Part shown: piece by piece, positions 1 to 63,741 of the stretch
Layout: each line of letters opens with the position of its first letter
How positions within the stretch are numbered: position 1 is the stretch's first letter
DNA from: an uncultured Clostridia bacterium
GTDB lineage: Bacteria; Bacillota; Clostridia; Christensenellales; UBA1242
Length of the DNA stretch: 63,741 nt
NCBI GenBank assembly: GCA_947366895.1
Contig: CANBBP010000006.1
Span: forward strand, 1 to 63,741
Direction of reading: 5' to 3'
Program-made: the position numbers and the translations under genes
The notes under the pieces: model-generated
Told to the model about the DNA's origin: nothing
The model's database searches: none
What the model saw: the letters and a program-made list of their open reading frames with translations, nothing else

Positions 1-1
1 A

Positions 2-55
2 AATGAAAAAAAAGAAGAAAAATATCAAAAAATGTATAAAAAAGATAGAAAATAA
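2..55 (+). CDS. 3' tail of a CDS running in from outside the window (tentative)
   Basis: Frame 2 from the window edge reads about 17 lysine/glutamate-rich codons and then TAA. It looks like the charged end of a protein whose start lies outside the window. A second frame (start ATG at 3, stop near 77) is also open and lysine-rich, so the choice is uncertain. The DNA here is almost pure A/T. Confidence 0.2.
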   Translation, partial: NEKKEEKYQKMYKKDRK

Positions 56-199
56 TAAAAATCAATCAAAAAAATAACTAAAAACTATTAAAAATTAATA
101 AAAAGTTTCTAATTTTTATAAAAATTAATAAATTTTTGCGAAATAATAAAATAAATTTTTTAAATGAGTAAAACGTTAAATAATAATTTTTATTTTGAT

Positions 200-228
200 T
201 ATACAAGGAATTATGTTTATGCTATAAT
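200..228 (+). promoter_or_regulatory. promoter for the PD-(D/E)XK gene
   Basis: TATACA (200-205), a 17-bp spacer and TATAAT (223-228), ending 35 bp before the ATG at 264. The -10 is perfect and the -35 is weak. Confidence 0.4.
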
Positions 229-263
229 TAATACATAATAATTATTTGATACAAAGGATAAAT

Positions 264-734
264 ATGGAAGAATTAAAGATATCAGAGACATTAATAGTTG
301 AAAAAATTAAAGAATTTTTAATAAATAAAGAAAATGGGAATTGGCACGAGGATAAAATAAAAACTACAAAATTGCATGAGCATGGTGTAGATATTGTTTT
401 GACAGGTGGAAGTAGGAATGGAGAAAGATTTATAATTGAATGTAAAGGAAAGTCTTATGCAAAATCTGCTAAATCTATAAATAGAGAAGGTTGGCTTAAT
501 GCTCTTGGTCAAATAATTACTAGAATGGGAACAAAAAGAATAATTAGCAAAGGTGTTCAAAAAGGGAATATAAATCGTGCTTATAAATATGGCTTAGGAC
601 TTTGTAATGAAGCTGCTCAAGTTGCATTAAGAAGAATACCAAGAGAAATAGCAAAAGTTTTAAATTTATATATATTTTCTTGTGATGATAATGGAAATAT
701 TCAAATGTTTACTCCATCTGAATTTATTTCATAA
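264..734 (+). CDS. PD-(D/E)XK superfamily nuclease-like protein
   Basis: Small protein of 156 residues with the core layout of PD-(D/E)XK nucleases: an N-terminal helix with an acidic residue (around E8-E13), then GVDI with D43, a short hairpin, IIECKGK with E59 and K61, and a helix carrying Q83 (LGQII). D43, E59 and K61 would bind the metal and cut DNA. I start at the ATG at 264, which has AAAGGA five bases upstream; an upstream in-frame TTG at 246 has no such site. It is the first of five same-strand genes that include an SF1 helicase, two C5 methyltransferases and an HNH nuclease, so a role in DNA defence or restriction is likely. The fold call is from motif spacing only; the exact family is not recognised. 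Confidence 0.6.
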   Translation: MEELKISETLIVEKIKEFLINKENGNWHEDKIKTTKLHEHGVDIVLTGGSRNGERFIIECKGKSYAKSAKSINREGWLNALGQIITRMGTKRIISKGVQKGNINRAYKYGLGLCNEAAQVALRRIPREIAKVLNLYIFSCDDNGNIQMFTPSEFIS

Positions 735-894
735 ATAGTGGATAAATTTAAAAATTAAATTTGTTACTTAATATAGAAATCATTTTTATTTGCTATATTA
801 AATTTAGAAAAAATTAATTAATCTTTTAGTTTTATTTAATAAATTAATTGTACTTTTGAATAATAGAATTTATGAAAAACATAGGAAGTGAAGT

Positions 895-3633
895 GTGAGA
901 GATATTGTAGCAGTAGTAAGTGAAATGAATAGTGAAATAAATAATGAACTATTAAAATTTACAAGAGATAATAGAGTAGAAGTTTCTAAAAAAATTTTAA
1001 TGCCATTAAGGCATTTTGTGGAAGCATTAAGTTTATTTATTTTAATACAAGATAAAAAAGAAAAATTAAATTACAATTACGATAATATTCAAAAAGCTTT
1101 AAAACATATAAAAACTTGTCAACAATCATTATTTATAGATAAGTTTCATTATATGCTTCAGGGTTCTATATCTCATTATTATGAAAACGAAAAAATATCA
1201 GAAAGACTTATGCTTAAATATTATGAGTATTTAGTGCAGTTAAGAAAATATTTTAAAGTAAATTACAATTTAGATATTTTATCAAATATTTATAAATTTC
1301 AAGTATATCAAGATCCTAAATTTTTAGAATATTATGAAAAAATTTTTTATAAAGTAAAGCAGGTACCTATAGAAAAGGGTAGTTTATTTGGCGGAGAAAG
1401 ATATTATGTTCAAAAAGTAAATCAAGTTTTGGTTTTTAATGAACTTTATTATGAAATAACTTTATCATCTGCAACAGATTTTGCAACAAAATACGATAGA
1501 ATGATTTTGTATTCTAAAGAGCCAGTTTTTTCTAATTATGCAATAAATGTAAAATATCAAAGGTCTAAAGTTTTAATATTTGATAAAGAAATGCCTATAA
1601 ATATTTTAACAAGTTGGTATGTTTCTATAAGGCCATGTGAAATTGTAAACTTTGCAAAAATTTTGGGTAAAGATATTACTATTCAAACATCTAATAAAGA
1701 ATATCAAAATTTAATGAAATATCTTACTACATATCATATTGACCTTACACGATTGATAAAGTTAAATGATACCCTCTATAATAATATTAAAAATGAAATA
1801 ACAAATGGTGTTGAAAATGTTAAGATTTTTTCTATTTTAGATGAATGTAGAGAATTGGTTTTAAAATTAAATAATGGTCATAATATTATAAGTTATTTAT
1901 TATTTAGGTTAAATAATAAAATAATTAAAAATCAATTTATTAATAGTCAGAATAGTGAACTATCAAATTTATTCTTAAAATATGGTTGTATACCCTTTGA
2001 CGAAATGCCATATAATACAAGTTTAATACTTCATAATACATTAATATATGATTTACTAAATAGCATAGATATAAGCGGACGAGAACATGAATTGCTTGGT
2101 AGAAAATTAGTAAATAACATAGAAAAAGAAGGCATTTTATATACCAAAATTTCTGATTTAGATAGTTTTAAAAATCTAGATGATTTAGTTAGTGATTATA
2201 ATAATCTTATATATAAAAAGAGACATCAATCAAGAGAAATTCATAAACAATTTGATAACTTATACATCCAAGAATATGAAGATAATATTTTAGATATTAT
2301 TAATAATGTTATAAGTCTTTCAAAACAGGGTATAGATGCTTATGATTCTATATATAAAAGTTGGTTTAGCAAAATAGATAAAAATAATTATGCTATAGAG
2401 AAACTAACGATGTTAGAAAATATGTTTTCTATGTCAAAAGTCTCTTTAATTTATGGTGCTGCTGGGACTGGAAAAACATATATGATTACCGCTTTAGCAG
2501 AAATATTTTCTGATAAAAAAGTTTTGTTTTTGGCTCAAACCAATACTGCTGTAAATAATTTGATTAATAGGGTTGATTATCATAATAAATATTTTAGATT
2601 TATGACTATTTATCAATTTTTGCATAATCATAAAGATGTAAATTATGATGTTGTTATTTTAGATGAATGTGGTATTGTTAGCAATCAGGATATGAGTGAT
2701 ATATTAAATAAAGCAATATTTGAAGAATTGGTGCTGGTTGGCGATGTTTATCAGATAGAAGCAATTTCATATGGTAATTGGTTTAATATGTTGCGTTATT
2801 TTGTTCCTAGTTATGTGGTTAATGATTTAAAAATACCTTATAGGACTGAAGATGAAGAATTATTAAAAATATGGGAGAAGGTAAGAAATAATTCATCTGA
2901 TATTCAAGAAACATTGGATAGAAATGGTTTTTCTGAAGATTTAGGTGACTCGGTATTTATACCATATTCAAAAGATGAAATAATATTATGTTTAAATTAT
3001 GATGGTCTATATGGTATAAACAATATTAATAGGTTTTTACAAGCAAATAATGAAAATCCCCCTGTTTATTGGGACATTTGGACCTATAAAATAGGTGATA
3101 GAGTTATATTTAATGAAACAACTAGATTTAATGGATTGATATATAATAATTTAAAGGGTACTATTGTTGGTATAAATAAAACCGAACAATTTATTATTTT
3201 TGATATTGAAGTAGAACTTAAACTTGAAAATGTTGACCCATTTGAATATAATTTAGTTAGTGTAGAATGTAAGGATAATAAATCAATTATATCTATAAGA
3301 GTAAATAAAATTAAGACTACAGATAATGACGATCAAAGCCCAGATAATGTAGTTCCATTTCAAGTTGCTTATGCAACTTCAATTCATAAATCGCAGGGGT
3401 TAGAATTTGATTCTGTAAAAGTAATTATTACAAATGATATAGAAGAAAAAATATCAAAGAATATTTTTTATACAGCAATTACAAGAACAAAAAATATGTT
3501 AAAAGTGTATTGGACTCCTGAAACGGAAAAAGCAACAATTAATAGATTTACATCTAATTTTAATATGAGAGATATAAAAATTCTTTCTCAAAAATATAAC
3601 TTAAAATTATATCTAAATAACGAGATTAAATAA
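895..3633 (+). CDS. large SF1 helicase/ATPase with unassigned N-terminal half
   Basis: The C-terminal part is a superfamily 1 helicase. Walker A is GAAGTGKT at about residue 521, Walker B is VVILDECG near 590, a motif III-like GDVYQIEAI lies near 616, and a UvrD_C_2-type block near 830-870 has HKSQGLEFDSV and FYTAITRTK. This is the AAA_30/RecD-like arrangement. The first ~500 residues are mostly helical and match nothing I recognise; the stretch LRHFVEALSLFI near 40-50 is loosely HEPN-like but I cannot confirm it. The start is GTG at 895 with AGGAAG (883-888) six bases upstream. It lies 160 bp after the PD-(D/E)XK gene and 86 bp before the methyltransferases. It probably remodels or translocates DNA for the nuclease(s) encoded beside it; that role is inferred from context. 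Confidence 0.75.
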   Translation: MRDIVAVVSEMNSEINNELLKFTRDNRVEVSKKILMPLRHFVEALSLFILIQDKKEKLNYNYDNIQKALKHIKTCQQSLFIDKFHYMLQGSISHYYENEKISERLMLKYYEYLVQLRKYFKVNYNLDILSNIYKFQVYQDPKFLEYYEKIFYKVKQVPIEKGSLFGGERYYVQKVNQVLVFNELYYEITLSSATDFATKYDRMILYSKEPVFSNYAINVKYQRSKVLIFDKEMPINILTSWYVSIRPCEIVNFAKILGKDITIQTSNKEYQNLMKYLTTYHIDLTRLIKLNDTLYNNIKNEITNGVENVKIFSILDECRELVLKLNNGHNIISYLLFRLNNKIIKNQFINSQNSELSNLFLKYGCIPFDEMPYNTSLILHNTLIYDLLNSIDISGREHELLGRKLVNNIEKEGILYTKISDLDSFKNLDDLVSDYNNLIYKKRHQSREIHKQFDNLYIQEYEDNILDIINNVISLSKQGIDAYDSIYKSWFSKIDKNNYAIEKLTMLENMFSMSKVSLIYGAAGTGKTYMITALAEIFSDKKVLFLAQTNTAVNNLINRVDYHNKYFRFMTIYQFLHNHKDVNYDVVILDECGIVSNQDMSDILNKAIFEELVLVGDVYQIEAISYGNWFNMLRYFVPSYVVNDLKIPYRTEDEELLKIWEKVRNNSSDIQETLDRNGFSEDLGDSVFIPYSKDEIILCLNYDGLYGINNINRFLQANNENPPVYWDIWTYKIGDRVIFNETTRFNGLIYNNLKGTIVGINKTEQFIIFDIEVELKLENVDPFEYNLVSVECKDNKSIISIRVNKIKTTDNDDQSPDNVVPFQVAYATSIHKSQGLEFDSVKVIITNDIEEKISKNIFYTAITRTKNMLKVYWTPETEKATINRFTSNFNMRDIKILSQKYNLKLYLNNEIK

Positions 3634-3689
3634 GATTATTAAACATTATATTTAAAATATAGAAAAAAACAGACTTTTAAAAATATTTA

Positions 3690-3698
3690 TGTTATAAT
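3690..3698 (+). promoter_or_regulatory. extended -10 promoter for the methyltransferase pair
   Basis: TGTTATAAT (TGn plus TATAAT) about 21 bp before the first methyltransferase start. No good -35 is seen, as expected for an extended -10 promoter. It would let the methyltransferases be made separately from the helicase. Confidence 0.4.
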
Positions 3699-3719
3699 AA
3701 TTTATTATTAGGTAAAATT

Positions 3720-4847
3720 ATGGAAATAAATATGATTAAATTAGCAACTTTATTCAGTGGTATAGGTGCCATAGAACAAACATTGAAAAAAATGGGCATA
3801 AAATATAAAATAATATTCGCTTGTGACAATGGTGAGCGAGAAGTTTATATTTCTGATTATGATATGTCTCTTATAGATAAATTTAAATCAAATAAAGAAA
3901 AACAAGTTCTGATAAATAAATATTATTCTAATTTAAAAAAAATAAATTTTATGGAAAAGTCGTATAAAGCAAATTATGATATTAATGATAATAATTTTTA
4001 TCAAGATGTTCGTTTTTTAAATGGGGAAGAGTATCAAAATAGGGTAGATCTATTAGTTGGAGGAAGCCCATGCCAATCATTTTCAGTCAATGGTAAGCAA
4101 GGTGGATTTGATGATACTAGAGGAACTTTATTTTATGAGTATGCAAGAATAATAAAAGAAACCCAGCCCAAATGTTTTATTTTTGAAAATGTTAAGGGTA
4201 TGTTAACACACCACAAAGGTAAAACTTGGAATACCATTAAAAATACATTTAATGAACTAAATTATAATATTTATATTCGTACTAATTCAAAAGGGGAGGA
4301 AACTCCAATTTTAAATGCATACGAGTTTGGTATACCACAAAATAGGCCAAGAATTTATGTGGTAGGGATTAGAAATGATTTAAATTTAAAAGATAAATTT
4401 ATTTTTCCGAAGCCAATAAAACTTTGTAATAAAGTTTCAGATTATTTAGATAAGGAAGTTGATCCTAAGTATTATTTAGGTAAAAAGGGTTTTGAATTTG
4501 TTACGACACATCCTAGTCGAGCACAAGTTGGATGTGATATTATGAGATGTCAAAAGGCAAACCAACAATTTAATTGGAATGGTGATTTTATTTTTGAACC
4601 GATTGCTAAAGTCCAAAGGAATGAAAAAATTTTGAAAAAAGCCTTCGTAGGAGAGTTTAAAGGCGAAATAGGAGTTATAAGAAAATTTACTCCTAGAGAA
4701 TGTTTAAGATTAATGGGATTTCTAGATGACTTTCAAATAGTTGTTGATGATACTATGATGTATAGACAGGCCGGTAATTCAATTGTTGTCAATGTGTTAG
4801 AGAAACTAATGGAAGAATTAATGAGGGTAGGTGTATTCAATGATTAG
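3720..4847 (+). CDS. DNA (cytosine-5-)-methyltransferase, copy 1
   Basis: C5 cytosine methyltransferase that transfers a methyl group from S-adenosylmethionine to cytosine. Motif I is LATLFSGIGAIEQ at the N-terminus, motif IV is GGSPCQSFS with the catalytic Cys near residue 118, motif VI is FENVKG, motif VIII is QNRPRIYVVGIR and motif X is QAGNSIVVNV. The target-recognition region lies between motifs VIII and IX (about 220-320). A charged insert of about 50 residues between the cofactor motifs and motif IV is longer than usual and is shared with the next gene. The start at 3720 has TTAGGT upstream; an ATG at 3732 is an alternative. The stop overlaps the next gene by 8 nt. The two copies are close paralogs with different recognition regions, as in restriction systems with asymmetric sites. 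Confidence 0.93.
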   Translation: MEINMIKLATLFSGIGAIEQTLKKMGIKYKIIFACDNGEREVYISDYDMSLIDKFKSNKEKQVLINKYYSNLKKINFMEKSYKANYDINDNNFYQDVRFLNGEEYQNRVDLLVGGSPCQSFSVNGKQGGFDDTRGTLFYEYARIIKETQPKCFIFENVKGMLTHHKGKTWNTIKNTFNELNYNIYIRTNSKGEETPILNAYEFGIPQNRPRIYVVGIRNDLNLKDKFIFPKPIKLCNKVSDYLDKEVDPKYYLGKKGFEFVTTHPSRAQVGCDIMRCQKANQQFNWNGDFIFEPIAKVQRNEKILKKAFVGEFKGEIGVIRKFTPRECLRLMGFLDDFQIVVDDTMMYRQAGNSIVVNVLEKLMEELMRVGVFND

Positions 4848-5982
4848 GGTAGGAACTCTTTTTAGCGGAATAGGGGCTATTGAACAAGCTCTAATTAGGT
4901 TAAATATTGATCATGAAATTGTTTTCGCTTGTGATAATGGCGATATTGAGATAGATATTGATTTAGCTAGAGAAAAAAAGCATGTTAAATGTTTAAAATC
5001 AAAAAAAGAAAAAAAAGAGTATGTAGATAGTTTATATAAAAATCTAAGTAGAAAACAAAATTATGTTAAACAATCATATTTAGCAAATTATAATATTAAT
5101 GTGGATAATTTTCATCTAGATGTTAGGCTAATGGATGGTACTGATTATTGCAAAAAGATTGATTTGCTAGTAGGAGGAAGTCCATGTCAATCATTTTCAA
5201 CCGTGGGATTTAAAGGTGGATTAGAAGATGCTAGAGGAACATTGTTTTATGAATATGCAAGATTATTAAAAGAAACACAACCAAAAGTATTTATCTATGA
5301 AAATGTTAGAGGTTTAATAACTCATGATAAGGGAAGAACATGGAAAAAAATAAAGGAAATATTTGATAAAGATTTACATTATAAAATAACTGAGCCTCAG
5401 ATTTTGAATGCCGCAGAATATGGAATCCCTCAAACTCGGAGACGACTTTTTGTGATTGGAATTAGGGATGATATTCATTGTAAAGAATTTCAATATCCAG
5501 TTCCTGTTGGAGTAGAAAATTTAAAGTTTACTATGCAGGATTTTCTTGAGGATAATTGTAAATTTGGCAATTTCGGATTTAGTAAACAAACTGGGGAAAT
5601 AGAGATAATTAAGGAGAAAGGATATCCAGATAAAAAGTTTTATTTAACTCCTAAAGTTAGAGATTATGTTTTAAATAGTGGAACAAAAACTTTTAAAACA
5701 TCAATAAAAACGGATTTACCGATTGCAAGAACCTTACTAAGAACTATGACTCAACATCATAGAGCAGGAATAGATAACTATATAACTGTAAAAAAGGATA
5801 TTAATGAGCACGTTTTAAGGTCCTTAACGGATAGAGAAACTTTAAGGCTAATGGGTTATACCGATGAATTTAAAATTGTTGTATCATCTCAACAAATATT
5901 CAAACAAGCAGGAAATTCCATTGTTGTAGATGTTATGATGGCTATTTTAAGAGAAATAATTAAAACAGGTGTCTTTAATTAG
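4840..5982 (+). CDS. DNA (cytosine-5-)-methyltransferase, copy 2
   Basis: Second C5 cytosine methyltransferase, closely similar to the preceding gene through motifs I-VIII: RVGTLFSGIGAIEQ, GGSPCQSFS (catalytic Cys near residue 116), YENVRG, QTRRRLFVIGIR and QAGNSIVVDV. The recognition region (about 215-335) differs from copy 1, so the pair probably methylates two different strands or sites. I start at ATG 4840, with a GGTAGGTG site inside the end of copy 1; the two genes overlap by 8 nt and are probably translationally coupled. The longer frame begins at a GTG (4831) without benefit. An HNH nuclease gene follows 9 nt after the stop, which supports a type II restriction-modification role. Confidence 0.93.
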   Translation: MIRVGTLFSGIGAIEQALIRLNIDHEIVFACDNGDIEIDIDLAREKKHVKCLKSKKEKKEYVDSLYKNLSRKQNYVKQSYLANYNINVDNFHLDVRLMDGTDYCKKIDLLVGGSPCQSFSTVGFKGGLEDARGTLFYEYARLLKETQPKVFIYENVRGLITHDKGRTWKKIKEIFDKDLHYKITEPQILNAAEYGIPQTRRRLFVIGIRDDIHCKEFQYPVPVGVENLKFTMQDFLEDNCKFGNFGFSKQTGEIEIIKEKGYPDKKFYLTPKVRDYVLNSGTKTFKTSIKTDLPIARTLLRTMTQHHRAGIDNYITVKKDINEHVLRSLTDRETLRLMGYTDEFKIVVSSQQIFKQAGNSIVVDVMMAILREIIKTGVFN

Positions 5983-5991
5983 GAGGAAATT

Positions 5992-6978
5992 ATGCAATTA
6001 AAAAGAATAGATGCTATTGATATAAATTATGTTGATTCTGCTGCTGACAGGGCATTAAAAGTTGGCAATACAAGTGGTGCTGGTGAAGCGAGGCTTTATA
6101 CAGGTCATGATGAACAGCTTATGGACAGTTTTTTTGAATTAGATAAAGTTGAATGTTTCTTTATGCTAAAAGAAGATTTACTAAATTACATGGAGGACAG
6201 TAAACAGGAGTATTTTTATCCATCTCGTGATTATAGGGAAGAAATTTCAAAATTTTATCAAACAAATTTAGAAAATACTCGTAATATTAAAGAAGAAAAG
6301 ATTAAATTATATTTTAGAAAAAAATATGACAACCAAAATAGGTATTATTTAGTTCTAGAGAATGTTGTTGATAATAGAAAAAGATATGCTTATTTAAGAA
6401 ATATATGCTTGCCACGTATGACAGTTATTACTTTTGTAAAGTTTGAAGATGAATCAAATAAAAAATTTATTTATCTTAAACCAGTCTTTTATATTGATCC
6501 TACAAAAAGAGAGATTATAGAAGAACAAAAGGAAATAGATATTTTAAATCCTAAAAATGAAACTGAAGAAAAAATTGTAAGGGAAAAGTATAGAAAAAAA
6601 CAAACAAAATATAGATTGGAATTACTAGAAAAAATGCCAGCTTGTTTAATAACAAAGGTATCTGATGATAGGTTATTAGTAGCATGTCATGTAAAACCAT
6701 ATTCTGAATGTGAAAGTGAAGAAGAAAAATATGATGTAAAAAATGGAATTGTTTTAACTCCTACATATCATACTTTATTTGATTTAGGATTTATTTCCTT
6801 TTCATCTGAAGGTAAACTTTTAATATCGCCATTTTTATCTAATTTAAATAAACAAAGACTGTGTTTACATGAACAAAATATTTATAGGCTTCAAACAGGA
6901 ACTGAAAAATACATGAAATATCATAGAGAAAATATTTTTAATACCATCAAATTTGAGGAGTTAAATTTTATAGATTAA
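5992..6978 (+). CDS. HNH_2-family endonuclease, probable restriction enzyme
   Basis: The C-terminal third (about residues 213-312) matches the HNH_2 pattern common in type II restriction enzymes: a CLIT strand, LLVACHVKPYSEC with the first His, NGIVLTPTYHTLFDLGFISF with the Asn/His pair, LLISP, and a terminal YHRENIF. Cys replaces the usual Ser before HVKP, a small change. The N-terminal 200 residues are unassigned and probably recognise DNA. AGGAGG lies five bases before the ATG and overlaps the stop of methyltransferase copy 2, so the genes form one operon. It would cut DNA lacking the methylation placed by the two upstream enzymes; this role is inferred from domain and context. Confidence 0.8.
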   Translation: MQLKRIDAIDINYVDSAADRALKVGNTSGAGEARLYTGHDEQLMDSFFELDKVECFFMLKEDLLNYMEDSKQEYFYPSRDYREEISKFYQTNLENTRNIKEEKIKLYFRKKYDNQNRYYLVLENVVDNRKRYAYLRNICLPRMTVITFVKFEDESNKKFIYLKPVFYIDPTKREIIEEQKEIDILNPKNETEEKIVREKYRKKQTKYRLELLEKMPACLITKVSDDRLLVACHVKPYSECESEEEKYDVKNGIVLTPTYHTLFDLGFISFSSEGKLLISPFLSNLNKQRLCLHEQNIYRLQTGTEKYMKYHRENIFNTIKFEELNFID

Positions 6979-7317
6979 AAGTCTATGTTAGTATAAATAT
7001 TGTGACATTTTGTATATCAACAATATAGATACTTTATTTTATTTGAGTAGATTAATAAATTATTTAGATTTATATATCTGCTGAAAATGATATAATGATA
7101 AGCATATATATTTTATTTATATGAAAGATCTCATATTATATAAATTTAAATAGGGTAGAGTTTTTTAATTTATACTTTTGATAGAAGAATTATCTTGGGA
7201 AGATAGAAGAACAGTTTGACTTTTTATTTAAGCTTGGAAATTTCAATATATTTTTTATTGTAGGATAATCATACTATTTTTAACACAAAGAAGTAAATTT
7301 ATTTATTTTATAAAAAA
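6979..7317. other. AT-rich intergenic region, nothing recognised
   Basis: No open frame of useful length. A TATAAT sits near 7090 without a good -35. Two short near-repeats (GATAGAAGAA and close variants) occur around 7180-7215. AACACAAAGAAGTAAAT near 7281-7297 matches one arm of the IS200 hairpin at 45056, but this may be chance. Confidence 0.4.
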
Positions 7318-7355
7318 CGCTAATAACTTTAATCCTAAAAATTAGCGATTTTTTT
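7318..7355 (-). terminator. terminator after tRNA-Thr
   Basis: Stem CGCTAAT/ATTAGCG (7318-7324 and 7341-7347) with T-runs on both sides, placed directly downstream of the tRNA on the minus strand. It can also end transcripts from the HNH operon. Confidence 0.65.
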
Positions 7356-7359
7356 AATT

Positions 7360-7434
7360 TGGAGCTGATGGCGGGAATCGGACCCGCGACCCCTTCCTTA
7401 CCAAGGAAGTGCTCTACCTCTGAGCCACATCAGC
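7360..7434 (-). tRNA. tRNA-Thr(GGT)
   Basis: Cloverleaf on the minus strand: acceptor GCTGATG/CATCAGC, D arm GCTC...GAGC, anticodon stem CTTCC/GGAAG around loop TTGGTAA (anticodon GGT), T arm with GTTCGA-type loop written GGTCCGATTCC, discriminator T and an encoded CCA at 7360-7362. Confidence 0.95.
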
Positions 7435-7452
7435 ATATTAATTGATGATATT

Positions 7453-7481
7453 ATTTTATAGATTTATAAGATTTTTGTCAA
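7453..7481 (-). promoter_or_regulatory. promoter of tRNA-Thr
   Basis: On the minus strand TTGACA (7481-7476), a 17-bp spacer and TAAAAT (7458-7453), ending 18 bp before the tRNA. Confidence 0.75.
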
Positions 7482-7570
7482 CTGCTAATTTGTTAGATTT
7501 GTTAAGTTTAAAGTTATTTTATTTTTATAATTATGAATATACGAATTAAACTATGCAATACAAAAAGTAC

Positions 7571-7597
7571 CTTATCTTTTAAGATAAGATATTTTTT
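7571..7597. terminator. hairpin with T-run between tRNA-Thr and the XRE gene
   Basis: Perfect stem CTTATCTT/AAGATAAG followed by ATATTTTTT on the + strand and a shorter T-run after GTAC on the minus strand. It most likely ends the transcript of the minus-strand gene at 7718-8314. Confidence 0.5.
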
Positions 7598-7717
7598 AAT
7601 AATATTATTCATAATCTAGTATTTTAATATTTAAATTAATATTTGTTTTATTATTTTAATTAGTAAAAATTTTTATTTCAATATTAAAAAATTAAAAGTT
7701 TGTAATATTTATATGTA

Positions 7718-8314
7718 TTATTTTTTATTTTTTTTGCTTTTTAGGTTTGCCCATAAAATTATAATTACTTGAATAGGTATGCCTAAAATATAAATCATCC
7801 ACATTTTATAATCTAGGAATTGTATGAAAAAAGCAGTTAAAAGTGTCCAAACCATTATTGACTCTAGATATACTGAATAACTTTTTTTGCCCCAAAGTGA
7901 ATTTGAAATAACTGCTACTAATGCAGTTGCAGGTACCGACCAAACAAAAATATTCCAAAAACTTACATTAAGTATGATATTTGCATAGACATAAAGAATT
8001 GTTGCAAATAACCAAACTATAGAAATTGCAAGTAGGGTAGTTATTAGATGATTGCTTGCTTGTGATTTTGTGTATTGTTTTTCTTTTTCTTTTTTATCTT
8101 CTGTACTAATTAAATAGTCAAAACTTACATTAAATAGGTCACATATTTTAAGCAATATATCTATATCTGGTAAGGTGTCTCCTCTTTCCCAACGAGAAAC
8201 AGCCTTGTCAGAATAATTTAATTTTTCAGCAAGTTCAACTTGGGTTAGTTTATTAGATTTTCTTAATTCGCTAATATTATTTGCGATTGTTTTTTTTATG
8301 TCTTGTTCTTCCAT
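7718..8314 (-). CDS. XRE-family regulator with C-terminal membrane domain
   Basis: Residues 10-65 form a helix-turn-helix of the XRE/Cro type (LTQVELAEKLNYSDKAVSRWERG and the typical PDIDILLKICDLFNVSFDYL tail). A charged linker follows, then four hydrophobic segments between about 90 and 190 and a lysine-rich end. Such membrane-anchored XRE proteins are common in Bacillota; they are thought to regulate near genes, often their own. There is no Shine-Dalgarno site; instead a TATAAT ends six bases before the ATG, suggesting a leaderless mRNA. Target genes are unknown. Confidence 0.8.
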   Translation of the reverse strand: MEEQDIKKTIANNISELRKSNKLTQVELAEKLNYSDKAVSRWERGDTLPDIDILLKICDLFNVSFDYLISTEDKKEKEKQYTKSQASNHLITTLLAISIVWLFATILYVYANIILNVSFWNIFVWSVPATALVAVISNSLWGKKSYSVYLESIMVWTLLTAFFIQFLDYKMWMIYILGIPIQVIIILWANLKSKKNKK

Positions 8315-8320
8315 GTAAGT

Positions 8321-8350
8321 ATTATATCATTAGATATGTCCTTAATACAA
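8321..8350 (-). promoter_or_regulatory. promoter giving a leaderless mRNA for the XRE gene
   Basis: On the minus strand TTGTAT (8350-8345), an 18-bp spacer and TATAAT (8326-8321), then six bases and the ATG at 8314. The start of transcription would fall on the start codon. Further upstream (8378-8435) two near-direct repeats of CACTTTTGTAGA occur, possible regulator sites. Confidence 0.6.
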
Positions 8351-8459
8351 CTATTTTTAAAACTTTTTTCTCAAATTCTACAAAAGTGAGAATTGATATT
8401 TGACTCTCTCTACAAAAGAGTGGCACTCTCAAAAAATGTTTATAAATTGTAGATTGAAT

Positions 8460-8487
8460 TTGTGTAAAATTAGTTGTAATATATAAT
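8460..8487 (+). promoter_or_regulatory. promoter for the surface-protein unit
   Basis: TTGTGT (8460-8465), a 16-bp spacer and TATAAT (8482-8487), about 70 bp before the lipoprotein start. Confidence 0.4.
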
Positions 8488-8557
8488 ATATAAAATATGC
8501 CCAAAGAAAATTTTAAGAACAAGCATTTATTAAATTTTAAAAAAAGGAGAGCAATAT

Positions 8558-11500
8558 ATGAAAAAAAATTTAAACATATTAAAATGTTTTATGTTGATTA
8601 TTTTATCAGCCTTTTTATTTACAGGTTGTTCTCTTATGGATTTTTTATTTCCACCTGAAAAAGTAGAAACATATCAATTTAGTGGATATGTTTTTGCTGA
8701 TGATATGCCATTACCTGATGCTACTGTTTCTTGTGGACTAAGTGAAATTACAACAGATGAAAGAGGATATTATTCTTTTTCAAACTTAACAAAAGTTGTT
8801 CAAGTAACAGTTAAGAAAGAAGGATATTATTTTGATGATACTTTAGTTTATATAAAAAGTAATCGAAATGATGTAAACTTTGAGGGTAATAAATATTATA
8901 ACATTAGCGGTAGTGTTAAAGATGGTTTAGAGAATGTTGCTAATGCAAATGTAAAAGTTACAAGTAAATCTGGAACTTATGTTACTTCTACAAATAGTTA
9001 TGGTGATTTTTATTTATCTAAATTAGCAGGTATTGCAAGCATAAGTGCTAATTATGAAGATATTGAATTTTTTTCTCAAGAAGTTAATAAAGAAACAGAA
9101 TTTGTAACAATTAATTCTGCAATAGAAGTTAAAGGCAGTATCTCTTGTGATAGCAGTTATAGTAATAATGATTTTATATTAAAGTGTAATGATGAAATTA
9201 TAGAGGATTGTTTAATATCAAAAGATGAAAATAGTTTAATATTTAATATTAAAAATGTTAAACCAAATACAAAAATTAAGTTAGAGAGTTCTTCATTTTT
9301 TATAGATAATAATGAGTTTACGGTAACAAATGAAAATAGGCAAGTATCATTTAATTGTGAAAAATTTTATTCGGCAAATATTAAAGTTGTTAGTGGTCAA
9401 ACAATATTGCAAGATGCTGAGTTATTAGTAAATGGAAACATTTATTTAACGCAAAATAATAATGGTTTAGTACTACTAGAAAATTTGCACGGTGAAAGTA
9501 TTATAACTGCAAGATTGAATGATTTTAATTTTGATACGAAAACAATAAATTATAATACAAATAATGATGTAACCATTACAGGAACTTTTGATTTAAATTT
9601 AGATATTACTACTGATGATAATTTATATGATGATATTAAAGTAATTATAAATGGAAAAGAAATATCAGTTTTAAATAATAAATTAAATTTATTAGATGTT
9701 CAACTAGGTGACAATATATTAATTGATTCAGACAATTATTATATTGAAAATCAAGAGTTTGAAATATTATCAACTAATAATTTAGTTTTAAATTTATTTA
9801 GATATTTTACTTTAAATTTATCGGTGACTTATAAAAATAATCCTTTAAGTAATGTTAATGTAATTATAGGGGATGACTCATATAACTTAAACACAAATGG
9901 TTTATTAATTGTTGATAACCTTTATGGTAATAGAGATGTTGAGATTAATTTAAACGGATATAAGTTTGATAAATACATAACAAATATTAATAATTGCAAC
10001 ATAGAAGCAGTTGCTAAAAAGATTTTTAATCTTACAGGTAAGGTTGTTAGTGGCGATATAATATTAGAAAATGCAATTGTAAGAACAAATAATCAAGAAA
10101 TATTAACCGATAATAATGGGGAATTTGTTGTTGAGGGCCTTTATGAAGGAGGAACAATAGTTGCTAGTTTAAATAATTATAATGAGGCTCAAATTGAATA
10201 TGAAATTGAAAATGAATATTTAATTATTAATTTAACTTATAATATTGCTGGTGAAATAGTATGTGGTGATAATAAATTAAATGATGTTATAGTTAAAGTT
10301 GGGGAGCAAACAACTACCACAAATTTAGATGGAAAATTTGTTTTATCAAATTTACAGGGCAATAGCAAAATTGAGTTTGAAAAAGCTTATTACAATTTTA
10401 GTTCAGTAAATGTAAATAAAGAGAACAAAAACATTTTAGTTACTTCTACTTATTATATAGAAGGAAATGTAACTGATAGCACTAATAATGCAATAACAGA
10501 TTTTAATATAATTTTGATTGATGTAAATAGTGATGAACAAATTTTAACAACTACAAATAATGAAGGATATTTTATATTTAATAATTTATTAGGGGAATAT
10601 GTTTTACTATATGACACAAATGTAGATTTTACATTAAAACCCAGTTATCATGATGTAACTAGTGGCGGAAGATATAACTTTTCTAATAATGGTTATGGCT
10701 TTAGTGGAAGAGTAATGTGTGGAGAAATACCAGTAGCTAATGTTCAGATTACTGCAGGTGAACAAACTACAACAACAAATGAACAAGGATATTACACCTT
10801 TGCACTTATAACAAAACCAACAACTTTAAGTTTATATAAAAATGGATATACCTTTGAAAATAATAATTTTGCTATAAATGAAGAACTAGATGAAAGAATA
10901 GACATTAACTTTAATTGTACTTATAGTATTAGTGGTAATGTATTAAGTGGTAAACTACCTTTAGAAAATGCTTTAGTTGAAATTCAAAATAAAGTTTGCC
11001 AAACTGATGAAAGTGGATATTATGTTATAAATGGAATAGAAGGGCATGCTTCAATTACTATTACTAAGCAGGGTTATACTTTTGAAGGTAAAACTGAAAT
11101 TTCAGAAGCAGAAACATTAAGCTTTAATGCCTATTATACTGCAAAATACAAAATTGTTACAGGTGAAATTAATGTTAGTGGTGTAACACTTGTAACAAAT
11201 AATGGTAGTTTTATAAGTGATAGTTCAGGCTTAATAATAGTAGAAAATGTAGAAATCGGCGAAAGTTTTACATTATCAAAAGAAGGCTATAATTTTAGTG
11301 ATTATACATTTAATGGTTTTTCTTCTAGTGAAATAATAATTAATTGTAGTTATAATATTGTAGGAACAGTTTTTAATGGGGAAGCAACAATAAGCAATGT
11401 TAGTGTACTATTAAATAATAACATTATAACTACTAGTGATAGCAATGGTTGTTTTGTATTAAACAACTTAGAAGGGAAAAATTATTTATCCTTTTCTATG

Positions 11501-13303
11501 GAAAATTATCAGTTTGATAATATAGAAATTTCATCTCCTATTAATTTAGAAGTTTATGCAAAATATTCAGTTAGCGGATATGTAAAGGTTGGTTCATCTG
11601 CTTTAAGCAATGTTAAAGTTATTGCAGGAAAATTTGAGACAACAACAAATGGTGCTGGTTATTTTGAAATAAATGGTTTAACTACAAAAGTTAATCTTAT
11701 TTTAGAGAAAGAAGGATATGAATTTGAAGGCCAATTTGAAGTTAATGGTTTTAGCGAACTTGAATTTAAAGCAACCTATATGGTATGTGGTTATGTAAGA
11801 AGTGGCTCAGATGGAGTAAGTGGGGTGTTAGTAACTTCATCAATAGGTGGCAATGGTATTGAAACTGATTTAAATGGTTACTACGAAATAAGAGGGCAAG
11901 AAGGTATAATAACTTTAACTTTTGAAAAAGATGGTTATGAAACTGTAGTTTCACAAAGCATTAATGCTTTTACAAATAATTTAAATGTTAATCTTACTTA
12001 TAGTGTAGTTATTAATTTTTCAGGAACTGATGATTATAGTGGCATATTTGTATCAGTAAATGGAAGCAGAAAAGAATATTCGGATAGCACTATTACTTTA
12101 TCAGGACTTGAAGGATTTAATAAAATTACATTTTCAAAAACAGGATATTCGTTTAATCCAAATGAATATGGTGTTGAAGGATATGTAATAATAGAGGTTG
12201 AATTAATAAGATATTATTCAGCAAACTTTAGAGTAGTAACTGATAGTGGATTATTTGTAAGTGATGCTCAGGTATATGCTGGAACAAAACTTGCAAATTT
12301 TGGTCAAGATGGAAAATATTATGTTGATGAATTAAGTAATAAAGTTAATGTGTATGCATATTTTAGTGTAAAAAATTCGGAAGGCAAAGAATTGTTTTCA
12401 TATACAAAAAATTATGGTATAATAGAAGATAGTGGTACTTACACAATAACTATTAGTAATGATGAGTATGCTTACTTTATGTTTGTTAGAGCATACCAAC
12501 GATTAAGAGATATATATGCATATAGAATAACAGTTAATGGTGTTGTTACTCCACGAAAATTTGCAGGACCTCAAAGTGTTTCCATGATTTATAAAAAAGT
12601 TGGCGATTTTAGAATTTATGAAAATTTAAATTATGGTGATAAGGTTGATATCCTTGGCTTAGGGGTTGATCCTAGAGTTAGTATGCTTACTGTTTCTGAT
12701 TTAAAAAATAAGACTGCTAAATATCAACTTGTAAGGTCAGAAGCATTAAATAAAGATTTAACTGCAAATTACTCTACTACTTGGCAAGCCGAGAATGTTA
12801 GTTTTGCTTCTTATCAATCAACTTTTGGTGCCTCTGCTGATGGATTTTACCCTTATAATATAACAAAAGAGACTATTAAAACATTATCAACTCTTAAAGT
12901 TATTGAAGGAAGTAATGATATTCAATTATCTATCTCACTAAATACTGGTGATGTAGCAACAGCTAATTATAAAACTTTAATGAACAAACTTGTGCCTGAA
13001 CAAACTATTGGAAATTTTGGAAATATTAGTTTAACTTTTACTTTTGATTCAAATGGCAATATTAAAACCTTGCAAACAAGTGAATGGTATGAAGTAAAAT
13101 CTTTTGGTCAAACAGTTGTCACTGATGGAGCTATGACTTATAATTATTCTACAAGTGAATATAATGAAAACATTAGTCAAATAGATGCAAGTTCAAACGA
13201 GGCAATAAGAAGAACATTGAATGAAACCTTGCCTCAAGATGTTAAAACAGCAATTTCAAAGATAAATAAATATATATTAAATAAAAGAAAGGAGGAAGTA
13301 TGA
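8558..13303 (+). CDS. giant repeat lipoprotein, carboxypeptidase-regulatory-like repeats
   Basis: A 1581-residue surface protein. Residues 1-24 are a lipoprotein signal with lipobox LFTGC (Cys24 is lipidated), anchoring it to the outer face of the membrane. Residues ~40-1300 hold about 16 repeats of roughly 75-80 residues with the pattern SG-V--G---L-NA-V-----TTTDE-GYY---L-G---I---K-GY-FE. This is the consensus of carboxypeptidase-D regulatory-like beta-sandwich domains, often found in adhesins. The last ~270 residues differ, with no repeats, and may be a separate ligand-binding domain I cannot name. AGGAGA precedes the ATG. Its TGA overlaps the next gene's ATG (ATGA), so the two giant proteins are translationally coupled and probably act together at the cell surface. 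Confidence 0.85.
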   Translation: MKKNLNILKCFMLIILSAFLFTGCSLMDFLFPPEKVETYQFSGYVFADDMPLPDATVSCGLSEITTDERGYYSFSNLTKVVQVTVKKEGYYFDDTLVYIKSNRNDVNFEGNKYYNISGSVKDGLENVANANVKVTSKSGTYVTSTNSYGDFYLSKLAGIASISANYEDIEFFSQEVNKETEFVTINSAIEVKGSISCDSSYSNNDFILKCNDEIIEDCLISKDENSLIFNIKNVKPNTKIKLESSSFFIDNNEFTVTNENRQVSFNCEKFYSANIKVVSGQTILQDAELLVNGNIYLTQNNNGLVLLENLHGESIITARLNDFNFDTKTINYNTNNDVTITGTFDLNLDITTDDNLYDDIKVIINGKEISVLNNKLNLLDVQLGDNILIDSDNYYIENQEFEILSTNNLVLNLFRYFTLNLSVTYKNNPLSNVNVIIGDDSYNLNTNGLLIVDNLYGNRDVEINLNGYKFDKYITNINNCNIEAVAKKIFNLTGKVVSGDIILENAIVRTNNQEILTDNNGEFVVEGLYEGGTIVASLNNYNEAQIEYEIENEYLIINLTYNIAGEIVCGDNKLNDVIVKVGEQTTTTNLDGKFVLSNLQGNSKIEFEKAYYNFSSVNVNKENKNILVTSTYYIEGNVTDSTNNAITDFNIILIDVNSDEQILTTTNNEGYFIFNNLLGEYVLLYDTNVDFTLKPSYHDVTSGGRYNFSNNGYGFSGRVMCGEIPVANVQITAGEQTTTTNEQGYYTFALITKPTTLSLYKNGYTFENNNFAINEELDERIDINFNCTYSISGNVLSGKLPLENALVEIQNKVCQTDESGYYVINGIEGHASITITKQGYTFEGKTEISEAETLSFNAYYTAKYKIVTGEINVSGVTLVTNNGSFISDSSGLIIVENVEIGESFTLSKEGYNFSDYTFNGFSSSEIIINCSYNIVGTVFNGEATISNVSVLLNNNIITTSDSNGCFVLNNLEGKNYLSFSMENYQFDNIEISSPINLEVYAKYSVSGYVKVGSSALSNVKVIAGKFETTTNGAGYFEINGLTTKVNLILEKEGYEFEGQFEVNGFSELEFKATYMVCGYVRSGSDGVSGVLVTSSIGGNGIETDLNGYYEIRGQEGIITLTFEKDGYETVVSQSINAFTNNLNVNLTYSVVINFSGTDDYSGIFVSVNGSRKEYSDSTITLSGLEGFNKITFSKTGYSFNPNEYGVEGYVIIEVELIRYYSANFRVVTDSGLFVSDAQVYAGTKLANFGQDGKYYVDELSNKVNVYAYFSVKNSEGKELFSYTKNYGIIEDSGTYTITISNDEYAYFMFVRAYQRLRDIYAYRITVNGVVTPRKFAGPQSVSMIYKKVGDFRIYENLNYGDKVDILGLGVDPRVSMLTVSDLKNKTAKYQLVRSEALNKDLTANYSTTWQAENVSFASYQSTFGASADGFYPYNITKETIKTLSTLKVIEGSNDIQLSISLNTGDVATANYKTLMNKLVPEQTIGNFGNISLTFTFDSNGNIKTLQTSEWYEVKSFGQTVVTDGAMTYNYSTSEYNENISQIDASSNEAIRRTLNETLPQDVKTAISKINKYILNKRKEEV

Positions 13304-16300
13304 AAAATAATTTTAAAGTAATATTTAGTTTACTTATTTGTTTTATTGCTAGTTTTTCTATTCTTTTACTTTCTCCTTCATCTATTAGTGCTAGTGCTTC
13401 TATTGTAGATACTGGTAGAGTATATCAAGCTACTAATCAAAGTAAATTTATAACACTTAACAATAATAGTTTAACTACTAAACTTTATAATGATAGCAAG
13501 TTTAATACCGAAGAACTTTATTCTATGAGTATAACAAATTGTGGTTTATGGTTTGATAATAGTGGAAATATTAGTTATTCAGCAAATGGTTCTATAATAG
13601 AAGTTACTGGAAAAAAATGTTCTAATAGTTCCCATGCTCAAAATCCTAGAATACAAACCGCCTTTAGATTACCTAGTAAATTTAATAGAGCAATTCAAAA
13701 TGGTTTTTTAAATGTTAGTTTGTATGCAAAAATATCTAATGTAAATGCATCAACTTCAGTTGGTTTTCAAAATGGTAGTTTAACAGGTAATGGAGAAATA
13801 TTTCAAAGTTGGAGTGGTTCAGGAGATTATACAATAACCGATTTAAATAGCATTTCAACAGTCACTGAGGGTGTTTATAGTGGTTATTACAAAATAGATT
13901 TCACCCCAACTTCTTCTGATATTTTGTTGGTATTTGCAAACGAACATAATAGTGGTGGACCAAATGAAAATGTTTTAAAAGTTGAAGACCCTACTATTGT
14001 ACTTAGTTCTAAAAGAAATGGTGGCACAAATATAACTAATGTAAAAGTTAATGGTAAAGATAGTGACACAAGTTGGACAAAAGAAAATAAAAAACTTACC
14101 TTTAATGTTGAAGATGATAAAATAGGTATTGACTATGTAACAATTAATGGAGATATTATTGATTGTGAAAATATCTCAATTAATAATGACACATTAAAAA
14201 GTTATTGCTACGAAGTAAGTTCTATAGCAGAAACTAACTTTGTTATTGTTGCTTACGACTTTTTAGGCACTCCAACAACTTTATCTAAACTTGTTGGTTT
14301 TGTTGATAGTCAAGACGTTAGTGATATTAATATCATGGCAGATAAATCATATCATGAAAAAAATATTGATATTAGTATTTCATTCATAGAAGATACTACA
14401 CATAGTCATGATTATGTTTTTTATACTTTAGTAGATAACTCTAGCTTTGAAGATACCACTCCTGACCCTAGTGATACTACTGGAAAAACAAAGCAAGTTA
14501 ATCATCAAAATGGAGAATATACTTTTCATTTTAATTTTGATAAAGATGGAGAATATACTCTTACTTTATTAATAATTGATGAAGCTGGTCATAGTAAATT
14601 ATTTTCTCATACTTTTACCATTGATAGTGTTAAACGTAGAGTTAATGTAATTGCTCACCATGGGTCTTATCAGTTAGATGGAGTATATGAAGATGAACAA
14701 GGTTTATATACTTGGAGTGGAGAAAGAGTTACAATAAGTTATAATGCTGATGAAAATTTCCGTTTTTATAAATTATTTAGAAATGGAAGCGAAATGCAAA
14801 CAAATGGAAGCATTTATAACTATGAATGCAAAGATGCCGATATTGAAATTGAAATTTTTAATAGATTTGAAATCCTATTAAATCCAAAACTTGTTTATGA
14901 ATTTAATGTAAACGGAACTAATTTAGAATATAAACTAAACACTGATATTTTACAAAATGTTTTAAGTTATGAAGAACTTAAAGAATTATTAAACATTCAA
15001 GAAGATTTATCAAATGAAGTAATTTTAAATTTATTAAATGAAAACATTTCAAATAATATATCTTTTACTATATCTAAAGATAATTTTAATACAGATACAA
15101 TTTTTGATAAAGGAACATATTTAGTAAGTTGGAGTGTTGATACTTCAAACTATATGGGCAATGGAAATTTTGAAATAGTTGTTAATCCTAAAACTTTAGA
15201 AATAGAATATTTAGATAATAACTTTATATATAATGGTAATGTTCAAAACATCAACTATAAAGAAATTTCAGGACAGAAAATTATAGTTAAGTACTTTATG
15301 TCTAATTCAGAAAATGGCAACAACGATAATGAAGTAGAATTTAAAAATGCTGGTAATTATAGAGTAGAACTTACATTAAAAGATGAAAATTATCAATTAT
15401 CTAATGGAGTAATTTTTGTTACCATCAATAAAAAAGAAGTTAATGCAATTATTACTAATACAAACTTTACATATAATACAAATGAACAATCAATAATTTA
15501 TACCTTAAGTGAAGATATACCAAGTTTTGTTCTTTATTATATAGATAATAATGAACAATCTATGCAAACAACTTTTAAAAATGCTGGCAACTATTCATTT
15601 ATAATTTTACCAGAAGATGAAAATAATTATTTAATTAATAACAATTCAGGTAATTGTAAAATTGAAAAGGTTATTGCAAATATAAAAGTAAATAAATACA
15701 TTTATGATTATACAGGTAATGTTTTAAATCTTGACTATTCACTAACAGCTAATAATGAAGCAGTTATTGTTAATGGGTTAAAAATAAATTATAGTATTGG
15801 AGACAATAATTTAGTAGAATTTAAAGAACCTAATACTTATAATTTTGTATTTACTACAGATGATATAAACAATTATATTTTACAAGGGGATATATCAGGT
15901 CTTGCTACTATTAAAAAAACTATAGTAAAAATTTATCTTTCTAATAGTAGTTATGAATATACAGGTAGTGAAATTAATCTTGACTATTATTTTGTAAATG
16001 AAGATAATGAACATTTAACAAGTTTAAACAATATAGAATTAAAGTTTATTCAAAATAATCAATATGTTGATTTTATTGAATGCGGAGAATACTCTTATGA
16101 ATTTGTAACCGAAGACAAGAATTATGAACTTATTTATATTGATAGAACAAACATAAATATTGTTAAAGCAGTTTTAAATATCAACATTTTAAATTCTTCA
16201 TATATTTACAATCAAAATGGTATTACATTAAATTATAAAATTACATCAAATAATGGAAAAGATTATACTAATAATAACAATATTTCTTTAGTAATTAGTC

Positions 16301-19300
16301 AAAACGGAGAAAGTACTAATTTAAATAATGTTGGTTTATACACTTATACTTTTTCTTCAAATAATGAAAATATTATTTTATCTTCAGCAGATGAATTTGG
16401 AAAAGTTTCAGGAATAATTGAAATAGTTCCAAAAGAAGTTATTGTAGAAGTTATAAATAGTTATGATTATACTGGTAGAGAAATTGAATTTAAATACTCT
16501 CTTAGTGAAGATATTCTAGTAAATGTTGAAGTTGAAACTTTATTAAATGCTGGAAATTATGTTTATAAAATAACATCACAAAATAACAATTATGTTATTC
16601 TTAATAATTTAGGTGAAATAATTGTTAATCCTAAAGAGTTATCTTTAAGTGAAATTACCACAAATTATATTTTTAATGGAGAAAATATTTCTATAGAATA
16701 TGCTATAGAAATGGAACAAGAATTTTTAGAAGAAATTAATAATTTAGATTGTTTAATTACTTTTAGTTATGCAGATAATGAAACCGAAATTTTTTCAAAT
16801 ATTATAAATGCAAATTCTTATAAAATATTTATTACTCCAACAAATAGCAATTTTGTTATTAATACAAAAGATATTATTATTGTTGTTAGTCCTAAAGACA
16901 TTAAAATTGATGTTATAAATAATATAAAAACATATGATAAAACAAACAAAAATATTGATATAACTGTTGAAGACAATATTGATTATGCTATTAACTATTA
17001 TTTAAATGGTGAAGAAGTAAACGAAACAATAAACGCAGGAATATATGATTTTATAGTAACTATACTTGATAGCAATTATACTGGAACAATTTCAGGTACT
17101 TTTGAAATTAAACCTGCTTCATTAACTATACAAGTTGTCTCTGACCAATATAAAGTTTATGGTGATGATATTGATGAAAAATATGATTACACCTTGTCAG
17201 GACTAATTGAAGGTGATGAGATTGAAGTTAATTTATCTCGTGATGAAGGCGAAAATGTAGGGTTATACCAAATATATTTAGATAACATTAATTGTTTAAA
17301 TTATTCTATTAATTTTGTATCAAGACCTTTTAAAATAATAGCTAGAAAACTTATGATTATAGCAGACAATATGATAAAAGAATTTGATGCAGAAGATGGA
17401 GAATTAACTTATAAAATTAGTTATGGCAATTTGATAAATGGCGATACATTACAAGGTGCTCTTGTAAGAGAAACAGGTGAAGATGTTGGTGTATACAATA
17501 TTAATTTAGGAACATTAGGTAATAACAATTATCAAATAATATTCAAGAAAGCAACATTTACTATTGTTCCTAGTGACTTATATATTAAACTAAATGATAT
17601 ATCTACAATTTATGGTGAAGAACTCCCTTTATCATTTAGTGCTAACAAATCCTTTAAACAAGAAATGGTAACAGGTAGTATTCAAAGAGCATTAGGTAAT
17701 AATGTTGGGGAATACGAAATAAATAAAGGTTCTTTACAAAGTAAAAATTATAACTTAATTATTACAAATGGTATTTATACAATAAATCCTAGACCTGCAC
17801 AAGTAACAGCAATTAATACTCAAAAGACTTATGGATTAAATGATAACTTATCTTATGTAGTTTCAGAACTTATAAATAATGATGTATTACAGGGAAATAT
17901 TTCAAGAGAAACTGGAGAAGATGCAGGAACTTATGCTATTAATTTAGGTTCATTGGAAACATTAAACCCTAATTATTCTTTTACTCTTATATCTGATAAC
18001 TTTATAATTAACAAAGCTAGTATCTCTATTGTTATTGATGATATTACTCAAATTTATGGCGAAGAAGAAAAAGAATATACTTATAAAGTAACAAGATTAG
18101 ATAATTCACAATTAGTAGAAGATTTAAAATTAAATTTATTTAGGAAAAATAGTGATAAAATTGATGCAGGCGAATATGTTATATCAGCAGAGTTTTTACC
18201 TTTAAAAAACTATGTTATAGATAGTTTAAGATCAGGTGTTTATACAATTGAAAAAGCAAACATAATACCTGAACTTATGGCAACTACAACAACTTATAAT
18301 GGAAATGTTCAACATTTTACAAATACAAACTTCCCTTATGAATTAAACTTTGTTTATAAACGTAATGGAATAGAAGTTGATAGTGTTGTAAATGCTGGAA
18401 CATATACTGTTCAAGGTTTCTTTGCTGGTAACAATAATTATTATCCAGCAAGAAGTAATACTGTTGGTTTTGTGGTTAATAAATTATCGGTATGCTTTAA
18501 TTTGGGTGAAAATGTATTTATATATGATGGTGAAGAAAAGTTCCCTGAATATTCATTTGATGAAAATTTAGGTTTATCAAAAAATGCTATTACTTACGAA
18601 TTTGCTAATGGAATAAATCCTGTTGAAATTGGTGAATATAGTTTTGTTCTTCAAATTAACGATGATAATTATGAAGGGCAAGCACAAGGAATAATTAAAA
18701 TAACAAAACCATTTTCTTTTGTAACAGATTTTGCTACTTTAGAGTGTGATGATGCAGGTAATGATTCAAGCATTAAAAATTTAAAACTTGTTGGCAAAGT
18801 TTTTAGTGGAAAATTTAATAATCAAGAAATATTGCAAGCTTGTGCTTTTGAAGGTGTAGAACAAGTAACTAAAAATCATGTATTTACAGTTAGAATGCGT
18901 GCAAAAACAAATGATGGCAATGTTTATGTTTATAAGATAGATAAAAATAATGTTGCTACTGAAGTTGTTGTTTCTGTTGAAGATGGATATTATATTTTTA
19001 AAGTAGATGGGTTAGATTGTTTTTATATTGTTACAAAAGATATAGAACCTATGTCTTTAATAGCTGTTGCAAGTATTATAGGAGTATCAATAGTTGTTTT
19101 AGTTGCTATTGTTATTGCCTTTAAAGTTAGAAGAAATCGCAAGAAAAAACTAGCTGTTAAAATGGCAAAAAATAATGCAGAACAAAAAATTGAAGTTAAT
19201 GAAGTTGATATTAGTAATAACAATAATCAAGAAAATTCTTTGGGCAACAAAAATAAAAAAGTTAGAATGGATGAAGTTTTAAGTAAAGCCATAAATAATG

Positions 19301-19368
19301 GAACAATAAATCAAGATAATGCTAATATTGATAATAAAAATAATCAAATAAATGAAAATAAAAATTAA
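13300..19368 (+). CDS. giant membrane-anchored surface protein with MBG/YDG-type repeats
   Basis: A 2022-residue protein. A signal peptide occupies residues 1-32 (ending SISASA). The next ~550 residues include a beta-rich N-terminal domain and Ig-like segments. From ~620 to ~1280 there are repeats of about 75 residues with Y-G/N-----Y and NAGNY motifs. From ~1280 to ~1720 there are MBG-type repeats with KVYGD, Y--SGLI-GD and GENVGLY-I motifs. A single transmembrane segment lies near 1921-1942 (LIAVASIIGVSIVVLVA), then RRNRKKK and an ~80-residue cytosolic Asn/Lys-rich tail. No LPXTG motif is present, so anchoring is by the membrane helix. AGGAGG precedes the ATG, which overlaps the preceding stop. 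Likely adhesin or cell-envelope spacer; the function is inferred. Confidence 0.85.
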   Translation: MKNNFKVIFSLLICFIASFSILLLSPSSISASASIVDTGRVYQATNQSKFITLNNNSLTTKLYNDSKFNTEELYSMSITNCGLWFDNSGNISYSANGSIIEVTGKKCSNSSHAQNPRIQTAFRLPSKFNRAIQNGFLNVSLYAKISNVNASTSVGFQNGSLTGNGEIFQSWSGSGDYTITDLNSISTVTEGVYSGYYKIDFTPTSSDILLVFANEHNSGGPNENVLKVEDPTIVLSSKRNGGTNITNVKVNGKDSDTSWTKENKKLTFNVEDDKIGIDYVTINGDIIDCENISINNDTLKSYCYEVSSIAETNFVIVAYDFLGTPTTLSKLVGFVDSQDVSDINIMADKSYHEKNIDISISFIEDTTHSHDYVFYTLVDNSSFEDTTPDPSDTTGKTKQVNHQNGEYTFHFNFDKDGEYTLTLLIIDEAGHSKLFSHTFTIDSVKRRVNVIAHHGSYQLDGVYEDEQGLYTWSGERVTISYNADENFRFYKLFRNGSEMQTNGSIYNYECKDADIEIEIFNRFEILLNPKLVYEFNVNGTNLEYKLNTDILQNVLSYEELKELLNIQEDLSNEVILNLLNENISNNISFTISKDNFNTDTIFDKGTYLVSWSVDTSNYMGNGNFEIVVNPKTLEIEYLDNNFIYNGNVQNINYKEISGQKIIVKYFMSNSENGNNDNEVEFKNAGNYRVELTLKDENYQLSNGVIFVTINKKEVNAIITNTNFTYNTNEQSIIYTLSEDIPSFVLYYIDNNEQSMQTTFKNAGNYSFIILPEDENNYLINNNSGNCKIEKVIANIKVNKYIYDYTGNVLNLDYSLTANNEAVIVNGLKINYSIGDNNLVEFKEPNTYNFVFTTDDINNYILQGDISGLATIKKTIVKIYLSNSSYEYTGSEINLDYYFVNEDNEHLTSLNNIELKFIQNNQYVDFIECGEYSYEFVTEDKNYELIYIDRTNINIVKAVLNINILNSSYIYNQNGITLNYKITSNNGKDYTNNNNISLVISQNGESTNLNNVGLYTYTFSSNNENIILSSADEFGKVSGIIEIVPKEVIVEVINSYDYTGREIEFKYSLSEDILVNVEVETLLNAGNYVYKITSQNNNYVILNNLGEIIVNPKELSLSEITTNYIFNGENISIEYAIEMEQEFLEEINNLDCLITFSYADNETEIFSNIINANSYKIFITPTNSNFVINTKDIIIVVSPKDIKIDVINNIKTYDKTNKNIDITVEDNIDYAINYYLNGEEVNETINAGIYDFIVTILDSNYTGTISGTFEIKPASLTIQVVSDQYKVYGDDIDEKYDYTLSGLIEGDEIEVNLSRDEGENVGLYQIYLDNINCLNYSINFVSRPFKIIARKLMIIADNMIKEFDAEDGELTYKISYGNLINGDTLQGALVRETGEDVGVYNINLGTLGNNNYQIIFKKATFTIVPSDLYIKLNDISTIYGEELPLSFSANKSFKQEMVTGSIQRALGNNVGEYEINKGSLQSKNYNLIITNGIYTINPRPAQVTAINTQKTYGLNDNLSYVVSELINNDVLQGNISRETGEDAGTYAINLGSLETLNPNYSFTLISDNFIINKASISIVIDDITQIYGEEEKEYTYKVTRLDNSQLVEDLKLNLFRKNSDKIDAGEYVISAEFLPLKNYVIDSLRSGVYTIEKANIIPELMATTTTYNGNVQHFTNTNFPYELNFVYKRNGIEVDSVVNAGTYTVQGFFAGNNNYYPARSNTVGFVVNKLSVCFNLGENVFIYDGEEKFPEYSFDENLGLSKNAITYEFANGINPVEIGEYSFVLQINDDNYEGQAQGIIKITKPFSFVTDFATLECDDAGNDSSIKNLKLVGKVFSGKFNNQEILQACAFEGVEQVTKNHVFTVRMRAKTNDGNVYVYKIDKNNVATEVVVSVEDGYYIFKVDGLDCFYIVTKDIEPMSLIAVASIIGVSIVVLVAIVIAFKVRRNRKKKLAVKMAKNNAEQKIEVNEVDISNNNNQENSLGNKNKKVRMDEVLSKAINNGTINQDNANIDNKNNQINENKN

Positions 19369-19438
19369 AAATTTTTAATTTATAATAATTTAAATTTTAT
19401 TATATAAAAATATTATTAGTTTAATTATTTATTCAAAT

Positions 19439-19478
19439 AAAAAAAGACATTTTATTTAGTTATAAAGTGTCTTTTTTT
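19439..19478. terminator. bidirectional terminator
   Basis: AAAAAGACA...TGTCTTTTTTT hairpin between the convergent genes ending at 19368 (+) and 19512 (-). Confidence 0.75.
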
Positions 19479-19511
19479 ATTTTGTTTTTTATTAATTAGT
19501 TTTAAAAATAA

Positions 19512-20762
19512 TTAACTTTTTGTTCTAGCAATAGAGGTATTATCCTTTTTGCGGCTTTGTAATTCCTTTATAGGATATTGTTTATCTTGGTATCTATAGT
19601 CTTCACCTCCTAATTTTTCTAAACAGTATTTCATAACAAGGTGGCTAGGAACACTATTAGGGTCATCAAGAGTTAATGCTTTTTGATAGTGGAAAAATCT
19701 ATCATTATCGCTTAACTTATTAACATCTTTATAGTCTCTATCCTTAGCTGTAAGAGTTATAGAATTATTTATAACTTCTCTAATATAATCCTTATGACTA
19801 CCTATTTTTAGCAACATTGGAAACTCGCCATCACCAAAAATTTCATCATGTCCTTTCTTCTCATATTTTTTAAGAAGTCTAACAGCTTCTTTTAAATGAG
19901 CACATTCCATTTCATAATGTTCATACCAAATTTGTTTTAAATCTTTATTATCTTCATCTTCGTAACAACTATAATATAAATAACATTCTGCGTATTCGTG
20001 CATAACCCATTGCTCTAGCCATGTCATAGTGGCATCTTTTAAAGTTTCATATTGCGTAACATGGGCTTCTTCAATCATTGCAATTTCTCCATATAACTTT
20101 CTGCCTATATCATTTTTATACCATTGAGAAATATTCATATAATAATTCATAGTTTGTTGTTCTGCTGCTGTAATTGTGCAGGCAACTAGTTTACTATATA
20201 AGTCTGCTTTTTTTGCATTCATGCCGCATTTTAAGTCATCTATTGGGTGACGATGTTCCGCTATAGTAGGGCGACCTGGCATAATTTCAGTAAATCCGCC
20301 AACTAGTTTTTTTGCATCAATTTTTTTATCAACCATTAATAAATTAGAAAATCTATATAAATGGTCAAAATCTTCTAGTAATGCAAAATCTAATGCTTTT
20401 TTATTGTTTTCATCTTTTTCATTTATGGCAAGAGAAGCTGTTAAATCAACTGCTAGTTGTTCATAAGCTATAGTTGTTTCTAATATGCTTTCATTTAAAG
20501 GTTTTAAGCAGGCAATATGTTTTTGTTGCCATTGTTCTTGTCTCCTAATCATAGCTAAACTTTCAAGAATTTCAGGCTCTTTACAATGTCTTGCAAATTG
20601 ATGCATAAACCAAACGGATTCATATTCTGTGCCATTCATTAAAATAACTCTTGTTTTAGAGTAAGGACCAGTTTTATTTTTATTGTAGGCTTTTGGATAC
20701 ATTTCCTTTAAACTTTTAAAGTAATTGTTTAATTCCTTAGTTTCTTGTGATAATGGGTTCAT
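19512..20762 (-). CDS. ferritin-like (diiron-type) protein, unnamed family
   Basis: A 416-residue, almost wholly helical, soluble protein. Several helices carry carboxylate/histidine patterns typical of ferritin-like four-helix bundles: EQWQQKH near 95, AYEQLAVD near 118, EEAHVTQYE near 232 and MECAHLKEA near 287. This suggests a metal centre, but the ligands cannot be assigned for certain. No signal peptide or membrane segment is seen. GGAGG lies 13 bases before the ATG, slightly far. It is transcribed alone, divergent from the SIMPL gene. The 195-bp shared upstream region has an inverted GACTAT/ATAGTC pair around the likely promoter. Oxidative-stress or iron-related roles would fit, as the divergent neighbour belongs to a family linked to oxidative stress, but this is inference. 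Confidence 0.5.
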   Translation of the reverse strand: MNPLSQETKELNNYFKSLKEMYPKAYNKNKTGPYSKTRVILMNGTEYESVWFMHQFARHCKEPEILESLAMIRRQEQWQQKHIACLKPLNESILETTIAYEQLAVDLTASLAINEKDENNKKALDFALLEDFDHLYRFSNLLMVDKKIDAKKLVGGFTEIMPGRPTIAEHRHPIDDLKCGMNAKKADLYSKLVACTITAAEQQTMNYYMNISQWYKNDIGRKLYGEIAMIEEAHVTQYETLKDATMTWLEQWVMHEYAECYLYYSCYEDEDNKDLKQIWYEHYEMECAHLKEAVRLLKKYEKKGHDEIFGDGEFPMLLKIGSHKDYIREVINNSITLTAKDRDYKDVNKLSDNDRFFHYQKALTLDDPNSVPSHLVMKYCLEKLGGEDYRYQDKQYPIKELQSRKKDNTSIARTKS

Positions 20763-20956
20763 ATTATATTTTTTACCTCCAAACCAATTATTGACTTTAA
20801 CAATTTTTTTATTACATTAAATAATTTTGTTTTATTAAGACTATAAAAGATAAAATAAAAAAATAGTCAAAATATTACAAAATAAGACTAGTAAATTTTG
20901 AATATTTAATTTTGTATTACGCAAATTAAAATTGTTGCTAGGAGGTAACAAAAAAA

Positions 20957-22084
20957 ATGAAAAAATCATTTATGAAAAAATCAATTATGTTTTTAAGTTT
21001 AATTTTAGTGTGTGTGTTAATGTGCGGATTAGTTTCTACTAATACTTTTGTTACAACAAAAAATGCTCACGCAAGAAGTTTTGAAGGAGAAAAAATAGTA
21101 GTAGTAGGCAAAGGAGAAATAGAAGTAGACCCAGATGCTGTAAAAGTAAGTTTTGGTTTAAGATGTAGAGGTGAAAGTTTACAAGCAGGACAAACTAAAA
21201 TGAGAGAAATAGTTGAAAATGTAACAAACAAAATTAAAGAATATAATAAAGATACAAATGTTTATATAAACTATTCATCATCTTATCCAGTATATGAAAA
21301 TGGACTTCTTGCTTACGAATTTGATTGTTGTATGATAGCAAAATCTAACGATATAAATAATGTTAATGGCTTAGTAGATGCTGTAGTTAATGCAGGAGCA
21401 ACAAGCGTTCATAGTGTTAATTATTTATTAGAAAATAAAGAAGATGCTTATATTAAAGCTCTTATTGAAGCAAAACAAAATGCAGAAAACAAAGTTAAAG
21501 CTATTTATGAAAATGCAATCTTAAGAGGATTAAAAGAAGAAGCTGTTTATAATTATTGTGAAGGTAGTCGTTGTGAAAAAATAAAAATACAAGCAAAAGT
21601 TAATGCTTGTTATGAAGTAAATTCTCCTGTTATAAATGATAGTGTTAAAAATTCATCTTTACAAAAAGCATTTGAAACATCAAGTAATTCTACTACAGCC
21701 GCACAAGCAAAAGAAAGCACTTCATTAATAAATAATGATAGTAAAAAAATGGAACAAGATGAAAAAACAAAAAGCAATAATACAACAAATGCTAAGAAAG
21801 ACAGTATTAAAAATGTAGAAAATAATGATAATCAAAATAAAGCAGAAATTAAAGAAAGTAAAGATGCTTCTTCCCAAAATGTTAATGATACAAATTCAAC
21901 TTTAGATAAAAATGATGATGCAACCAAAAATATTTCATCAAGTAATAACGAAGCAGTAAAGAAAAATGATATTGAAATTTCTTCTAAACAAAATAATTCA
22001 AAAACAAATAAAGTAAATAAATCTAATGTAGAAACGAGAAAAATAATAGATGCTGATGGGAATGTTGTTCTTGAAATAATTTAA
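20957..22084 (+). CDS. secreted SIMPL (DUF541) domain protein with disordered tail
   Basis: Residues 1-40 are a signal peptide ending NAHA. Residues ~45-225 are a SIMPL/DUF541 domain: VVGKGEIEVDPDAVKVSFGL at the start, repeated I-EYNKD segments and a conserved A-----A---A helix (EAKQNAENKVKAI). SIMPL proteins are cell-surface or periplasmic; some protect against oxidative stress, but the chemistry is unknown. Residues ~226-360 are a low-complexity Asn/Lys/Ser/Asp tail with no predicted fold, perhaps for spanning or binding the cell wall. AGGAGG precedes the ATG. A strong hairpin terminator follows. Confidence 0.8.
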   Translation: MKKSFMKKSIMFLSLILVCVLMCGLVSTNTFVTTKNAHARSFEGEKIVVVGKGEIEVDPDAVKVSFGLRCRGESLQAGQTKMREIVENVTNKIKEYNKDTNVYINYSSSYPVYENGLLAYEFDCCMIAKSNDINNVNGLVDAVVNAGATSVHSVNYLLENKEDAYIKALIEAKQNAENKVKAIYENAILRGLKEEAVYNYCEGSRCEKIKIQAKVNACYEVNSPVINDSVKNSSLQKAFETSSNSTTAAQAKESTSLINNDSKKMEQDEKTKSNNTTNAKKDSIKNVENNDNQNKAEIKESKDASSQNVNDTNSTLDKNDDATKNISSSNNEAVKKNDIEISSKQNNSKTNKVNKSNVETRKIIDADGNVVLEII

Positions 22085-22192
22085 TAATTTTATATTATTT
22101 TCTTTTTAATAATTTATTAATTATAACTTTTTACTAATCTTAATTTATTATCTTTTAAAAAAATTTTTATTAAATAATGAAAAATTTTAATT

Positions 22193-22225
22193 AAAAAGCA
22201 ACATACAAAGGTATGTTGCTTTTTA
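22193..22225. terminator. bidirectional terminator
   Basis: Near-perfect stem AAAAAGCAACATAC/GTATGTTGCTTTTT with a four-base loop, between convergent genes. Confidence 0.85.
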
Positions 22226-22248
22226 TAAAACCTTTTAGGAAATAAAAA

Positions 22249-22698
22249 TTAATTATTTTTTTTAACAATTTCAGTAATAATTTTTTCTAATTCTTGTAAG
22301 GTTGAATAATATTGAATTTTGCTATTAGGGAAAGCTCCAAAAACCATATTAGATATTTTGCTCCCACTGCGGGCTACGAGTTCTAAAGGTATATTGTGTT
22401 CTTTTATAATGCCTAGTTCTATTCCTAAACCTAGTGACTTATTTGTAACATCTGCAATCATATATTTACAAGTTGCTACAAGATTTAAATCATAGTCGAC
22501 CATTTTTTTATTTAATTCATCTAGGGATATATTAGGATTATTCTTTTTAAGTTTTTCACGATAATTTTCTATATCTATAGGTTGAATTACTTTTATGTCA
22601 AATGTATTTTTTTTTATTACTTTAACAACAAAAGGAAATATGTCTGTATCCTCTTTACTTGTTGTAAAAAAAGCACCTGCCACAAATATATGTTCCAT
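22249..22698 (-). CDS. nucleoside 2-deoxyribosyltransferase-fold protein
   Basis: A 149-residue protein with the outline of the nucleoside deoxyribosyltransferase/DUF4406 Rossmann-like fold: IFVAGAFF at the N-terminus (phosphate/sugar loop), a central YDLNLVATCKYMIADVTN where Asp would sit, and GLGIELGIIKEH, the usual Glu-bearing helix that holds the catalytic residue. It may cleave or transfer the base from a nucleoside or nucleotide, or act as a nucleotide sensor. It is a single minus-strand gene between terminators. The fold assignment is moderately secure; the substrate is unknown. Confidence 0.5.
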   Translation of the reverse strand: MEHIFVAGAFFTTSKEDTDIFPFVVKVIKKNTFDIKVIQPIDIENYREKLKKNNPNISLDELNKKMVDYDLNLVATCKYMIADVTNKSLGLGIELGIIKEHNIPLELVARSGSKISNMVFGAFPNSKIQYYSTLQELEKIITEIVKKNN

Positions 22699-22915
22699 TT
22701 AAAATACCTCTTATATTAATTTTATCATATATAAAAAATAATTGAAAATAAAAACAATTATTTTTTAATTTACTTTTATTAATATCTTTTTATAATCTAA
22801 ATTTCTATCAATACACCAAAGATATTATTATTTATCTTGCTTAGAATTTTCATAAATAGGGTGTTTTATTTGACTTTTTAGTTATTAAAAATTTACAATT
22901 AATTAGGAGATTTAA

Positions 22916-24424
22916 ATGTTAAGAAAAAGTGGGATAATGCTTCATATTTCTAGTTTACCAAATAAGTACGGTTTTGGTTGTTTTTCAAAAGAAGCTTATG
23001 AATTTGTAGATTTTTTACACGATAGTGGGTTTAAAATTTGGGAAATTCTACCACTTAATCCAACTAATGAAAGTGGTTCACCTTTTCAAAGTTATTCAGT
23101 ATTTGCAGGCAATCCTTGTTTTATAGATTTGACAGAATTTTTAAATGAAAATGAATTATTAGATTTAATAGAAAAAAATCAAGATGATTTATTAAATAAC
23201 GATAATGTTAAAAAAGTGGCAACTTGTAACCAAATAGATTTTGAAAAAATATATACTAAAAGAATTAGTTTACTAAAAAAAATTTTTGATAGGGATTATG
23301 AAAAATATGATTTAACAAACTTCAAAAAAGAAAATGCTTTTTGGCTTGATGATTATTCAACTTTTATGGCTTTAAAAGATAAGTATAAATTGCCTTACTG
23401 GAAATTTCCAAATGAGTTTAGTAACTATAATAAAAAAGCAATAAACTATTTTAAAGAAAGTAATAAAAAAGCAATTGATTTTTATGTATTTATTCAATAC
23501 TTATTTTTTGAACAATGGAAAAAGTTAAAGACTTATGCAAATATAAAGGGAATAGAAATTTTTGGTGACATTGCCTTTTATCCTGCGGGGGACAGTTGTG
23601 ATGTGTGGGCAAATAAGAAAGATTTTTGCTTTGATGAAAATAATAATCCTAAGGGTTTGGCAGGAGTACCACCTGATTACTTTTCTAAAGATGGTCAGTT
23701 ATGGGGAAACCCTGTTTATAATATTAAAGAAATGAAAAATAATAATTACCGCTTTTGGACAAAAAGATTAGAGCATGCCTATAAGTTTTTTGATATTGTA
23801 AGACTTGACCATTTTAGAGGTTTTGAAGCATTTTATGTGGTTGATAATATTAATGCAAATACTGCAAAAAAAGGGAAGTGGATTAAAGGGTTAGGTTTAG
23901 ATTTTTTTAATCATCTTAAAAATAAAAAAATCCCTAAGCTTGTTGCTGAAGATTTAGGGTGTATAACTAAGTCCGTTAGGGACCTTATGGATAAAATAGG
24001 TGTTGCAGGGATGAAAGTGTTTCAATTTGCTTTTGATGGAAATCCAAAAAATAATTATTTTCCTCATAATTATATAGATAATTGTGTTGCTTATATAGGT
24101 ACTCATGATAACAATACCTTTATTGGATTTTTAGAAGAAGACATTGATAATAAAACATCATTAGAAATAAAAAAATATTTAGGTCAAAATGAAAATTGTA
24201 ATAATAATGAAGTATTAGAAATGCTATTTAGTGTCATGCTAAATTCAAGAGCTGAAACGGTTATATTAACTATGCAAGATATCTTGTATTTAAATGCTTT
24301 TTATAGAATGAACACTCCTTCAATAGTAGGAGGAAATTGGTGCTTTAGATTAAATAATAACTATAACTCTAGTAATATAAAAGAATTTTTATTAAAACTA
24401 AATATTAGTTCAAATCGTATGTAG
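22916..24424 (+). CDS. malQ: 4-alpha-glucanotransferase (amylomaltase)
   Basis: GH77 enzyme that moves maltodextrin chains between acceptors, releasing glucose. The start RKSGIMLHISSLPNKYGFG is the family hallmark, followed by EILPLNPTNESGSPFQSYS. Catalytic residues are visible: the nucleophile Asp in VRLDHFRGFE (near 300), the acid/base Glu in AEDLG (near 344) and the third Asp in THDNN (near 397). At 502 residues it is the normal bacterial length without N-terminal extension. AGGAG precedes the ATG. It opens a + strand glycogen/maltodextrin cluster but glgB has its own promoter, so malQ may be transcribed separately. Confidence 0.95.
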   Translation: MLRKSGIMLHISSLPNKYGFGCFSKEAYEFVDFLHDSGFKIWEILPLNPTNESGSPFQSYSVFAGNPCFIDLTEFLNENELLDLIEKNQDDLLNNDNVKKVATCNQIDFEKIYTKRISLLKKIFDRDYEKYDLTNFKKENAFWLDDYSTFMALKDKYKLPYWKFPNEFSNYNKKAINYFKESNKKAIDFYVFIQYLFFEQWKKLKTYANIKGIEIFGDIAFYPAGDSCDVWANKKDFCFDENNNPKGLAGVPPDYFSKDGQLWGNPVYNIKEMKNNNYRFWTKRLEHAYKFFDIVRLDHFRGFEAFYVVDNINANTAKKGKWIKGLGLDFFNHLKNKKIPKLVAEDLGCITKSVRDLMDKIGVAGMKVFQFAFDGNPKNNYFPHNYIDNCVAYIGTHDNNTFIGFLEEDIDNKTSLEIKKYLGQNENCNNNEVLEMLFSVMLNSRAETVILTMQDILYLNAFYRMNTPSIVGGNWCFRLNNNYNSSNIKEFLLKLNISSNRM

Positions 24425-24429
24425 TTTCT

Positions 24430-24459
24430 TTGACACAATTTGTCATTTTTTAGTATAAT
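24430..24459 (+). promoter_or_regulatory. sigma-A promoter of the glgB-glgA-glgP cluster
   Basis: Consensus TTGACA (24430-24435) and TATAAT (24454-24459) with an 18-bp spacer. It starts right after malQ and gives a leader of about 260 nt before glgB. The leader (24466-24726) is AT-rich with no clear riboswitch or terminator, so its length is unexplained. Confidence 0.8.
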
Positions 24460-24726
24460 CTAATTTATAGTAGGAATTAAAATGAAAAGTTAAAAATTAT
24501 CTTAGTTACTTTAATTTAATAAATTTATTTTATAATTTAAAGCAACTTAATTTAATATGATTACTAAAAAAATAAACTTGTTAAAACTATCTTTTTATTG
24601 TTTAGCAATATTGTTAAAAACTTCTAAGAAAGCATAAAAAAAATAGTTAAAAAATCACAATTTTTTACTTTATTCTTTTATGGACAAATAAATAAAAAAT
24701 AATTCCACTTAGGAGAAAATAACATT

Positions 24727-26634
24727 ATGACTAATAAAGAACAAATATATTTGTTCAATCAGGGAACATATTATCATGCTTATAATTTTCTAGGTTGTCA
24801 CCTTAAAAAAGAAAAAAATTTTACAGGTGCTTTTTTTCGTGTTTGGGCACCAAACGCAAAAGAGGTAAGTGTTGTTGGTGATTTTAATAATTGGAATGGT
24901 CAAACTTATAAAATGAAACAAATTGAAAAAAGTGGTGTTTGGGAAACTTTTGTTAATAATGTTAAAATTTATGATAAATATAAATATCAAATTGTAACTT
25001 CAAAAAATGATGTAATTTTAAAACAAGACCCTTATGCTTTTTATCAAGAAACAAATGGTCATGATGCTTCTATGGTGTATGATATTTCAGGCTATAATTG
25101 GCAAGATAAAAATTATCAAGAACAACTAAAATTAAAAGATATATATTCTTCACCCATGAATATTTATGAAGTTAATTTTTTGTCATGGAGAAGGGGTGAT
25201 AATTTTGAGTATTATACTTATGATAGATTAACAAAAGAATTAATTCCATATGTTAAAGGTATGGGTTATACGCACATAGAAATTATGCCCATTACAGAAT
25301 TTCCTTTTGATGGCTCATGGGGTTATCAAGTAACAGGGTATTTTGCAATAACTTCTCGATTAGGTACTCCTCAACAATTTATGAATTTTGTAGATGAGTG
25401 TCACAAAAATAATATAGGAGTAATTTTAGATTGGGTACCAGCACATTTTCCAAAAGATAGTTTTGGCTTAATCGATTATGATGGCACTCCACTATATGAA
25501 AATGCTGGCTGGGATAGAAAAGAACATAAAGCATGGGGAACAAGACGTTTTGATTATGGAAGAAACGAAGTTCAAAGTTTTTTAATATCTTCTGCTATGA
25601 TGCTACTTAAAGAATTTCATATTGATGGTCTTAGGGTAGATGCAGTAGCTTCTATGTTATATTTAGATTATGATAAAAAAGCGGGAGAATGGTTACCAAA
25701 TTCAAAAGGCGGTAAAGAAAATTTAGAAGCCATTGCATTTTTACAAAAACTTAATTCTGCGATATTTAAAGAATTTCCTAAAGCACTTATGATTGCTGAA
25801 GAAAGTACAGCATGGCCACTGGTTTCAAAGCCAACAGATATTGGTGGGCTAGGCTTTAATTTTAAGTGGAACATGGGTTGGATGAATGACATGCTAGAGT
25901 ATATTAAAATTGACCCATGGTTTAGAAAGGGTTCCCATAATAAACTAACTTTTTCTATGTTTTATGCCTTTAGTGAAAATTTTGTTTTACCTATTTCTCA
26001 TGATGAGGTTGTGCATGGCAAAGGTTCACTTATGGAAAAAATGTTTGGTGAATACAATGAAAAGTTTGATGAATATCGTGCCTTTCTTGCTTATATGATT
26101 GCTCACCCAGGAAAGAAATTAACTTTTATGGGAATTGAATTAGGGCAGTTTAAAGAATGGGATAATGGTATGGGACTAGATTTTTGCTTGCTTGATTTTG
26201 AAAAACATAGACAATTAAAGGAATATGTAAAAGAATTAAATCATTTTTATTGTTCTAATTCTCAATTATATGAAATTGACTTTTCATGGGAAGGTTTTAA
26301 ATGGATTATTCCAGATGATAACGTTCAAAATGTTGTAGCCTTTATTAGAAAAAATAAAAAGGGAGAAGAATTAATTTGTGTAATTAATTTTTCTCCTAGT
26401 GAAAGAGAATTTTATAGCATAGGTGTTGAAAAGGGAAGATATAAAGAAGTTTTTAATTCTTCTCTAAATAAATTTGGTGGAAACGAAATTAAAACGAAAG
26501 ATAAGATTTATAGCAGTGTAAAAATACCAATGCACGGTTATAATTGCAGTATAGAGTTGAGTTTATCTCGTTATGAGGCAATATTTTTAAAAAAAGTTAA
26601 CAATAAAAAAGGAAAAGATGAATATGGAAAATAA
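24727..26634 (+). CDS. glgB: 1,4-alpha-glucan branching enzyme
   Basis: GH13 enzyme that makes alpha-1,6 branches in glycogen. A CBM48 domain (about 10-115) has FRVWAPNAKEVSVVGDFNNW. The catalytic barrel has GYTHIEIMPITEFPFDGSWGYQVTGY-type sequence, the nucleophile Asp in GLRVDAVAS (near 305), Glu in MIAEES (near 358) and SHDEVVHGK (near 424). Length 635 is typical of the shorter bacterial form. AGGAG precedes the ATG. Its end overlaps the start of glgA by 17 nt, so the two are coupled. Confidence 0.96.
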   Translation: MTNKEQIYLFNQGTYYHAYNFLGCHLKKEKNFTGAFFRVWAPNAKEVSVVGDFNNWNGQTYKMKQIEKSGVWETFVNNVKIYDKYKYQIVTSKNDVILKQDPYAFYQETNGHDASMVYDISGYNWQDKNYQEQLKLKDIYSSPMNIYEVNFLSWRRGDNFEYYTYDRLTKELIPYVKGMGYTHIEIMPITEFPFDGSWGYQVTGYFAITSRLGTPQQFMNFVDECHKNNIGVILDWVPAHFPKDSFGLIDYDGTPLYENAGWDRKEHKAWGTRRFDYGRNEVQSFLISSAMMLLKEFHIDGLRVDAVASMLYLDYDKKAGEWLPNSKGGKENLEAIAFLQKLNSAIFKEFPKALMIAEESTAWPLVSKPTDIGGLGFNFKWNMGWMNDMLEYIKIDPWFRKGSHNKLTFSMFYAFSENFVLPISHDEVVHGKGSLMEKMFGEYNEKFDEYRAFLAYMIAHPGKKLTFMGIELGQFKEWDNGMGLDFCLLDFEKHRQLKEYVKELNHFYCSNSQLYEIDFSWEGFKWIIPDDNVQNVVAFIRKNKKGEELICVINFSPSEREFYSIGVEKGRYKEVFNSSLNKFGGNEIKTKDKIYSSVKIPMHGYNCSIELSLSRYEAIFLKKVNNKKGKDEYGK

Positions 26635-28438
26635 AGAAAATAAATTAAACTCAACTAAAAGTGAAAAAAAAGAAACCTTAAAAAAGATAACATCTAAAAA
26701 TATAGACATGACAAAAACTGAGGATAAAAAAACGACTAAATCTATTACTAAAAATGAAACAAAAGTTCCTAATAAAAAAACTGAAAAGGTAACTAAAGAT
26801 AATTTAAAAACTAAAACTCAAGATACAAAAATAAATAAGGTTAATAAAACTAATTTAACTGCATCTTCTCAAAACGCAAAAAAGGAAAATAGTTCTAATA
26901 AAACCATAAAATCAACAAATAATTTGCAAACTGAAAAGAAAATTGAAAATGGTATTAATAGACCTGAAATAATGGAAAATAAAAATAGTAAAGAAGAAAA
27001 CAATAAAATTAAAGTACTATATGTCGTTTCAGAATGTCATCCATTTTGTGCGACAGGTGGGCTTGCAGATGTAGCAGAAGGATTACCTAAATTTATTAAT
27101 CAAAATAGTAACATCGATATGAGAGTAGTTTTACCTATGTATAGTGATATACCTAGTGAATATCGTGATAACTTTAAATTTTTAGGTTATAAATATATTC
27201 CTGTTGCTTGGCGTAATATTTATTGTGGGGTTTTTACTTATTCATTAAACGGGGTTACTTACTACTTTTTAGATAATGAATATTATTTTAAAAGGGGTGG
27301 TGGAATATATAGTTATTATGATGATGGGGAACGATTTGCCTTTACATCTCGTGCTGTACTAGAATGTATTTCTTTAATGGACTTCAACCCACAAATTATA
27401 CATTGTAACGATTGGCAATCTGCCTTGATACCAATTTATCTTAAAACTATATATGTTAATAATTTAGAATATAATAAAATTAAAACTGTATTTACATTGC
27501 ATAATACAGAATATCAAGGAAAATTTGATATTAAAATTATTAGTGACTTATTTGGTATAGATGTTAAGTATACAAGTTTATTAGAATATAACAAAGATCT
27601 TAATCTTGTTAAAGCTGCAATTTGTTGTTGCGATAAATTTACTACTGTTAGTCCTACTTATGCTCAAGAAATATTGTCCCCTGAGCATAGTAATGGGTTA
27701 GATGTTATTTTAAAACAAAATTCATATAAAATATCTGGTATATTAAATGCAATTGACTGTGAATTTTATAATCCTAAAACTGATAAAGTTTTATATAAAA
27801 ACTATGATGAAAAATCAATAAAAGATAAGGTAATAAACAAAACTGAACTTCAAAAAGAATTTGGTTTAGAAGTTGGCGAAAATATACCTATGATGTGTAT
27901 TGTTACAAGAATGGCAAAACATAAAGGTCTTGATTTAATTAAATCTTGTATGGAAGAAGTTTTACAAAAAAATATAGTTCAGTTTATAGCAGTAGGTGGC
28001 GGAGATAGAGAGTACGAAGATTATTTTAGATATTTACAAAATAAATATCCTTCTAAAGTTAAAGCACTTTTAGGATATAGTAATATAATGGGTAGAAAGG
28101 CATACGGAGCAAGTGATATCTTTATTATGCCTTCAAAGTCTGAGCCTTGTGGATTGTCGCAAATGGTTGCAAGTAGATATGGTGCAATCCCTATTGTTAG
28201 AGAAACTGGTGGACTTAGAGATAGTATGTGGGACTTTGGTTGCATAGGCGGAGGAAATGCTTATACATTTAGTAATTACAATATAAATGATTTAGTATAT
28301 TCAATTAATCGTGCTTTAAACGACTATAGTAATAAAGAAGAATGGAAAAATAAAATAATTATTTGCATGAAGCGAGATTTTAGTTGGAAAGTTTCGGCAA
28401 ATGGTTATATTAATATGTATAATGAATTAATTAAATAA
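26618..28438 (+). CDS. glgA: glycogen synthase with lysine-rich N-terminal extension
   Basis: GT5 enzyme that extends glycogen from ADP-glucose. The catalytic part begins near residue 130: KVLYVVSECHPFCATGGLADVAEGLPK is the donor-binding start (ATGGLADV, the Bacillota variant of KTGGLGDV), followed by the C-terminal SEPCGLSQMVASRYG and GGLRDS near the donor Glu. The first ~128 residues are an unusual low-complexity Lys/Thr/Asn-rich, probably disordered, stretch not found in ordinary GlgA. The start is ATG 26618 with AAGG upstream; ATG 26624 is an alternative. It overlaps glgB and is followed 48 bp later by glgP. No glgC/glgD (ADP-glucose pyrophosphorylase) lies in the window. Confidence 0.92.
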   Translation: MNMENKENKLNSTKSEKKETLKKITSKNIDMTKTEDKKTTKSITKNETKVPNKKTEKVTKDNLKTKTQDTKINKVNKTNLTASSQNAKKENSSNKTIKSTNNLQTEKKIENGINRPEIMENKNSKEENNKIKVLYVVSECHPFCATGGLADVAEGLPKFINQNSNIDMRVVLPMYSDIPSEYRDNFKFLGYKYIPVAWRNIYCGVFTYSLNGVTYYFLDNEYYFKRGGGIYSYYDDGERFAFTSRAVLECISLMDFNPQIIHCNDWQSALIPIYLKTIYVNNLEYNKIKTVFTLHNTEYQGKFDIKIISDLFGIDVKYTSLLEYNKDLNLVKAAICCCDKFTTVSPTYAQEILSPEHSNGLDVILKQNSYKISGILNAIDCEFYNPKTDKVLYKNYDEKSIKDKVINKTELQKEFGLEVGENIPMMCIVTRMAKHKGLDLIKSCMEEVLQKNIVQFIAVGGGDREYEDYFRYLQNKYPSKVKALLGYSNIMGRKAYGASDIFIMPSKSEPCGLSQMVASRYGAIPIVRETGGLRDSMWDFGCIGGGNAYTFSNYNINDLVYSINRALNDYSNKEEWKNKIIICMKRDFSWKVSANGYINMYNELIK

Positions 28439-28486
28439 TTTTAATAAGAAAACCTAAATTAACATAGTGGGAGAAAAGTTTAAGAT

Positions 28487-30901
28487 ATGAAACAAATTAC
28501 CGAAAAAGAGGCAATTACTAAAATAAATAATCAATTAGAAAAGTATTATAATATTTCAATAACTGATGCAACAGACAGTCAACTTTTTAAAGCTTTGGCA
28601 GGTACTTGTATTGATGAAATGTTTTTAAAAAGACAAAAGTTTAGTAAAAACTGTAAAGCAAAAGATGGCAAGGCTGTTAATTATATGTGCATGGAATTTT
28701 TAATAGGTAAAACCTTGCGTACGAGTTTATTTAATTTGGGTTATGAAAAAGTTTTTTCTAAAGTTTTAAAAAATAATGGCAAAGATATAAAATCTCTTTA
28801 TGCTATAGAAGAAGATGCAGGATTAGGTAATGGCGGATTAGGAAGGCTTGCCAGTTGTTTTTTAGATTCCCTTGCTACTCTTGATTATCCTGTTACTGGT
28901 CATTGTTTAAGATATGATTTTGGTTTATTTAAACAAAAATTGGTTGATGGACAACAAACTGAATTGCCTGATGAGTGGTTGGGAAGTGGTGAGGTTTGGC
29001 AAATTCCTCGTAGTGATAAGGCATGCAGAATTAAGTTTGATGGCTATGTTACTGAAAATATGCAAAATGGTCATCTTAAAGTTGAGTATCATGATTGTAC
29101 TGAAGTAGAAGCCTTCCCTTATGATGTTATGTTTAGTGGATATGATTCAAAAAACATTGCTGTTTTAAGATTATGGAGTGCTAGAAGTTTTAACACCTTT
29201 GATACTAAAAAGTTTTCCCAAGGAGAATATACTCAAGCTATGGCAGAAAAGAATGAACTTGAACTATTAAGTAAAGTTCTTTATCCGGCCGATGACCATA
29301 TGCAAGGTAAGGCTTTAAGATTAAGACAACAATATTTTCTTGTCTCGGCTGCTATGCAAAGTATAGTGATTACTCACAAAAGAAGATATAAAAATTTAAA
29401 ATTATTACCTAAATATATTTCCGTACATCTAAATGACACTCACCCTGTTTTGTGTGTCCCTGAATTATTAAGAATACTTATGGATGAAAATAATTTATCG
29501 TGGGATGAAGCCTGGAGTATAGTAGGTAAAACTATTAGTTATACAAATCATACTATTTTAAAAGAGGCTCTAGAAGTATGGGATGAAAGTTTAATTGCAA
29601 GAACTTTACCTAGAATATATAGTATTATAAAAGAAATTGATAGAAGATTTAGAATGTCCGCAGGGAATTTAGGTATAGACTATAATTCAATTGAAGAAAT
29701 GTCAGTTATTTCTAATAAAAAAATTAGCATGGCAAATTTAGCTGTAATAGCTAGTCATAAAATAAATGGTGTTTCTAAATTACATTCAGATATTTTAAAG
29801 GATAGATTATTTAAATCTTTTAATGGCATATATCCTGAAAAATTTACTAATGTTACTAATGGTATAACTCATAGAAGATGGCTATGCGAAAGTAATCCAA
29901 AACTTAGCGAACTTATAGAAAGTTTAATTGGTGATAAGTTTATTAAAAATGCTTCACAATTAGAAAAATTAGAAAAATTTGTTGATGATGAAAGTATCGT
30001 AAAAAAAGTAAAAAATATTAAATTAAAAAATAAAGAAGAATTTGCAAAATTTCTTTTTGATACACAAGGAATAAAAATAGATCCTACAACAAGATTTGAT
30101 GTTCAAGCAAAACGTATTCATGAGTATAAAAGGCAATTGCTTAATGTATTGCATATAATTTATTTGTATTCAATTTTAAGGCAGAATCCAGATGCAGATA
30201 TAACTCCTCAAACTTTTATATTTGCAGGTAAAGCAGCAAGTGGATATAGAAGAGCAAAAGAAATAATTTATCTTATAAACCAACTAGCAAAAGAAATAGA
30301 TAAAAACGAAAAAATTTCTAAAAAATTGAAAGTTGTATTTGTTGAAAACTATTCTGTAACAGTTGCAGAAAAATTAATGCCAGCAACTGATGTTAGCGAA
30401 CAAATTTCATTAGCAGGTCAAGAAGCAAGTGGAACAGGCAATATGAAAGCAGTATTAAATGGTGCTTTAATGATTTGTACCCCAGATGGGGCTAATATTG
30501 AAATTAGCGAAGTTTGTGGCGAAAATAGTTCATTCATGTTTGGTATGACTGCTGAAGATGTTACAAAAACTTGGAATAATAACTATAGCCCTCGTTCCTA
30601 TTATGAAAATAACCCTAAGATTAAAACTGTTATAGATATGTTAGCAGTAGGTTTTAATGGTACATCATTTAAAAATTTAGCAGACTATCTTTTAAGTAAC
30701 TTAGGAGATTGTGACCCTTATATGTGTCTTGCAGATTTTGAAAGTTATTTAAATGCCTGTGAGGAGTTAGATAATCTTTATCGAAAACCTTTAAAATGGC
30801 ATAAACAGGCTTTAAAAAATATTTCTAAAATGGGGTATTTTTCTTCAGATAGATGTATAGAGGAATATGCTAAAAATATTTGGAAACTTTCAAAAATTTA
30901 A
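28487..30901 (+). CDS. glgP: glycogen/maltodextrin phosphorylase
   Basis: GT35 enzyme that releases glucose-1-phosphate from glycogen. Key motifs: EDAGLGNGGLGRLASCFLDS near 108, HLNDTHPVLCVPELLR near 315 and the PLP-lysine region ASGTGNMKAVLNGA near 650, then DGANIEI. At 804 residues it has the usual full length. It follows glgA with GGGAG upstream of the ATG. It supplies the breakdown arm next to the synthetic genes, so stored glycogen can be turned over from one operon. Confidence 0.96.
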   Translation: MKQITEKEAITKINNQLEKYYNISITDATDSQLFKALAGTCIDEMFLKRQKFSKNCKAKDGKAVNYMCMEFLIGKTLRTSLFNLGYEKVFSKVLKNNGKDIKSLYAIEEDAGLGNGGLGRLASCFLDSLATLDYPVTGHCLRYDFGLFKQKLVDGQQTELPDEWLGSGEVWQIPRSDKACRIKFDGYVTENMQNGHLKVEYHDCTEVEAFPYDVMFSGYDSKNIAVLRLWSARSFNTFDTKKFSQGEYTQAMAEKNELELLSKVLYPADDHMQGKALRLRQQYFLVSAAMQSIVITHKRRYKNLKLLPKYISVHLNDTHPVLCVPELLRILMDENNLSWDEAWSIVGKTISYTNHTILKEALEVWDESLIARTLPRIYSIIKEIDRRFRMSAGNLGIDYNSIEEMSVISNKKISMANLAVIASHKINGVSKLHSDILKDRLFKSFNGIYPEKFTNVTNGITHRRWLCESNPKLSELIESLIGDKFIKNASQLEKLEKFVDDESIVKKVKNIKLKNKEEFAKFLFDTQGIKIDPTTRFDVQAKRIHEYKRQLLNVLHIIYLYSILRQNPDADITPQTFIFAGKAASGYRRAKEIIYLINQLAKEIDKNEKISKKLKVVFVENYSVTVAEKLMPATDVSEQISLAGQEASGTGNMKAVLNGALMICTPDGANIEISEVCGENSSFMFGMTAEDVTKTWNNNYSPRSYYENNPKIKTVIDMLAVGFNGTSFKNLADYLLSNLGDCDPYMCLADFESYLNACEELDNLYRKPLKWHKQALKNISKMGYFSSDRCIEEYAKNIWKLSKI

Positions 30902-30986
30902 TTCTTTTTAAATATAAAGATTATAAATTTAATTTATTAATTTAAAAATTAAAAAAGATTTTATAAAAAAATATAAAGGTTAATTA

Positions 30987-32768
30987 ATGCAACAAGATTA
31001 TATATTTAATCCTATTTATAACAAAAAACCATATGGAGCATGTAAAAAAAATAAGGCAGTAAAGTATGTTTTAAAAATAAATAAAAACATAGGTTCTACT
31101 GTCGTGTTTTTTAACTACCATAAAGATGAAAGTTTTAACAATAATTTAGTTAAAATGGATAGAAAAGAAAATAATGATGAAGTTATTTATTCTACTAGTA
31201 TAGCATTTGAAGAAGAAGGCTTATATTGGTATTGTTTTCAGGTTTATCAGGGAAGTCATAGTTATTATTTGCAAAGGACAGATGATTTTGAGGTTAGCCC
31301 TACAGGAGATAATCCTTCTAGATTTCAACAAACTATTATCAGTGAAACAAAAAAAGTAGACTGTAGTTACAATAGAGGAATAATGTATCACATTTTTGTT
31401 GATAGGTTTTGCAAAAAAGGTATTGTTAAGCCTCGTGCAGATTTAATTTTGCGTGATGATTGGGGAGGGGAGATTACAAAAAATTCTTCATCTTTTAAAG
31501 TCATAAATAAAGAATGTTTTGGTGGAAATTTAAAAGGCATTATTTCAAAGTTAGATTATTTAAAATCTCTTAATGTAACCACAATATATTTAAGTCCTAT
31601 ATTTGAAGCAAATAGTTATCATAAATATAATACAGCCGATTATAGTAAAATAGATAGTATGTTTGGGGCTGAAAAAGATTTTGTTGATTTAATTAGATTG
31701 GCAAAAGAAAAAAACATCAATATAATATGTGATGGTGTTTTTAATCATACAGGAGATGATAGTATTTATTTTAATAAATTTGCTACTTATAAAAATGTGG
31801 GAGCATATCAAAGTAAATCTTCACCTTTTTACGATTGGTTTAATTTTACAAATTATCCAAATGAATATGATAGCTGGTGGGGAATAGATAGTATGCCTCA
31901 AATAAAAGATAATGCACCAACCTTTTTAAACTATCTATGTAGTAATGATGGTATTTTAAGAAAATATATGAAATTAGGACTATTAGGTTTTAGACTTGAT
32001 GTCGTAGATGAACTTGAAGATAGAAAATTGACAAGCATTTGTGAAAGCATAAGAAGTGTTAAAAAAGATGCACTTATTGTGGGAGAAGTGTGGGAAGATG
32101 CTTCAAATAAAATATCTTATAGTAAAAGAAGAAAATACTTTTTAGGTAAACAATTAAATTCAGTTATGAATTATCCTCTAAAAGATGCGATAATTAATTA
32201 TGTATTATCTAAAGATTGTAAAAATTTAAGAAATACTATTTATATGCTTAAAGACCATTACCCAAAAGATGTATGCGATAATTTAATGACTATTTTGGGT
32301 ACTCATGATAGTAGTAGAATAATGTCAGTATTAAAAAAGGGTAGTTGTGAAAATGAAACAATAAAACTTTTAAAGATTGCGTCACTATTACAATTTACTA
32401 TTATGGGTGTTCCTTGTATTTTTTATGGTGATGAACAAGGGCTGTTAGGTGAGGGAGCCCCATATTGTAGAGTTTGTTTACCAATTAAAAATCCTAATGT
32501 TTCATTAACAAACTGGTATAAATTTTTGGGTTATTTAAGAAGTAATGAAGTTTTATACTTTGGAGAATTAAATATATTAATATGTGAAAAAGAACTTTTT
32601 GGGTTTGAAAGAATTTATAAAAATAAAAAAATAGTTATATATACTAATTGTTCAAATAATAAAAAACAAATTATATTAGAAGAAAGTTTATCTAATTATT
32701 TAACAAAAAAACGGATTGAAGAAAAAATAGTAATTGAACCTTTTGGTTTTTTGATACTAGAAAAATAA
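30987..32768 (+). CDS. cytosolic GH13 glycosidase (neopullulanase/maltodextrinase-like)
   Basis: A 593-residue alpha-amylase-family enzyme without signal peptide, so it acts on internal maltodextrins. An N-terminal beta-sandwich (about 1-115) precedes the barrel: YHIFVDRF near 135, ICDGVFNHTGDD, GFRLDVVDE with the nucleophile Asp near 338, VGEVWED with Glu near 366 and LGTHDSSR with the third Asp near 439. The last motif reads THDSSR where most have HDTPR or HDTXR. It likely trims dextrins made by glgP and malQ. It closes the glycogen cluster before a terminator. Confidence 0.85.
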   Translation: MQQDYIFNPIYNKKPYGACKKNKAVKYVLKINKNIGSTVVFFNYHKDESFNNNLVKMDRKENNDEVIYSTSIAFEEEGLYWYCFQVYQGSHSYYLQRTDDFEVSPTGDNPSRFQQTIISETKKVDCSYNRGIMYHIFVDRFCKKGIVKPRADLILRDDWGGEITKNSSSFKVINKECFGGNLKGIISKLDYLKSLNVTTIYLSPIFEANSYHKYNTADYSKIDSMFGAEKDFVDLIRLAKEKNINIICDGVFNHTGDDSIYFNKFATYKNVGAYQSKSSPFYDWFNFTNYPNEYDSWWGIDSMPQIKDNAPTFLNYLCSNDGILRKYMKLGLLGFRLDVVDELEDRKLTSICESIRSVKKDALIVGEVWEDASNKISYSKRRKYFLGKQLNSVMNYPLKDAIINYVLSKDCKNLRNTIYMLKDHYPKDVCDNLMTILGTHDSSRIMSVLKKGSCENETIKLLKIASLLQFTIMGVPCIFYGDEQGLLGEGAPYCRVCLPIKNPNVSLTNWYKFLGYLRSNEVLYFGELNILICEKELFGFERIYKNKKIVIYTNCSNNKKQIILEESLSNYLTKKRIEEKIVIEPFGFLILEK

Positions 32769-32800
32769 AAAAATCTATTATAATTAATAGATTTTTTTTA
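32767..32800 (+). terminator. terminator of the glycogen cluster
   Basis: Stem AAATCTATTA/TAATAGATTT with four-base loop and a T-run, directly after the GH13 stop. Confidence 0.8.
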
Positions 32801-32864
32801 AATAATTTTCATTTAATATTTAAAGTTTAAATATAATTTAATTATAAATTTTATTTATATAATT

Positions 32865-33821
32865 TTAACTTTGTTGAACTGCTTTTTTCATTCTTGTTTC
32901 TTTTCTTTTTTCTAATTTTAGTTGTTTCCTTTCTGCTTTTAATTGTTTTTTTAGTTGTTTTTCACTAACAGGAGCAGAAGGTAATTCATAGTTTTGTTTT
33001 AAAGAATCTATATCTAATAAATGACTTTTTATTCGTTTTATGCTTCTTGCATAGTAAAGACCATCACATATACGTTCATCTATTGTTACACCTATTTGAA
33101 GTATTTTTGCATTGTGCATGCCTATACCATCTTTATCTGCCACTGGTTTAATAACTTCTTTTCCCATTCCAGCAAACATTCCAACAGTGCCAAAATCGTA
33201 AAGATGATGATATACATATTCAGTTGAAATACTTTTCATATTTGTAAAATAACAACTTGCATGAAATGGACTAAGTTTTATAAGTTTTTTAGGAATCATT
33301 CCATGTCTATCTAAAAACATGATAAGTTTTACCGCAGTTTTTAGTAGAAATGGGGGAAGAGCCATTAATAGTTTAGCTGTTTTATCGGTATTATTAACTT
33401 TGTCATTTCCTTTATTTTTCTTTATTTCATTGTCTATTTTTTCTTTAATTTGATAGATATTTTCTGAACCATCAAATTCAAGTTTTATTGTTGTTTCATC
33501 GGCACCTTCACGCAAAGACTTTTTTACTGTTAAAGATATAAATATACCTTTTCTATCATATATTCTTGTGTTCATTGTAAATCTATTAAGTTCAGGTCTT
33601 TCGGCATACATTCTTACAACAGCTGCCATTGCTATGTCCATATATGTAAAATTTACACCATTTTCTCTTTCTTGGACAATAAATTTATCAAGACTTTCAC
33701 AGTCAACTTCTAGTAAATAATTTACCATAGCATCGTAACGGTGTTTCATGATAGCACTTGTAATTCTTAAAATAGGATCTCCTTTTTTAACAACTTTGCC
33801 ATCGCTACGCTTACCAAACAT
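32865..33821 (-). CDS. 2-oxoacid dehydrogenase acyltransferase-fold (CAT-like) protein
   Basis: A 318-residue protein similar to the catalytic domain of dihydrolipoyl acyltransferases and chloramphenicol acetyltransferase (CAT superfamily), but without lipoyl or E1-binding domains. It begins MFGKRSDGKVVKKGDP, includes IMKHRYDAM early and ends with LQIGVTIDERICDGLYYARS, the position of the HxxxDG catalytic motif. Here the His is replaced (TIDERICDG), so normal acyltransfer chemistry is doubtful. The last ~30 residues are very Lys/Arg-rich. I moved the start to the ATG at 33821, which has AAGGAG seven bases upstream; the longer frame up to 33860 lacks one. Stand-alone versions of this domain are common in Clostridia with unknown function. 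Confidence 0.7.
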   Translation of the reverse strand: MFGKRSDGKVVKKGDPILRITSAIMKHRYDAMVNYLLEVDCESLDKFIVQERENGVNFTYMDIAMAAVVRMYAERPELNRFTMNTRIYDRKGIFISLTVKKSLREGADETTIKLEFDGSENIYQIKEKIDNEIKKNKGNDKVNNTDKTAKLLMALPPFLLKTAVKLIMFLDRHGMIPKKLIKLSPFHASCYFTNMKSISTEYVYHHLYDFGTVGMFAGMGKEVIKPVADKDGIGMHNAKILQIGVTIDERICDGLYYARSIKRIKSHLLDIDSLKQNYELPSAPVSEKQLKKQLKAERKQLKLEKRKETRMKKAVQQS

Positions 33822-34004
33822 AGATAAACTCCTTATAAAAAAATCAACTAAGTTTATCATATATTAAAAATAATGTAAAGTATTATGTTTTTAAGGGGAT
33901 AAATGTAGTTACTGTTATTTATTTCCATGGTTAAAATTTTTGTTTTTATTGAGATTTTGTGCTTATAAAAATTACTTTTTATAATTTATTTTAAAATTTT
34001 TAAA

Positions 34005-34033
34005 TTGACTAGTTTTTAAAATTTTGCCATAAT
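34005..34033 (+). promoter_or_regulatory. promoter giving a leaderless mRNA for the GtrA-like gene
   Basis: TTGACT (34005-34010), a 17-bp spacer and CATAAT (34028-34033), then six bases and the ATG at 34040. No Shine-Dalgarno site is present. Confidence 0.65.
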
Positions 34034-34039
34034 AAATTT

Positions 34040-34528
34040 ATGGAAGAACAAACTAAAGAAATAAATAAAGAAAATTATCAAGAGCAAAATATAGATAATT
34101 CTCAAAAACCTAGCAAAAAACAAGAGTTTATTCAATTCTTAAAATTCTTAGCATTTTCATTGTCAGCAGGAGTTATACAACTTTCTACTTTTGAACTTTT
34201 ATATAATGTTATTAATTGGAAATCTTGGTGGGCAACATATTTAATAAGTATAGTTTTATCAGTTTTATGGAACTTTACTTTTAATAGAAAATTTACCTTT
34301 AAATCAGCAAGTAATGTTCCAGTATCTATGTTTCTTGCTTTAATGTTTTATGTACCTTTTGTTCCTATTTCTGTTTTTGGAGGTAATGCACTAGAACAAA
34401 TAGGTTGGAATGGTACATTAGTTACAGTAATGATGATGGTAATAAATTTTCTAACTGAATTTGTTTGGGATAAATTAGTTGTTTTTAATGATAGAGTCGT
34501 TAATAAAATAACAAAAAAAACTAATTAA
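34040..34528 (+). CDS. GtrA-family membrane protein
   Basis: A 162-residue protein. The first ~33 residues are polar (Lys/Gln/Asn). The remainder has four membrane segments with the GtrA/DPMS_TMD hallmark: a first helix FLAFSLSAGVIQLSTFELL, then LISIVLSVLWNFTFNRKFTF near 80-98 and FLTEFVWDKLVVF near the end. GtrA proteins are thought to move lipid-linked sugars across the membrane or help glycosyltransferases at cell-wall teichoic acid or polysaccharide. The start has no Shine-Dalgarno site; a promoter lies immediately upstream, so the mRNA is probably leaderless. A terminator follows. Confidence 0.85.
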   Translation: MEEQTKEINKENYQEQNIDNSQKPSKKQEFIQFLKFLAFSLSAGVIQLSTFELLYNVINWKSWWATYLISIVLSVLWNFTFNRKFTFKSASNVPVSMFLALMFYVPFVPISVFGGNALEQIGWNGTLVTVMMMVINFLTEFVWDKLVVFNDRVVNKITKKTN

Positions 34529-34557
34529 AAATTATAATTTTAATTACACATTTTAAT

Positions 34558-34592
34558 AAAAGAAGATATTTATAAAGGTATCTTCTTTTTTG
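34558..34592 (+). terminator. terminator after the GtrA-like gene
   Basis: AAAGAAGATA...TATCTTCTTTTTT hairpin plus T-run. Confidence 0.75.
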
Positions 34593-34641
34593 TTTTTTTA
34601 ATTTTTATAAAAATTTAAGTAATTAAAAGGTTATTGAATAA

Positions 34642-34680
34642 ATAAAAAAAGACATTTATTTAAAAATGTCTTTTTGTATT
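34642..34680 (-). terminator. terminator after the GT4 gene
   Basis: AAAAAGACATTT/AAATGTCTTTTT stem with six-base loop, downstream of the minus-strand gene ending at 34721; works on both strands. Confidence 0.7.
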
Positions 34681-34720
34681 GAATAAAAATAAATTCTTAA
34701 ATATTTTGCTTAAAATAATT

Positions 34721-35917
34721 TTAGTTAAGGGAATTTGTTTTTTCATTAATTAGCATTGGAGTTTTTGCTTTTGTATCAATTACCTCTATCATCATTTTTT
34801 CCATATTTTGCATACATTTCTTTTGATTGTAAACTTTTGAGCTATCAAAATATTTTTGTTCATAATCATGCCTTAAATCTTCATTTTCTATCCAGTAATC
34901 AAGAACTCTTGCTAAATCTTTTGGTTTTCTTTTGTTGAATATACAAGAATCATCTACAGCAAAATTTTTAGTTGCACTAAGTGGAGAATTTGAAACAATT
35001 GTTAATTTGCCACAAGCAATAGCTTCTAAGCAAGCAATGCCCTCTAATTCAATATCTGCTGGGTGAACATAAATGTCACTATAATTTATAACTTTAATTA
35101 TTTCATCTCTATCAAAAAATTTAAATATTGGTTGAACAGGTAAATTTTTACTTAACTTTTTATATTTGTTTTCATTAGGACCTAAGCCAGCACATATTAA
35201 TTGAATTTTATTTTTATATTTGCTTAGATTAATTGCTTTAATTAAAGTATCCTGACTTTTTTCTCTACCAAATCTACCAATAGTTAAAACAACAATTTTA
35301 TCTTTAAATTCTTCTGGTTTATCAATTTTTTCTTTTTTAACTTTTTCATTAACTCCATTAGAAATAACATATGCTTTTGGTAAAATAGCAGATGATTTAA
35401 GGTTGCTTTCAAATGTGTCTTTAATAAATTTAGTAGGATAGTGAACACCATCAACATATTTGTAAAAATATTTATATAACAATCTATAAAATTTGTGATT
35501 TACAAGTTTAAACTTATTCATCTTTAAGTGAGAAGTAAAATTTTCTGCTTGCATATGGAAGCCAGCTGTAATTGGTATATTTCTATCTAAAGTTTGGGCA
35601 ACTTTGATTGTTGCAAGACCTAAACTAAGAGGTACCATTATATGAATTAAATCAGCATCATTAATTGCGTTTTTAATAATTTCTTTATCAGGCTTTGCTA
35701 AAGCTACTCCTACCTTAGCAACATATTTATCTAAAAGTTTACCAAAACTAAAATTTGGCACAACATAATAATTTTTTTCATTCTTTTTATCTTGGTCGCC
35801 ACAAAGAATACGAACATCATGCCCCTGAGATTTTAAAAATCTTATTAGGTTCATAGTAGCTACAGTAGTGCCATTATTTTCTTTACCTAATACATCACAA
35901 ATTATGGTAATTATCAT
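34721..35917 (-). CDS. GT4-family glycosyltransferase, glycolipid-synthase-like
   Basis: A 398-residue GT-B enzyme. The N-terminal domain has IICDVLGKENNGTTVATMNLIRFLKSQGHDV and AGFHMQAENFTSHL near 130, a pattern seen in diacylglycerol glucosyltransferases. The C-terminal GT4 domain has VVLTIGRFGREKSQDTLIKAI and the EX7E-like stretch DIELEGIACLEAIACGKLTIVS near 305-325. Many such Bacillota enzymes glucosylate diacylglycerol at the inner membrane face. The start is ATG 35917 with GAGGAT upstream; an upstream frame to 35968 lacks a ribosome site. It is divergent from a CrtO-like membrane gene. The acceptor is inferred. Confidence 0.75.
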   Translation of the reverse strand: MIITIICDVLGKENNGTTVATMNLIRFLKSQGHDVRILCGDQDKKNEKNYYVVPNFSFGKLLDKYVAKVGVALAKPDKEIIKNAINDADLIHIMVPLSLGLATIKVAQTLDRNIPITAGFHMQAENFTSHLKMNKFKLVNHKFYRLLYKYFYKYVDGVHYPTKFIKDTFESNLKSSAILPKAYVISNGVNEKVKKEKIDKPEEFKDKIVVLTIGRFGREKSQDTLIKAINLSKYKNKIQLICAGLGPNENKYKKLSKNLPVQPIFKFFDRDEIIKVINYSDIYVHPADIELEGIACLEAIACGKLTIVSNSPLSATKNFAVDDSCIFNKRKPKDLARVLDYWIENEDLRHDYEQKYFDSSKVYNQKKCMQNMEKMMIEVIDTKAKTPMLINEKTNSLN

Positions 35918-36034
35918 ATTTTTATCCTCTTTATAATCGTAAAAATCATTACTTATAATGTAACACATTTATTTTAATTTGCAAAATTTATTTATATAAT
36001 GATATAATAATATATATCGCTTATGAGGTGAAAA

Positions 36035-36628
36035 ATGTATTTTGCGATTATATTTTTTTGTATTGCTGTTATTACAGGATTTAATTTAGCTTTTAGTTTT
36101 AACACACTAACTTTAATAAATCTTGTTTATTCATTTTTATTAGTTCTTGCTCCCTCTATTCCTATTGCAGTGTTGGTAAGATTGTTACCAAAGAAATTAT
36201 TTAGTTACAAAAATAAAATATTTCAAGTAAAAAAGAATGAAAGAAATTTTTATTTAAAAATTAAAATTAAAGATTGGAAAGATAAAGTGCCTGAATTAGG
36301 TAAACTAGTAAATTTCAGTAAAGATAAAATTGAAAATCCTAATGATACAAAATACATAGAAAAGTTTTTGGATGAAACATGTTATGCAGAAGTTCTTCAC
36401 ATTTCAGGATTAATATCTGGTTTTGTATTTATGTGGGGAATGTTCTTTATTAATAAACTTGCCTTCCTAACAATGGCTTTGCCAATTGCTGTAGTATATG
36501 CTTGTGTAAATTTAGTATCAATTTTTATTCAAAGGTTTAATAGACCTAGATTACTTATAGGCTTAAAAAGACTACAACAACAGCATGAATTGCAAAATCA
36601 ACAGCAAAAATTAAAGGAGATAGCCTAA
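36035..36628 (+). CDS. CrtO-like (glycosyl-4,4'-diaponeurosporenoate acyltransferase family) membrane protein
   Basis: A 197-residue membrane protein with two N-terminal segments and two C-terminal ones. Between them lies KIKDWKDKVPELGKLVNFSKD, then FLDETCYAEVLHISG (ExxxH-like) and the final QRFNRPRLLIGLKRL. These match the CrtO-like family of Bacillota, named from staphyloxanthin synthesis but widely present in non-pigmented species, where the role is unknown. GAGGTG precedes the ATG. It is divergent from the GT4 gene, so both may concern membrane lipids. A terminator follows. Confidence 0.65.
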   Translation: MYFAIIFFCIAVITGFNLAFSFNTLTLINLVYSFLLVLAPSIPIAVLVRLLPKKLFSYKNKIFQVKKNERNFYLKIKIKDWKDKVPELGKLVNFSKDKIENPNDTKYIEKFLDETCYAEVLHISGLISGFVFMWGMFFINKLAFLTMALPIAVVYACVNLVSIFIQRFNRPRLLIGLKRLQQQHELQNQQQKLKEIA

Positions 36629-36655
36629 ACATAAATTAATATTGATTTGTTAAAG

Positions 36656-36690
36656 AAATTGCCAAAATTAAATCTCGGCAATTTTTTTAT
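36656..36690 (+). terminator. terminator after the CrtO-like gene
   Basis: AAATTGCC...GGCAATTTTTTT hairpin. Confidence 0.75.
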
Positions 36691-36746
36691 TGTACTTAAT
36701 GCTTTCATTAAGAAATTTGATAAAGTTATAATATAATTAATTGTTA

Positions 36747-37277
36747 TTATAAAAATTTAGATTTACTTGGCATACTAAATTTCGAAACATCAATTCCTTC
36801 AAGTTTTAGTAGCTCAACCTTTTTTAAAAGGCCTCCAGCATAGCCTGTTAAATTTCCATTTGTTCCAACTACTCGGTGACAGGGTATTATAATTGCTATT
36901 GGATTTTTACCAACAGCTCCGCCAACGGCTTGAGCAGACATTTTTAAAATATTTCTTTTGTTTGCTAGCCTAAAAGCAATTTCTTTATAAGTGGCGGTTT
37001 TACCATATGGAATTTTTAACATTTCATTAATAACTTCTTTTTTAAAAGGAGTAATATTTTGTATGTTTAATTTTGGAACAAAAGTAGGTTCTTTACCTGA
37101 AAAATATATGTCTAGCCATTGTTTTGTTATGTCAAAAATTTTTAAATTATTTTCATTACATATTTTGCTTATTTCATTAACCTTTGAATTTTCAAAATCT
37201 AAGCCTGTTAAAGCTTCTCCATCACTTTGTAAAATTATGTTTCCAAGTGGAGAGGAGTATAAACAAAAATATTTCAT
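36747..37277 (-). CDS. ogt: methylated-DNA--protein-cysteine S-methyltransferase
   Basis: A 176-residue suicide repair enzyme that takes methyl groups from O6-methylguanine. The active site is IPCHRVVG with Cys133; the flanking helix-turn-helix region has IPYGKTATYKEIA and SAQAVGGAVGKNP, and the C-terminal GNLTGYAGGLLKKVELLKLE completes the family signature. AAAGGA precedes the ATG. It is a single gene. The C-terminus has a short extra tail of about 15 residues. Confidence 0.95.
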   Translation of the reverse strand: MKYFCLYSSPLGNIILQSDGEALTGLDFENSKVNEISKICNENNLKIFDITKQWLDIYFSGKEPTFVPKLNIQNITPFKKEVINEMLKIPYGKTATYKEIAFRLANKRNILKMSAQAVGGAVGKNPIAIIIPCHRVVGTNGNLTGYAGGLLKKVELLKLEGIDVSKFSMPSKSKFL

Positions 37278-37571
37278 AAATATATCCTTTAAATTTGCTT
37301 TAGTTCATAATATTTTTTTAAATAATTAATAAATATATTATAGTTAAAAACTAAATTATTTCAAAATTAATGTAATAAAATGTCAAAATAGTTTTTAAAT
37401 ATTTTTTCAGTATGATAAAATAATTTTTAGATTTGTTAACAAAAATTAAATTTAAAAAAAGGTTTAAAAAAGTTAAAAATCTTTAAAAAAATAATTGATA
37501 GAAAATAAAATAACTAAAAAATTTAACTTTATAATTTTTTTATTATTTAAATTAAATTGGGAGATAAATAT

Positions 37572-39119
37572 ATGAAGATAGCTCTTACTGGTGCAACAGG
37601 AAATATGGGAAGAGAGACACTTTTAGAATTAAGTAAATTAGAAATAGTTGAAGATATAAAAATATTAGTTTCACCTTCTAGTAAAAAGAGGGGAGAAATG
37701 GTAATTAATAGATGTAAAAATAATAAGCATAAAATAAACGTTGTTTATGGCTCTATAGCAGACATAAACGCATGTAGAGAATTAGTTAAAGATGTTTCTT
37801 ATGTTATTCATCTTGCAGCAGTTATTCCACCAAAAGCCGATAAAAATCCACAATTAGCAATAAGTTGTAATGAAAATGGGACAAAAAATTTAATAAAGGT
37901 TATTGAAGAACAATCCACCCAACCGAAGTTTATACATACTTCAACCGTTGCTTTATATGGAAATAGAAATCATTTATGTATGTGGGCAAGAGTAGGAGAC
38001 CCTTTATTGGTTAGTCCATTAGATGTATATTCAGTAACAAAACTAAGGGCAGAATTTGCTGTAATGGAAAGTAACATTAAAAACTGGGCAGTAATTAGAC
38101 AATCTGCAATGTTACATACAAATATGTTAAAAGATAACATGAATGATGGATTAATGTTTCATACATGTTTTAATGCCCCTCTTGAATGGATAACAGCTCA
38201 TGATAGTGGTCTATTAATAGCAAATATAATTAAAGAAGATAGTAAGCAAGATTTGGGTTTAAAGTTTTGGAAACATTGTTTTAACATTGGTGCAAATCAC
38301 ACCAACCAAATTACAGGCTATGACACCTTAAATGCTGGTTTTAAATTGATAGGTGGCACTACAAAACATTTTTTTAAACCTAATTATAATGCAATAAGAA
38401 ACTTTCACGGTGTTTGGTTTTATGATAGCAATAAACTAAACGATTTATTTAATTATGTAACACAGGATATTAATGATTATTGGAAGAATATAAGTAAAAA
38501 ATTTTGGTATTATAAATTAGGAAAAGTTGTTCCTAAAAAAGTGATATCTTCTTTGGTTATTAAAAAACTTTTAAAAGATGAAAATTCTCCACAATATTGG
38601 TACGAGAATAATGATGTCGCAAAACTAATTGCATTTTTTGGTGGTAAAGAAGAATATGAAAATCTACCAAAATCATGGCAAGAAGTTAATTTACTTTCAG
38701 AAAATAAATTACCAAATGGCGAAACCTTAAATTTTGATTATTTAAAAAACAGAGAAAACGCAAAGTTAATAGATTATGGCTATGACTTTAATAAATTAGA
38801 TAGCGAAATTACTCTTCAAGACTTAACAAATGTTGCTTCTATGCACGCAGGAAAACTATTAACTAAAACCTTCAAAACAGGCGATATTTATGCAAAATTG
38901 AAATGGCTCGACCAAGATGGCAAGGAGTTTGAAGCAACTGCTTATAGCGTATTAAGAGCAGGACATTGGCATAACCCATGCTATGATTCTTTTGTATGGG
39001 ATTTTGATAGATTAAGCAAAAAAGATAAGATATATGCCCAAATTTGGTATACTTCACATAAAGAAACAGAAAACAATGTCTACTATATAGATGAAGATTA
39101 TTTAGCTAAAATAAGGTAA
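37572..39119 (+). CDS. NAD(P)-binding SDR/epimerase-like protein with C-terminal extension
   Basis: A 515-residue protein. Residues 1-250 form an extended short-chain dehydrogenase/NAD-dependent epimerase: MKIALTGATGNMGRE (nucleotide loop), VIHLAAVIPP near 80 and YSVTKLRAE with the catalytic Tyr/Lys near 150-155. The C-terminal ~260 residues are not recognised but end in a segment rich in Trp/His/Tyr. I start at the ATG of MKIALTG (37572), which has GGGAGAT upstream. The next gene, an EFR1 flavodoxin-ferredoxin, begins five bases after the stop, so the two form an operon and may act on one redox pathway. Substrate unknown. Confidence 0.75.
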   Translation: MKIALTGATGNMGRETLLELSKLEIVEDIKILVSPSSKKRGEMVINRCKNNKHKINVVYGSIADINACRELVKDVSYVIHLAAVIPPKADKNPQLAISCNENGTKNLIKVIEEQSTQPKFIHTSTVALYGNRNHLCMWARVGDPLLVSPLDVYSVTKLRAEFAVMESNIKNWAVIRQSAMLHTNMLKDNMNDGLMFHTCFNAPLEWITAHDSGLLIANIIKEDSKQDLGLKFWKHCFNIGANHTNQITGYDTLNAGFKLIGGTTKHFFKPNYNAIRNFHGVWFYDSNKLNDLFNYVTQDINDYWKNISKKFWYYKLGKVVPKKVISSLVIKKLLKDENSPQYWYENNDVAKLIAFFGGKEEYENLPKSWQEVNLLSENKLPNGETLNFDYLKNRENAKLIDYGYDFNKLDSEITLQDLTNVASMHAGKLLTKTFKTGDIYAKLKWLDQDGKEFEATAYSVLRAGHWHNPCYDSFVWDFDRLSKKDKIYAQIWYTSHKETENNVYYIDEDYLAKIR

Positions 39120-39124
39120 GATAA

Positions 39125-40141
39125 ATGAAAACAATAATTTGTTATTTTTCAGGAACTGGTAACACAAAAAAAGTTGTTGACTGTTATAAACAAGAATTTG
39201 AAAATAATGGCTGGTCTACAACTTTACACGCGATAGAAAAAGAATTTAATGAAGATTTATCGTATTACGATTGTATAGGTATTGCTTACCCTATACATGC
39301 TTTTAATGCTCCTTCTATTGTCATAAACTTTTGTAAAAAACTGCCAAAATTAGAAAAACCAAAACCTCTTTATATTATAAAAACTTCTGGTGAACCTTTA
39401 AAAATTAATAATATTTCTTCTAATAAAATTGTTAAGATTTTACAAAAAAAAGGTTATATTTTAAATAATGAATATCATTATGTAATGCCATATAATATGA
39501 TGTTTAGACATTCTAACGCTATGGCTTATAAAATGTGGAATACAGCAAAAAAATTAATTCCTATAGATTGTTTAGAAATTATAGAAAATAAAAAAGTTAA
39601 ACTTCCGTTTTTTCCTCTATCTAATTTAATATCATGGGTAATGCGTATTGAACATTGGGGAGGTAGGTTTAATGGTAAAAGATATAAAGTTAGTTCAAAA
39701 TGTATTAAGTGCCAAAAATGCGTTAATAACTGCCCAACTCATAATATAACTATAGATAAAGATGGAAACTTTCATTTTGGTAAAAATTGCATAATGTGTA
39801 TGCGTTGCTCGTTTGGTTGCCCATTAGATGCCTTTAGTATAGGGTTATTAAATGGTTGGAAGGTAAACGGAAGTTATAATTTTAATGACCCAGATAATAC
39901 CGAACAAAAATCTCATCATAACTATTGCAAAAATTCTTATGAAAAATATTTTAAACGTAGTGAACAAAAAATTAATCAATCTAAAAAGCTTAATAATACT
40001 AATGATTGTCAATCTGCTAATTTAAATAATAGTGCTAAAGAAGGTATAATTAGTAACGAAAATTTAATTAATAATGAAAATATAATTAGTAACGAAAATA
40101 AAAAAAATGACACTATAGAAAATAATGAAAATAATAAATAA
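39125..40141 (+). CDS. EFR1-family flavodoxin/ferredoxin fusion
   Basis: A 338-residue electron-transfer protein. Residues 1-150 form a flavodoxin-like domain with the FMN loop YFSGTGNTKKV. Near 190-235 are two 4Fe-4S clusters: CIKCQKCVNNCP and CIMCMRCSFGCP. This layout defines EFR1-type ferredoxins of anaerobic Bacillota. The last ~75 residues are an Asn/Lys-rich low-complexity tail with repeated NEN and ISNEN units. It begins five bases after the SDR gene, with which it is probably co-transcribed. A perfect palindromic terminator follows. Confidence 0.88.
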   Translation: MKTIICYFSGTGNTKKVVDCYKQEFENNGWSTTLHAIEKEFNEDLSYYDCIGIAYPIHAFNAPSIVINFCKKLPKLEKPKPLYIIKTSGEPLKINNISSNKIVKILQKKGYILNNEYHYVMPYNMMFRHSNAMAYKMWNTAKKLIPIDCLEIIENKKVKLPFFPLSNLISWVMRIEHWGGRFNGKRYKVSSKCIKCQKCVNNCPTHNITIDKDGNFHFGKNCIMCMRCSFGCPLDAFSIGLLNGWKVNGSYNFNDPDNTEQKSHHNYCKNSYEKYFKRSEQKINQSKKLNNTNDCQSANLNNSAKEGIISNENLINNENIISNENKKNDTIENNENNK

Positions 40142-40174
40142 AATTAGAAAACAAATTTGTTTTCTAATTTTTTT
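40142..40174 (+). terminator. terminator after the EFR1 gene
   Basis: Perfect palindrome TTAGAAAACAAA/TTTGTTTTCTAA followed by a T-run. Confidence 0.85.
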
Positions 40175-40233
40175 AATACTTAGCATTAACATTTATCTAT
40201 TACTATTCATATAAGAGTTAAGAGGTAAATATT

Positions 40234-40584
40234 ATGTTTAATTTTTTAAATCAATTTTCAAACACTAATGGTCAAAATAGCAATAGTACAAATAGTGAAA
40301 ATGTTAAAATAAATAACTCTAATGTAGGTAATAATTTTGATAATTTGCAAATGGCAAGGCAAGATTTAATGGGAGAACTTGCCGCTGTTATAGAATATGA
40401 TAATCATATTCATAAATCTAATAATGAAATAGCAAAAGAAACCTGGGAAGATATAAGAGATGAAGAACTTGTTCATGTAGGAGAACTTTTAGCTTTAATT
40501 ATACATTTAGGACCTTATCAAAAACCTTTAATAGAAAAAGGTATGAAAGAATTTGAAGATAGATTAAATAATTTAAGAAGATAA
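40234..40584 (+). CDS. small ferritin-like protein
   Basis: A 116-residue protein with an Asn/Ser-rich first 35 residues and then two helices with a diiron-like pattern: ELAAVIEYDNHIH near 48-60 and DIRDEELVHVGELLALI near 73-90 (E-x-x-Y and EE-x-x-H). The layout resembles the short two-helix ferritins that dimerise to form a metal site, some of them encapsulin cargo. No encapsulin gene lies nearby. It has GAGG upstream, its own terminator and no operon partner. Family-level confidence only. Confidence 0.6.
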   Translation: MFNFLNQFSNTNGQNSNSTNSENVKINNSNVGNNFDNLQMARQDLMGELAAVIEYDNHIHKSNNEIAKETWEDIRDEELVHVGELLALIIHLGPYQKPLIEKGMKEFEDRLNNLRR

Positions 40585-40627
40585 AATTTAATTTACATAA
40601 AACAAATTTTAAATAATTATTATATTT

Positions 40628-40658
40628 AGAGAGGATAAAAAGTTATCCTCTTTTTTTT
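40628..40658 (+). terminator. terminator after the small ferritin-like gene
   Basis: AGAGGATAA/TTATCCTCT stem with four-base loop and T8. Confidence 0.85.
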
Positions 40659-40701
40659 ATTCTAACATTTAAATAGTTATTTTTTTATTGTATATTAAAA
40701 A

Positions 40702-41189
40702 TTAATCATCAAAATTATTATTAGGAAAGATAGCATCTAGATACTTTATAATTTCCTTATTTTTATGTGCGTAATCAACAATAGTATTATCAATATTTTC
40801 CTTTAATCTCTGAATGGGTGCAGGAAGAAAATCTTCCCTATAAAGAAAACTATTATGGTCAAAGAAAATGTCAAAATCTCTATATTTTGGATTATATAAT
40901 TTTAAATAGGCGATAACACTTTCTATTATTATTTCTGCTAAAATTGATTTATCAGTTAAAGAATAAATAAAAGCAAAATCATGATATAACTTTTTATTAA
41001 CTAAAAAATAATCCTTTGTTTTTTTATGGTTTCTGTTTCTAGTAGTAATCTTTCAGAAAGAATCAACTTCTTATTTTCAAACAGAGTTTTTTCACCATAT
41101 AGATTAATTAAATCAGGTAAATATTTTTTTATATTATTTTCTATATTAGAATTAGGAAAATAATATTTTTTAAGTTGTGAATTTGTCAT
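40702..41189 (-). pseudogene. frameshifted hypothetical gene with an A7 shift site
   Basis: The first frame (from ATG at 41189) codes for about 60 residues and stops at 41001. The next ~105 codons continue in the -1 frame to a TAA at 40702-40704, reading protein-like sequence such as DYFLVNKKLYHDF and AEIIIESVIAYLKLYN. The frames join exactly at a run of seven A (41025-41019 on the minus strand), where zero-frame codons read ATA AAA AAA. Joined, the product is about 165 residues. It could be a decayed gene, a sequencing slip, phase variation or programmed -1 shifting. The protein family is not recognised. It lies beside an XRE gene and the tRNA-Arg island. Confidence 0.6.
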
Positions 41190-41335
41190 AATTATATTTT
41201 AACCCGTTTATATGATTATTATTTTAGTGGTTTTATAAAAAGCAAAATTTTATAATTATAATTATCTCTAAATTTAACAATATACTTTAATTTTTAAAAT
41301 GTTACATAACATAATATCCTTATAGATATTAAATC

Positions 41336-41638
41336 TTAAATAGAACCAATGAAATCAATTATATTTTTCTTTTTATCCTCTGATAAAGAATTTAATAAAT
41401 GTTCAAGTTCTTTATTTACTTCATATTCAAAAATATTATGATTGAAAAATCTTTCAATAGGAAAGTTGCAAATTTCTAAAATTTGTAATAATATTTCTAC
41501 TGTTAAAACAATTCTACCTCTTTCAATTTGAGCCATATATTGTGGACTCATACCCATTCTTAAACTTAATTCTCTTGCTGATAAATTAATATTACTTCTT
41601 ACATAGCCTATTCTTTCTAAGACTTCTTTGATACCCAT
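41336..41638 (-). CDS. XRE-family transcriptional regulator
   Basis: A 100-residue protein; residues 5-62 are a helix-turn-helix with NLSARELSLRMGMSPQYMAQIERG, typical of XRE proteins. The C-terminal 30 residues (ELEHLLNSLSEDKKKNIIDFI) form a dimerisation-type helix common in Clostridia. GGGAG lies upstream of the ATG. It sits 260 bp outside the left end of the tRNA-Arg island and beside a frameshifted gene; regulated targets are unknown. Confidence 0.85.
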   Translation of the reverse strand: MGIKEVLERIGYVRSNINLSARELSLRMGMSPQYMAQIERGRIVLTVEILLQILEICNFPIERFFNHNIFEYEVNKELEHLLNSLSEDKKKNIIDFIGSI

Positions 41639-41902
41639 AAGGTTCTCCCAACAATTACTACTTCTAATAGTATAAATTATGCTTTAAAAAATTAAGGAAA
41701 TTTAGAAACATAAATATTGTAAAATTTTGTAAGAATGAGTACTAAAAAACATAAAAAAATTTTACATATATTTTATATATATCTTTTTATATTATTATAA
41801 TACTTTTTGTCGTAATAATTGGGTGAGTGGCTATATAAAAAATTTTAGAAATAGACCTTTTTGAGATAGTCTTTAACTCAAAAATGAAATAACTTTTATA
41901 AT

Positions 41903-41942
41903 AAAAAAACTATACATACTTTAAGTATATATAGTTTTTTTT
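41903..41942 (-). terminator. ancestral terminator of the split tRNA-Arg
   Basis: AACTATA-C-ATACTT/AAGTAT-A-TATAGTT stem with T-runs on both sides. On the minus strand it directly follows the displaced 3' half of tRNA-Arg, where a tRNA terminator is expected. Confidence 0.65.
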
Positions 41943-41991
41943 CTTTGGTGCACCCTAAGGAGTTCGAATCCCTAACCTTTGGTTCCGTAGA
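41938..41991 (-). repeat. displaced 3' half of tRNA-Arg (att-like repeat, left end)
   Basis: 54 bp identical to 45633-45686, covering the tRNA-Arg 3' half from the anticodon loop through CCA plus 8 bp of downstream DNA. It ends abruptly after the core GGTTCCGTAGA. It is not a complete tRNA. This is the left boundary of the inserted segment. Confidence 0.85.
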
Positions 41992-42487
41992 TAAATAGTA
42001 GTTTGAAATATGCTTTGTAGTAAGTGTAAATTTTATGTTTTTGTAAGTATTAAGTTAGATTTTGTAAATTATATAGATTATGTTTGTTTTGTTATTTATA
42101 TAAAATTAATAAATTTTAATAGATATTTTTATAATTTCTTTTATAATAAATTTTTATTTTCTTAAAATATTGAAATTTTATTCATACTAAATTTAATATA
42201 CAATGACTAACTATCTTAATAATGAAAAAACAAATTTGTTTGATACTAAACTAAAAATATTTATTTGTGAAACAAAAGAACTATACTTGAAAACGATACC
42301 GTTGAAATTATGAAAATAATTTAGCTTGAAATTAATTAAAAGGGGATACAAGGATGTTATTATTGGATTGGTTAAAGATAGCGATGTAGATTTAATAGTG
42401 TTTGAAGAGTTCCATTAAGTAAAAGTAAAATTACAATTATTATTTATTTTGCTTATATCTAGCAATAACTTTTATAAATAAATTATC
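41992..42487. other. island left arm: AT-rich DNA with gene debris
   Basis: No full gene. Short repeats of TTTTGTAA occur at 42005-42070 and could be recombinase arm sites. A 36-codon frame starts at 42201. A short frame ending at 42418 (KDVIIGLVKDSDVDLIVF) looks like the tail of a lost protein. Nothing here is intact. Confidence 0.4.
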
Positions 42488-43339
42488 TTAGTAGACAATA
42501 TTTAGTTTATATTTATCTTGGTACTCTCTTATTTTTTGATAAAGAATAGTATTCGTGAAGTGTTCCTTTTGATATCCAGTTCTTAAATAATCTTCTAGTT
42601 CATCAGAACTAATAGAAGTAATTTTTTTTGATTTCGGAAACTTAAATTTAAGTTCTCTAATAAGTGCTTTGCAAAAATCATGTCCATTAGTTAATTCTAA
42701 CAAGTCATTTTCTGATAGACTCATAATTTGAGTTTTAATTTCTTTATTGCGTTTTTCATCTATAGGATTAGATTTATTTTTGTTATTTATAACATGAATA
42801 GTTTGCGTTAATTGATGATATTCTGTTTTTTGTAAAATTCCATTTATAGATATATTTTGAAAAGTCAGTCCCCAATCATTTTTGTCATTAAGTTTTCGTA
42901 TAACTGAAATAAAGATAAGTTTTTTTAGAACAATATTTCTCAAGACTTCACTATCAAGAAACTGATTTGTAATAATAAATAAAGTATACTCAAAAAAATC
43001 TTTGTTACCAATTATCATCATCTCTGCATTGCAGTGGTCGCAAAAAAATAGGCGATCAATTTCCTGGGTTTCATAATCTCTATCTGCAATACCAATAACT
43101 CTATTTTCATTTAAAAACCTATTTGTTATAATATCTTTTATTGATTGTTTTCCTCCATAAGATTCAAATAAATAGGTGTTATTTAAGTTTATAAGTTTCA
43201 TAAATAGTTTAATATCATCTTGACCTTCAAAAATAATAATGGCTTTAGTTTGATTTTGTGGGACACTCAGTAATAGCCTTATTTCATTTTCCATAGAAAA
43301 CTTTGATAAATTCATTCTAATTGAGTTATTGTTTGGCAT
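42488..43339 (-). CDS. TOPRIM/DUF4435 nuclease-like protein, PARIS AriB-like
   Basis: A 283-residue protein with the TOPRIM outline of DUF4435: IIIFEGQDDIKLFMKLI (Glu and the acidic pair) near 35-50, SYGGKQSIKDII near 62, and VIGIADRDYE (DxD) near 85, followed by FFCDHCNAEMMII. These acidic residues would bind metal for RNA/DNA cleavage. It overlaps the end of the upstream ATPase gene by 14 nt; GGGAG precedes the chosen ATG at 43339. ATPase plus DUF4435 in this order is the arrangement of the PARIS system, where AriB is released as a tRNA-cutting toxin when phage anti-restriction proteins appear. OLD-type two-gene systems are an alternative. Confidence 0.7.
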   Translation of the reverse strand: MPNNNSIRMNLSKFSMENEIRLLLSVPQNQTKAIIIFEGQDDIKLFMKLINLNNTYLFESYGGKQSIKDIITNRFLNENRVIGIADRDYETQEIDRLFFCDHCNAEMMIIGNKDFFEYTLFIITNQFLDSEVLRNIVLKKLIFISVIRKLNDKNDWGLTFQNISINGILQKTEYHQLTQTIHVINNKNKSNPIDEKRNKEIKTQIMSLSENDLLELTNGHDFCKALIRELKFKFPKSKKITSISSDELEDYLRTGYQKEHFTNTILYQKIREYQDKYKLNIVY

Positions 43340-44654
43340 ATTCTTCTCCCAAATCAATAACTAAATTCCAATTGTTGTCAATTACTTGTGGAGCATGAGT
43401 AGAGATTAGTAAATTAAGATTCCCATTTTTTAAATTGATGATTTTATGAAGATCTTGCATTAATTCTCTTTGCCAAGCTACATGCAATGAAATTTCGGGT
43501 TCATCTATAAGTAGCATAAGTTTGTCTTTTACACCAAAAATTAATTCATAATATAGAACTATTATTTGTTGTTCTCCAGAGGAAAGTTTACTAGTTTCTA
43601 ATTCTGAGTTGTCTTCTTTTAGAACTATAAGTCCGTGTTCGTTAGAAATAACTACTTTTTTATAGTTTAACTTTTTATTTACAATTTCAGTAAATAAATC
43701 TAATCTTGCGACAATATCATCAAAAACTTCTAATTTTTGTTTTGTATCTTTTAAATAAACATATAAAGCTTGTGAATATGATTCAGTATATTCTGTTGAA
43801 CTATATTTTAAATCATTAAGAAGTTTATAAGATTGTATTTTTTCTTGTTTGTTTATAACATCTCCCAAAGATTCTAAATAATCTCGCTGTGAGATGCCTT
43901 CTTTTGTATTAAATAGTCTTTTAGGAAATGTACTATCCAATTGAGAAGATACTTCAGAGTATTTTAATACTACATTTTGTATTTCATCTTTGATTTTTTT
44001 TGGAATTTCATTTATTACTTCTATAGCAATTTCTCGTTTATGTGGATAATAGTTAAATTCATCTTCATCTATTTCTTTTCTTAATAATCGTTGTTCTTTT
44101 ATAAATTTTATAGTTCCGATTTCTTTTTTAAATTTGATTAAAAAGTTGTTGAGATCTTTGTACATTGCTTGCGATTCTTTATTCCGTTTTGCTGTATCTA
44201 AGGATAAGTAAATTAACCTATCTGTTATTTCTCTTTCACGTTCATATCTTACTCGTATATCGCGTACTTCTTCATATGAAATGATTTTATTGTTACGTAA
44301 ATCAATATAGTCTTTTGGACTTATTCTTTCAATAAATGGAAGATCCTTTCTTTTTTCAAGATTTTCTAAAACTCTTTTATTAGGTATTTTAAAAGAAACA
44401 TTATTTACAAAAATCTGATCCTTGTTTTTTTCAATTTTTAGGGTTAATTTATTAGTTAATTTTGCTTCTAATGATATAAAAGGGAATTGACTAATTTCAT
44501 ATAGATCTTTTTCAACAATAGCTTCAACTATTTTTAATATAGTACTCTTACCAAAGCCATTTGGACCTGTTATGATTGTTATTCCAGTTTCATTTAATTT
44601 TATATTATAATTAAATTGTCCAAAAAGTTTATTGATGCGTAGTTCTTTTAACAT
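43326..44654 (-). CDS. AAA/ABC-type ATPase, PARIS AriA-like
   Basis: A 442-residue SMC/OLD-like ATPase. Walker A is ITGPNGFGKSTI near 26-37, a coiled, charged middle region follows (about 100-340), then the signature KLSSGEQQIIVLYYELIF near 352, Walker B LLIDEPEISLHV near 380 and LISTHAPQVI near 418. The absence of a membrane domain excludes a transporter. GAGGTG precedes ATG 44654. The DUF4435 gene overlaps its end, so both are made together. In PARIS the ATPase forms the sensor scaffold that holds the TOPRIM effector; the similarity here is by domain pair, size and order, not by a database match. Confidence 0.72.
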   Translation of the reverse strand: MLKELRINKLFGQFNYNIKLNETGITIITGPNGFGKSTILKIVEAIVEKDLYEISQFPFISLEAKLTNKLTLKIEKNKDQIFVNNVSFKIPNKRVLENLEKRKDLPFIERISPKDYIDLRNNKIISYEEVRDIRVRYEREREITDRLIYLSLDTAKRNKESQAMYKDLNNFLIKFKKEIGTIKFIKEQRLLRKEIDEDEFNYYPHKREIAIEVINEIPKKIKDEIQNVVLKYSEVSSQLDSTFPKRLFNTKEGISQRDYLESLGDVINKQEKIQSYKLLNDLKYSSTEYTESYSQALYVYLKDTKQKLEVFDDIVARLDLFTEIVNKKLNYKKVVISNEHGLIVLKEDNSELETSKLSSGEQQIIVLYYELIFGVKDKLMLLIDEPEISLHVAWQRELMQDLHKIINLKNGNLNLLISTHAPQVIDNNWNLVIDLGEEYAKQ

Positions 44655-44691
44655 AAAATACACCTCATAAATATTAAATCGTATTTAAGGC

Positions 44692-44720
44692 ATTTTATCA
44701 TAAAATTCGTTATTAAACAA
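44692..44720 (-). promoter_or_regulatory. promoter of the ATPase/TOPRIM operon
   Basis: On the minus strand TTGTTT (44720-44715), a 17-bp spacer and TAAAAT (44697-44692), ending 37 bp before the ATPase ATG. Confidence 0.5.
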
Positions 44721-45001
44721 TATTTTCTTACAAAAAAACAATTTTAATTATTATTTTTTTATAGTATTTCAAATGAATTAGTTTTAGTATAGAATTGGAT
44801 GTTGATATAAAAATGATGTTTAAAGGAATTAAAAAGACAATGTTGTAAGATAAATATTTTTATAAAAACTAAAAGCAGTAATGCCTGGTTCAGGAAAGAT
44901 GTATTTTTTAGAATAATTAAAAACAGTGACATTAGTTATCCCTGTTTTTTATATTATAAAACAATTAGTTAGTCTGGTGGTTCATTTTAGGTTTACCTAT
45001 G

Positions 45002-45077
45002 AACAAGATTTACTCCTTTGTGTTAAAATTGAATGTAGTCTACACAAAACAATAAACACAAAGAAGTAAATCTTGTT
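45002..45077. repeat. 23-bp inverted repeat at the IS200 left side
   Basis: Arms 45002-45024 and 45055-45077 pair at 22 of 23 positions around a 30-base loop. In IS200 such a structure blocks outside transcription and hides the tnpA start. Confidence 0.85.
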
Positions 45078-45095
45078 AAAGATAAACAATAATAG

Positions 45096-45528
45096 TTTAG
45101 CAACACTACTTGGAATTGCAAATATCATATAGTTTTTACTCTTAAGTATAGGAGAAAGGTTTTTTACAATCAAAAGAGATTAGAAATAGGAGCAATTCTA
45201 AGAAGTTTGTGTGATTGGAAAGAAGTTGAGATAATAGGGGCAGAAGTTTGTCCAGACCATATACTTATGCTAGTATCAATACAACCAAAATTAAGTGTAT
45301 CAGGATCTATGGGATATTTCAAAGGCAAAAGTAGTATACTAATATATCAAAAGTATGTATATGAAATTTAATTATAGGAATAGAGAATTTTGGTGTCGTG
45401 GGTATTATGTAGACACTGTTGGGAAAAACAAAAAGCAAATACAAGAATATATTGCAAATCAGTTGAAAGAAGATAAAGAAATGGAACAAATGACAATATA
45501 TGAAATAGTAGACCCATTTAAGAAATAA
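45096..45528 (+). pseudogene. tnpA: IS200 transposase TnpA, inactivated
   Basis: Translation is clearly IS200 Y1 transposase: TTWNCKYHIVFTLKYRRKVFY, then GAEVCPDHILML, VSGSMGYFKGKSS, and after a frameshift near 45360 NYRNREFWCRGYYVDTVGKN to a TAA at 45526-45528. Damage: two in-frame stops just before 45096, a frameshift at about 45355-45365, and loss of the second His of the HUH motif (DHIL instead of DHIH). The catalytic Tyr region (YYVDTVG) remains. It cannot be active as is. Confidence 0.88.
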
Positions 45529-45632
45529 CGAAAAGATTTGCAATAAGGCAAGGTAGGTTACGCACGATTTCGTGCAGCCTTTAAAGAAAGGTTTTATCTG
45601 TTAAATGAAAAACCACCAGGTTCACTGGTGGC

Positions 45633-45686
45633 TTTTTCTTTGGTGCACCCTAAGGAGTTCGAATCCCTAACCTTTGGTTCCGTAGA
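45633..45686 (-). repeat. second copy of the 54-bp tRNA-Arg 3' repeat
   Basis: Identical to 41938-41991; here it is part of the intact tRNA-Arg gene. Confidence 0.85.
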
Positions 45687-45717
45687 CCAACGCTCTATCC
45701 AGTTGAGCTAAGGGTGC
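45641..45717 (-). tRNA. tRNA-Arg(ACG), complete
   Basis: Minus-strand cloverleaf: acceptor GCACCCT/AGGGTGC, D arm GCTC...GAGC, anticodon stem TTGGT/ACCAA with loop CTACGGA (anticodon ACG), T arm AGGGATTCGAACTCCT and encoded CCA at 45641-45643. Its upstream (right) side has no convincing TTGACA-type -35, unlike the other tRNA genes here; the likely original promoter now lies beyond 45922. Confidence 0.95.
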
Positions 45718-45721
45718 ATAG
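45676..45721 (-). repeat. 46-bp tRNA-Arg 5' half, copy in the intact gene
   Basis: Identical to 45877-45922; runs from the 11-bp core to 4 bp past the tRNA 5' end. Confidence 0.85.
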
Positions 45722-45876
45722 TTAAAAAAAGATATTAAGTTGTTAATTTTTAAAGGAACCAAAGGTTCAGGGCCCCAAAAAATGTTTAAAAGATTTTTTG
45801 GGTAAAGCGAGTAGCAAGTGGTTATTAAAGTCACGAAAGAATAGAGTGACAAATAACAAAACTTGCGAGCGAGCAA
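45722..45876. other. 155-bp hairpin cluster between tRNA-Arg copies
   Basis: Three structures in a row: an inverted 13-bp copy of the tRNA core region (GGAACCAAAGGTT, 45755-45767), a perfect 10-bp stem CCCAAAAAAT/ATTTTTTGGG (45774-45802), and a long imperfect stem with arms 45814-45834 and 45846-45866 (GCAAGT/ACTTGC outside, GTCAC/GTGAC inside). GC content is higher than the surroundings. It has no open frame. It may be a recombination-site arm region, a small RNA or the remains of a second insertion. Confidence 0.55.
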
Positions 45877-45922
45877 GGTTCCGTAGACCAACGCTCTATC
45901 CAGTTGAGCTAAGGGTGCATAG
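45877..45922 (-). repeat. displaced 5' half of tRNA-Arg (right end of island)
   Basis: 46 bp identical to 45676-45721, from the 11-bp core to just beyond the tRNA 5' end. Upstream a weak promoter (TTGTAT, 17 bp, TCAAAT on the minus strand, about 45970-45940) fits the original tRNA promoter. Confidence 0.8.
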
Positions 45923-46133
45923 GCAACTATTAATTTGGTAATTTGATATATTAATTGTATTTAATACAATTTATGAATAAACTTCCATATTATCAAACCT
46001 ATGTATTGTATCATTATTTTTATTATAAATCAAGTATCTTAATTTAATTTTTAGTGTATTCTTTTATTTTTGTTATATGTTGCACAAAGTTATAAATATT
46101 AGTCAAAAATTTTTTTATAGGTACTTGAAAATT

Positions 46134-46161
46134 TTTACAAAAGGTGTAGAATGGATATAAT
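46134..46161 (+). promoter_or_regulatory. promoter of the nucleotidyltransferase gene
   Basis: TTTACA (46134-46139), a 16-bp spacer and TATAAT (46156-46161), 42 bp before the ATG. Confidence 0.6.
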
Positions 46162-46203
46162 TACAGGTAGTGCTTTAGTGTTTATAAAAAGGGGATAAAA
46201 ATT

Positions 46204-47646
46204 ATGTCAGAGTTAAAAACAGCTGTTATTATGGCTGGTGGTAAAGGTACAAGACTTTCTTCTATTACTGGGGTTTTGCCTAAACCTATGGTAAATATTA
46301 GAGGAACTCAGGACAAATATTTTGGGCAAGCAAAAGATACAATACTTGAACATCAAATAGATATGTTATCAGAAAACGGAATTAAAGATTTTATTCTTGT
46401 AGTGGGTAATAAAAGAAGTTATATACAAAAAGCATTTACTAACGAAACAATAAATAGAAATCTACCAGGTAGAGACATTACCATTAGGTATTTTGAAGAG
46501 CAGGACCACGCACCTTTGGGTACAGGTGGCTCTTTTTGTTCTAAGGACCTTCAGGAAATGATAGGGAATGATGATTTTATTTTAACCTATGCAGATGTTC
46601 TATTTGATATTAATGTTCAGGATATGTATGCTTTTCATAAACAAGAAAAAGCAGATGCTACTATGCTTGTAGGCCCATGTAAAGAGCCAGATGATAGAGT
46701 TTTATGTCATTTAGGTAAAGATGGCAAACAAATTACAAGACTTATGCAAAAACAGGGTAAAGATGAAGGTCTTCGTGGTTGTTATTTTCCTAATACTGCA
46801 AGAAATGGTATTACTATATTTAATAATCGTTTATTTGAAACATTACCAGGGGAATGTACTTATATGGATATGGAAGCAGATATTTTAGACCCTATGGTTT
46901 ATAATCCTAATTTTAAAGTTTGTGCTTGGAAAACCCCTTGCTATATTAAAGATATAGGCACCGTTGATAGATTTTATGAAGGTGTTAGAGATTTAGAAGA
47001 TGGTGTTCCAGAAGCTAAGAATCCTACAAAAAACCAACAATCATGTGTTGTTTTTAGAGAATGTGACTTGTTTGGTGAGGATGGAAAAATTGATAGAGAT
47101 GTGGCTTCGGCTATTTCAGAATTAAATGACAAAGGTGTTATTGTTGGCTTACAAAAAGATGTTCCATTAATAGATAATAGTGCATTAGGAGAAATGAAAG
47201 TAGATACCGATTTAGTTCGCCAAGGGAATGGGGCTTTTACTAACTTTAAATTTGAAGAAGAGGACATCACTCCACTTATTTCAGCAATGACAGAATGGAA
47301 TATAACTCCTGAAGATACTTATGTAATAGAAAAATTTATTGGTAATGGATTTTTAGTTTCCAATTTTTCAAAAGGGGATCAATCCTTTCAACTTTCTGCT
47401 TCAGCAGCAGTGTATTCAATATTAACACAACTAGAAAATAATAGAGCTTTACAAAATATGGAGAGTGATGAAGTTCAAACTGATAGTACTTTACCTCAAG
47501 ATGAAGGTTTTAGTTTGGGTAATGATTCTTTATCTGCTACCGCTACTAGCGATAATTTGGTAGATGCTCAAATTAAATTGACTGTTGGACAACAAGCGGC
47601 AAATATTGGCACAGATTTAACAACTGAAACTATTATGGAAGCTTAA
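46204..47646 (+). CDS. sugar-phosphate nucleotidyltransferase fused to a degenerate HAD domain
   Basis: A 480-residue protein. Residues 1-265 are a GT-A nucleotidyltransferase of the HddC/GlmU-N type: AVIMAGGKGTRLSSITGVLPKPMV, then APLGTGGS near 105 and ILTYADVLFDI near 128, enough for sugar-1-phosphate activation. Residues ~280-420 align by pattern with a GmhB-like HAD phosphatase, but the DxDGT nucleophile loop reads VVFRECDLF, the VTNQSG strand reads IVGLQKDVP and the GDxxxD loop reads FIGNGFLVSN. So phosphatase activity is probably lost. A Ser/Thr/Asp-rich tail of ~60 residues ends the protein. Heptose- or polysaccharide-precursor synthesis is likely; the substrate is not known. Its leader is 26 nt identical to that of the PHP gene downstream. 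Confidence 0.8.
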   Translation: MSELKTAVIMAGGKGTRLSSITGVLPKPMVNIRGTQDKYFGQAKDTILEHQIDMLSENGIKDFILVVGNKRSYIQKAFTNETINRNLPGRDITIRYFEEQDHAPLGTGGSFCSKDLQEMIGNDDFILTYADVLFDINVQDMYAFHKQEKADATMLVGPCKEPDDRVLCHLGKDGKQITRLMQKQGKDEGLRGCYFPNTARNGITIFNNRLFETLPGECTYMDMEADILDPMVYNPNFKVCAWKTPCYIKDIGTVDRFYEGVRDLEDGVPEAKNPTKNQQSCVVFRECDLFGEDGKIDRDVASAISELNDKGVIVGLQKDVPLIDNSALGEMKVDTDLVRQGNGAFTNFKFEEEDITPLISAMTEWNITPEDTYVIEKFIGNGFLVSNFSKGDQSFQLSASAAVYSILTQLENNRALQNMESDEVQTDSTLPQDEGFSLGNDSLSATATSDNLVDAQIKLTVGQQAANIGTDLTTETIMEA

Positions 47647-47761
47647 AATAAAGGTTTTTATTAAATTTATCTTTTCTTAATTTAACAACTTAATTTATTT
47701 ATCTTTAATCTTTAAAATCTTTATAAAATTTTAAACTTTTATAAATCTAATAATATTAATT

Positions 47762-47800
47762 AAAACAAGGCAAATCTTTTAAAAGTCTTGTTTTTTTTAT
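47762..47800 (+). terminator. terminator after the nucleotidyltransferase gene
   Basis: AAAACAAG...CTTGTTTTTTTT hairpin. Confidence 0.65.
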
Positions 47801-47855
47801 TGTGAAATTGTATAATTTTAATAGATGTTTGTTTATAAAAAGGGGATAAAAATTA

Positions 47856-48743
47856 ATGATTGATATGCATATTCATACCACTAATTCAGACGGTATATAT
47901 AGTGTTGCTCAAATATTGGAAATGGCTCAAAATAATAAACTTGATTATATTTCTTTTACAGACCACGATAGAGTTAGTGCTTATGAAGAAATTAAAGGAA
48001 TTGCTAAAAAAGCTTTATTTTCAGGTAAAATTATACCTGGTTGTGAATTAAGGTTTGTTTATGATAAAACTCAGTTTGAAGTTTTATGTTATGGCTTTGA
48101 CTATGAAAAGTTTAGTAAGTCTTATTGGGTTTCAATAGATGCTTATTTAAATATTAAAAAAGGGATATTAAATAATTGTCTAGAAAAAGGTAAAAAGGTT
48201 GGTTTTGTTTATAATCCTATAGAATTTCACCCTGAATCTAAACCTGAAAAAGATTTCTACATGGAACTACTTAAACATGAAGAAAATTTACCAATACTTA
48301 AAAAATATGATATTAATCATTCTGGTGAATTTTTTAGAAAACTTGTTGCTAATAAGGAAAGTCCTATGTTTTTTGATGCTACTGACTATTCTTTAACTTT
48401 TGATGAAGCTGTTGATTTTGTTCATGAATGTGGGGGAATTGCTATTCTTGCACATCCTTTTGGGGTGTATAAGGTTGATGATCCTAAAAAACTTCTTAGC
48501 GAACTTCTTGCTAAAAATAAATTAGATGGTTTGGAATGTTGTCATGCAGATATAAAGCCTGAAGAAAGTGAATACTTATTAGACCTATGTAAAAAACATA
48601 ATTTAATATCTACTGGTGGCAGTGATTTCCATGGCTATCCAAATCAAGTGTTTGCTAAATGGAATAAGGGTCAAAAAGACATTGAAACAAAGTTATTAGA
48701 TAAGTTTTTGGAGAAAATAGATAAATCAACAATTATTGATTAA
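47856..48743 (+). CDS. PHP-domain phosphoesterase
   Basis: A 295-residue metal-dependent phosphoesterase of the PHP superfamily. Metal ligands are visible: DMHIHTTNSDG at the N-terminus, FTDHDRVSAYEE near 32-40, PGCELRF near 60, IAILAHPFG near 195 and GGSDFHGYPN near 260. Relatives act on nucleotides such as 3',5'-bisphosphates or on nucleic acid ends; the substrate cannot be read from sequence. GGGG lies before the ATG in a leader shared with the upstream nucleotidyltransferase gene. Confidence 0.9.
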   Translation: MIDMHIHTTNSDGIYSVAQILEMAQNNKLDYISFTDHDRVSAYEEIKGIAKKALFSGKIIPGCELRFVYDKTQFEVLCYGFDYEKFSKSYWVSIDAYLNIKKGILNNCLEKGKKVGFVYNPIEFHPESKPEKDFYMELLKHEENLPILKKYDINHSGEFFRKLVANKESPMFFDATDYSLTFDEAVDFVHECGGIAILAHPFGVYKVDDPKKLLSELLAKNKLDGLECCHADIKPEESEYLLDLCKKHNLISTGGSDFHGYPNQVFAKWNKGQKDIETKLLDKFLEKIDKSTIID

Positions 48744-48845
48744 CAAACTTTAAGCATATAAGAATTTATAAAATTAATTATAAAAACATATAAAAAAGAT
48801 ATTTAGATTTAAAAAACAAAATTATAATTTAAAGGTAACTTATGT

Positions 48846-49307
48846 ATGACAAAAATAATAATGATAAGTGATTCTCATGGTAATAGAAGAAAACTTGAAA
48901 ATCTAATAAATGCTAGCAATTTTGATTATATATTTTTTTTAGGTGATGGTTTAAGTGACTTGGAAAATCTAAACAATTATAATATTAAAAAAGTAAGTGG
49001 TAATTGTGATTTTTTTTCAAGTGAAGCAATTACTAGATATGAAAATCTTGAAGGGTTTAAAATTATGCTTACTCATGGTCATGATTTTAAATCTAAGTTT
49101 ACTAAATCACTTATGCTTGAAAATGCAAAAAACAATTATTGTGATATTGTGTGCTCAGGGCATACCCACAAACAGGGGCAAGAATTTATAGATGGTGTTT
49201 TATTTATAAATCCTGGTGCTTTTAAAAATGGTCAATATGGCGTTCTTACTTTAGAAAAAAACTCTAAACCTAATGTTGAACTTTTTACTTTAGATTCTAA
49301 TAAGTAG
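48846..49307 (+). CDS. YfcE/MJ0936-family metallophosphoesterase
   Basis: A 153-residue calcineurin-like phosphodiesterase with the small-family layout: MISDSHGN (D-x-H), FFLGDGLSDLE (GD), VSGNCDF (GNCD), LTHGHDF (HGH) and CSGHTHKQ (GHTH). These residues bind the two-metal centre. The family hydrolyses phosphodiesters with unknown natural targets. AAAGGT precedes the ATG by about ten bases. It follows the PHP phosphoesterase by 102 bp, and both may act on nucleotides. Confidence 0.93.
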   Translation: MTKIIMISDSHGNRRKLENLINASNFDYIFFLGDGLSDLENLNNYNIKKVSGNCDFFSSEAITRYENLEGFKIMLTHGHDFKSKFTKSLMLENAKNNYCDIVCSGHTHKQGQEFIDGVLFINPGAFKNGQYGVLTLEKNSKPNVELFTLDSNK

Positions 49308-49325
49308 TTTATATATAATTTTTTA

Positions 49326-49360
49326 TAAAAACATATAGTGAAGTAACTATATGTTTTTTT
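49326..49360. terminator. bidirectional terminator
   Basis: AAAAACATATAGT/ACTATATGTTTTTTT stem between convergent genes. Confidence 0.85.
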
Positions 49361-49367
49361 ATTTCTT

Positions 49368-49643
49368 TTAATTAAAATAGTATTCTTTTGATTTTTTACT
49401 ATTATCTATAGTGTTATTGCTAATGCAAATTTGTATATAAGGACTATCACTTAATGTTCTAAGCACACTATCTATTGTGTTATCTATCGCTTTTATTAGT
49501 TCATCTTTTTCTTCAATTGTAAAATGTTTACTATTGCATAGGCTTTCAACTTCTCTTATAAAATAATTTATTTGTGAGGAAGCTTTGTCTTTACACATTT
49601 CTTCATAGAAATTACTTAAACAATAGTAAATATATTTGTTCAT
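49368..49643 (-). CDS. small hypothetical protein
   Basis: A 91-residue mostly helical, soluble protein that I do not recognise. It contains a helix pair (IREVESLCNSKHFTIEEKDEL and IDNTIDSVLRTLSD) and an Asn/Lys-rich end. AAGGA precedes the ATG. It is divergent from an XRE gene, and the shared region holds three ATAAGA-type palindromes, so the XRE protein probably controls both. Confidence 0.6.
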   Translation of the reverse strand: MNKYIYYCLSNFYEEMCKDKASSQINYFIREVESLCNSKHFTIEEKDELIKAIDNTIDSVLRTLSDSPYIQICISNNTIDNSKKSKEYYFN

Positions 49644-49707
49644 ATTTATTCCTTTTAATTAAGTATTTTAAAAATTTTATTTTTTGAAATCTATTTAATT
49701 ACAAGTA

Positions 49708-49786
49708 ATAAGAGAAGTTCTTATAAATGTTTTAAAAATAAGAGTATCTCTAACTATTAATATATAAAAATAAGAGATTATCTTAT
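49708..49786. promoter_or_regulatory. three ATAAGA-N5-TCTTAT operators
   Basis: Perfect palindromes ATAAGA-N5-TCTTAT at 49708-49724 and 49770-49786, with a degraded middle copy at 49738-49754. Spacing is 30 and 32 bp, about three DNA turns, as for cooperative binding of a dimeric XRE repressor. They lie between divergent genes. Confidence 0.65.
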
Positions 49787-49856
49787 TTATTAAGAATAGA
49801 ATTCTGGAAATTGATAAATATTTTAATCTATATAACAATAATGGCAAGGAGTTGCT

Positions 49857-50201
49857 ATGAATTTAAAAGAAATTAGAATTTCAAAAGGATTAAAACAAAA
49901 GAGAGTTGCAATGGATTTAAATTTAAACCCTGTAACATATAATGGTTATGAAACTGGTAAAAGTGAACCAAGTATAGAAATGATTATCAAACTTGCTGAA
50001 TATTTTAATGTTACTACTGATGAATTATTAGGTGCTAAAAGAGAAATTATAAATTTAAGTGAAAAAAGAAATTTATTAGAGAAAATTAATAAATTGACTG
50101 AAGCTGAATGCTTTAATCTAAACATTTATGCTGATGCATTAATTTGTACAAGAATAGTGCATAAGGGAAAAATCAATAGTATTATTGAAGAAAAAGAATA
50201 A
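49857..50201 (+). CDS. XRE-family transcriptional regulator
   Basis: A 114-residue protein; residues 1-60 form the helix-turn-helix with GLKQKRVAMDLNLNPVTYNGYETGKSEPS and a KLAEYFNVTTDELLG end. The C-terminal ~50 residues are helical and probably form dimers. AAGGAG precedes the ATG. It likely binds the ATAAGA-type operators just upstream and so controls itself and the divergent gene at 49368-49643; this is inferred from position. Confidence 0.85.
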   Translation: MNLKEIRISKGLKQKRVAMDLNLNPVTYNGYETGKSEPSIEMIIKLAEYFNVTTDELLGAKREIINLSEKRNLLEKINKLTEAECFNLNIYADALICTRIVHKGKINSIIEEKE

Positions 50202-50230
50202 TAATTATATTTTTTAACTATATCAATATA

Positions 50231-50280
50231 TACGAGTATTGCTCGTAAGTCAAGCATTAAACGAATATTTTTCGTATACT
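50231..50280 (+). promoter_or_regulatory. two palindromic operators overlapping a promoter
   Basis: TACGAGTATTGCTCGTA (50231-50247) and ACGAATATTTTTCGT (50261-50275), centres 29 bp apart, followed at once by a -10 box TATACT (50275-50280) that ends seven bases before the ATG at 50288. Repressor binding would cover the promoter. Confidence 0.65.
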
Positions 50281-50287
50281 TAATCAT

Positions 50288-50488
50288 ATGGAAATTGGAA
50301 GAATTATTAGAGAACTAAGAAAAGAAAACAATATGTCGCAAAGTGAACTTGCAACTAAGTTATATTTAAGTCAAGATACTATATCATTATGGGAACTTAA
50401 TAAAAGTTTGCCTGATATACCTTCTCTTGTAAAATTATCTAAAATATTTAAAGTGAGTACAGATTATTTATTGGGTCTTGAAGAATAA
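50288..50488 (+). CDS. small XRE-family repressor
   Basis: A 66-residue protein that is almost only a helix-turn-helix: LRKENNMSQSELATKLYLSQDTISLWELNKSLPD and a LSKIFKVSTDYLLGLEE end. No Shine-Dalgarno site precedes it; the -10 box lies seven bases upstream, so the mRNA is likely leaderless and may be made at low level. The two CGA/TCG palindromes just upstream fit self-repression. Confidence 0.85.
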   Translation: MEIGRIIRELRKENNMSQSELATKLYLSQDTISLWELNKSLPDIPSLVKLSKIFKVSTDYLLGLEE

Positions 50489-50776
50489 CTTTTATTGTTC
50501 TTTATTTTAAATATAAGTATTATTCTTTATCAGTAGGGTAGTTAATAAATTGTTTTTTTTCTTAATATTAAAAACTATAAACAAGACCTTTTTAAAGTCT
50601 TGTTTTGTTTGCTTTGAAAAAATAATCATAAGAAAAATAATTAACTATTTAATTGTTATAGATTTTTAATTCAAAAGAATATCTAAATAAACTGTTATAA
50701 ATAACTTTTTAAGGTTTATATTATAAAAAAATCTCACAAACCACAAGTTGTAAATTTAAACTAAAATGGAATATAG
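50489..50776. other. AT-rich intergenic stretch
   Basis: It holds a terminator at 50579-50606 and otherwise no frame, RNA or repeat that I can support. Confidence 0.4.
50579..50606 (+). terminator. terminator after the small XRE gene
   Basis: AACAAGAC/GTCTTGTTTT hairpin. Confidence 0.75.
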
Positions 50777-50854
50777 GTTAGAATCAAACTTTTTTGGAAA
50801 GATGGCGAAAGAGGAACAGAACATTTAAGTCCAGATTATGAAAACTTTAATTAA
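50777..50854 (+). pseudogene. 3' fragment of a lost gene
   Basis: About 25 codons ending in TAA (50852-50854) read VRIKLFWKDGERGTEHLSPD and a short end, clearly protein-like, but an in-frame stop precedes them at 50774. The DUF4417 gene starts nine bases later with its ribosome site just after this stop, so this was an upstream operon partner that was deleted. Confidence 0.5.
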
Positions 50855-50863
50855 GGAGATGAT

Positions 50864-51949
50864 ATGAAAGAAAAAACAGACTATGAAATAAATAAAGATA
50901 AGAAGAAAGAGAAATTAGTTCGTAATGAATTCTTATATTATAACCAGTCATATGGTAAATACGATTTTCCTATAATTAAAAAACAAGATATAGATGTAGA
51001 AAAAATAAGGTTTTTAAGTTATGTTAATTCAAAGAAGGAAGATACTGAAAATAGAGATAAAACAATACACTTTTTTACTTATGATTGGTTGTTTGCTAGT
51101 GTTTATGAAGATGCTCAAGAAGAACTTGAAAAACTAAGTCAATATTATTGCTTGCTTTCTCCCGATTTTAGTATATTTACAAATATGCCACTTGCACTGC
51201 AAATTGAAAGTATTTTTAAAAATCGTTGGTGTGGAGCTTATTGGCAAAGTAAAGGATTAAGAGTTATTCCTACTGTTAGTTGGGGAGATGAAAGAACTTT
51301 TGATTTTTGTTTTGATGGTATAGAGGAAGGTTCTATTGTGGCAGTATGCACTTATTATCGTGAAAATGATGAACATTCGTTTATGCTTGGTTATAATGAA
51401 ATGATGAAGAAAATTAAACCAAAAGTTGTTATTTGTTATGATGAACCTTTTAAGAGTATGACTGGAAATATAAAAGAGTTCTTGCCTACTACTTACGAAT
51501 GGACTAAAAATTTAAGTTGGAGAGAATTTGCACATTTTAAATGGGAAAAACATAATAAAAATGTTATTGGCTTAAATAAAAATGACTTTAAGTATTTTAA
51601 ATATGATGACCCGTATGAAAAAATAGATTTAAAAGCCTGTGATGTTTGTGAAAAAGTTGTAGAGATAGACCAATTTGGTAACGGTGATTGTGAAAATTGT
51701 GGTTGGCATTTAGATAAATTTTGTGAAGAAAATCCTAATAAAGTAAGTTATCCAAATTTATTATCATTAAATAAAGCAAAAATTTTATTCAAAGAAGGTA
51801 GAAAATTATTACCAGATTTTGATGACTTTATTGAAGGACTAAAAATGTATAGCGAAATGGAATTTTGGCATAATAATAAATATTATGGAGTTTGTAATAC
51901 AAGTAAAGGCATAGAATTCTTTGAAGATAAAAATTATGATTGCATGTAA
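50864..51949 (+). CDS. DUF4417 protein, truncated by an in-frame stop
   Basis: A 361-residue soluble protein. The centre (about 80-220) matches DUF4417, a domain found mainly in phages, plasmids and other mobile DNA of Bacillota: LLSPDFSIFTNMPLALQIE, CGAYWQSKGLRVIPTVSWGD and FDGIEEGSIVAVCTY. A zinc ribbon of two CxxC pairs (CDVC and CENC) lies near 258-280. AGGAG precedes the ATG. The TAA at 51947-51949 is followed in the same frame by 34 more protein-like codons to 52054, so the native protein was probably about 395 residues. Function unknown. Confidence 0.75.
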   Translation: MKEKTDYEINKDKKKEKLVRNEFLYYNQSYGKYDFPIIKKQDIDVEKIRFLSYVNSKKEDTENRDKTIHFFTYDWLFASVYEDAQEELEKLSQYYCLLSPDFSIFTNMPLALQIESIFKNRWCGAYWQSKGLRVIPTVSWGDERTFDFCFDGIEEGSIVAVCTYYRENDEHSFMLGYNEMMKKIKPKVVICYDEPFKSMTGNIKEFLPTTYEWTKNLSWREFAHFKWEKHNKNVIGLNKNDFKYFKYDDPYEKIDLKACDVCEKVVEIDQFGNGDCENCGWHLDKFCEENPNKVSYPNLLSLNKAKILFKEGRKLLPDFDDFIEGLKMYSEMEFWHNNKYYGVCNTSKGIEFFEDKNYDCM

Positions 51950-52054
51950 AGTTATAAAACAGTAGAAGAATTTAAACAAAAAGCACATATAAATGAAAAA
52001 CTCTTAAAAAATATTTGGAATGAAGTAAAAAATGTCAACTATATGCAAGGATAA
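51950..52054 (+). pseudogene. detached C-terminal tail of the DUF4417 gene
   Basis: In-frame continuation after the TAA: SYKTVEEFKQKAHINEK and onwards to TAA at 52052-52054, without a start codon or ribosome site of its own. The codons TGC ATG TAA just before it look like a nine-base insertion. Confidence 0.6.
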
Positions 52055-52095
52055 AGATATAATAATTATAAAATATTTAAAACATAAAACAACAA

Positions 52096-52127
52096 AAAAC
52101 ACCAATTATTATAATTGGTGTTTTATA
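52096..52127 (-). terminator. terminator after initiator tRNA
   Basis: AAACACCAATT/AATTGGTGTTT stem with T-runs on both strands, just past the tRNA 3' end. Confidence 0.8.
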
Positions 52128-52137
52128 TTTTAATAAA

Positions 52138-52213
<76 letters not shown>

Positions 52214-52236
52214 ATAATTAATTATTAATGGAAATT

Positions 52237-52265
52237 ATTATATCAGGACTGTAATAATCTGTCAA
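52237..52265 (-). promoter_or_regulatory. promoter of initiator tRNA-Met
   Basis: Minus-strand TTGACA (52265-52260), 17-bp spacer and TATAAT (52242-52237): a full consensus promoter. Confidence 0.85.
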
Positions 52266-52411
52266 GTATATTGTATTATAATATTTTAAAAAATATTACT
52301 AATTATTATGTTGTATTATTTTTATTATATTTCCATTTTAATAATATATTTACATTAAATTTATTATTTATCCTTTATAATTTGCTTTAATAAAAGGATC
52401 AATTAAAACAT

Positions 52412-52440
52412 TTGATTTTTTTTATTAATATTGGTATAAT
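52412..52440 (+). promoter_or_regulatory. promoter of dpaA
   Basis: TTGATT (52412-52417), 17-bp spacer and TATAAT (52435-52440). This looks like a vegetative sigma-A promoter; a mother-cell sigma-K or sigma-E site is not evident. Confidence 0.55.
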
Positions 52441-52486
52441 TTATTTATAATTTGTTTAAAACCTATAAATATTAAGGAAAAATTTA

Positions 52487-53254
52487 ATGAACTATTATTT
52501 AGATTTAAGTGATAATAGATTTGAATTTATTAAAAGTTTTTTTGAAAATAAAGGTTTAAGTTATTTTGATTTTTCTAGTTGTGATGCAAATGAAATAAAA
52601 GATAGTGATGTAATAATACTTTCACCCGCTTATAAACTTACAAATGTTTTGGTAAGTAAGTTCCATAGGAATATAACATTATTTGCAGGGAACGTTACTG
52701 ATGATTTAAAACTATCTTTTAGAGAAAAAAATATAACTTATATTAATTTTATGGAAGATGAAGAATTTGTTTTAAAAAATGCAAGTCTTACATCCGAAGC
52801 CATGTTATGTGAACTTTTAACTCATACTAAACTATCTTTTTATGAAATGAGAGTTTTAATATTAGGTGGGGGTAGAGTAGCAAAAGCCATAGGTTCATTA
52901 TTTGAAAAATTAAAATTAAATTATAATCTTTCAACTATTGAAAAAAAAGAACTTTTTAATAATAAGAATTTATATTCTAAAAATATAGAATGGAGAACTT
53001 TCAAAGATAATCTAAAGGAATATAATGTTATTATAAATACAATTCCTGCTAAAATTTTTTGTAAAGATGATGAAAAAAGATTTTTAAAAAATAGTTTTTT
53101 ATTTGAGGTTTCATCTTCTAGATGTTTAGAAAATGAAAATCCAAAAGACTTTAGATATATTTTATGTCCTGCTTTGCCTTCAAGATATACTTCTTATTCA
53201 GCAGGAGAACTTATTAAAGAAGTTATAGAAAAAAATATAGATTTGAATAATTAA
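52487..53254 (+). CDS. dpaA: dipicolinate synthase subunit A
   Basis: A 255-residue protein, shorter than the usual ~290-300 (SpoVFA). It has the two-part family layout: an N-terminal region ending SEAMLCELLTHTKLSFYEMRVLILGGGRVAKAIGSLF, where the Rossmann loop LGGGRVAKAIG binds NAD(P), then NVIINTIPAKIF and the terminal CPALPSRYTSYSAGELIKEVI. DpaA with DpaB turns dihydroxy-tetrahydrodipicolinate to dipicolinic acid, the calcium chelator of endospore cores. AAGGA precedes the ATG. dpaB follows 142 bp later. The gene implies a spore-forming organism. Confidence 0.82.
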   Translation: MNYYLDLSDNRFEFIKSFFENKGLSYFDFSSCDANEIKDSDVIILSPAYKLTNVLVSKFHRNITLFAGNVTDDLKLSFREKNITYINFMEDEEFVLKNASLTSEAMLCELLTHTKLSFYEMRVLILGGGRVAKAIGSLFEKLKLNYNLSTIEKKELFNNKNLYSKNIEWRTFKDNLKEYNVIINTIPAKIFCKDDEKRFLKNSFLFEVSSSRCLENENPKDFRYILCPALPSRYTSYSAGELIKEVIEKNIDLNN

Positions 53255-53396
53255 AGTTTATAATTAAATTTAATTTATTTTAAAAATTAATTTAATAGTT
53301 TTTAAATTATTTTCTTTTTATTTTACATTTTTTGGTATTGTTTAATGTAGTATAGGTAATAAGCAAGTTAAATGAAACAAAATAAAAGGAAAAATT

Positions 53397-53960
53397 ATGA
53401 ATATCGGTTTCGGAATCACTGGGTCTTTTTGTACTCATGATAAAGCATTGGAAGTATTAAAGCAATTAGTTAGTAATGGTAATAATGTTATTCCTATTGT
53501 TACAGATATTGTATTTAATACTGATACTCGTTTTGGCAAGGCGAGGGAATTGATTAAAGAGTTGGAAATTTTAACGGGAAATGAAGTAGTAAATTCAATA
53601 GTTAAGGCAGAACCTTTAGGGCCTAAAAATTTAATAGATGTTTTAATTATTGCACCATGTACAAGTAATACAATGAGTAAACTTGCTAATGCTATTACAG
53701 ATAATGCAGTTACTATGACTGCAAAAGCAATAATGAGAAATAATAAACCGGTTATATTAGCAATAGCTACTAATGATGGCTTAGGCTTGAGTTTACCGAA
53801 TATTGCCACTCTTATAAATTCAAAGAATATTTACTTTGTGCCATTTAAACAAGATAATTTTGAAGTAAAACCAAAGTCTTTAATGGCTTTATGGGACTTA
53901 ACTGAACAAACAATGTTAGAAGCTTTGAAGGGAAATCAACTTCAACCTATTTTAAATTAA
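53397..53960 (+). CDS. dpaB: dipicolinate synthase subunit B
   Basis: A 187-residue flavoprotein-fold partner of DpaA (SpoVFB). Hallmarks: NIGFGITGSFCTHDKALEVLKQL at the start, IVKAEPLGPKNLIDVLIIAPCTSNTMSKLANAITDNAVTMTAKA in the centre (the PCT-NT-SKLA flavin-binding motif) and KPVILAIATNDGLGLSLPNI. Length is typical. AAGGA precedes the ATG. The 142-bp gap from dpaA is wider than in Bacillus, where the two overlap or nearly touch. A terminator follows. Confidence 0.95.
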   Translation: MNIGFGITGSFCTHDKALEVLKQLVSNGNNVIPIVTDIVFNTDTRFGKARELIKELEILTGNEVVNSIVKAEPLGPKNLIDVLIIAPCTSNTMSKLANAITDNAVTMTAKAIMRNNKPVILAIATNDGLGLSLPNIATLINSKNIYFVPFKQDNFEVKPKSLMALWDLTEQTMLEALKGNQLQPILN

Positions 53961-54002
53961 ATATTGTTTAAAGTAAAAGTTTAGTGAATTTAATATTAGT
54001 TA

Positions 54003-54037
54003 AAAAACCTAAACCTTATGGTTTAGGTTTTTTAAAA
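54003..54037 (+). terminator. terminator after dpaB
   Basis: AAAAACCTAAACC/GGTTTAGGTTTTT stem, four-base loop. Confidence 0.9.
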
Positions 54038-54052
54038 TAAAAATAATAAGAA

Positions 54053-54081
54053 TTGAAATATTATAGGTTTTATGCTATAAT
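54053..54081 (+). promoter_or_regulatory. promoter of the isomerase-like gene
   Basis: TTGAAA (54053-54058), 17-bp spacer, TATAAT (54076-54081), 29 bp before the ATG. Confidence 0.75.
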
Positions 54082-54110
54082 ATTAAAAATTATTATAAGT
54101 AGGTTTACAA

Positions 54111-54944
54111 ATGAGTATAGGAATTAATACAAATATTGAATATGGTTTAGATATGAAAGAACTTTACTCTACAATTAAAAAAGTAGGGTTTGAAAATATT
54201 ATGATAGCATTTAAAGATACTGAAATAGAAGAATCTATTTTAGAGGCTAAGAGATGTGGGTTTAATATTCCTTATGTGCATTTGTCCTGTAGGGAAGCAA
54301 ATGCATTTTGGGTAAATAGTCCAGTTAATGAAAAATATATAAAAAAATTAAAAAGCGAAATTGACTTATGCTGTAAATATAACATTGCTATTGCCATTAT
54401 TCACCCAGTTGCTGGCAATCCAAATACTAGAGCAGTAGGTGTAAATAAAAATGGATTAAATTCTATTTTAGAAATAGTTAATTATGCAAAATCGAAAAAT
54501 GTTAAACTAGCAATAGAAAATGTAGATTATGATAGTTTAAAGTACTTATATTATATTTTAGAAAATATACCAAAAGAAGATTTAGGCTATTGCTATGATG
54601 CAGGGCATAATTATTTATATTATCCTAAAATAGATATATTAAAAAAATATAGTAATAGAGTTATTGCAGTGCATTTGCATGATAATTATATGGATTATAA
54701 AAAATATGATGACTATACAAAAGATAGGCATTTATTACCTTTAGATGGAAAACTAAATTATGAATATATTAGTAAAAACATTGCTAGTTCAAGTTATGAT
54801 AACGTTATAATGCTTGAAGTTAATAAAAAATCTATGGGTAATCAAGAAAGATATAAAAACTTAACTTTAGAAGAATTCTTAATTGAAGCAAAGAATAGGG
54901 CTGATATTATAGAAAAAATGATAAATAAAAATAGAAAATCTTAA
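54111..54944 (+). CDS. sugar phosphate isomerase/epimerase-like TIM barrel
   Basis: A 277-residue member of the AP endonuclease family 2/xylose isomerase-like TIM barrel. Metal-binding positions are visible: IPYVHLSC near 60, AIAIIHPVAGN near 98, LAIENVDYDS near 143, GYCYDAGHNYLYY near 166, VIAVHLHDNY near 190 and IMLEVNK near 240. Soluble; the substrate is unknown. The stop codon sits in the loop of its own terminator, a compact arrangement. Confidence 0.88.
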   Translation: MSIGINTNIEYGLDMKELYSTIKKVGFENIMIAFKDTEIEESILEAKRCGFNIPYVHLSCREANAFWVNSPVNEKYIKKLKSEIDLCCKYNIAIAIIHPVAGNPNTRAVGVNKNGLNSILEIVNYAKSKNVKLAIENVDYDSLKYLYYILENIPKEDLGYCYDAGHNYLYYPKIDILKKYSNRVIAVHLHDNYMDYKKYDDYTKDRHLLPLDGKLNYEYISKNIASSSYDNVIMLEVNKKSMGNQERYKNLTLEEFLIEAKNRADIIEKMINKNRKS

Positions 54945-54962
54945 AAAAGATTTTCTATTTTT
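54929..54962. terminator. terminator overlapping the isomerase-like gene end
   Basis: AATAGAAAATCTT/AAGATTTTCTATT hairpin and T-run; the gene's TAA lies at its loop. It also serves the convergent zeta gene. Confidence 0.85.
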
Positions 54963-54982
54963 TGTTATATATTAGGTAACTA

Positions 54983-55930
54983 TTATTGTTCTAGTAGTGT
55001 TTCCCCAGTTAAAACTGCATTAAGACCTACCAAATTTTTAAGTTCTAAAACCTGTTGATTAATAGTTGGATTTAAATAAGGACTTGCTTCAACTTCTTCT
55101 ATTCTTTCAGGATATCCTTCTAAAAAGGAAACTCTATCTTCTTCTCTTGTTGTAACTACAGCATCCTTTGCATTCATGAATCCAAAAGAGTCATCTTGAG
55201 TAGAAACCTCTGGGTGAGTTGCAATATTATAAACATCAAAAGGTCTATCTTCATTTACTTTTGCGTAAACAAGTTGTGGAGTGTCAGGGGTTTCGCCTCT
55301 TTTAAAAACTTCAAAAACATCATATCTTTTATTTTCTTCAATATATCCAAGAGTATCTGGCATACCTTTATAAGTTATATCATGATCTGAAGTAGTTACG
55401 TTTCTGCAATATCCCTTATATTCTAATTGTCCTAAACATCTTTCAATCATAGAAAGTCTACTTTCAAAATTATTAACCGCCAAACCTCTAACAACAATTG
55501 AATAACCTTGATCTCTAAGCATTACAATGCCTTCATCTGCAATACGAGTATTTTTTAGTGTTTGGTGGAAAATTAAATTGTAACCTTGTTGAGCAAATTT
55601 ATTAAATAACGAACTAGTTAATCCATTAGTTAGTTGATTTGTAATAGCAATGTATTCATCTGGGAAGTCAACTGAGATTTGTTGTTCGTTTGGATAGAAG
55701 TGCCTTAATGTGTCATCTTCCAATATTATCACATTATCATCAGGAAACATTTTGCTAGAATATGCCATAAGTCCACTTTTACCAGCACCTGTTTGACCTC
55801 CAACAATAACACATATTGGATTTTTAACTGGTTTCTTATCTATTGTTAAAATACCTTCTGCAATTTTACCAATTTTTGCTTTTTCTTCTTCAGAAATACT
55901 ATGCATTCTTAAAATTTCTTCACTATTCAT
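54983..55930 (-). CDS. zeta/PezT-type toxin (UDP-GlcNAc kinase family)
   Basis: A 315-residue zeta-toxin-like kinase. Walker A is GGQTGAGKS at residues 44-52, the substrate/catalytic segment ILEDDTLRHFYPN near 72-84 matches the D-x-x-R-x-x-x-P pattern of zeta toxins, and FHQTLKNTRIADEGIVMLRDQGY follows. Such toxins phosphorylate UDP-N-acetylglucosamine and stop wall synthesis. The last ~90 residues exceed the core domain. It overlaps the small upstream gene by 8 nt, the usual antitoxin-toxin coupling. Confidence 0.8.
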   Translation of the reverse strand: MNSEEILRMHSISEEEKAKIGKIAEGILTIDKKPVKNPICVIVGGQTGAGKSGLMAYSSKMFPDDNVIILEDDTLRHFYPNEQQISVDFPDEYIAITNQLTNGLTSSLFNKFAQQGYNLIFHQTLKNTRIADEGIVMLRDQGYSIVVRGLAVNNFESRLSMIERCLGQLEYKGYCRNVTTSDHDITYKGMPDTLGYIEENKRYDVFEVFKRGETPDTPQLVYAKVNEDRPFDVYNIATHPEVSTQDDSFGFMNAKDAVVTTREEDRVSFLEGYPERIEEVEASPYLNPTINQQVLELKNLVGLNAVLTGETLLEQ

Positions 55931-56135
55931 GATCGCGTTCCTCTCTTGCTTTAGAAATTTTTAATACATGGTTAATTGCTGTCATATTGCATTTATCAAC
56001 TTCTTCTTTTAACTTAACAAGTTTAACTAGTTCTTCATCTTTTAGTGTTAAATTAAGAGAGGTAACTGCATTACCAACTTCGCAGGCTATGATTTCTTTT
56101 GCAATTTCAAGTTTTGCATTGCTATTCATAATCAT
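55923..56135 (-). CDS. probable antitoxin partner of the zeta-type toxin
   Basis: A 70-residue helical protein encoded directly upstream of, and overlapping, the zeta gene. I do not recognise its family: it lacks the helix-turn-helix of PezA and does not clearly match epsilon. Zeta toxins are blocked by a small helical protein covering the ATP site, which this could do. GGAGG lies nine bases before the ATG. The assignment rests on size, position and overlap. Confidence 0.6.
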   Translation of the reverse strand: MIMNSNAKLEIAKEIIACEVGNAVTSLNLTLKDEELVKLVKLKEEVDKCNMTAINHVLKISKAREERDHE

Positions 56136-56414
56136 AAGTTGAATCCTCCAAATTCTATAAATATTAAAAAAAAGGGAAACAAAACCTGTTTACAAGTTTT
56201 ATTTCCACATTATTTTTAAGGTTTTAATAGTTTTAATTTTCATAACACTTATATTATATTCTATTTTTGTAGTATTGTCAATTTAAAATATTTTAAAAGG
56301 CAAGTTATAAATATTTTTAGTGAATTTTGTAAATAATTAAGTTTATTTTATTTATAAATGATTTTTTTAATTTTTGAATAAATATAAAAAATAAATTTTT
56401 AATTAAAGATTTTA

Positions 56415-58832
56415 TTATTTTTCTTCTACTATAAACCCATCAACAGTTACATTAGTTTCGCCATCAAGATATTCAATTTCTTGTGCAGAGGTAACTGCTT
56501 TAACATCATCTTCAACTTCATTAAAGAAGGCTTTATTTTTGGTTGTAATAATAACTTTTTTGAGTTTTGTTTTAAGTGAAAGTTTATTTTCAGTTTTATA
56601 TCCTCTTATTTGAGAAACGATGTCGCAAACTTCTTCACCTTTCTTTATAAGTTCTTTATCAATTTCACTTGGTAGATCGGTTAGTTGCATATTATGAATA
56701 GAAGAAGATTTTTCTACTGATTTAAATGTATTTTGGTATATTTCTTCAGTTATATGAGGAAGATAAATACCAAACATCTTTAACATTTCTAATAGAGTAT
56801 AGTAACAGGCATATTGTGCACTTTCTTTTGCATCCTCTCCATAAATATCAGGATTATATAATCTTACTTTAACAAGTTCAATATAATTATCGCAGAAGTT
56901 CCAAAAGAACGATTCAAGTTCATTCATTGCAAGACCTACTTCATATTTATCAAAATAGTCTATAAATTTTTTCTGCATTTCTCGGCCTTTACTTAAAATC
57001 CATTTATCCATAGGTTTTAATTTAGTGTCTTTTTTAGGTTGGTAATTTTCTAAGAATAACCAAACAAATTTGCTGGCATTAAATAGTTTATTTGTTAATC
57101 TGCTACCAATTTTAAATTTTTCTTCATTGAAGATAATATCTCTACCCAAAGAGCCTGTTGCTGTCCAGTATCTTACTACATCAGCTGAATATGTATTTAT
57201 TAAATCTAGTGGATCATTTTTAGCATTGGATTTACTTTTAGAAATTTTTTGACCCTGGCTTGCCATAATAAATCCACTAATCATAACTTCTTTCCATGGT
57301 AAAATATTTGAATGATAGAAAGATTTTACTATAGTATAAAAATCCCATGTTCTAATTATATCGTGAGCATTTGGTCTTAATGTCATAGGCATAAGTTTTT
57401 TATAGAACTCATTATCTATATTCCATTTTGAGTTTATTTGTGGAGTGATGCTACTGGTAGCCCATGTATCCATAATATCACTTTCAGGAATAAATTCATT
57501 ATGTCCACATTTTGAACAATTATGTTTTGGCATTGAGGTTAGAGGATTAACTGGTAAATCTTTTTCATCTGCAACAATTATTTCTCCACAGTGTTTGCAA
57601 TACCAAACAGGGAAGGGCACTCCAAAATATTTTTGGCGAGAAATACACCAATCCATCATTAAGTTTTCTACCCAATCCATATATCGAGATTTCATAAAAT
57701 TAGGGTGCCAAATTAATTCATTGCCTTTTTTAATCCATTCTTGTTTGTTTTCAAGAGTTTTTATAAACCATTGTTTTTTAAGTTTTATTTCCATTTCAGT
57801 TCCACACCTTTCATGTACAGAAACTTGATGTGTAATTGGAACTTGTTTTATAAGTAAATCATTCTCTTTTAAATCTTCAATAATTTGAGTACGAGCTTCA
57901 CGAGTTTTTAAACCTTTATATTTTCCAGCAATATCAGTCATTCTTCCAGTGTCATCTATAGCAACTTTAAGTTCTAGTTTATATTTTTTAAACCATTGAG
58001 TATCTGTTTGGTCACCAAAGGTACAGCACATAACAACACCAGTACCTTTATCAAGTTCAACCTTGTCATCACTAAGTACAGGAACGTAAAAGTTATAAAG
58101 TGGTACTTTAACTTTTTTACCTAAAAGATTTATGTGCTTTTCATCTTTAGGATTTATAAATATACAATCGCAAGCACAAAGTAGTTCAGGTCTAGTGGTT
58201 GCTATTTCAACATAGTCATTGCTATCTTCTATAAAAAATTTAAGATAATTAAAAGTACTTTCTTTTTCTTCACTTTCAAGTTCACTTTGAGCAATAGCAG
58301 TGGAACATTTTGTACACCATAGTGCAGGGGCTTCGGCATAATATACTTTGCCTTTTTTATATAAATCTAGAAATGATTCTTGGCTTGCTTTTTGGCTATC
58401 GCTACTTACTGTATGATATGATAAATTCCAGTCAGCACTATTACCCATAGAAATAAATAAATCTTTAAAGCCTTTTTCATATTTTTCGACGGTTTCCATA
58501 CACATTTTTGTAAATTCTTCTCTTGAAACAGTATAAGCTTTTAATCCTTTTTCTTTTTCTACAAGTAGTTCTGTTGGTAAACCATTATCATCAAAACCGA
58601 AGGGATAAAATACATTATAACCTGTCATTCTTTTAAATCTTGCAATAAATTCTGCTTGACTATAACTAAATATGTGTCCTATGTGTATTTTACCATTAAC
58701 AGTAGGAGGAGGAGTATCTATTGAGTAAATAGGTTTTTTACTGTCTTTATCAAAATTATAAGTTCCATTTTCTTGCCAAAAATCTTGCCATTTTTTTTCA
58801 CATGTTTTGTAATCGTATTTTTTTTCTAACAT
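56415..58832 (-). CDS. valS: valyl-tRNA synthetase, archaeal/eukaryal type
   Basis: An 805-residue class I synthetase that charges tRNA-Val. The start is DTPPPTVNGKIHIGHIFSYSQ with HIGH at 50-53, then YNVFYPFGFDDNGLPTE. The DDNGLPTE block is the archaeal/eukaryal form (ordinary bacterial ValRS has a DHAGIATQ-type block). The editing domain has ATTRPELLCACD, the second signature is GQKISKSKSN near 545, and two Cys pairs (CTKC, CKHC with CSKC) suggest zinc. It lacks the C-terminal coiled coil of bacterial ValRS. It follows rsmD by 44 bp, so no T-box leader is present. Other bacteria with this form (for example Rickettsiales) are thought to have acquired it by transfer. Confidence 0.92.
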   Translation of the reverse strand: MLEKKYDYKTCEKKWQDFWQENGTYNFDKDSKKPIYSIDTPPPTVNGKIHIGHIFSYSQAEFIARFKRMTGYNVFYPFGFDDNGLPTELLVEKEKGLKAYTVSREEFTKMCMETVEKYEKGFKDLFISMGNSADWNLSYHTVSSDSQKASQESFLDLYKKGKVYYAEAPALWCTKCSTAIAQSELESEEKESTFNYLKFFIEDSNDYVEIATTRPELLCACDCIFINPKDEKHINLLGKKVKVPLYNFYVPVLSDDKVELDKGTGVVMCCTFGDQTDTQWFKKYKLELKVAIDDTGRMTDIAGKYKGLKTREARTQIIEDLKENDLLIKQVPITHQVSVHERCGTEMEIKLKKQWFIKTLENKQEWIKKGNELIWHPNFMKSRYMDWVENLMMDWCISRQKYFGVPFPVWYCKHCGEIIVADEKDLPVNPLTSMPKHNCSKCGHNEFIPESDIMDTWATSSITPQINSKWNIDNEFYKKLMPMTLRPNAHDIIRTWDFYTIVKSFYHSNILPWKEVMISGFIMASQGQKISKSKSNAKNDPLDLINTYSADVVRYWTATGSLGRDIIFNEEKFKIGSRLTNKLFNASKFVWLFLENYQPKKDTKLKPMDKWILSKGREMQKKFIDYFDKYEVGLAMNELESFFWNFCDNYIELVKVRLYNPDIYGEDAKESAQYACYYTLLEMLKMFGIYLPHITEEIYQNTFKSVEKSSSIHNMQLTDLPSEIDKELIKKGEEVCDIVSQIRGYKTENKLSLKTKLKKVIITTKNKAFFNEVEDDVKAVTSAQEIEYLDGETNVTVDGFIVEEK

Positions 58833-58876
58833 AATATATATTTTCCTTTTAAAAGAAATTAATTTTTTTAAATTTT

Positions 58877-59416
58877 TTAGTAACTTAGTATGTCTATTTG
58901 AATTTTTCCATAAATACGGGAATCTTTAATTTTAGATTTAAATTTTATACTTTCCGTTTCTGTAGGATGCTCCCACACTACAATACCATTATTAGAGAGT
59001 AAATCAAATTTAAAAATTTTTTGTAAAGCTACTTCAGCCAAATTTGTATCATATGGAGGGTCTAAGAAAATAATATCAAATTGTTTTTTTTCGGTAAAAA
59101 ACTTTTTTATACCTTCATAAAAATCACAACATAAAACATGTGCGTTTTCTATTTTTAATTTATTTATAATCTTATTTAATGCAACTATGTTTTGTTTATT
59201 GTTATCAACAAAATACGTTTCTTTTGCATTTCTGCTTATGCATTCCAATCCTAAAGCACCACTTCCACTAAATAAGTCAAGACAAATAGCATCTTGAACC
59301 TTAAATTGAATAATATTAAAAATATTTTCTTTTATTCTATCTAAAGTTGGTTTTACAATTTCTTCTTTTGGTGAGGGAATAATTGTTCCCCTATATTTAC
59401 CTGATATAATTCTCAT
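58877..59416 (-). CDS. rsmD: 16S rRNA (guanine(966)-N(2))-methyltransferase
   Basis: A 179-residue Rossmann methyltransferase. Family marks: MRIISGKYRG at the start, PTLDRIKENIFNII, LDLFSGSGALGLECISR (S-adenosylmethionine loop) and FLDPPYD (the NPPY-like catalytic motif). It methylates G966 of 16S rRNA in the small subunit. It lies upstream of valS on the same strand, and the two are likely co-transcribed. In many Bacillota coaD follows rsmD; here valS does. Confidence 0.95.
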   Translation of the reverse strand: MRIISGKYRGTIIPSPKEEIVKPTLDRIKENIFNIIQFKVQDAICLDLFSGSGALGLECISRNAKETYFVDNNKQNIVALNKIINKLKIENAHVLCCDFYEGIKKFFTEKKQFDIIFLDPPYDTNLAEVALQKIFKFDLLSNNGIVVWEHPTETESIKFKSKIKDSRIYGKIQIDILSY

Positions 59417-59497
59417 ACAAATATAATAAAATAAATTTGTTAATAAGTAAATAAAAACTTTTATATTTACTTACTAAAATTAAATGTTTAAATTTTC

Positions 59498-59723
59498 TTA
59501 TAAAAAAAGGTTACTATCTAAAAACTCACTAACAGTCATATCAAAACCACTTGCAATTAATATGACAGTTGATAATAAATTATCTTTTACTGTTTCATGA
59601 ATAATGTTTTTAAGAGTAGAGTGAGTAATTCCACTATTCATAGCAAGACGATATCTTGTTATATTTTTTTCTTTTAATAATTCCTTAATTCTAAGGGCTA
59701 GAGCAATGATTTATGTTATTCAT
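59498..59723 (-). pseudogene. frameshifted XRE regulator gene
   Basis: Minus-strand frame reads ALALRIKELLKEKNITRYRLAM, then NSGITHSTLKNIIHET and VSEFLDSNLFL to TAA (59498-59500): a clear XRE helix-turn-helix. Its only good start, ATG at 59723 (MNNIN), is in another frame; two bases appear to be missing near 59707. So the protein is not made as written, unless a non-standard start is used. Confidence 0.7.
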
Positions 59724-59750
59724 AGTTTTCTTATTTCTATAGTTATTTAC

Positions 59751-59815
59751 AACCATATTTTAAGATAAACAAAATTATAAATATGGTTACATGCAGCCAT
59801 ATAACGTGTTATAAT
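59751..59815 (+). promoter_or_regulatory. divergent operator/promoter region
   Basis: TTACAT (59787-59792), 17-bp spacer and TATAAT (59810-59815) drive the + gene. A perfect 10-bp inverted repeat AACCATATTT/AAATATGGTT (59751-59760, 59779-59788) and a further AGCCATAT overlap it. They may be sites for the XRE protein whose gene is now broken. Confidence 0.6.
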
Positions 59816-59848
59816 CCTTCTAAAGGAAGGTTTTAAATATGGAAACAA

Positions 59849-60478
59849 ATGAAAAAAATTTTTGATATAGAAAGTCACTTTAAAAAATTGAATAATGAGG
59901 AAAAGGATACACTATTAAAAGTATTTAATGATAAAAATAAATTAAGTATAACAAGTTGTATAGTTTTAATGTTTATTACATTAATTATTTCTTTTTTAAT
60001 ATTATTAATTGGTAAAGGTGATATAACAAGCATTATTATAGTAGTAGTTTTTTTTCTTATTTTTTGGATAGTAAAAATAATATATTTAGTAAAGAATTTA
60101 AAAAAAATGAAACTAAATAATGATGAAAAAATAAAACTTAGAATTAAGGAAAAGGAAGATGAAAGGTTAAGAAAGGAAGAAGAAAAAAAGAGAGAAATAG
60201 AAAGTTTAAAAAGGAATGGTTTATATGCACCTGACATTAAACGAGTTAAACTAATTGATTCTTTTACCCAATATAGTGACAAGTTACATGCAGTATTAAA
60301 TTTTCAGGAAATTATTCAAACTAGATATTATAAATTTAAAGTAGAATATTTTGATGGATCATCAAAAATTTTCACGGTAAAAGAGGATTCTAAAGAGTAC
60401 GATATTTTTATTTCTTTTATTGATAATGATAGTCAACAAAACAATATGGTAGTAATTGATAATGTAGCGGAAATATAA
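59849..60478 (+). CDS. two-TM membrane protein that has lost its SHOCT tail
   Basis: A 209-residue protein: a cytosolic first 30 residues, two membrane helices (about 33-55 and 60-80), a highly charged coiled coil (about 85-125) and a beta-rich segment (130-205, HAVLNFQEIIQTRYYKFKVEY). The frame ends in TAA just where a SHOCT motif should begin; the SHOCT codons follow in another frame. GGAAA precedes the ATG. Function unknown; SHOCT proteins are often membrane-bound and probably oligomerise. Confidence 0.6.
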   Translation: MKKIFDIESHFKKLNNEEKDTLLKVFNDKNKLSITSCIVLMFITLIISFLILLIGKGDITSIIIVVVFFLIFWIVKIIYLVKNLKKMKLNNDEKIKLRIKEKEDERLRKEEEKKREIESLKRNGLYAPDIKRVKLIDSFTQYSDKLHAVLNFQEIIQTRYYKFKVEYFDGSSKIFTVKEDSKEYDIFISFIDNDSQQNNMVVIDNVAEI

Positions 60479-60545
60479 AAATTTATTGGATGAAGGTATA
60501 ATAACTCAAGAGGAATTTGAAAAGAAAAAAAAGGAACTTCTATAA
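60477..60545 (+). pseudogene. out-of-frame SHOCT motif of the preceding gene
   Basis: The +1 frame overlapping the TAA reads KNLLDEGIITQEEFEKKKK and ends LL-stop at 60543-60545, an excellent SHOCT motif. One extra T in GAAATATAAAAA breaks the frame. Confidence 0.75.
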
Positions 60546-60604
60546 ATTAATTAATTTATTATATAATATTAAAGTTTAACAAATGTAAATTCTATTTAGA
60601 TTAT

Positions 60605-60650
60605 AATAAAAAATAAAACTAGTAATTTATGCTAGTTTTATTTTTTTTAA
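60605..60650 (+). terminator. terminator after the SHOCT-type gene
   Basis: AATAAAACTAG/CTAGTTTTATT stem with an eight-base loop and T-run. Confidence 0.8.
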
Positions 60651-60716
60651 AGAAGATACTTTTTAGTTATTAAATTATATTTATAAAAGTAATTAATAGA
60701 AATGAAAAACAATTAA

Positions 60717-61148
60717 CTATAACGAACTTTTATAACTTATTAAAATATGACATATTGCAAAAAGTATACTAAAAATGATAAGTGGGAAATTCGCTAAAAC
60801 TATGCCACTATATAGGAAAATACAGGAAGGAATAATTGATAAAGATAATGCTTTTAATTTATTATATTTGTTCCAACAAATAATCCAAAATAATAAATAG
60901 GCTATACATAAAATAAAATTAATTGACAAATAAAATATTAAACCATGGTTAAACCAAAAATTATAATACAAATATGGAATGTTAAATACCATAAAGATAA
61001 AACAACCATATCTACCTATTTGTTCTAATGTTTCTATAATTTTATTTTGATATTTGTTTTCTTTACTTTTATTTTTTATAGCATAAATTATATTTGGCAA
61101 CATAATAATTGTCATAAATAAAAGACCATAATAATTAAACCAACTCAT
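60717..61148 (-). CDS. four/five-TM hypothetical membrane protein
   Basis: A 143-residue very hydrophobic protein with an N-terminal NYYGLLFMTIIMLPNIIYAIKNK and further segments at about 48-65, 70-90, 95-115 and 118-138. I know of similar short membrane proteins in gut Bacillota but no function. It is a single gene between two terminators. A start at 61148 gives the full first helix. Confidence 0.6.
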   Translation of the reverse strand: MSWFNYYGLLFMTIIMLPNIIYAIKNKSKENKYQNKIIETLEQIGRYGCFIFMVFNIPYLYYNFWFNHGLIFYLSINFILCIAYLLFWIICWNKYNKLKALSLSIIPSCIFLYSGIVLANFPLIIFSILFAICHILISYKSSL

Positions 61149-61450
61149 GAAATAATTTTATAATATAAAAAAGTTTTTTTCAAGTGTATAGAAATAGATA
61201 AAATTGTTTTGAAAAAATATTATTAATTATAGGATTTTTGGCGTTTAAAAAAATGGATTTTTTGTTTATATAATATAGTTTAAGAGAAACTAACTATTCT
61301 TAAAATATAAACTTTACTTTTACCGTTAAATTAATATTACTATTCATAATAAAATATTTTTTTTATTAGAAAGCATTCAACTTTTTGTAAAGTTATTATA
61401 TTAAAGCATGCAATAATTTTATATAAATAATGTAATATAAAGTATTCCAT
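61149..61450. other. AT-rich intergenic region, nothing recognised
   Basis: No frame, RNA or repeat that I can support in these 300 bases. Confidence 0.4.
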
Positions 61451-61482
61451 AAAAAAATTGATAAGAAACTTCTTATCAATCA
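61451..61482 (-). terminator. terminator after tRNA-Lys
   Basis: ATTGATAAGAA/TTCTTATCAAT stem with T7 on the minus strand. Confidence 0.85.
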
Positions 61483-61487
61483 TATTT

Positions 61488-61563
61488 TGGTGGGTCATCG
61501 GGGGCTCGAACCCCGGACACCCTGATTAAGAGTCAGGTGCTCTACCAACTGAGCTAATGGCCC
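61488..61563 (-). tRNA. tRNA-Lys(CTT)
   Basis: Minus-strand cloverleaf: anticodon stem CCTGA/TCAGG around loop CTCTTAA (anticodon CTT), D arm GCTC...GAGC, T arm CGGGG-TTCGAGC-CCCCG, discriminator A and encoded CCA (61488-61490). The acceptor stem GGGCCAT/ATGACCC has an unpaired C4-A69. Confidence 0.93.
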
Positions 61564-61587
61564 ATATCAAAATTATTTTACTTGACA

Positions 61588-61616
61588 AGTTTAATATTTT
61601 TTTAACGAAATGTCAA
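61588..61616 (-). promoter_or_regulatory. promoter of tRNA-Lys
   Basis: Minus-strand TTGACA (61616-61611), 17-bp spacer and TAAACT (61593-61588). Confidence 0.65.
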
Positions 61617-61737
61617 CATTTTATTTAAGATAGATGTTAGAATTTTGTTTAGTATATAATTACAAATTAAAATTTTTCTATTTTAATTTTACTTTTAAAA
61701 TTATAGTTATATAATATAAATTATTAGGGATTAAAAT

Positions 61738-62499
61738 ATGTTTGATAATGGATATATATTTACAAAAGATATTAAAAGGATATTTATAAACACCTGTTTG
61801 GGTTGTATGGGGAAATGTTCTTATTGTTACTTGTCTCAAATGGGATATAGTAATCAAGCTTTACAAAAAAGAATGGTTTCATCAGACTTCATATTTAATT
61901 GTATTAAAGAAAATAAAATTGAAATAAACAAAGATACACTTATTACTTTGGGTTGTTATAGTGAGTGTTGGGATGAGAATAATAAAAAAGAAACAATTAA
62001 AATTATTAAATATTTTCTACAAAAAGGAAACCAAGTTCAATTATCCACTAAAAAACTTATAGATGTAAAAGACTTAAGTGAAATAATGCATTTAATAAAA
62101 TATAGAGGACAATTAGTTATTTTTGTTAGCATGGCTACGATTACATATCACGATAGAATAGAAAATAATACAACGCTTATTGAAGAAAGGATCAAAAATT
62201 TTAAAAATCTTAAAGAATTAGATATTCCAATTGTTCTTTATATAAAACCTGTATTAAAAGGTGTTACAATAAAAGATTTAGATTTATTTAAGTCATTTAT
62301 TATTAACTATAAAATTAAAGATGTTGTAATAGGTACCATTTTTACTTTAGAACCTTCAAAGGAAACAATTCATTTTTCTGATAAAAACAAACTTTTTTAT
62401 AACGAAGTTGATGATGAAAAGATTTTAATTAATGAATTATCTAAATTTACAAATGTTTTTACACGAAGTACTCAAGTTATGCAGTTTTATAAAAAATAA
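61738..62499 (+). CDS. radical SAM protein
   Basis: A 253-residue enzyme with the CxxxCxxC cluster motif CMGKCSYC at Cys23, Cys27 and Cys30, followed by Y, which binds the 4Fe-4S cluster and S-adenosylmethionine. The rest is a partial TIM barrel: DTLITLGCYSECWD near 65, VQLSTKK near 100 and IPIVLYIKPVLKG near 165. It resembles the small SPL-like radical SAM proteins of unknown target. TTAGGGAT precedes the ATG. Single gene. Confidence 0.85.
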   Translation: MFDNGYIFTKDIKRIFINTCLGCMGKCSYCYLSQMGYSNQALQKRMVSSDFIFNCIKENKIEINKDTLITLGCYSECWDENNKKETIKIIKYFLQKGNQVQLSTKKLIDVKDLSEIMHLIKYRGQLVIFVSMATITYHDRIENNTTLIEERIKNFKNLKELDIPIVLYIKPVLKGVTIKDLDLFKSFIINYKIKDVVIGTIFTLEPSKETIHFSDKNKLFYNEVDDEKILINELSKFTNVFTRSTQVMQFYKK

Positions 62500-62547
62500 A
62501 TTAAAAAGATTTTCCTCTTTTAAAAAATAAAATTTAAATATTTTATT

Positions 62548-63606
62548 TTACTTTAAAAAATATTTAATTACAAAATATGCAATTAATCCTATACCTGCTA
62601 AAACTAACAATGTTAAGGCAGCTATTTTTCCTTTTGATTTTGGTGCTTTGCCATGTATTTTGCCAGTAGCACCATTAATATAAAAATTATAAATTTTATT
62701 TTTATATTTATAACTACAAGACCAAACGGGTAGATATAGGTAATTATATTCTTTCTTTAAAAAATCTGTAGAACAAGTAAAATTTTCTACATAATTGTAT
62801 TTAGGTTGATATTGTGCTTTAGATTTAATATCAAATAGTACAAAGTCTTTGGTTCTTTCAAAACTTTCTTTTAAGTAAATATTAACTTCACTGCCTATCC
62901 AACCATATAGAAACTCTGGACGATAAACATAAACGTTTTGATAATCATAATTTGAAATTTTTCTTAATGTGTCAGTCGGAATATTTTTATTTGCACTATC
63001 AATAAGGTTTATATATTCATCCTCTCTAGAACCGGAAAAAAATTCTCTATGATAATGGGTTATTGGAGTAGATGAATTAGAACCACTAGAACTATAACTC
63101 CGAGTGGTATATTGAATAACTCCATAACCTGAATATGTTGAATTACAGTATAAGGAATAGATATAAGCGGGAATATATTCTCCATTTAAATCATAATTTA
63201 TAACTTTTTTCTTTAAATCTCTAGGAGCAAATTTTCTTTTTTTAAGCCATTCTTTAAAACAGTTTATTGCTTTTTCTTTATCTAATTTAAAGGGAATAAT
63301 ACCATCTGGCATATATTCTACATTTATTGTTCTTGAAAGATTGCTATCTCCGCAACAAGGGCAAGAATTTAGTTCGCTATTTATTGTCATTATATGATTT
63401 CTGCCACATGAGGCACAATGAAATTGGGCATATTTAGTTTTGCTTGATTTTATTGTGCTGTTATCATTTAATTTTTTTCTGATTAAAATTTTGTTTTCTT
63501 CAGGGATATCAATAATTGTTGAACATTTATCACATCTTAATTCTTCTGAGTTAACATCAAATTTTAGTTCACCACCACAATTTTTACATATATTATTTAT
63601 TACCAT
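62548..63606 (-). CDS. zinc-ribbon protein with C-terminal membrane helix
   Basis: A 352-residue protein with two N-terminal zinc ribbons: CKNCGGELKF with CDKC, and CASCGRNH with CPCCGD. A central beta-rich region (about 100-310) contains YMPDGIIPFKLDKEKAINCFKEWLKKRKFAP, a pattern common to TFIIB-type zinc-ribbon membrane proteins of Bacillota. One membrane helix lies near 325-347 (IAALTLLVLAGIGLIAYFVI). I start at ATG 63606 with GAGG upstream; the longer frame to 63627 begins before that site. Function unknown. Confidence 0.75.
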   Translation of the reverse strand: MVINNICKNCGGELKFDVNSEELRCDKCSTIIDIPEENKILIRKKLNDNSTIKSSKTKYAQFHCASCGRNHIMTINSELNSCPCCGDSNLSRTINVEYMPDGIIPFKLDKEKAINCFKEWLKKRKFAPRDLKKKVINYDLNGEYIPAYIYSLYCNSTYSGYGVIQYTTRSYSSSGSNSSTPITHYHREFFSGSREDEYINLIDSANKNIPTDTLRKISNYDYQNVYVYRPEFLYGWIGSEVNIYLKESFERTKDFVLFDIKSKAQYQPKYNYVENFTCSTDFLKKEYNYLYLPVWSCSYKYKNKIYNFYINGATGKIHGKAPKSKGKIAALTLLVLAGIGLIAYFVIKYFLK

Positions 63607-63681
63607 TTTTATTGCCTCTTTTACCAATAATTTATTTTATCAAAATGATTTTAAAAAATCTAGAAATTTTTTATTTTTAAC

Positions 63682-63741
63682 TTAAGCAGGACCTACACCG
63701 ACATATATAAAGCGATAGAAGGAGTAGAGAGTGGGAACATA
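63682..63741. other. partial gene or element at the window end
   Basis: The last 60 bases are less AT-rich than the rest. Both strands are open: + reads RTYTDIYKAIEGVESGNI, minus reads YVPTLYSFYRFIYVGVGPA and then a stop. One is probably a gene cut by the window edge; I cannot choose. Confidence 0.25.

Follow-up and report, generated by a model that had tools for sequence, protein, structure and literature searches.

A tRNA-Arg(ACG) gene lying whole between its own displaced halves: probable traces of two insertions at one anticodon-loop core

How does a whole tRNA gene come to lie between displaced copies of its own two halves? The question is raised by a locus (L001) in the window, i.e., the whole stretch of 63,741 nucleotides that was analyzed (contig C6 of genome G000), the source of which is likely a relative of Christensenella.

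Layout and cargo of the locus

A preliminary description of this DNA had reported exact repeats of 54 and 46 bp, with an 11-bp core at both junctions and inside a complete internal tRNA. Repeat analysis of the window confirmed these statements: positions 41938-41991 are identical to 45633-45686, positions 45676-45721 are identical to 45877-45922, and the anticodon-loop core GGTTCCGTAGA is present three times (41981-41991, 45676-45686, and 45877-45887). Exact repeats of 46 and 54 nt far exceed what could arise by chance. ARAGORN and Rfam both identified one tRNA-Arg(ACG), in agreement with the claim of a whole tRNA between displaced halves, and the terminator claimed beside the left 3' half corresponds to a hairpin at that place (Table 1). 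The whole tRNA and the displaced 3' fragment bound an island (41938-45717), as in classical tRNA-gene islands, and the 11-bp core lies inside the tRNA gene, as in tRNA-dependent integration. No promoter was found on the minus strand within the spacer (45718-45876) in a consensus scan.

A pattern search of the genome, which is 97% complete, allowing up to 3 mismatches, yielded no Arg-ACG sequence other than the whole gene and the 5' half of it; one further match had another anticodon. Because no other whole Arg-ACG gene was obtained, the inner copy appears to be the sole working one. As in tRNA-dependent integration, the target tRNA would otherwise be lost to the cell, judged from this 97% complete genome. 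An intron in the anticodon loop was considered and rejected: the displaced 5' halves of G230, G252 (L229), G343, and G290 have altered D arms by eye, so that splicing of the outer half would give no tRNA, and the inner gene is whole.

Table 1. Features of the split tRNA-Arg(ACG) locus (window positions)
Feature	Position	Strand	Basis
Displaced 5' half of tRNA-Arg(ACG), core at its end	45877..45922	-	46-nt exact repeat
Terminator-like hairpin immediately past displaced 5' half	45862..45877	-	Consensus scan
Repeat-unit spacer	45718..45876	-	Model R1 and folding z
Unit tail, complementary over 13 nt to sequence that lies downstream of the tRNA itself	45755..45767	-	By eye from sequence
Whole tRNA-Arg(ACG), only one found in genome	45641..45717	-	ARAGORN, Rfam, genome-wide pattern search
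Hairpin past whole tRNA, likely its terminator	45613..45631	.	Scan lists plus strand; T run follows on minus strand too (by eye)
Decayed IS200-like (Y1) transposase gene and hairpin, broken frames	44990..45530	+	Six-frame reading; inverted repeat I1; family by eye
AriA-like ATPase (AAA_15)	43326..44663	-	Profile searches
DUF4435-like protein, predicted AriB-like partner	42488..43357	-	Weak profile matches
Displaced 3' half, core at 41981-41991	41938..41991	-	54-nt exact repeat
Hairpin adjoining outer 3' half, likely native terminator	41903..41941	.	Inverted repeat I5

The right 0.2 kb of the locus, consisting of the 5' half and the spacer, is one copy of a repeat unit described below. The other 3.7 kb comprises the 3' half, a gene pair for an AriA-like and a DUF4435-like protein, and the decayed IS200-like gene. 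As expected of the PARIS ATPase, the AriA-like protein matched AriA in PADLOC (E 2.3e-27, the best of 70 families) and in the PDB (E 5.6e-15). The DUF4435-like protein of the window had no Pfam or PADLOC match, and the partner protein had none in the PDB; its database entry P0001 matched DUF4435 with an E value of 1.2e-5 and 25.7 bits, under the cut-off of 27, and 3 of 21 proteins, P0001 included, matched this family. The two proteins are predicted to form a PARIS-like pair with a putative function in phage defence. As previously stated, no integrase is encoded within the island; the five Phage_integrase matches of the genome are located on other contigs (C19, C7, C3, C1, and C3).

Sister sites and related integrase islands

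The proposed insertion at the anticodon-loop core is supported by the comparison with relatives that had been suggested along with it: the neighbouring phosphoesterase, PHP, and NTP-transferase genes are shared by the sisters G003 and G002, in which a single uninterrupted tRNA lies at this place, i.e., an empty site. In the sister G009, the same spot is occupied by an island with an integrase, and a complete foreign tRNA arrived with this island; in G005, where the contigs are broken, ends that match an island of this sort are present. Another integrase island of this layout is present in the window's own genome at tRNA-Arg(CCT) on contig C7. The islands of G009 and of G000 C7 encode their own tyrosine integrase and the window island does not; its right junction (TTATCTACGGAACC) resembles the junctions of G009 and G005.

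In seven tRNA-carrying integrase elements, the stems of the outer halves pair with each other at 83/84 and those of the inner halves at 84/84, the cross combinations reaching 63 and 67/84. The 3' halves were sought in 14 loci, with candidates in 8 and none in L043, L170, L172, L173, and L177; L042 offered no whole tRNA as a search query, and its 3' half was found separately. L175, in which the candidate 3' half pairs with the outermost 5' half at 6/7 and 3/5 and, in total, no better with the other two, was omitted from the pairing count. In the window, the whole tRNA is identical to both halves, and stem pairing therefore cannot tell which half came with what. Judged by the acceptor stem, the displaced half equals the resident one in 2/16 integrase elements of the fuller set (L063 and L072), and in one of a smaller set of nine picked by eye. 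Stacked 5' halves lie next to integrases in L068 and L069; the 5' half in L066, L072, L082, L106, and L146 was assigned by eye rather than by the strict test. Within the main integrase clade of the tree, which carries a long-branch warning that includes L144, L146, and L152, 10 of 27 rows (L062 included) have no tRNA in reach. The layout is also present outside this clade, in L164.

A repeat unit with a predicted fold and a target-complementary tail

A strict pattern of the repeat unit was found in 17 of 309 genomes of the family, representing 9 of 42 genera, and the reversed-pattern control gave no matches in these 309 genomes; among 396 genomes of the order, four were positive, all inside the unit's own family. 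Model R1, for which the window was among the 17 sequences used in its construction, covers 45755-45886 with 90.9 bits. At gathering score, the Rfam matches in the window were all tRNAs, and nothing credible (E up to 1) was obtained for the units of L211, L212, L039, and L221. The folding z of the window spacer was -3.9 and -4.36, and was weak in 4 of 20 units (-0.52, -0.69, -1.03, and -1.67). Across 17 units, 80.9% of the cells were paired versus 70.1% after shuffling, and the covariation score was 0.305 versus 0.143, the former being reached by none of 500 shuffles and by no slid version (at most 0.138); the tested fold was predicted from the same alignment, so that the test favours it, and in an earlier alignment of nine units the covariation term was 0. 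The strands of the long helix pair with -15.2 kcal/mol within units versus -9.1 between units, a value as low as this occurring in none of 20,000 permutations; a unit's own strand ranked first as partner in just 6 of 16 units.

One to three units in tandem precede a whole tRNA. The 5' half of the unit copies the resident tRNA in 13 of 15 cases scored by script, versus the 2/16 of the integrase elements (Fisher p 5e-5); G230, scored as different, is by eye a register slip (GCGTCCA in both), and in G290 the unit stands before a tRNA unlike the displaced half. No 3' half follows the unit in the 12 other genomes searched, of which 7 offer more than 10 kb of readable sequence; less than about 1 kb is readable past the tRNA in G008 and G332, and the contig ends close by in G230 and G343, so that an island could be hidden in these four. 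An integrase of the island kind was absent from the unit loci scanned. In G305 (contig C19) and G384, island-like sequence abuts the core of the unit; units and islands therefore do meet. Synteny comparison of 18 loci listed as unoccupied, from which L187 (G239's own occupied site) and L258 (no orientation obtained) were set aside, gave no clean pair in which the unit was the sole difference, because the flanks differ.

The unit belongs to a wider repeat present in 171 of 306 genomes, which also splits tRNA-Arg(TCG) and tRNA-Leu genes, and copies of which also sit away from tRNA genes. Of the 26 tRNA copies scored, 25 have a tail complementary to the copy's own target over 9 to 14 nt, with just 5 nt in L315; 29 loci had been submitted, the window, L245, and L293 being missed by the script patterns. 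Five of the loci (L246, L247, L249, L275, and L250) are not independent, because they were found by a pattern that demanded part of the tail; for the remaining 21, the match of 9 to 14 nt holds in 20, with L301 and L311 almost identical to one another and with some ACG copies, like the TCG and Leu copies, found by a covariance model that includes the ACG-kind tail. By eye, no tail was seen in the copies outside tRNA genes.

Two insertions or one, and comparison with known systems

We consider it probable that the whole tRNA between its own half copies results from two separate insertions at the same anticodon-loop core, the best fit among the explanations weighed here and one that the preliminary description had named as its alternative. 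The order of events and the enzyme, as we infer them, would be as follows. In Insertion 1 (45718-45922), one copy of the family's structured repeat unit would have pushed the former 5' half aside and provided another, together with an upstream region, leaving the gene intact. Insertion 2, of approximately 3.7 kb from one core to the other, would be the work of a tyrosine integrase, since lost or acting from elsewhere, that recombined an island into the core; this island would have supplied a replacement 3' half, moved the earlier one to 41938-41991, and brought the predicted PARIS-like pair. Against this reading speak the absence of an enzyme for either step and, as described above, the identity of all halves in the window, the four genomes in which an island could be hidden, the differing tRNA of G290, the abutting sequences in G305 and G384, and the weaker results on the fold. 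That a single 3.9-kb island restored the tRNA, as originally proposed, seems somewhat unlikely. One island with a whole replacement tRNA, inserted once and later deprived of its integrase, perhaps where the decayed IS200-like gene sits, would account for the parts of the window in one event, and integrase islands of such layout do exist at the same spot in G009 and at tRNA-Arg(CCT) in G000, with the consistent pairing of outer and inner halves in the seven elements; the window spacer, however, is unlike theirs and corresponds to the unit found elsewhere without a 3' half, and identical halves are the exception among integrase elements, which mostly displace a different tRNA.

Less probable still is the idea that earlier tRNA-carrying islands left the unit behind as a scar, their cargo having been lost when the inner 3' half recombined with the outer one, so that a 5' half and spacer remained. 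The tandem units before whole tRNAs would suit such a history, as would the stacking of 5' halves near the integrases of L068 and L069, but no integrase element with the unit spacer was found in the loci scanned, and the covarying helices within the spacer and the related copies away from tRNA genes speak against it. The 46- and 54-bp exact repeats could also mislead an assembler; nevertheless, misassembly, or homologous recombination that duplicated the sequence locally, is a very improbable origin of the layout, as independent assemblies show related layouts with different sequences and the outer halves of the seven elements pair with each other. An assembly error, the objection raised in the preliminary description, is unlikely because split layouts of a related kind occur in other assemblies.

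It is possible, though less likely than not, that the unit represents a so far undescribed mobile element spread across the family: a repeat of approximately 130 bp that folds and has a tail which, being complementary to the entered gene over 9 to 14 nt, acts as a guide. Such an element would rebuild each split tRNA (Arg-ACG, Arg-TCG, and Leu) by duplicating the displaced part, and islands would reuse the cores that it leaves. Islands with a whole essential tRNA would bind the host to the element, and with such islands and their stacked remains in one Clostridia group, the cost and history of insertions become readable. The unit is more unusual, combining covarying helices, many copies, three kinds of tRNA genes entered unbroken, and a tail that tracks its own target. 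If insertion is guided by the tail, this would make the unit a small guide-directed DNA element of natural origin; a role as RNA would make it a new tRNA-linked RNA.

Like the unit, the palindromic repeats derived from IS200/IS605 elements are small and multi-copy, with hairpins near both ends; to our knowledge, neither a target-complementary tail of 9 to 14 nt nor a duplicated 5' half is part of that picture. Such repeats would be moved by a Y1 transposase; near the unit, the sole Y1-like gene is the decayed one assigned by eye (Table 1). Among the matches listed in PubMed Central, the sole library searched, no publication described the repeat unit, or islands that carry tRNAs, for this bacterial family, and the portion of the tycheposon literature considered was not informative on whole replacement tRNAs. 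The cargo resembles PARIS defence (PMC9122126, PMC12409363) in that an AriA-like ATPase is next to a DUF4435-like protein, whereas the partner is assigned here by weak profile matches and its function is predicted. With the pTN3-like archaeal integrases (PMC8371274), the promoter of the integrase drives expression of the rebuilt tRNA, whereas the unit has no integrase. Islander islands (PMC4383910), 3760 with a 3' fragment and 159 with a 5' fragment, with the crossover in the anticodon loop in 2083, share a whole tRNA at one end and a displaced fragment at the other, but the algorithm demands an integrase and one fragment per island, whereas the window has fragments on both sides and no integrase. 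In the tRNA-dependent lysogeny of Actinobacteria phages with an integrase (PMC10865867), as here, a short core (approximately 10 bp there) lies in the tRNA gene and neither junction rebuilds the tRNA. The element there supplies a complete tRNA of that type; the window also has a whole tRNA, identical to both halves. For that system, further elements were speculated to insert in tandem into the tRNA thus supplied. Unlike in that system, the integrase islands reported here occur in Clostridia, some with stacked 5' halves, and the window has no integrase and may reflect two events. Finally, the Rhizobium phage vTRX32-1 and its kin (PMC8631192) share a 12-bp core in tRNA-Leu and a prophage with a whole replacement tRNA; this replacement reportedly has no core, which would block any later integration, whereas the whole tRNAs of the elements read here retain it.

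The split tRNA-Arg(ACG) gene and its counterparts in sister genomes

The whole tRNA-Arg(ACG) gene of the window is accompanied by displaced copies of its two parts, and an identical 11-bp core from the anticodon loop and stem is found in three places, namely, at the whole tRNA and at both displaced parts. The exact-repeat coordinates bear out the 54- and 46-bp repeats and the triple core of the preliminary description. A pattern search across the whole genome (G000) found no second Arg-ACG gene. Five Phage_integrase genes were found in G000, all on other contigs and none on that of the window, in agreement with the earlier remark that no integrase lies inside. An HTH regulator gene is located immediately outside the outer 3' half; the island of genome G009 has similar ones inside and just outside.

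Coordinates of features in the window and in loci (L) of genomes G000 and G305
Feature	Sequence	Position	Strand
HTH regulator	window	41336-41638	
Exact 54-nt copy of tRNA-Arg(ACG) 3' part	window	41938-41991	
IS200-type transposase-like stretch, frames broken (by eye)	window	~44990-45530	
Whole tRNA-Arg(ACG)	window	45641-45717	minus
Repeat unit (5' half plus spacer)	window	45718-45922	
Exact 46-nt copy of tRNA-Arg(ACG) 5' part	window	45877-45922	
Element of G009 type at tRNA-Arg(CCT)	L052 (G000, contig C7)	9669-16676	
Whole tRNA-Gly(CCC)	L055 (G000, contig C3)	14029-14102	
Reverse transcriptase	L243 (G305)	1228-2247	

In the sister genomes G003 and G002, a single uninterrupted tRNA-Arg(ACG) adjoins the same phosphoesterase, PHP, and NTP-transferase genes as in the window, and copies of the tRNA halves are absent from the 12 and 16 kb fetched, as had been anticipated for relatives lacking the island. 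In G005 and in G009, whose genus code is identical to that of the window's genome, the tRNA gene is split at the equivalent spot, with the phosphoesterase adjoining as well. The G005 site is spread over several contigs; both halves are visible, with stems pairing 12/12 and ends resembling those of G009, and neither an inner tRNA nor an integrase was seen at this locus, where the assembly is broken.

In the window, the segment from the whole tRNA to the outer 3' half carries genes for an ATPase and a 289-residue protein, together with a stretch that, by eye, resembles a broken transposase gene. The top PADLOC match of the ATPase was AriA (E = 2.3e-27), and an AriA entry of the PDB was matched at 5.6e-15. 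The 289-residue protein, searched with its window sequence, matched nothing in Pfam or PADLOC; DUF4435 was matched by its database entry, under the curated cut-off, and by 2 of 20 relatives. Judging from these matches, the two proteins are predicted to form a PARIS-like pair. The AriB component of PARIS cleaves tRNA.

Integrase islands carrying a whole tRNA

At the G009 site, the displaced 5' half on the outside pairs with a 3' half 13 kb away, and the acceptor stem of the inner whole tRNA differs from theirs. Tail to tail with this inner tRNA lies a tyrosine integrase gene, whose 476-residue product shows a Cro/C1-type HTH match in its central part. An element of this type also occurs at tRNA-Arg(CCT) on another G000 contig (L052); it is an integrase island flanked on both sides by native halves and containing a foreign whole tRNA. 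Over seven integrase elements, a count excluding L175 and the window, whose halves are all identical, the outer halves paired at 83/84 and the inner ones at 84/84 positions, versus 63/84 and 67/84 for mixed combinations. Three near-identical elements (L058, L059, and L060) are each located behind a different native 5' half.

The half-plus-whole layout was detected by script in 14 of 110 integrase loci (L063 and L138 being the same contig). In a tree of 102 integrases, calculated by a quick method and accompanied by long-branch warnings, 17 of the 18 rows labelled with this layout (five of the 18 by eye) fell into a single 27-row clade (SH-aLRT, 100); the remaining ten rows of this clade had no tRNA within reach. 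The islands target tRNA-Arg(ACG), tRNA-Arg(CCT), tRNA-Thr(CGT), and tRNA-Thr(GGT). At L068, L069, and L039, 5' halves are stacked ahead of a single whole tRNA and are readable as a record of successive insertions; for L068 and L069, the stacking suggests repeated insertion. A PHROGs search covered part of the full cargo, i.e., ten proteins (eight from G009 and two from G000 contig C7): seven had no match, and three matched a regulator, an HNH protein, and a nuclease, the HNH protein also weakly matching terminase small subunit. Capsid and tail families of phages were not matched by any of the ten.

Other layouts were seen as well. L055 shows the classical layout: an integrase adjoins a whole tRNA-Gly(CCC), and the sole displaced copy, of the 3' part, lies at a distance of 7.6 kb. 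By eye, L144, L164, L219, and L220 are short-leader variants of 68 to 94 bp, the crossover in L219 and L220 apparently being in the T loop, not the anticodon loop.

A structured repeat unit with a target-complementary tail

The spacer next to the 5' half in the window is unlike that of the integrase islands and resembles those of G008 and further genomes. A strict pattern of this unit matched 17 of 309 family genomes, in 9 of 42 genera, whereas the reversed-pattern control gave zero matches across the family genomes; in an order-wide sample, the pattern occurred in 4 of 396 genomes, all four in the window's own family. The unit consists of the 5' half ending in GGAACC, a long helix that carries an apical hairpin, another helix of the form CCC(C)...GGG(G), and a tRNA-complementary tail, after which come an upstream region and the whole tRNA. 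In 18 of 20 units compared, the next element, 54 to 78 nt on, is either the whole tRNA or another core; in the other two (L229 and L234), the next core is not intact. Displaced 5' halves in L250 (G230), L229 (G252), L234 (G343), and L235 (G290) have altered D arms and a retained anticodon stem-loop.

Covariation among 17 units, measured on a fold predicted from the same alignment, supports the helices: 80.9% of cells were paired versus 70.1% in shuffled alignments, 17 versus 10.6 pairs were changed on both sides, and the score was 0.305 versus 0.143. Values as high were reached by 0 of 500 shuffles on three measures and by 1 of 500 on pair types, and slid versions scored at most 0.138. An earlier alignment of nine units had given no covariation term. 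Within-unit pairing of the long-helix strands was above the row median in 16/16 cases, and a unit's own strand was the best partner in 6/16.

With a covariance model of the unit, matches at E ≤ 0.001 (rough E-values) were obtained in at least 171 of the 306 family genomes; among the matches listed, multiple copies in one genome and copies lacking the tRNA-derived ends are frequent. Sets of 13 and 20 loci chosen from these matches, with one copy common to both, were inspected; some copies lie within tRNA-Arg(TCG), some, located on the opposite strand, split tRNA-Leu(AAG) and tRNA-Leu(TAG), and near some no tRNA was found. L304, L307, and L318 hold the repeat as a tandem pair, the stretches of L307 and L318 without a detected tRNA. 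Past the second helix, the tail is complementary to the copy's own target over 9 to 14 nt in 25 of 26 scored tRNA-gene copies and over 5 nt in L315; five of the 26 came from a pattern containing part of the tail, and the match held in 20 of the other 21. Mean complementarity was 12.3 for the own target versus 7.7 for tails with different targets and 4.35 for shuffled tails (maximum, 9). The tail of the window unit, outside the scored set, is complementary over 13 nt by eye.

A probable origin by two insertions at one core

No 3' half was found downstream of the unit in 12 other unit-bearing genomes, more than 10 kb being readable in seven, about 1 kb or less in G008 and G332, and contig ends lying nearby in G230 and G343; nor was an integrase of the island family found in the unit loci scanned. 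The 5' half of the unit corresponds to the acceptor region of the resident tRNA in 13 of 15 cases by script and 14 of 15 by eye; for the displaced 5' halves of integrase elements, this holds in 2 of 16. Units stand in tandem in G008, G239, G252, G230, and G290. In G384 and on contig C19 of G305, the core of a unit is abutted on its upstream side by genes that resemble island cargo, among them, by eye, a reverse transcriptase and phage-like genes, as if islands had landed there. The reverse transcriptase upstream of the unit at L243 has, by eye, a YIDD motif as in diversity-generating retroelements.

The arrangement in the window has probably arisen by two insertions at one core, in which the repeat unit would have rebuilt the 5' half and the island the 3' half. 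Since the right junction of the island resembles those of the G009 and G005 islands, it was likely inserted by a similar enzyme that is now absent. A single tRNA-carrying island is a less probable source of the whole arrangement. Of the initial proposal, insertion at the core is supported, and the single 3.9-kb island is supported less well than the other reading given there, in which the remains of two insertions are seen.

No description of the repeat unit was found in searches of PubMed Central. Whole replacement tRNAs have been reported in actinophages, as tRNA-dependent lysogeny (PMC10865867), and in Rhizobium phages (PMC8631192), and are mentioned for S. meliloti (PMC11476347); in light of these precedents, the integrase island class represents a variant of a known phenomenon.
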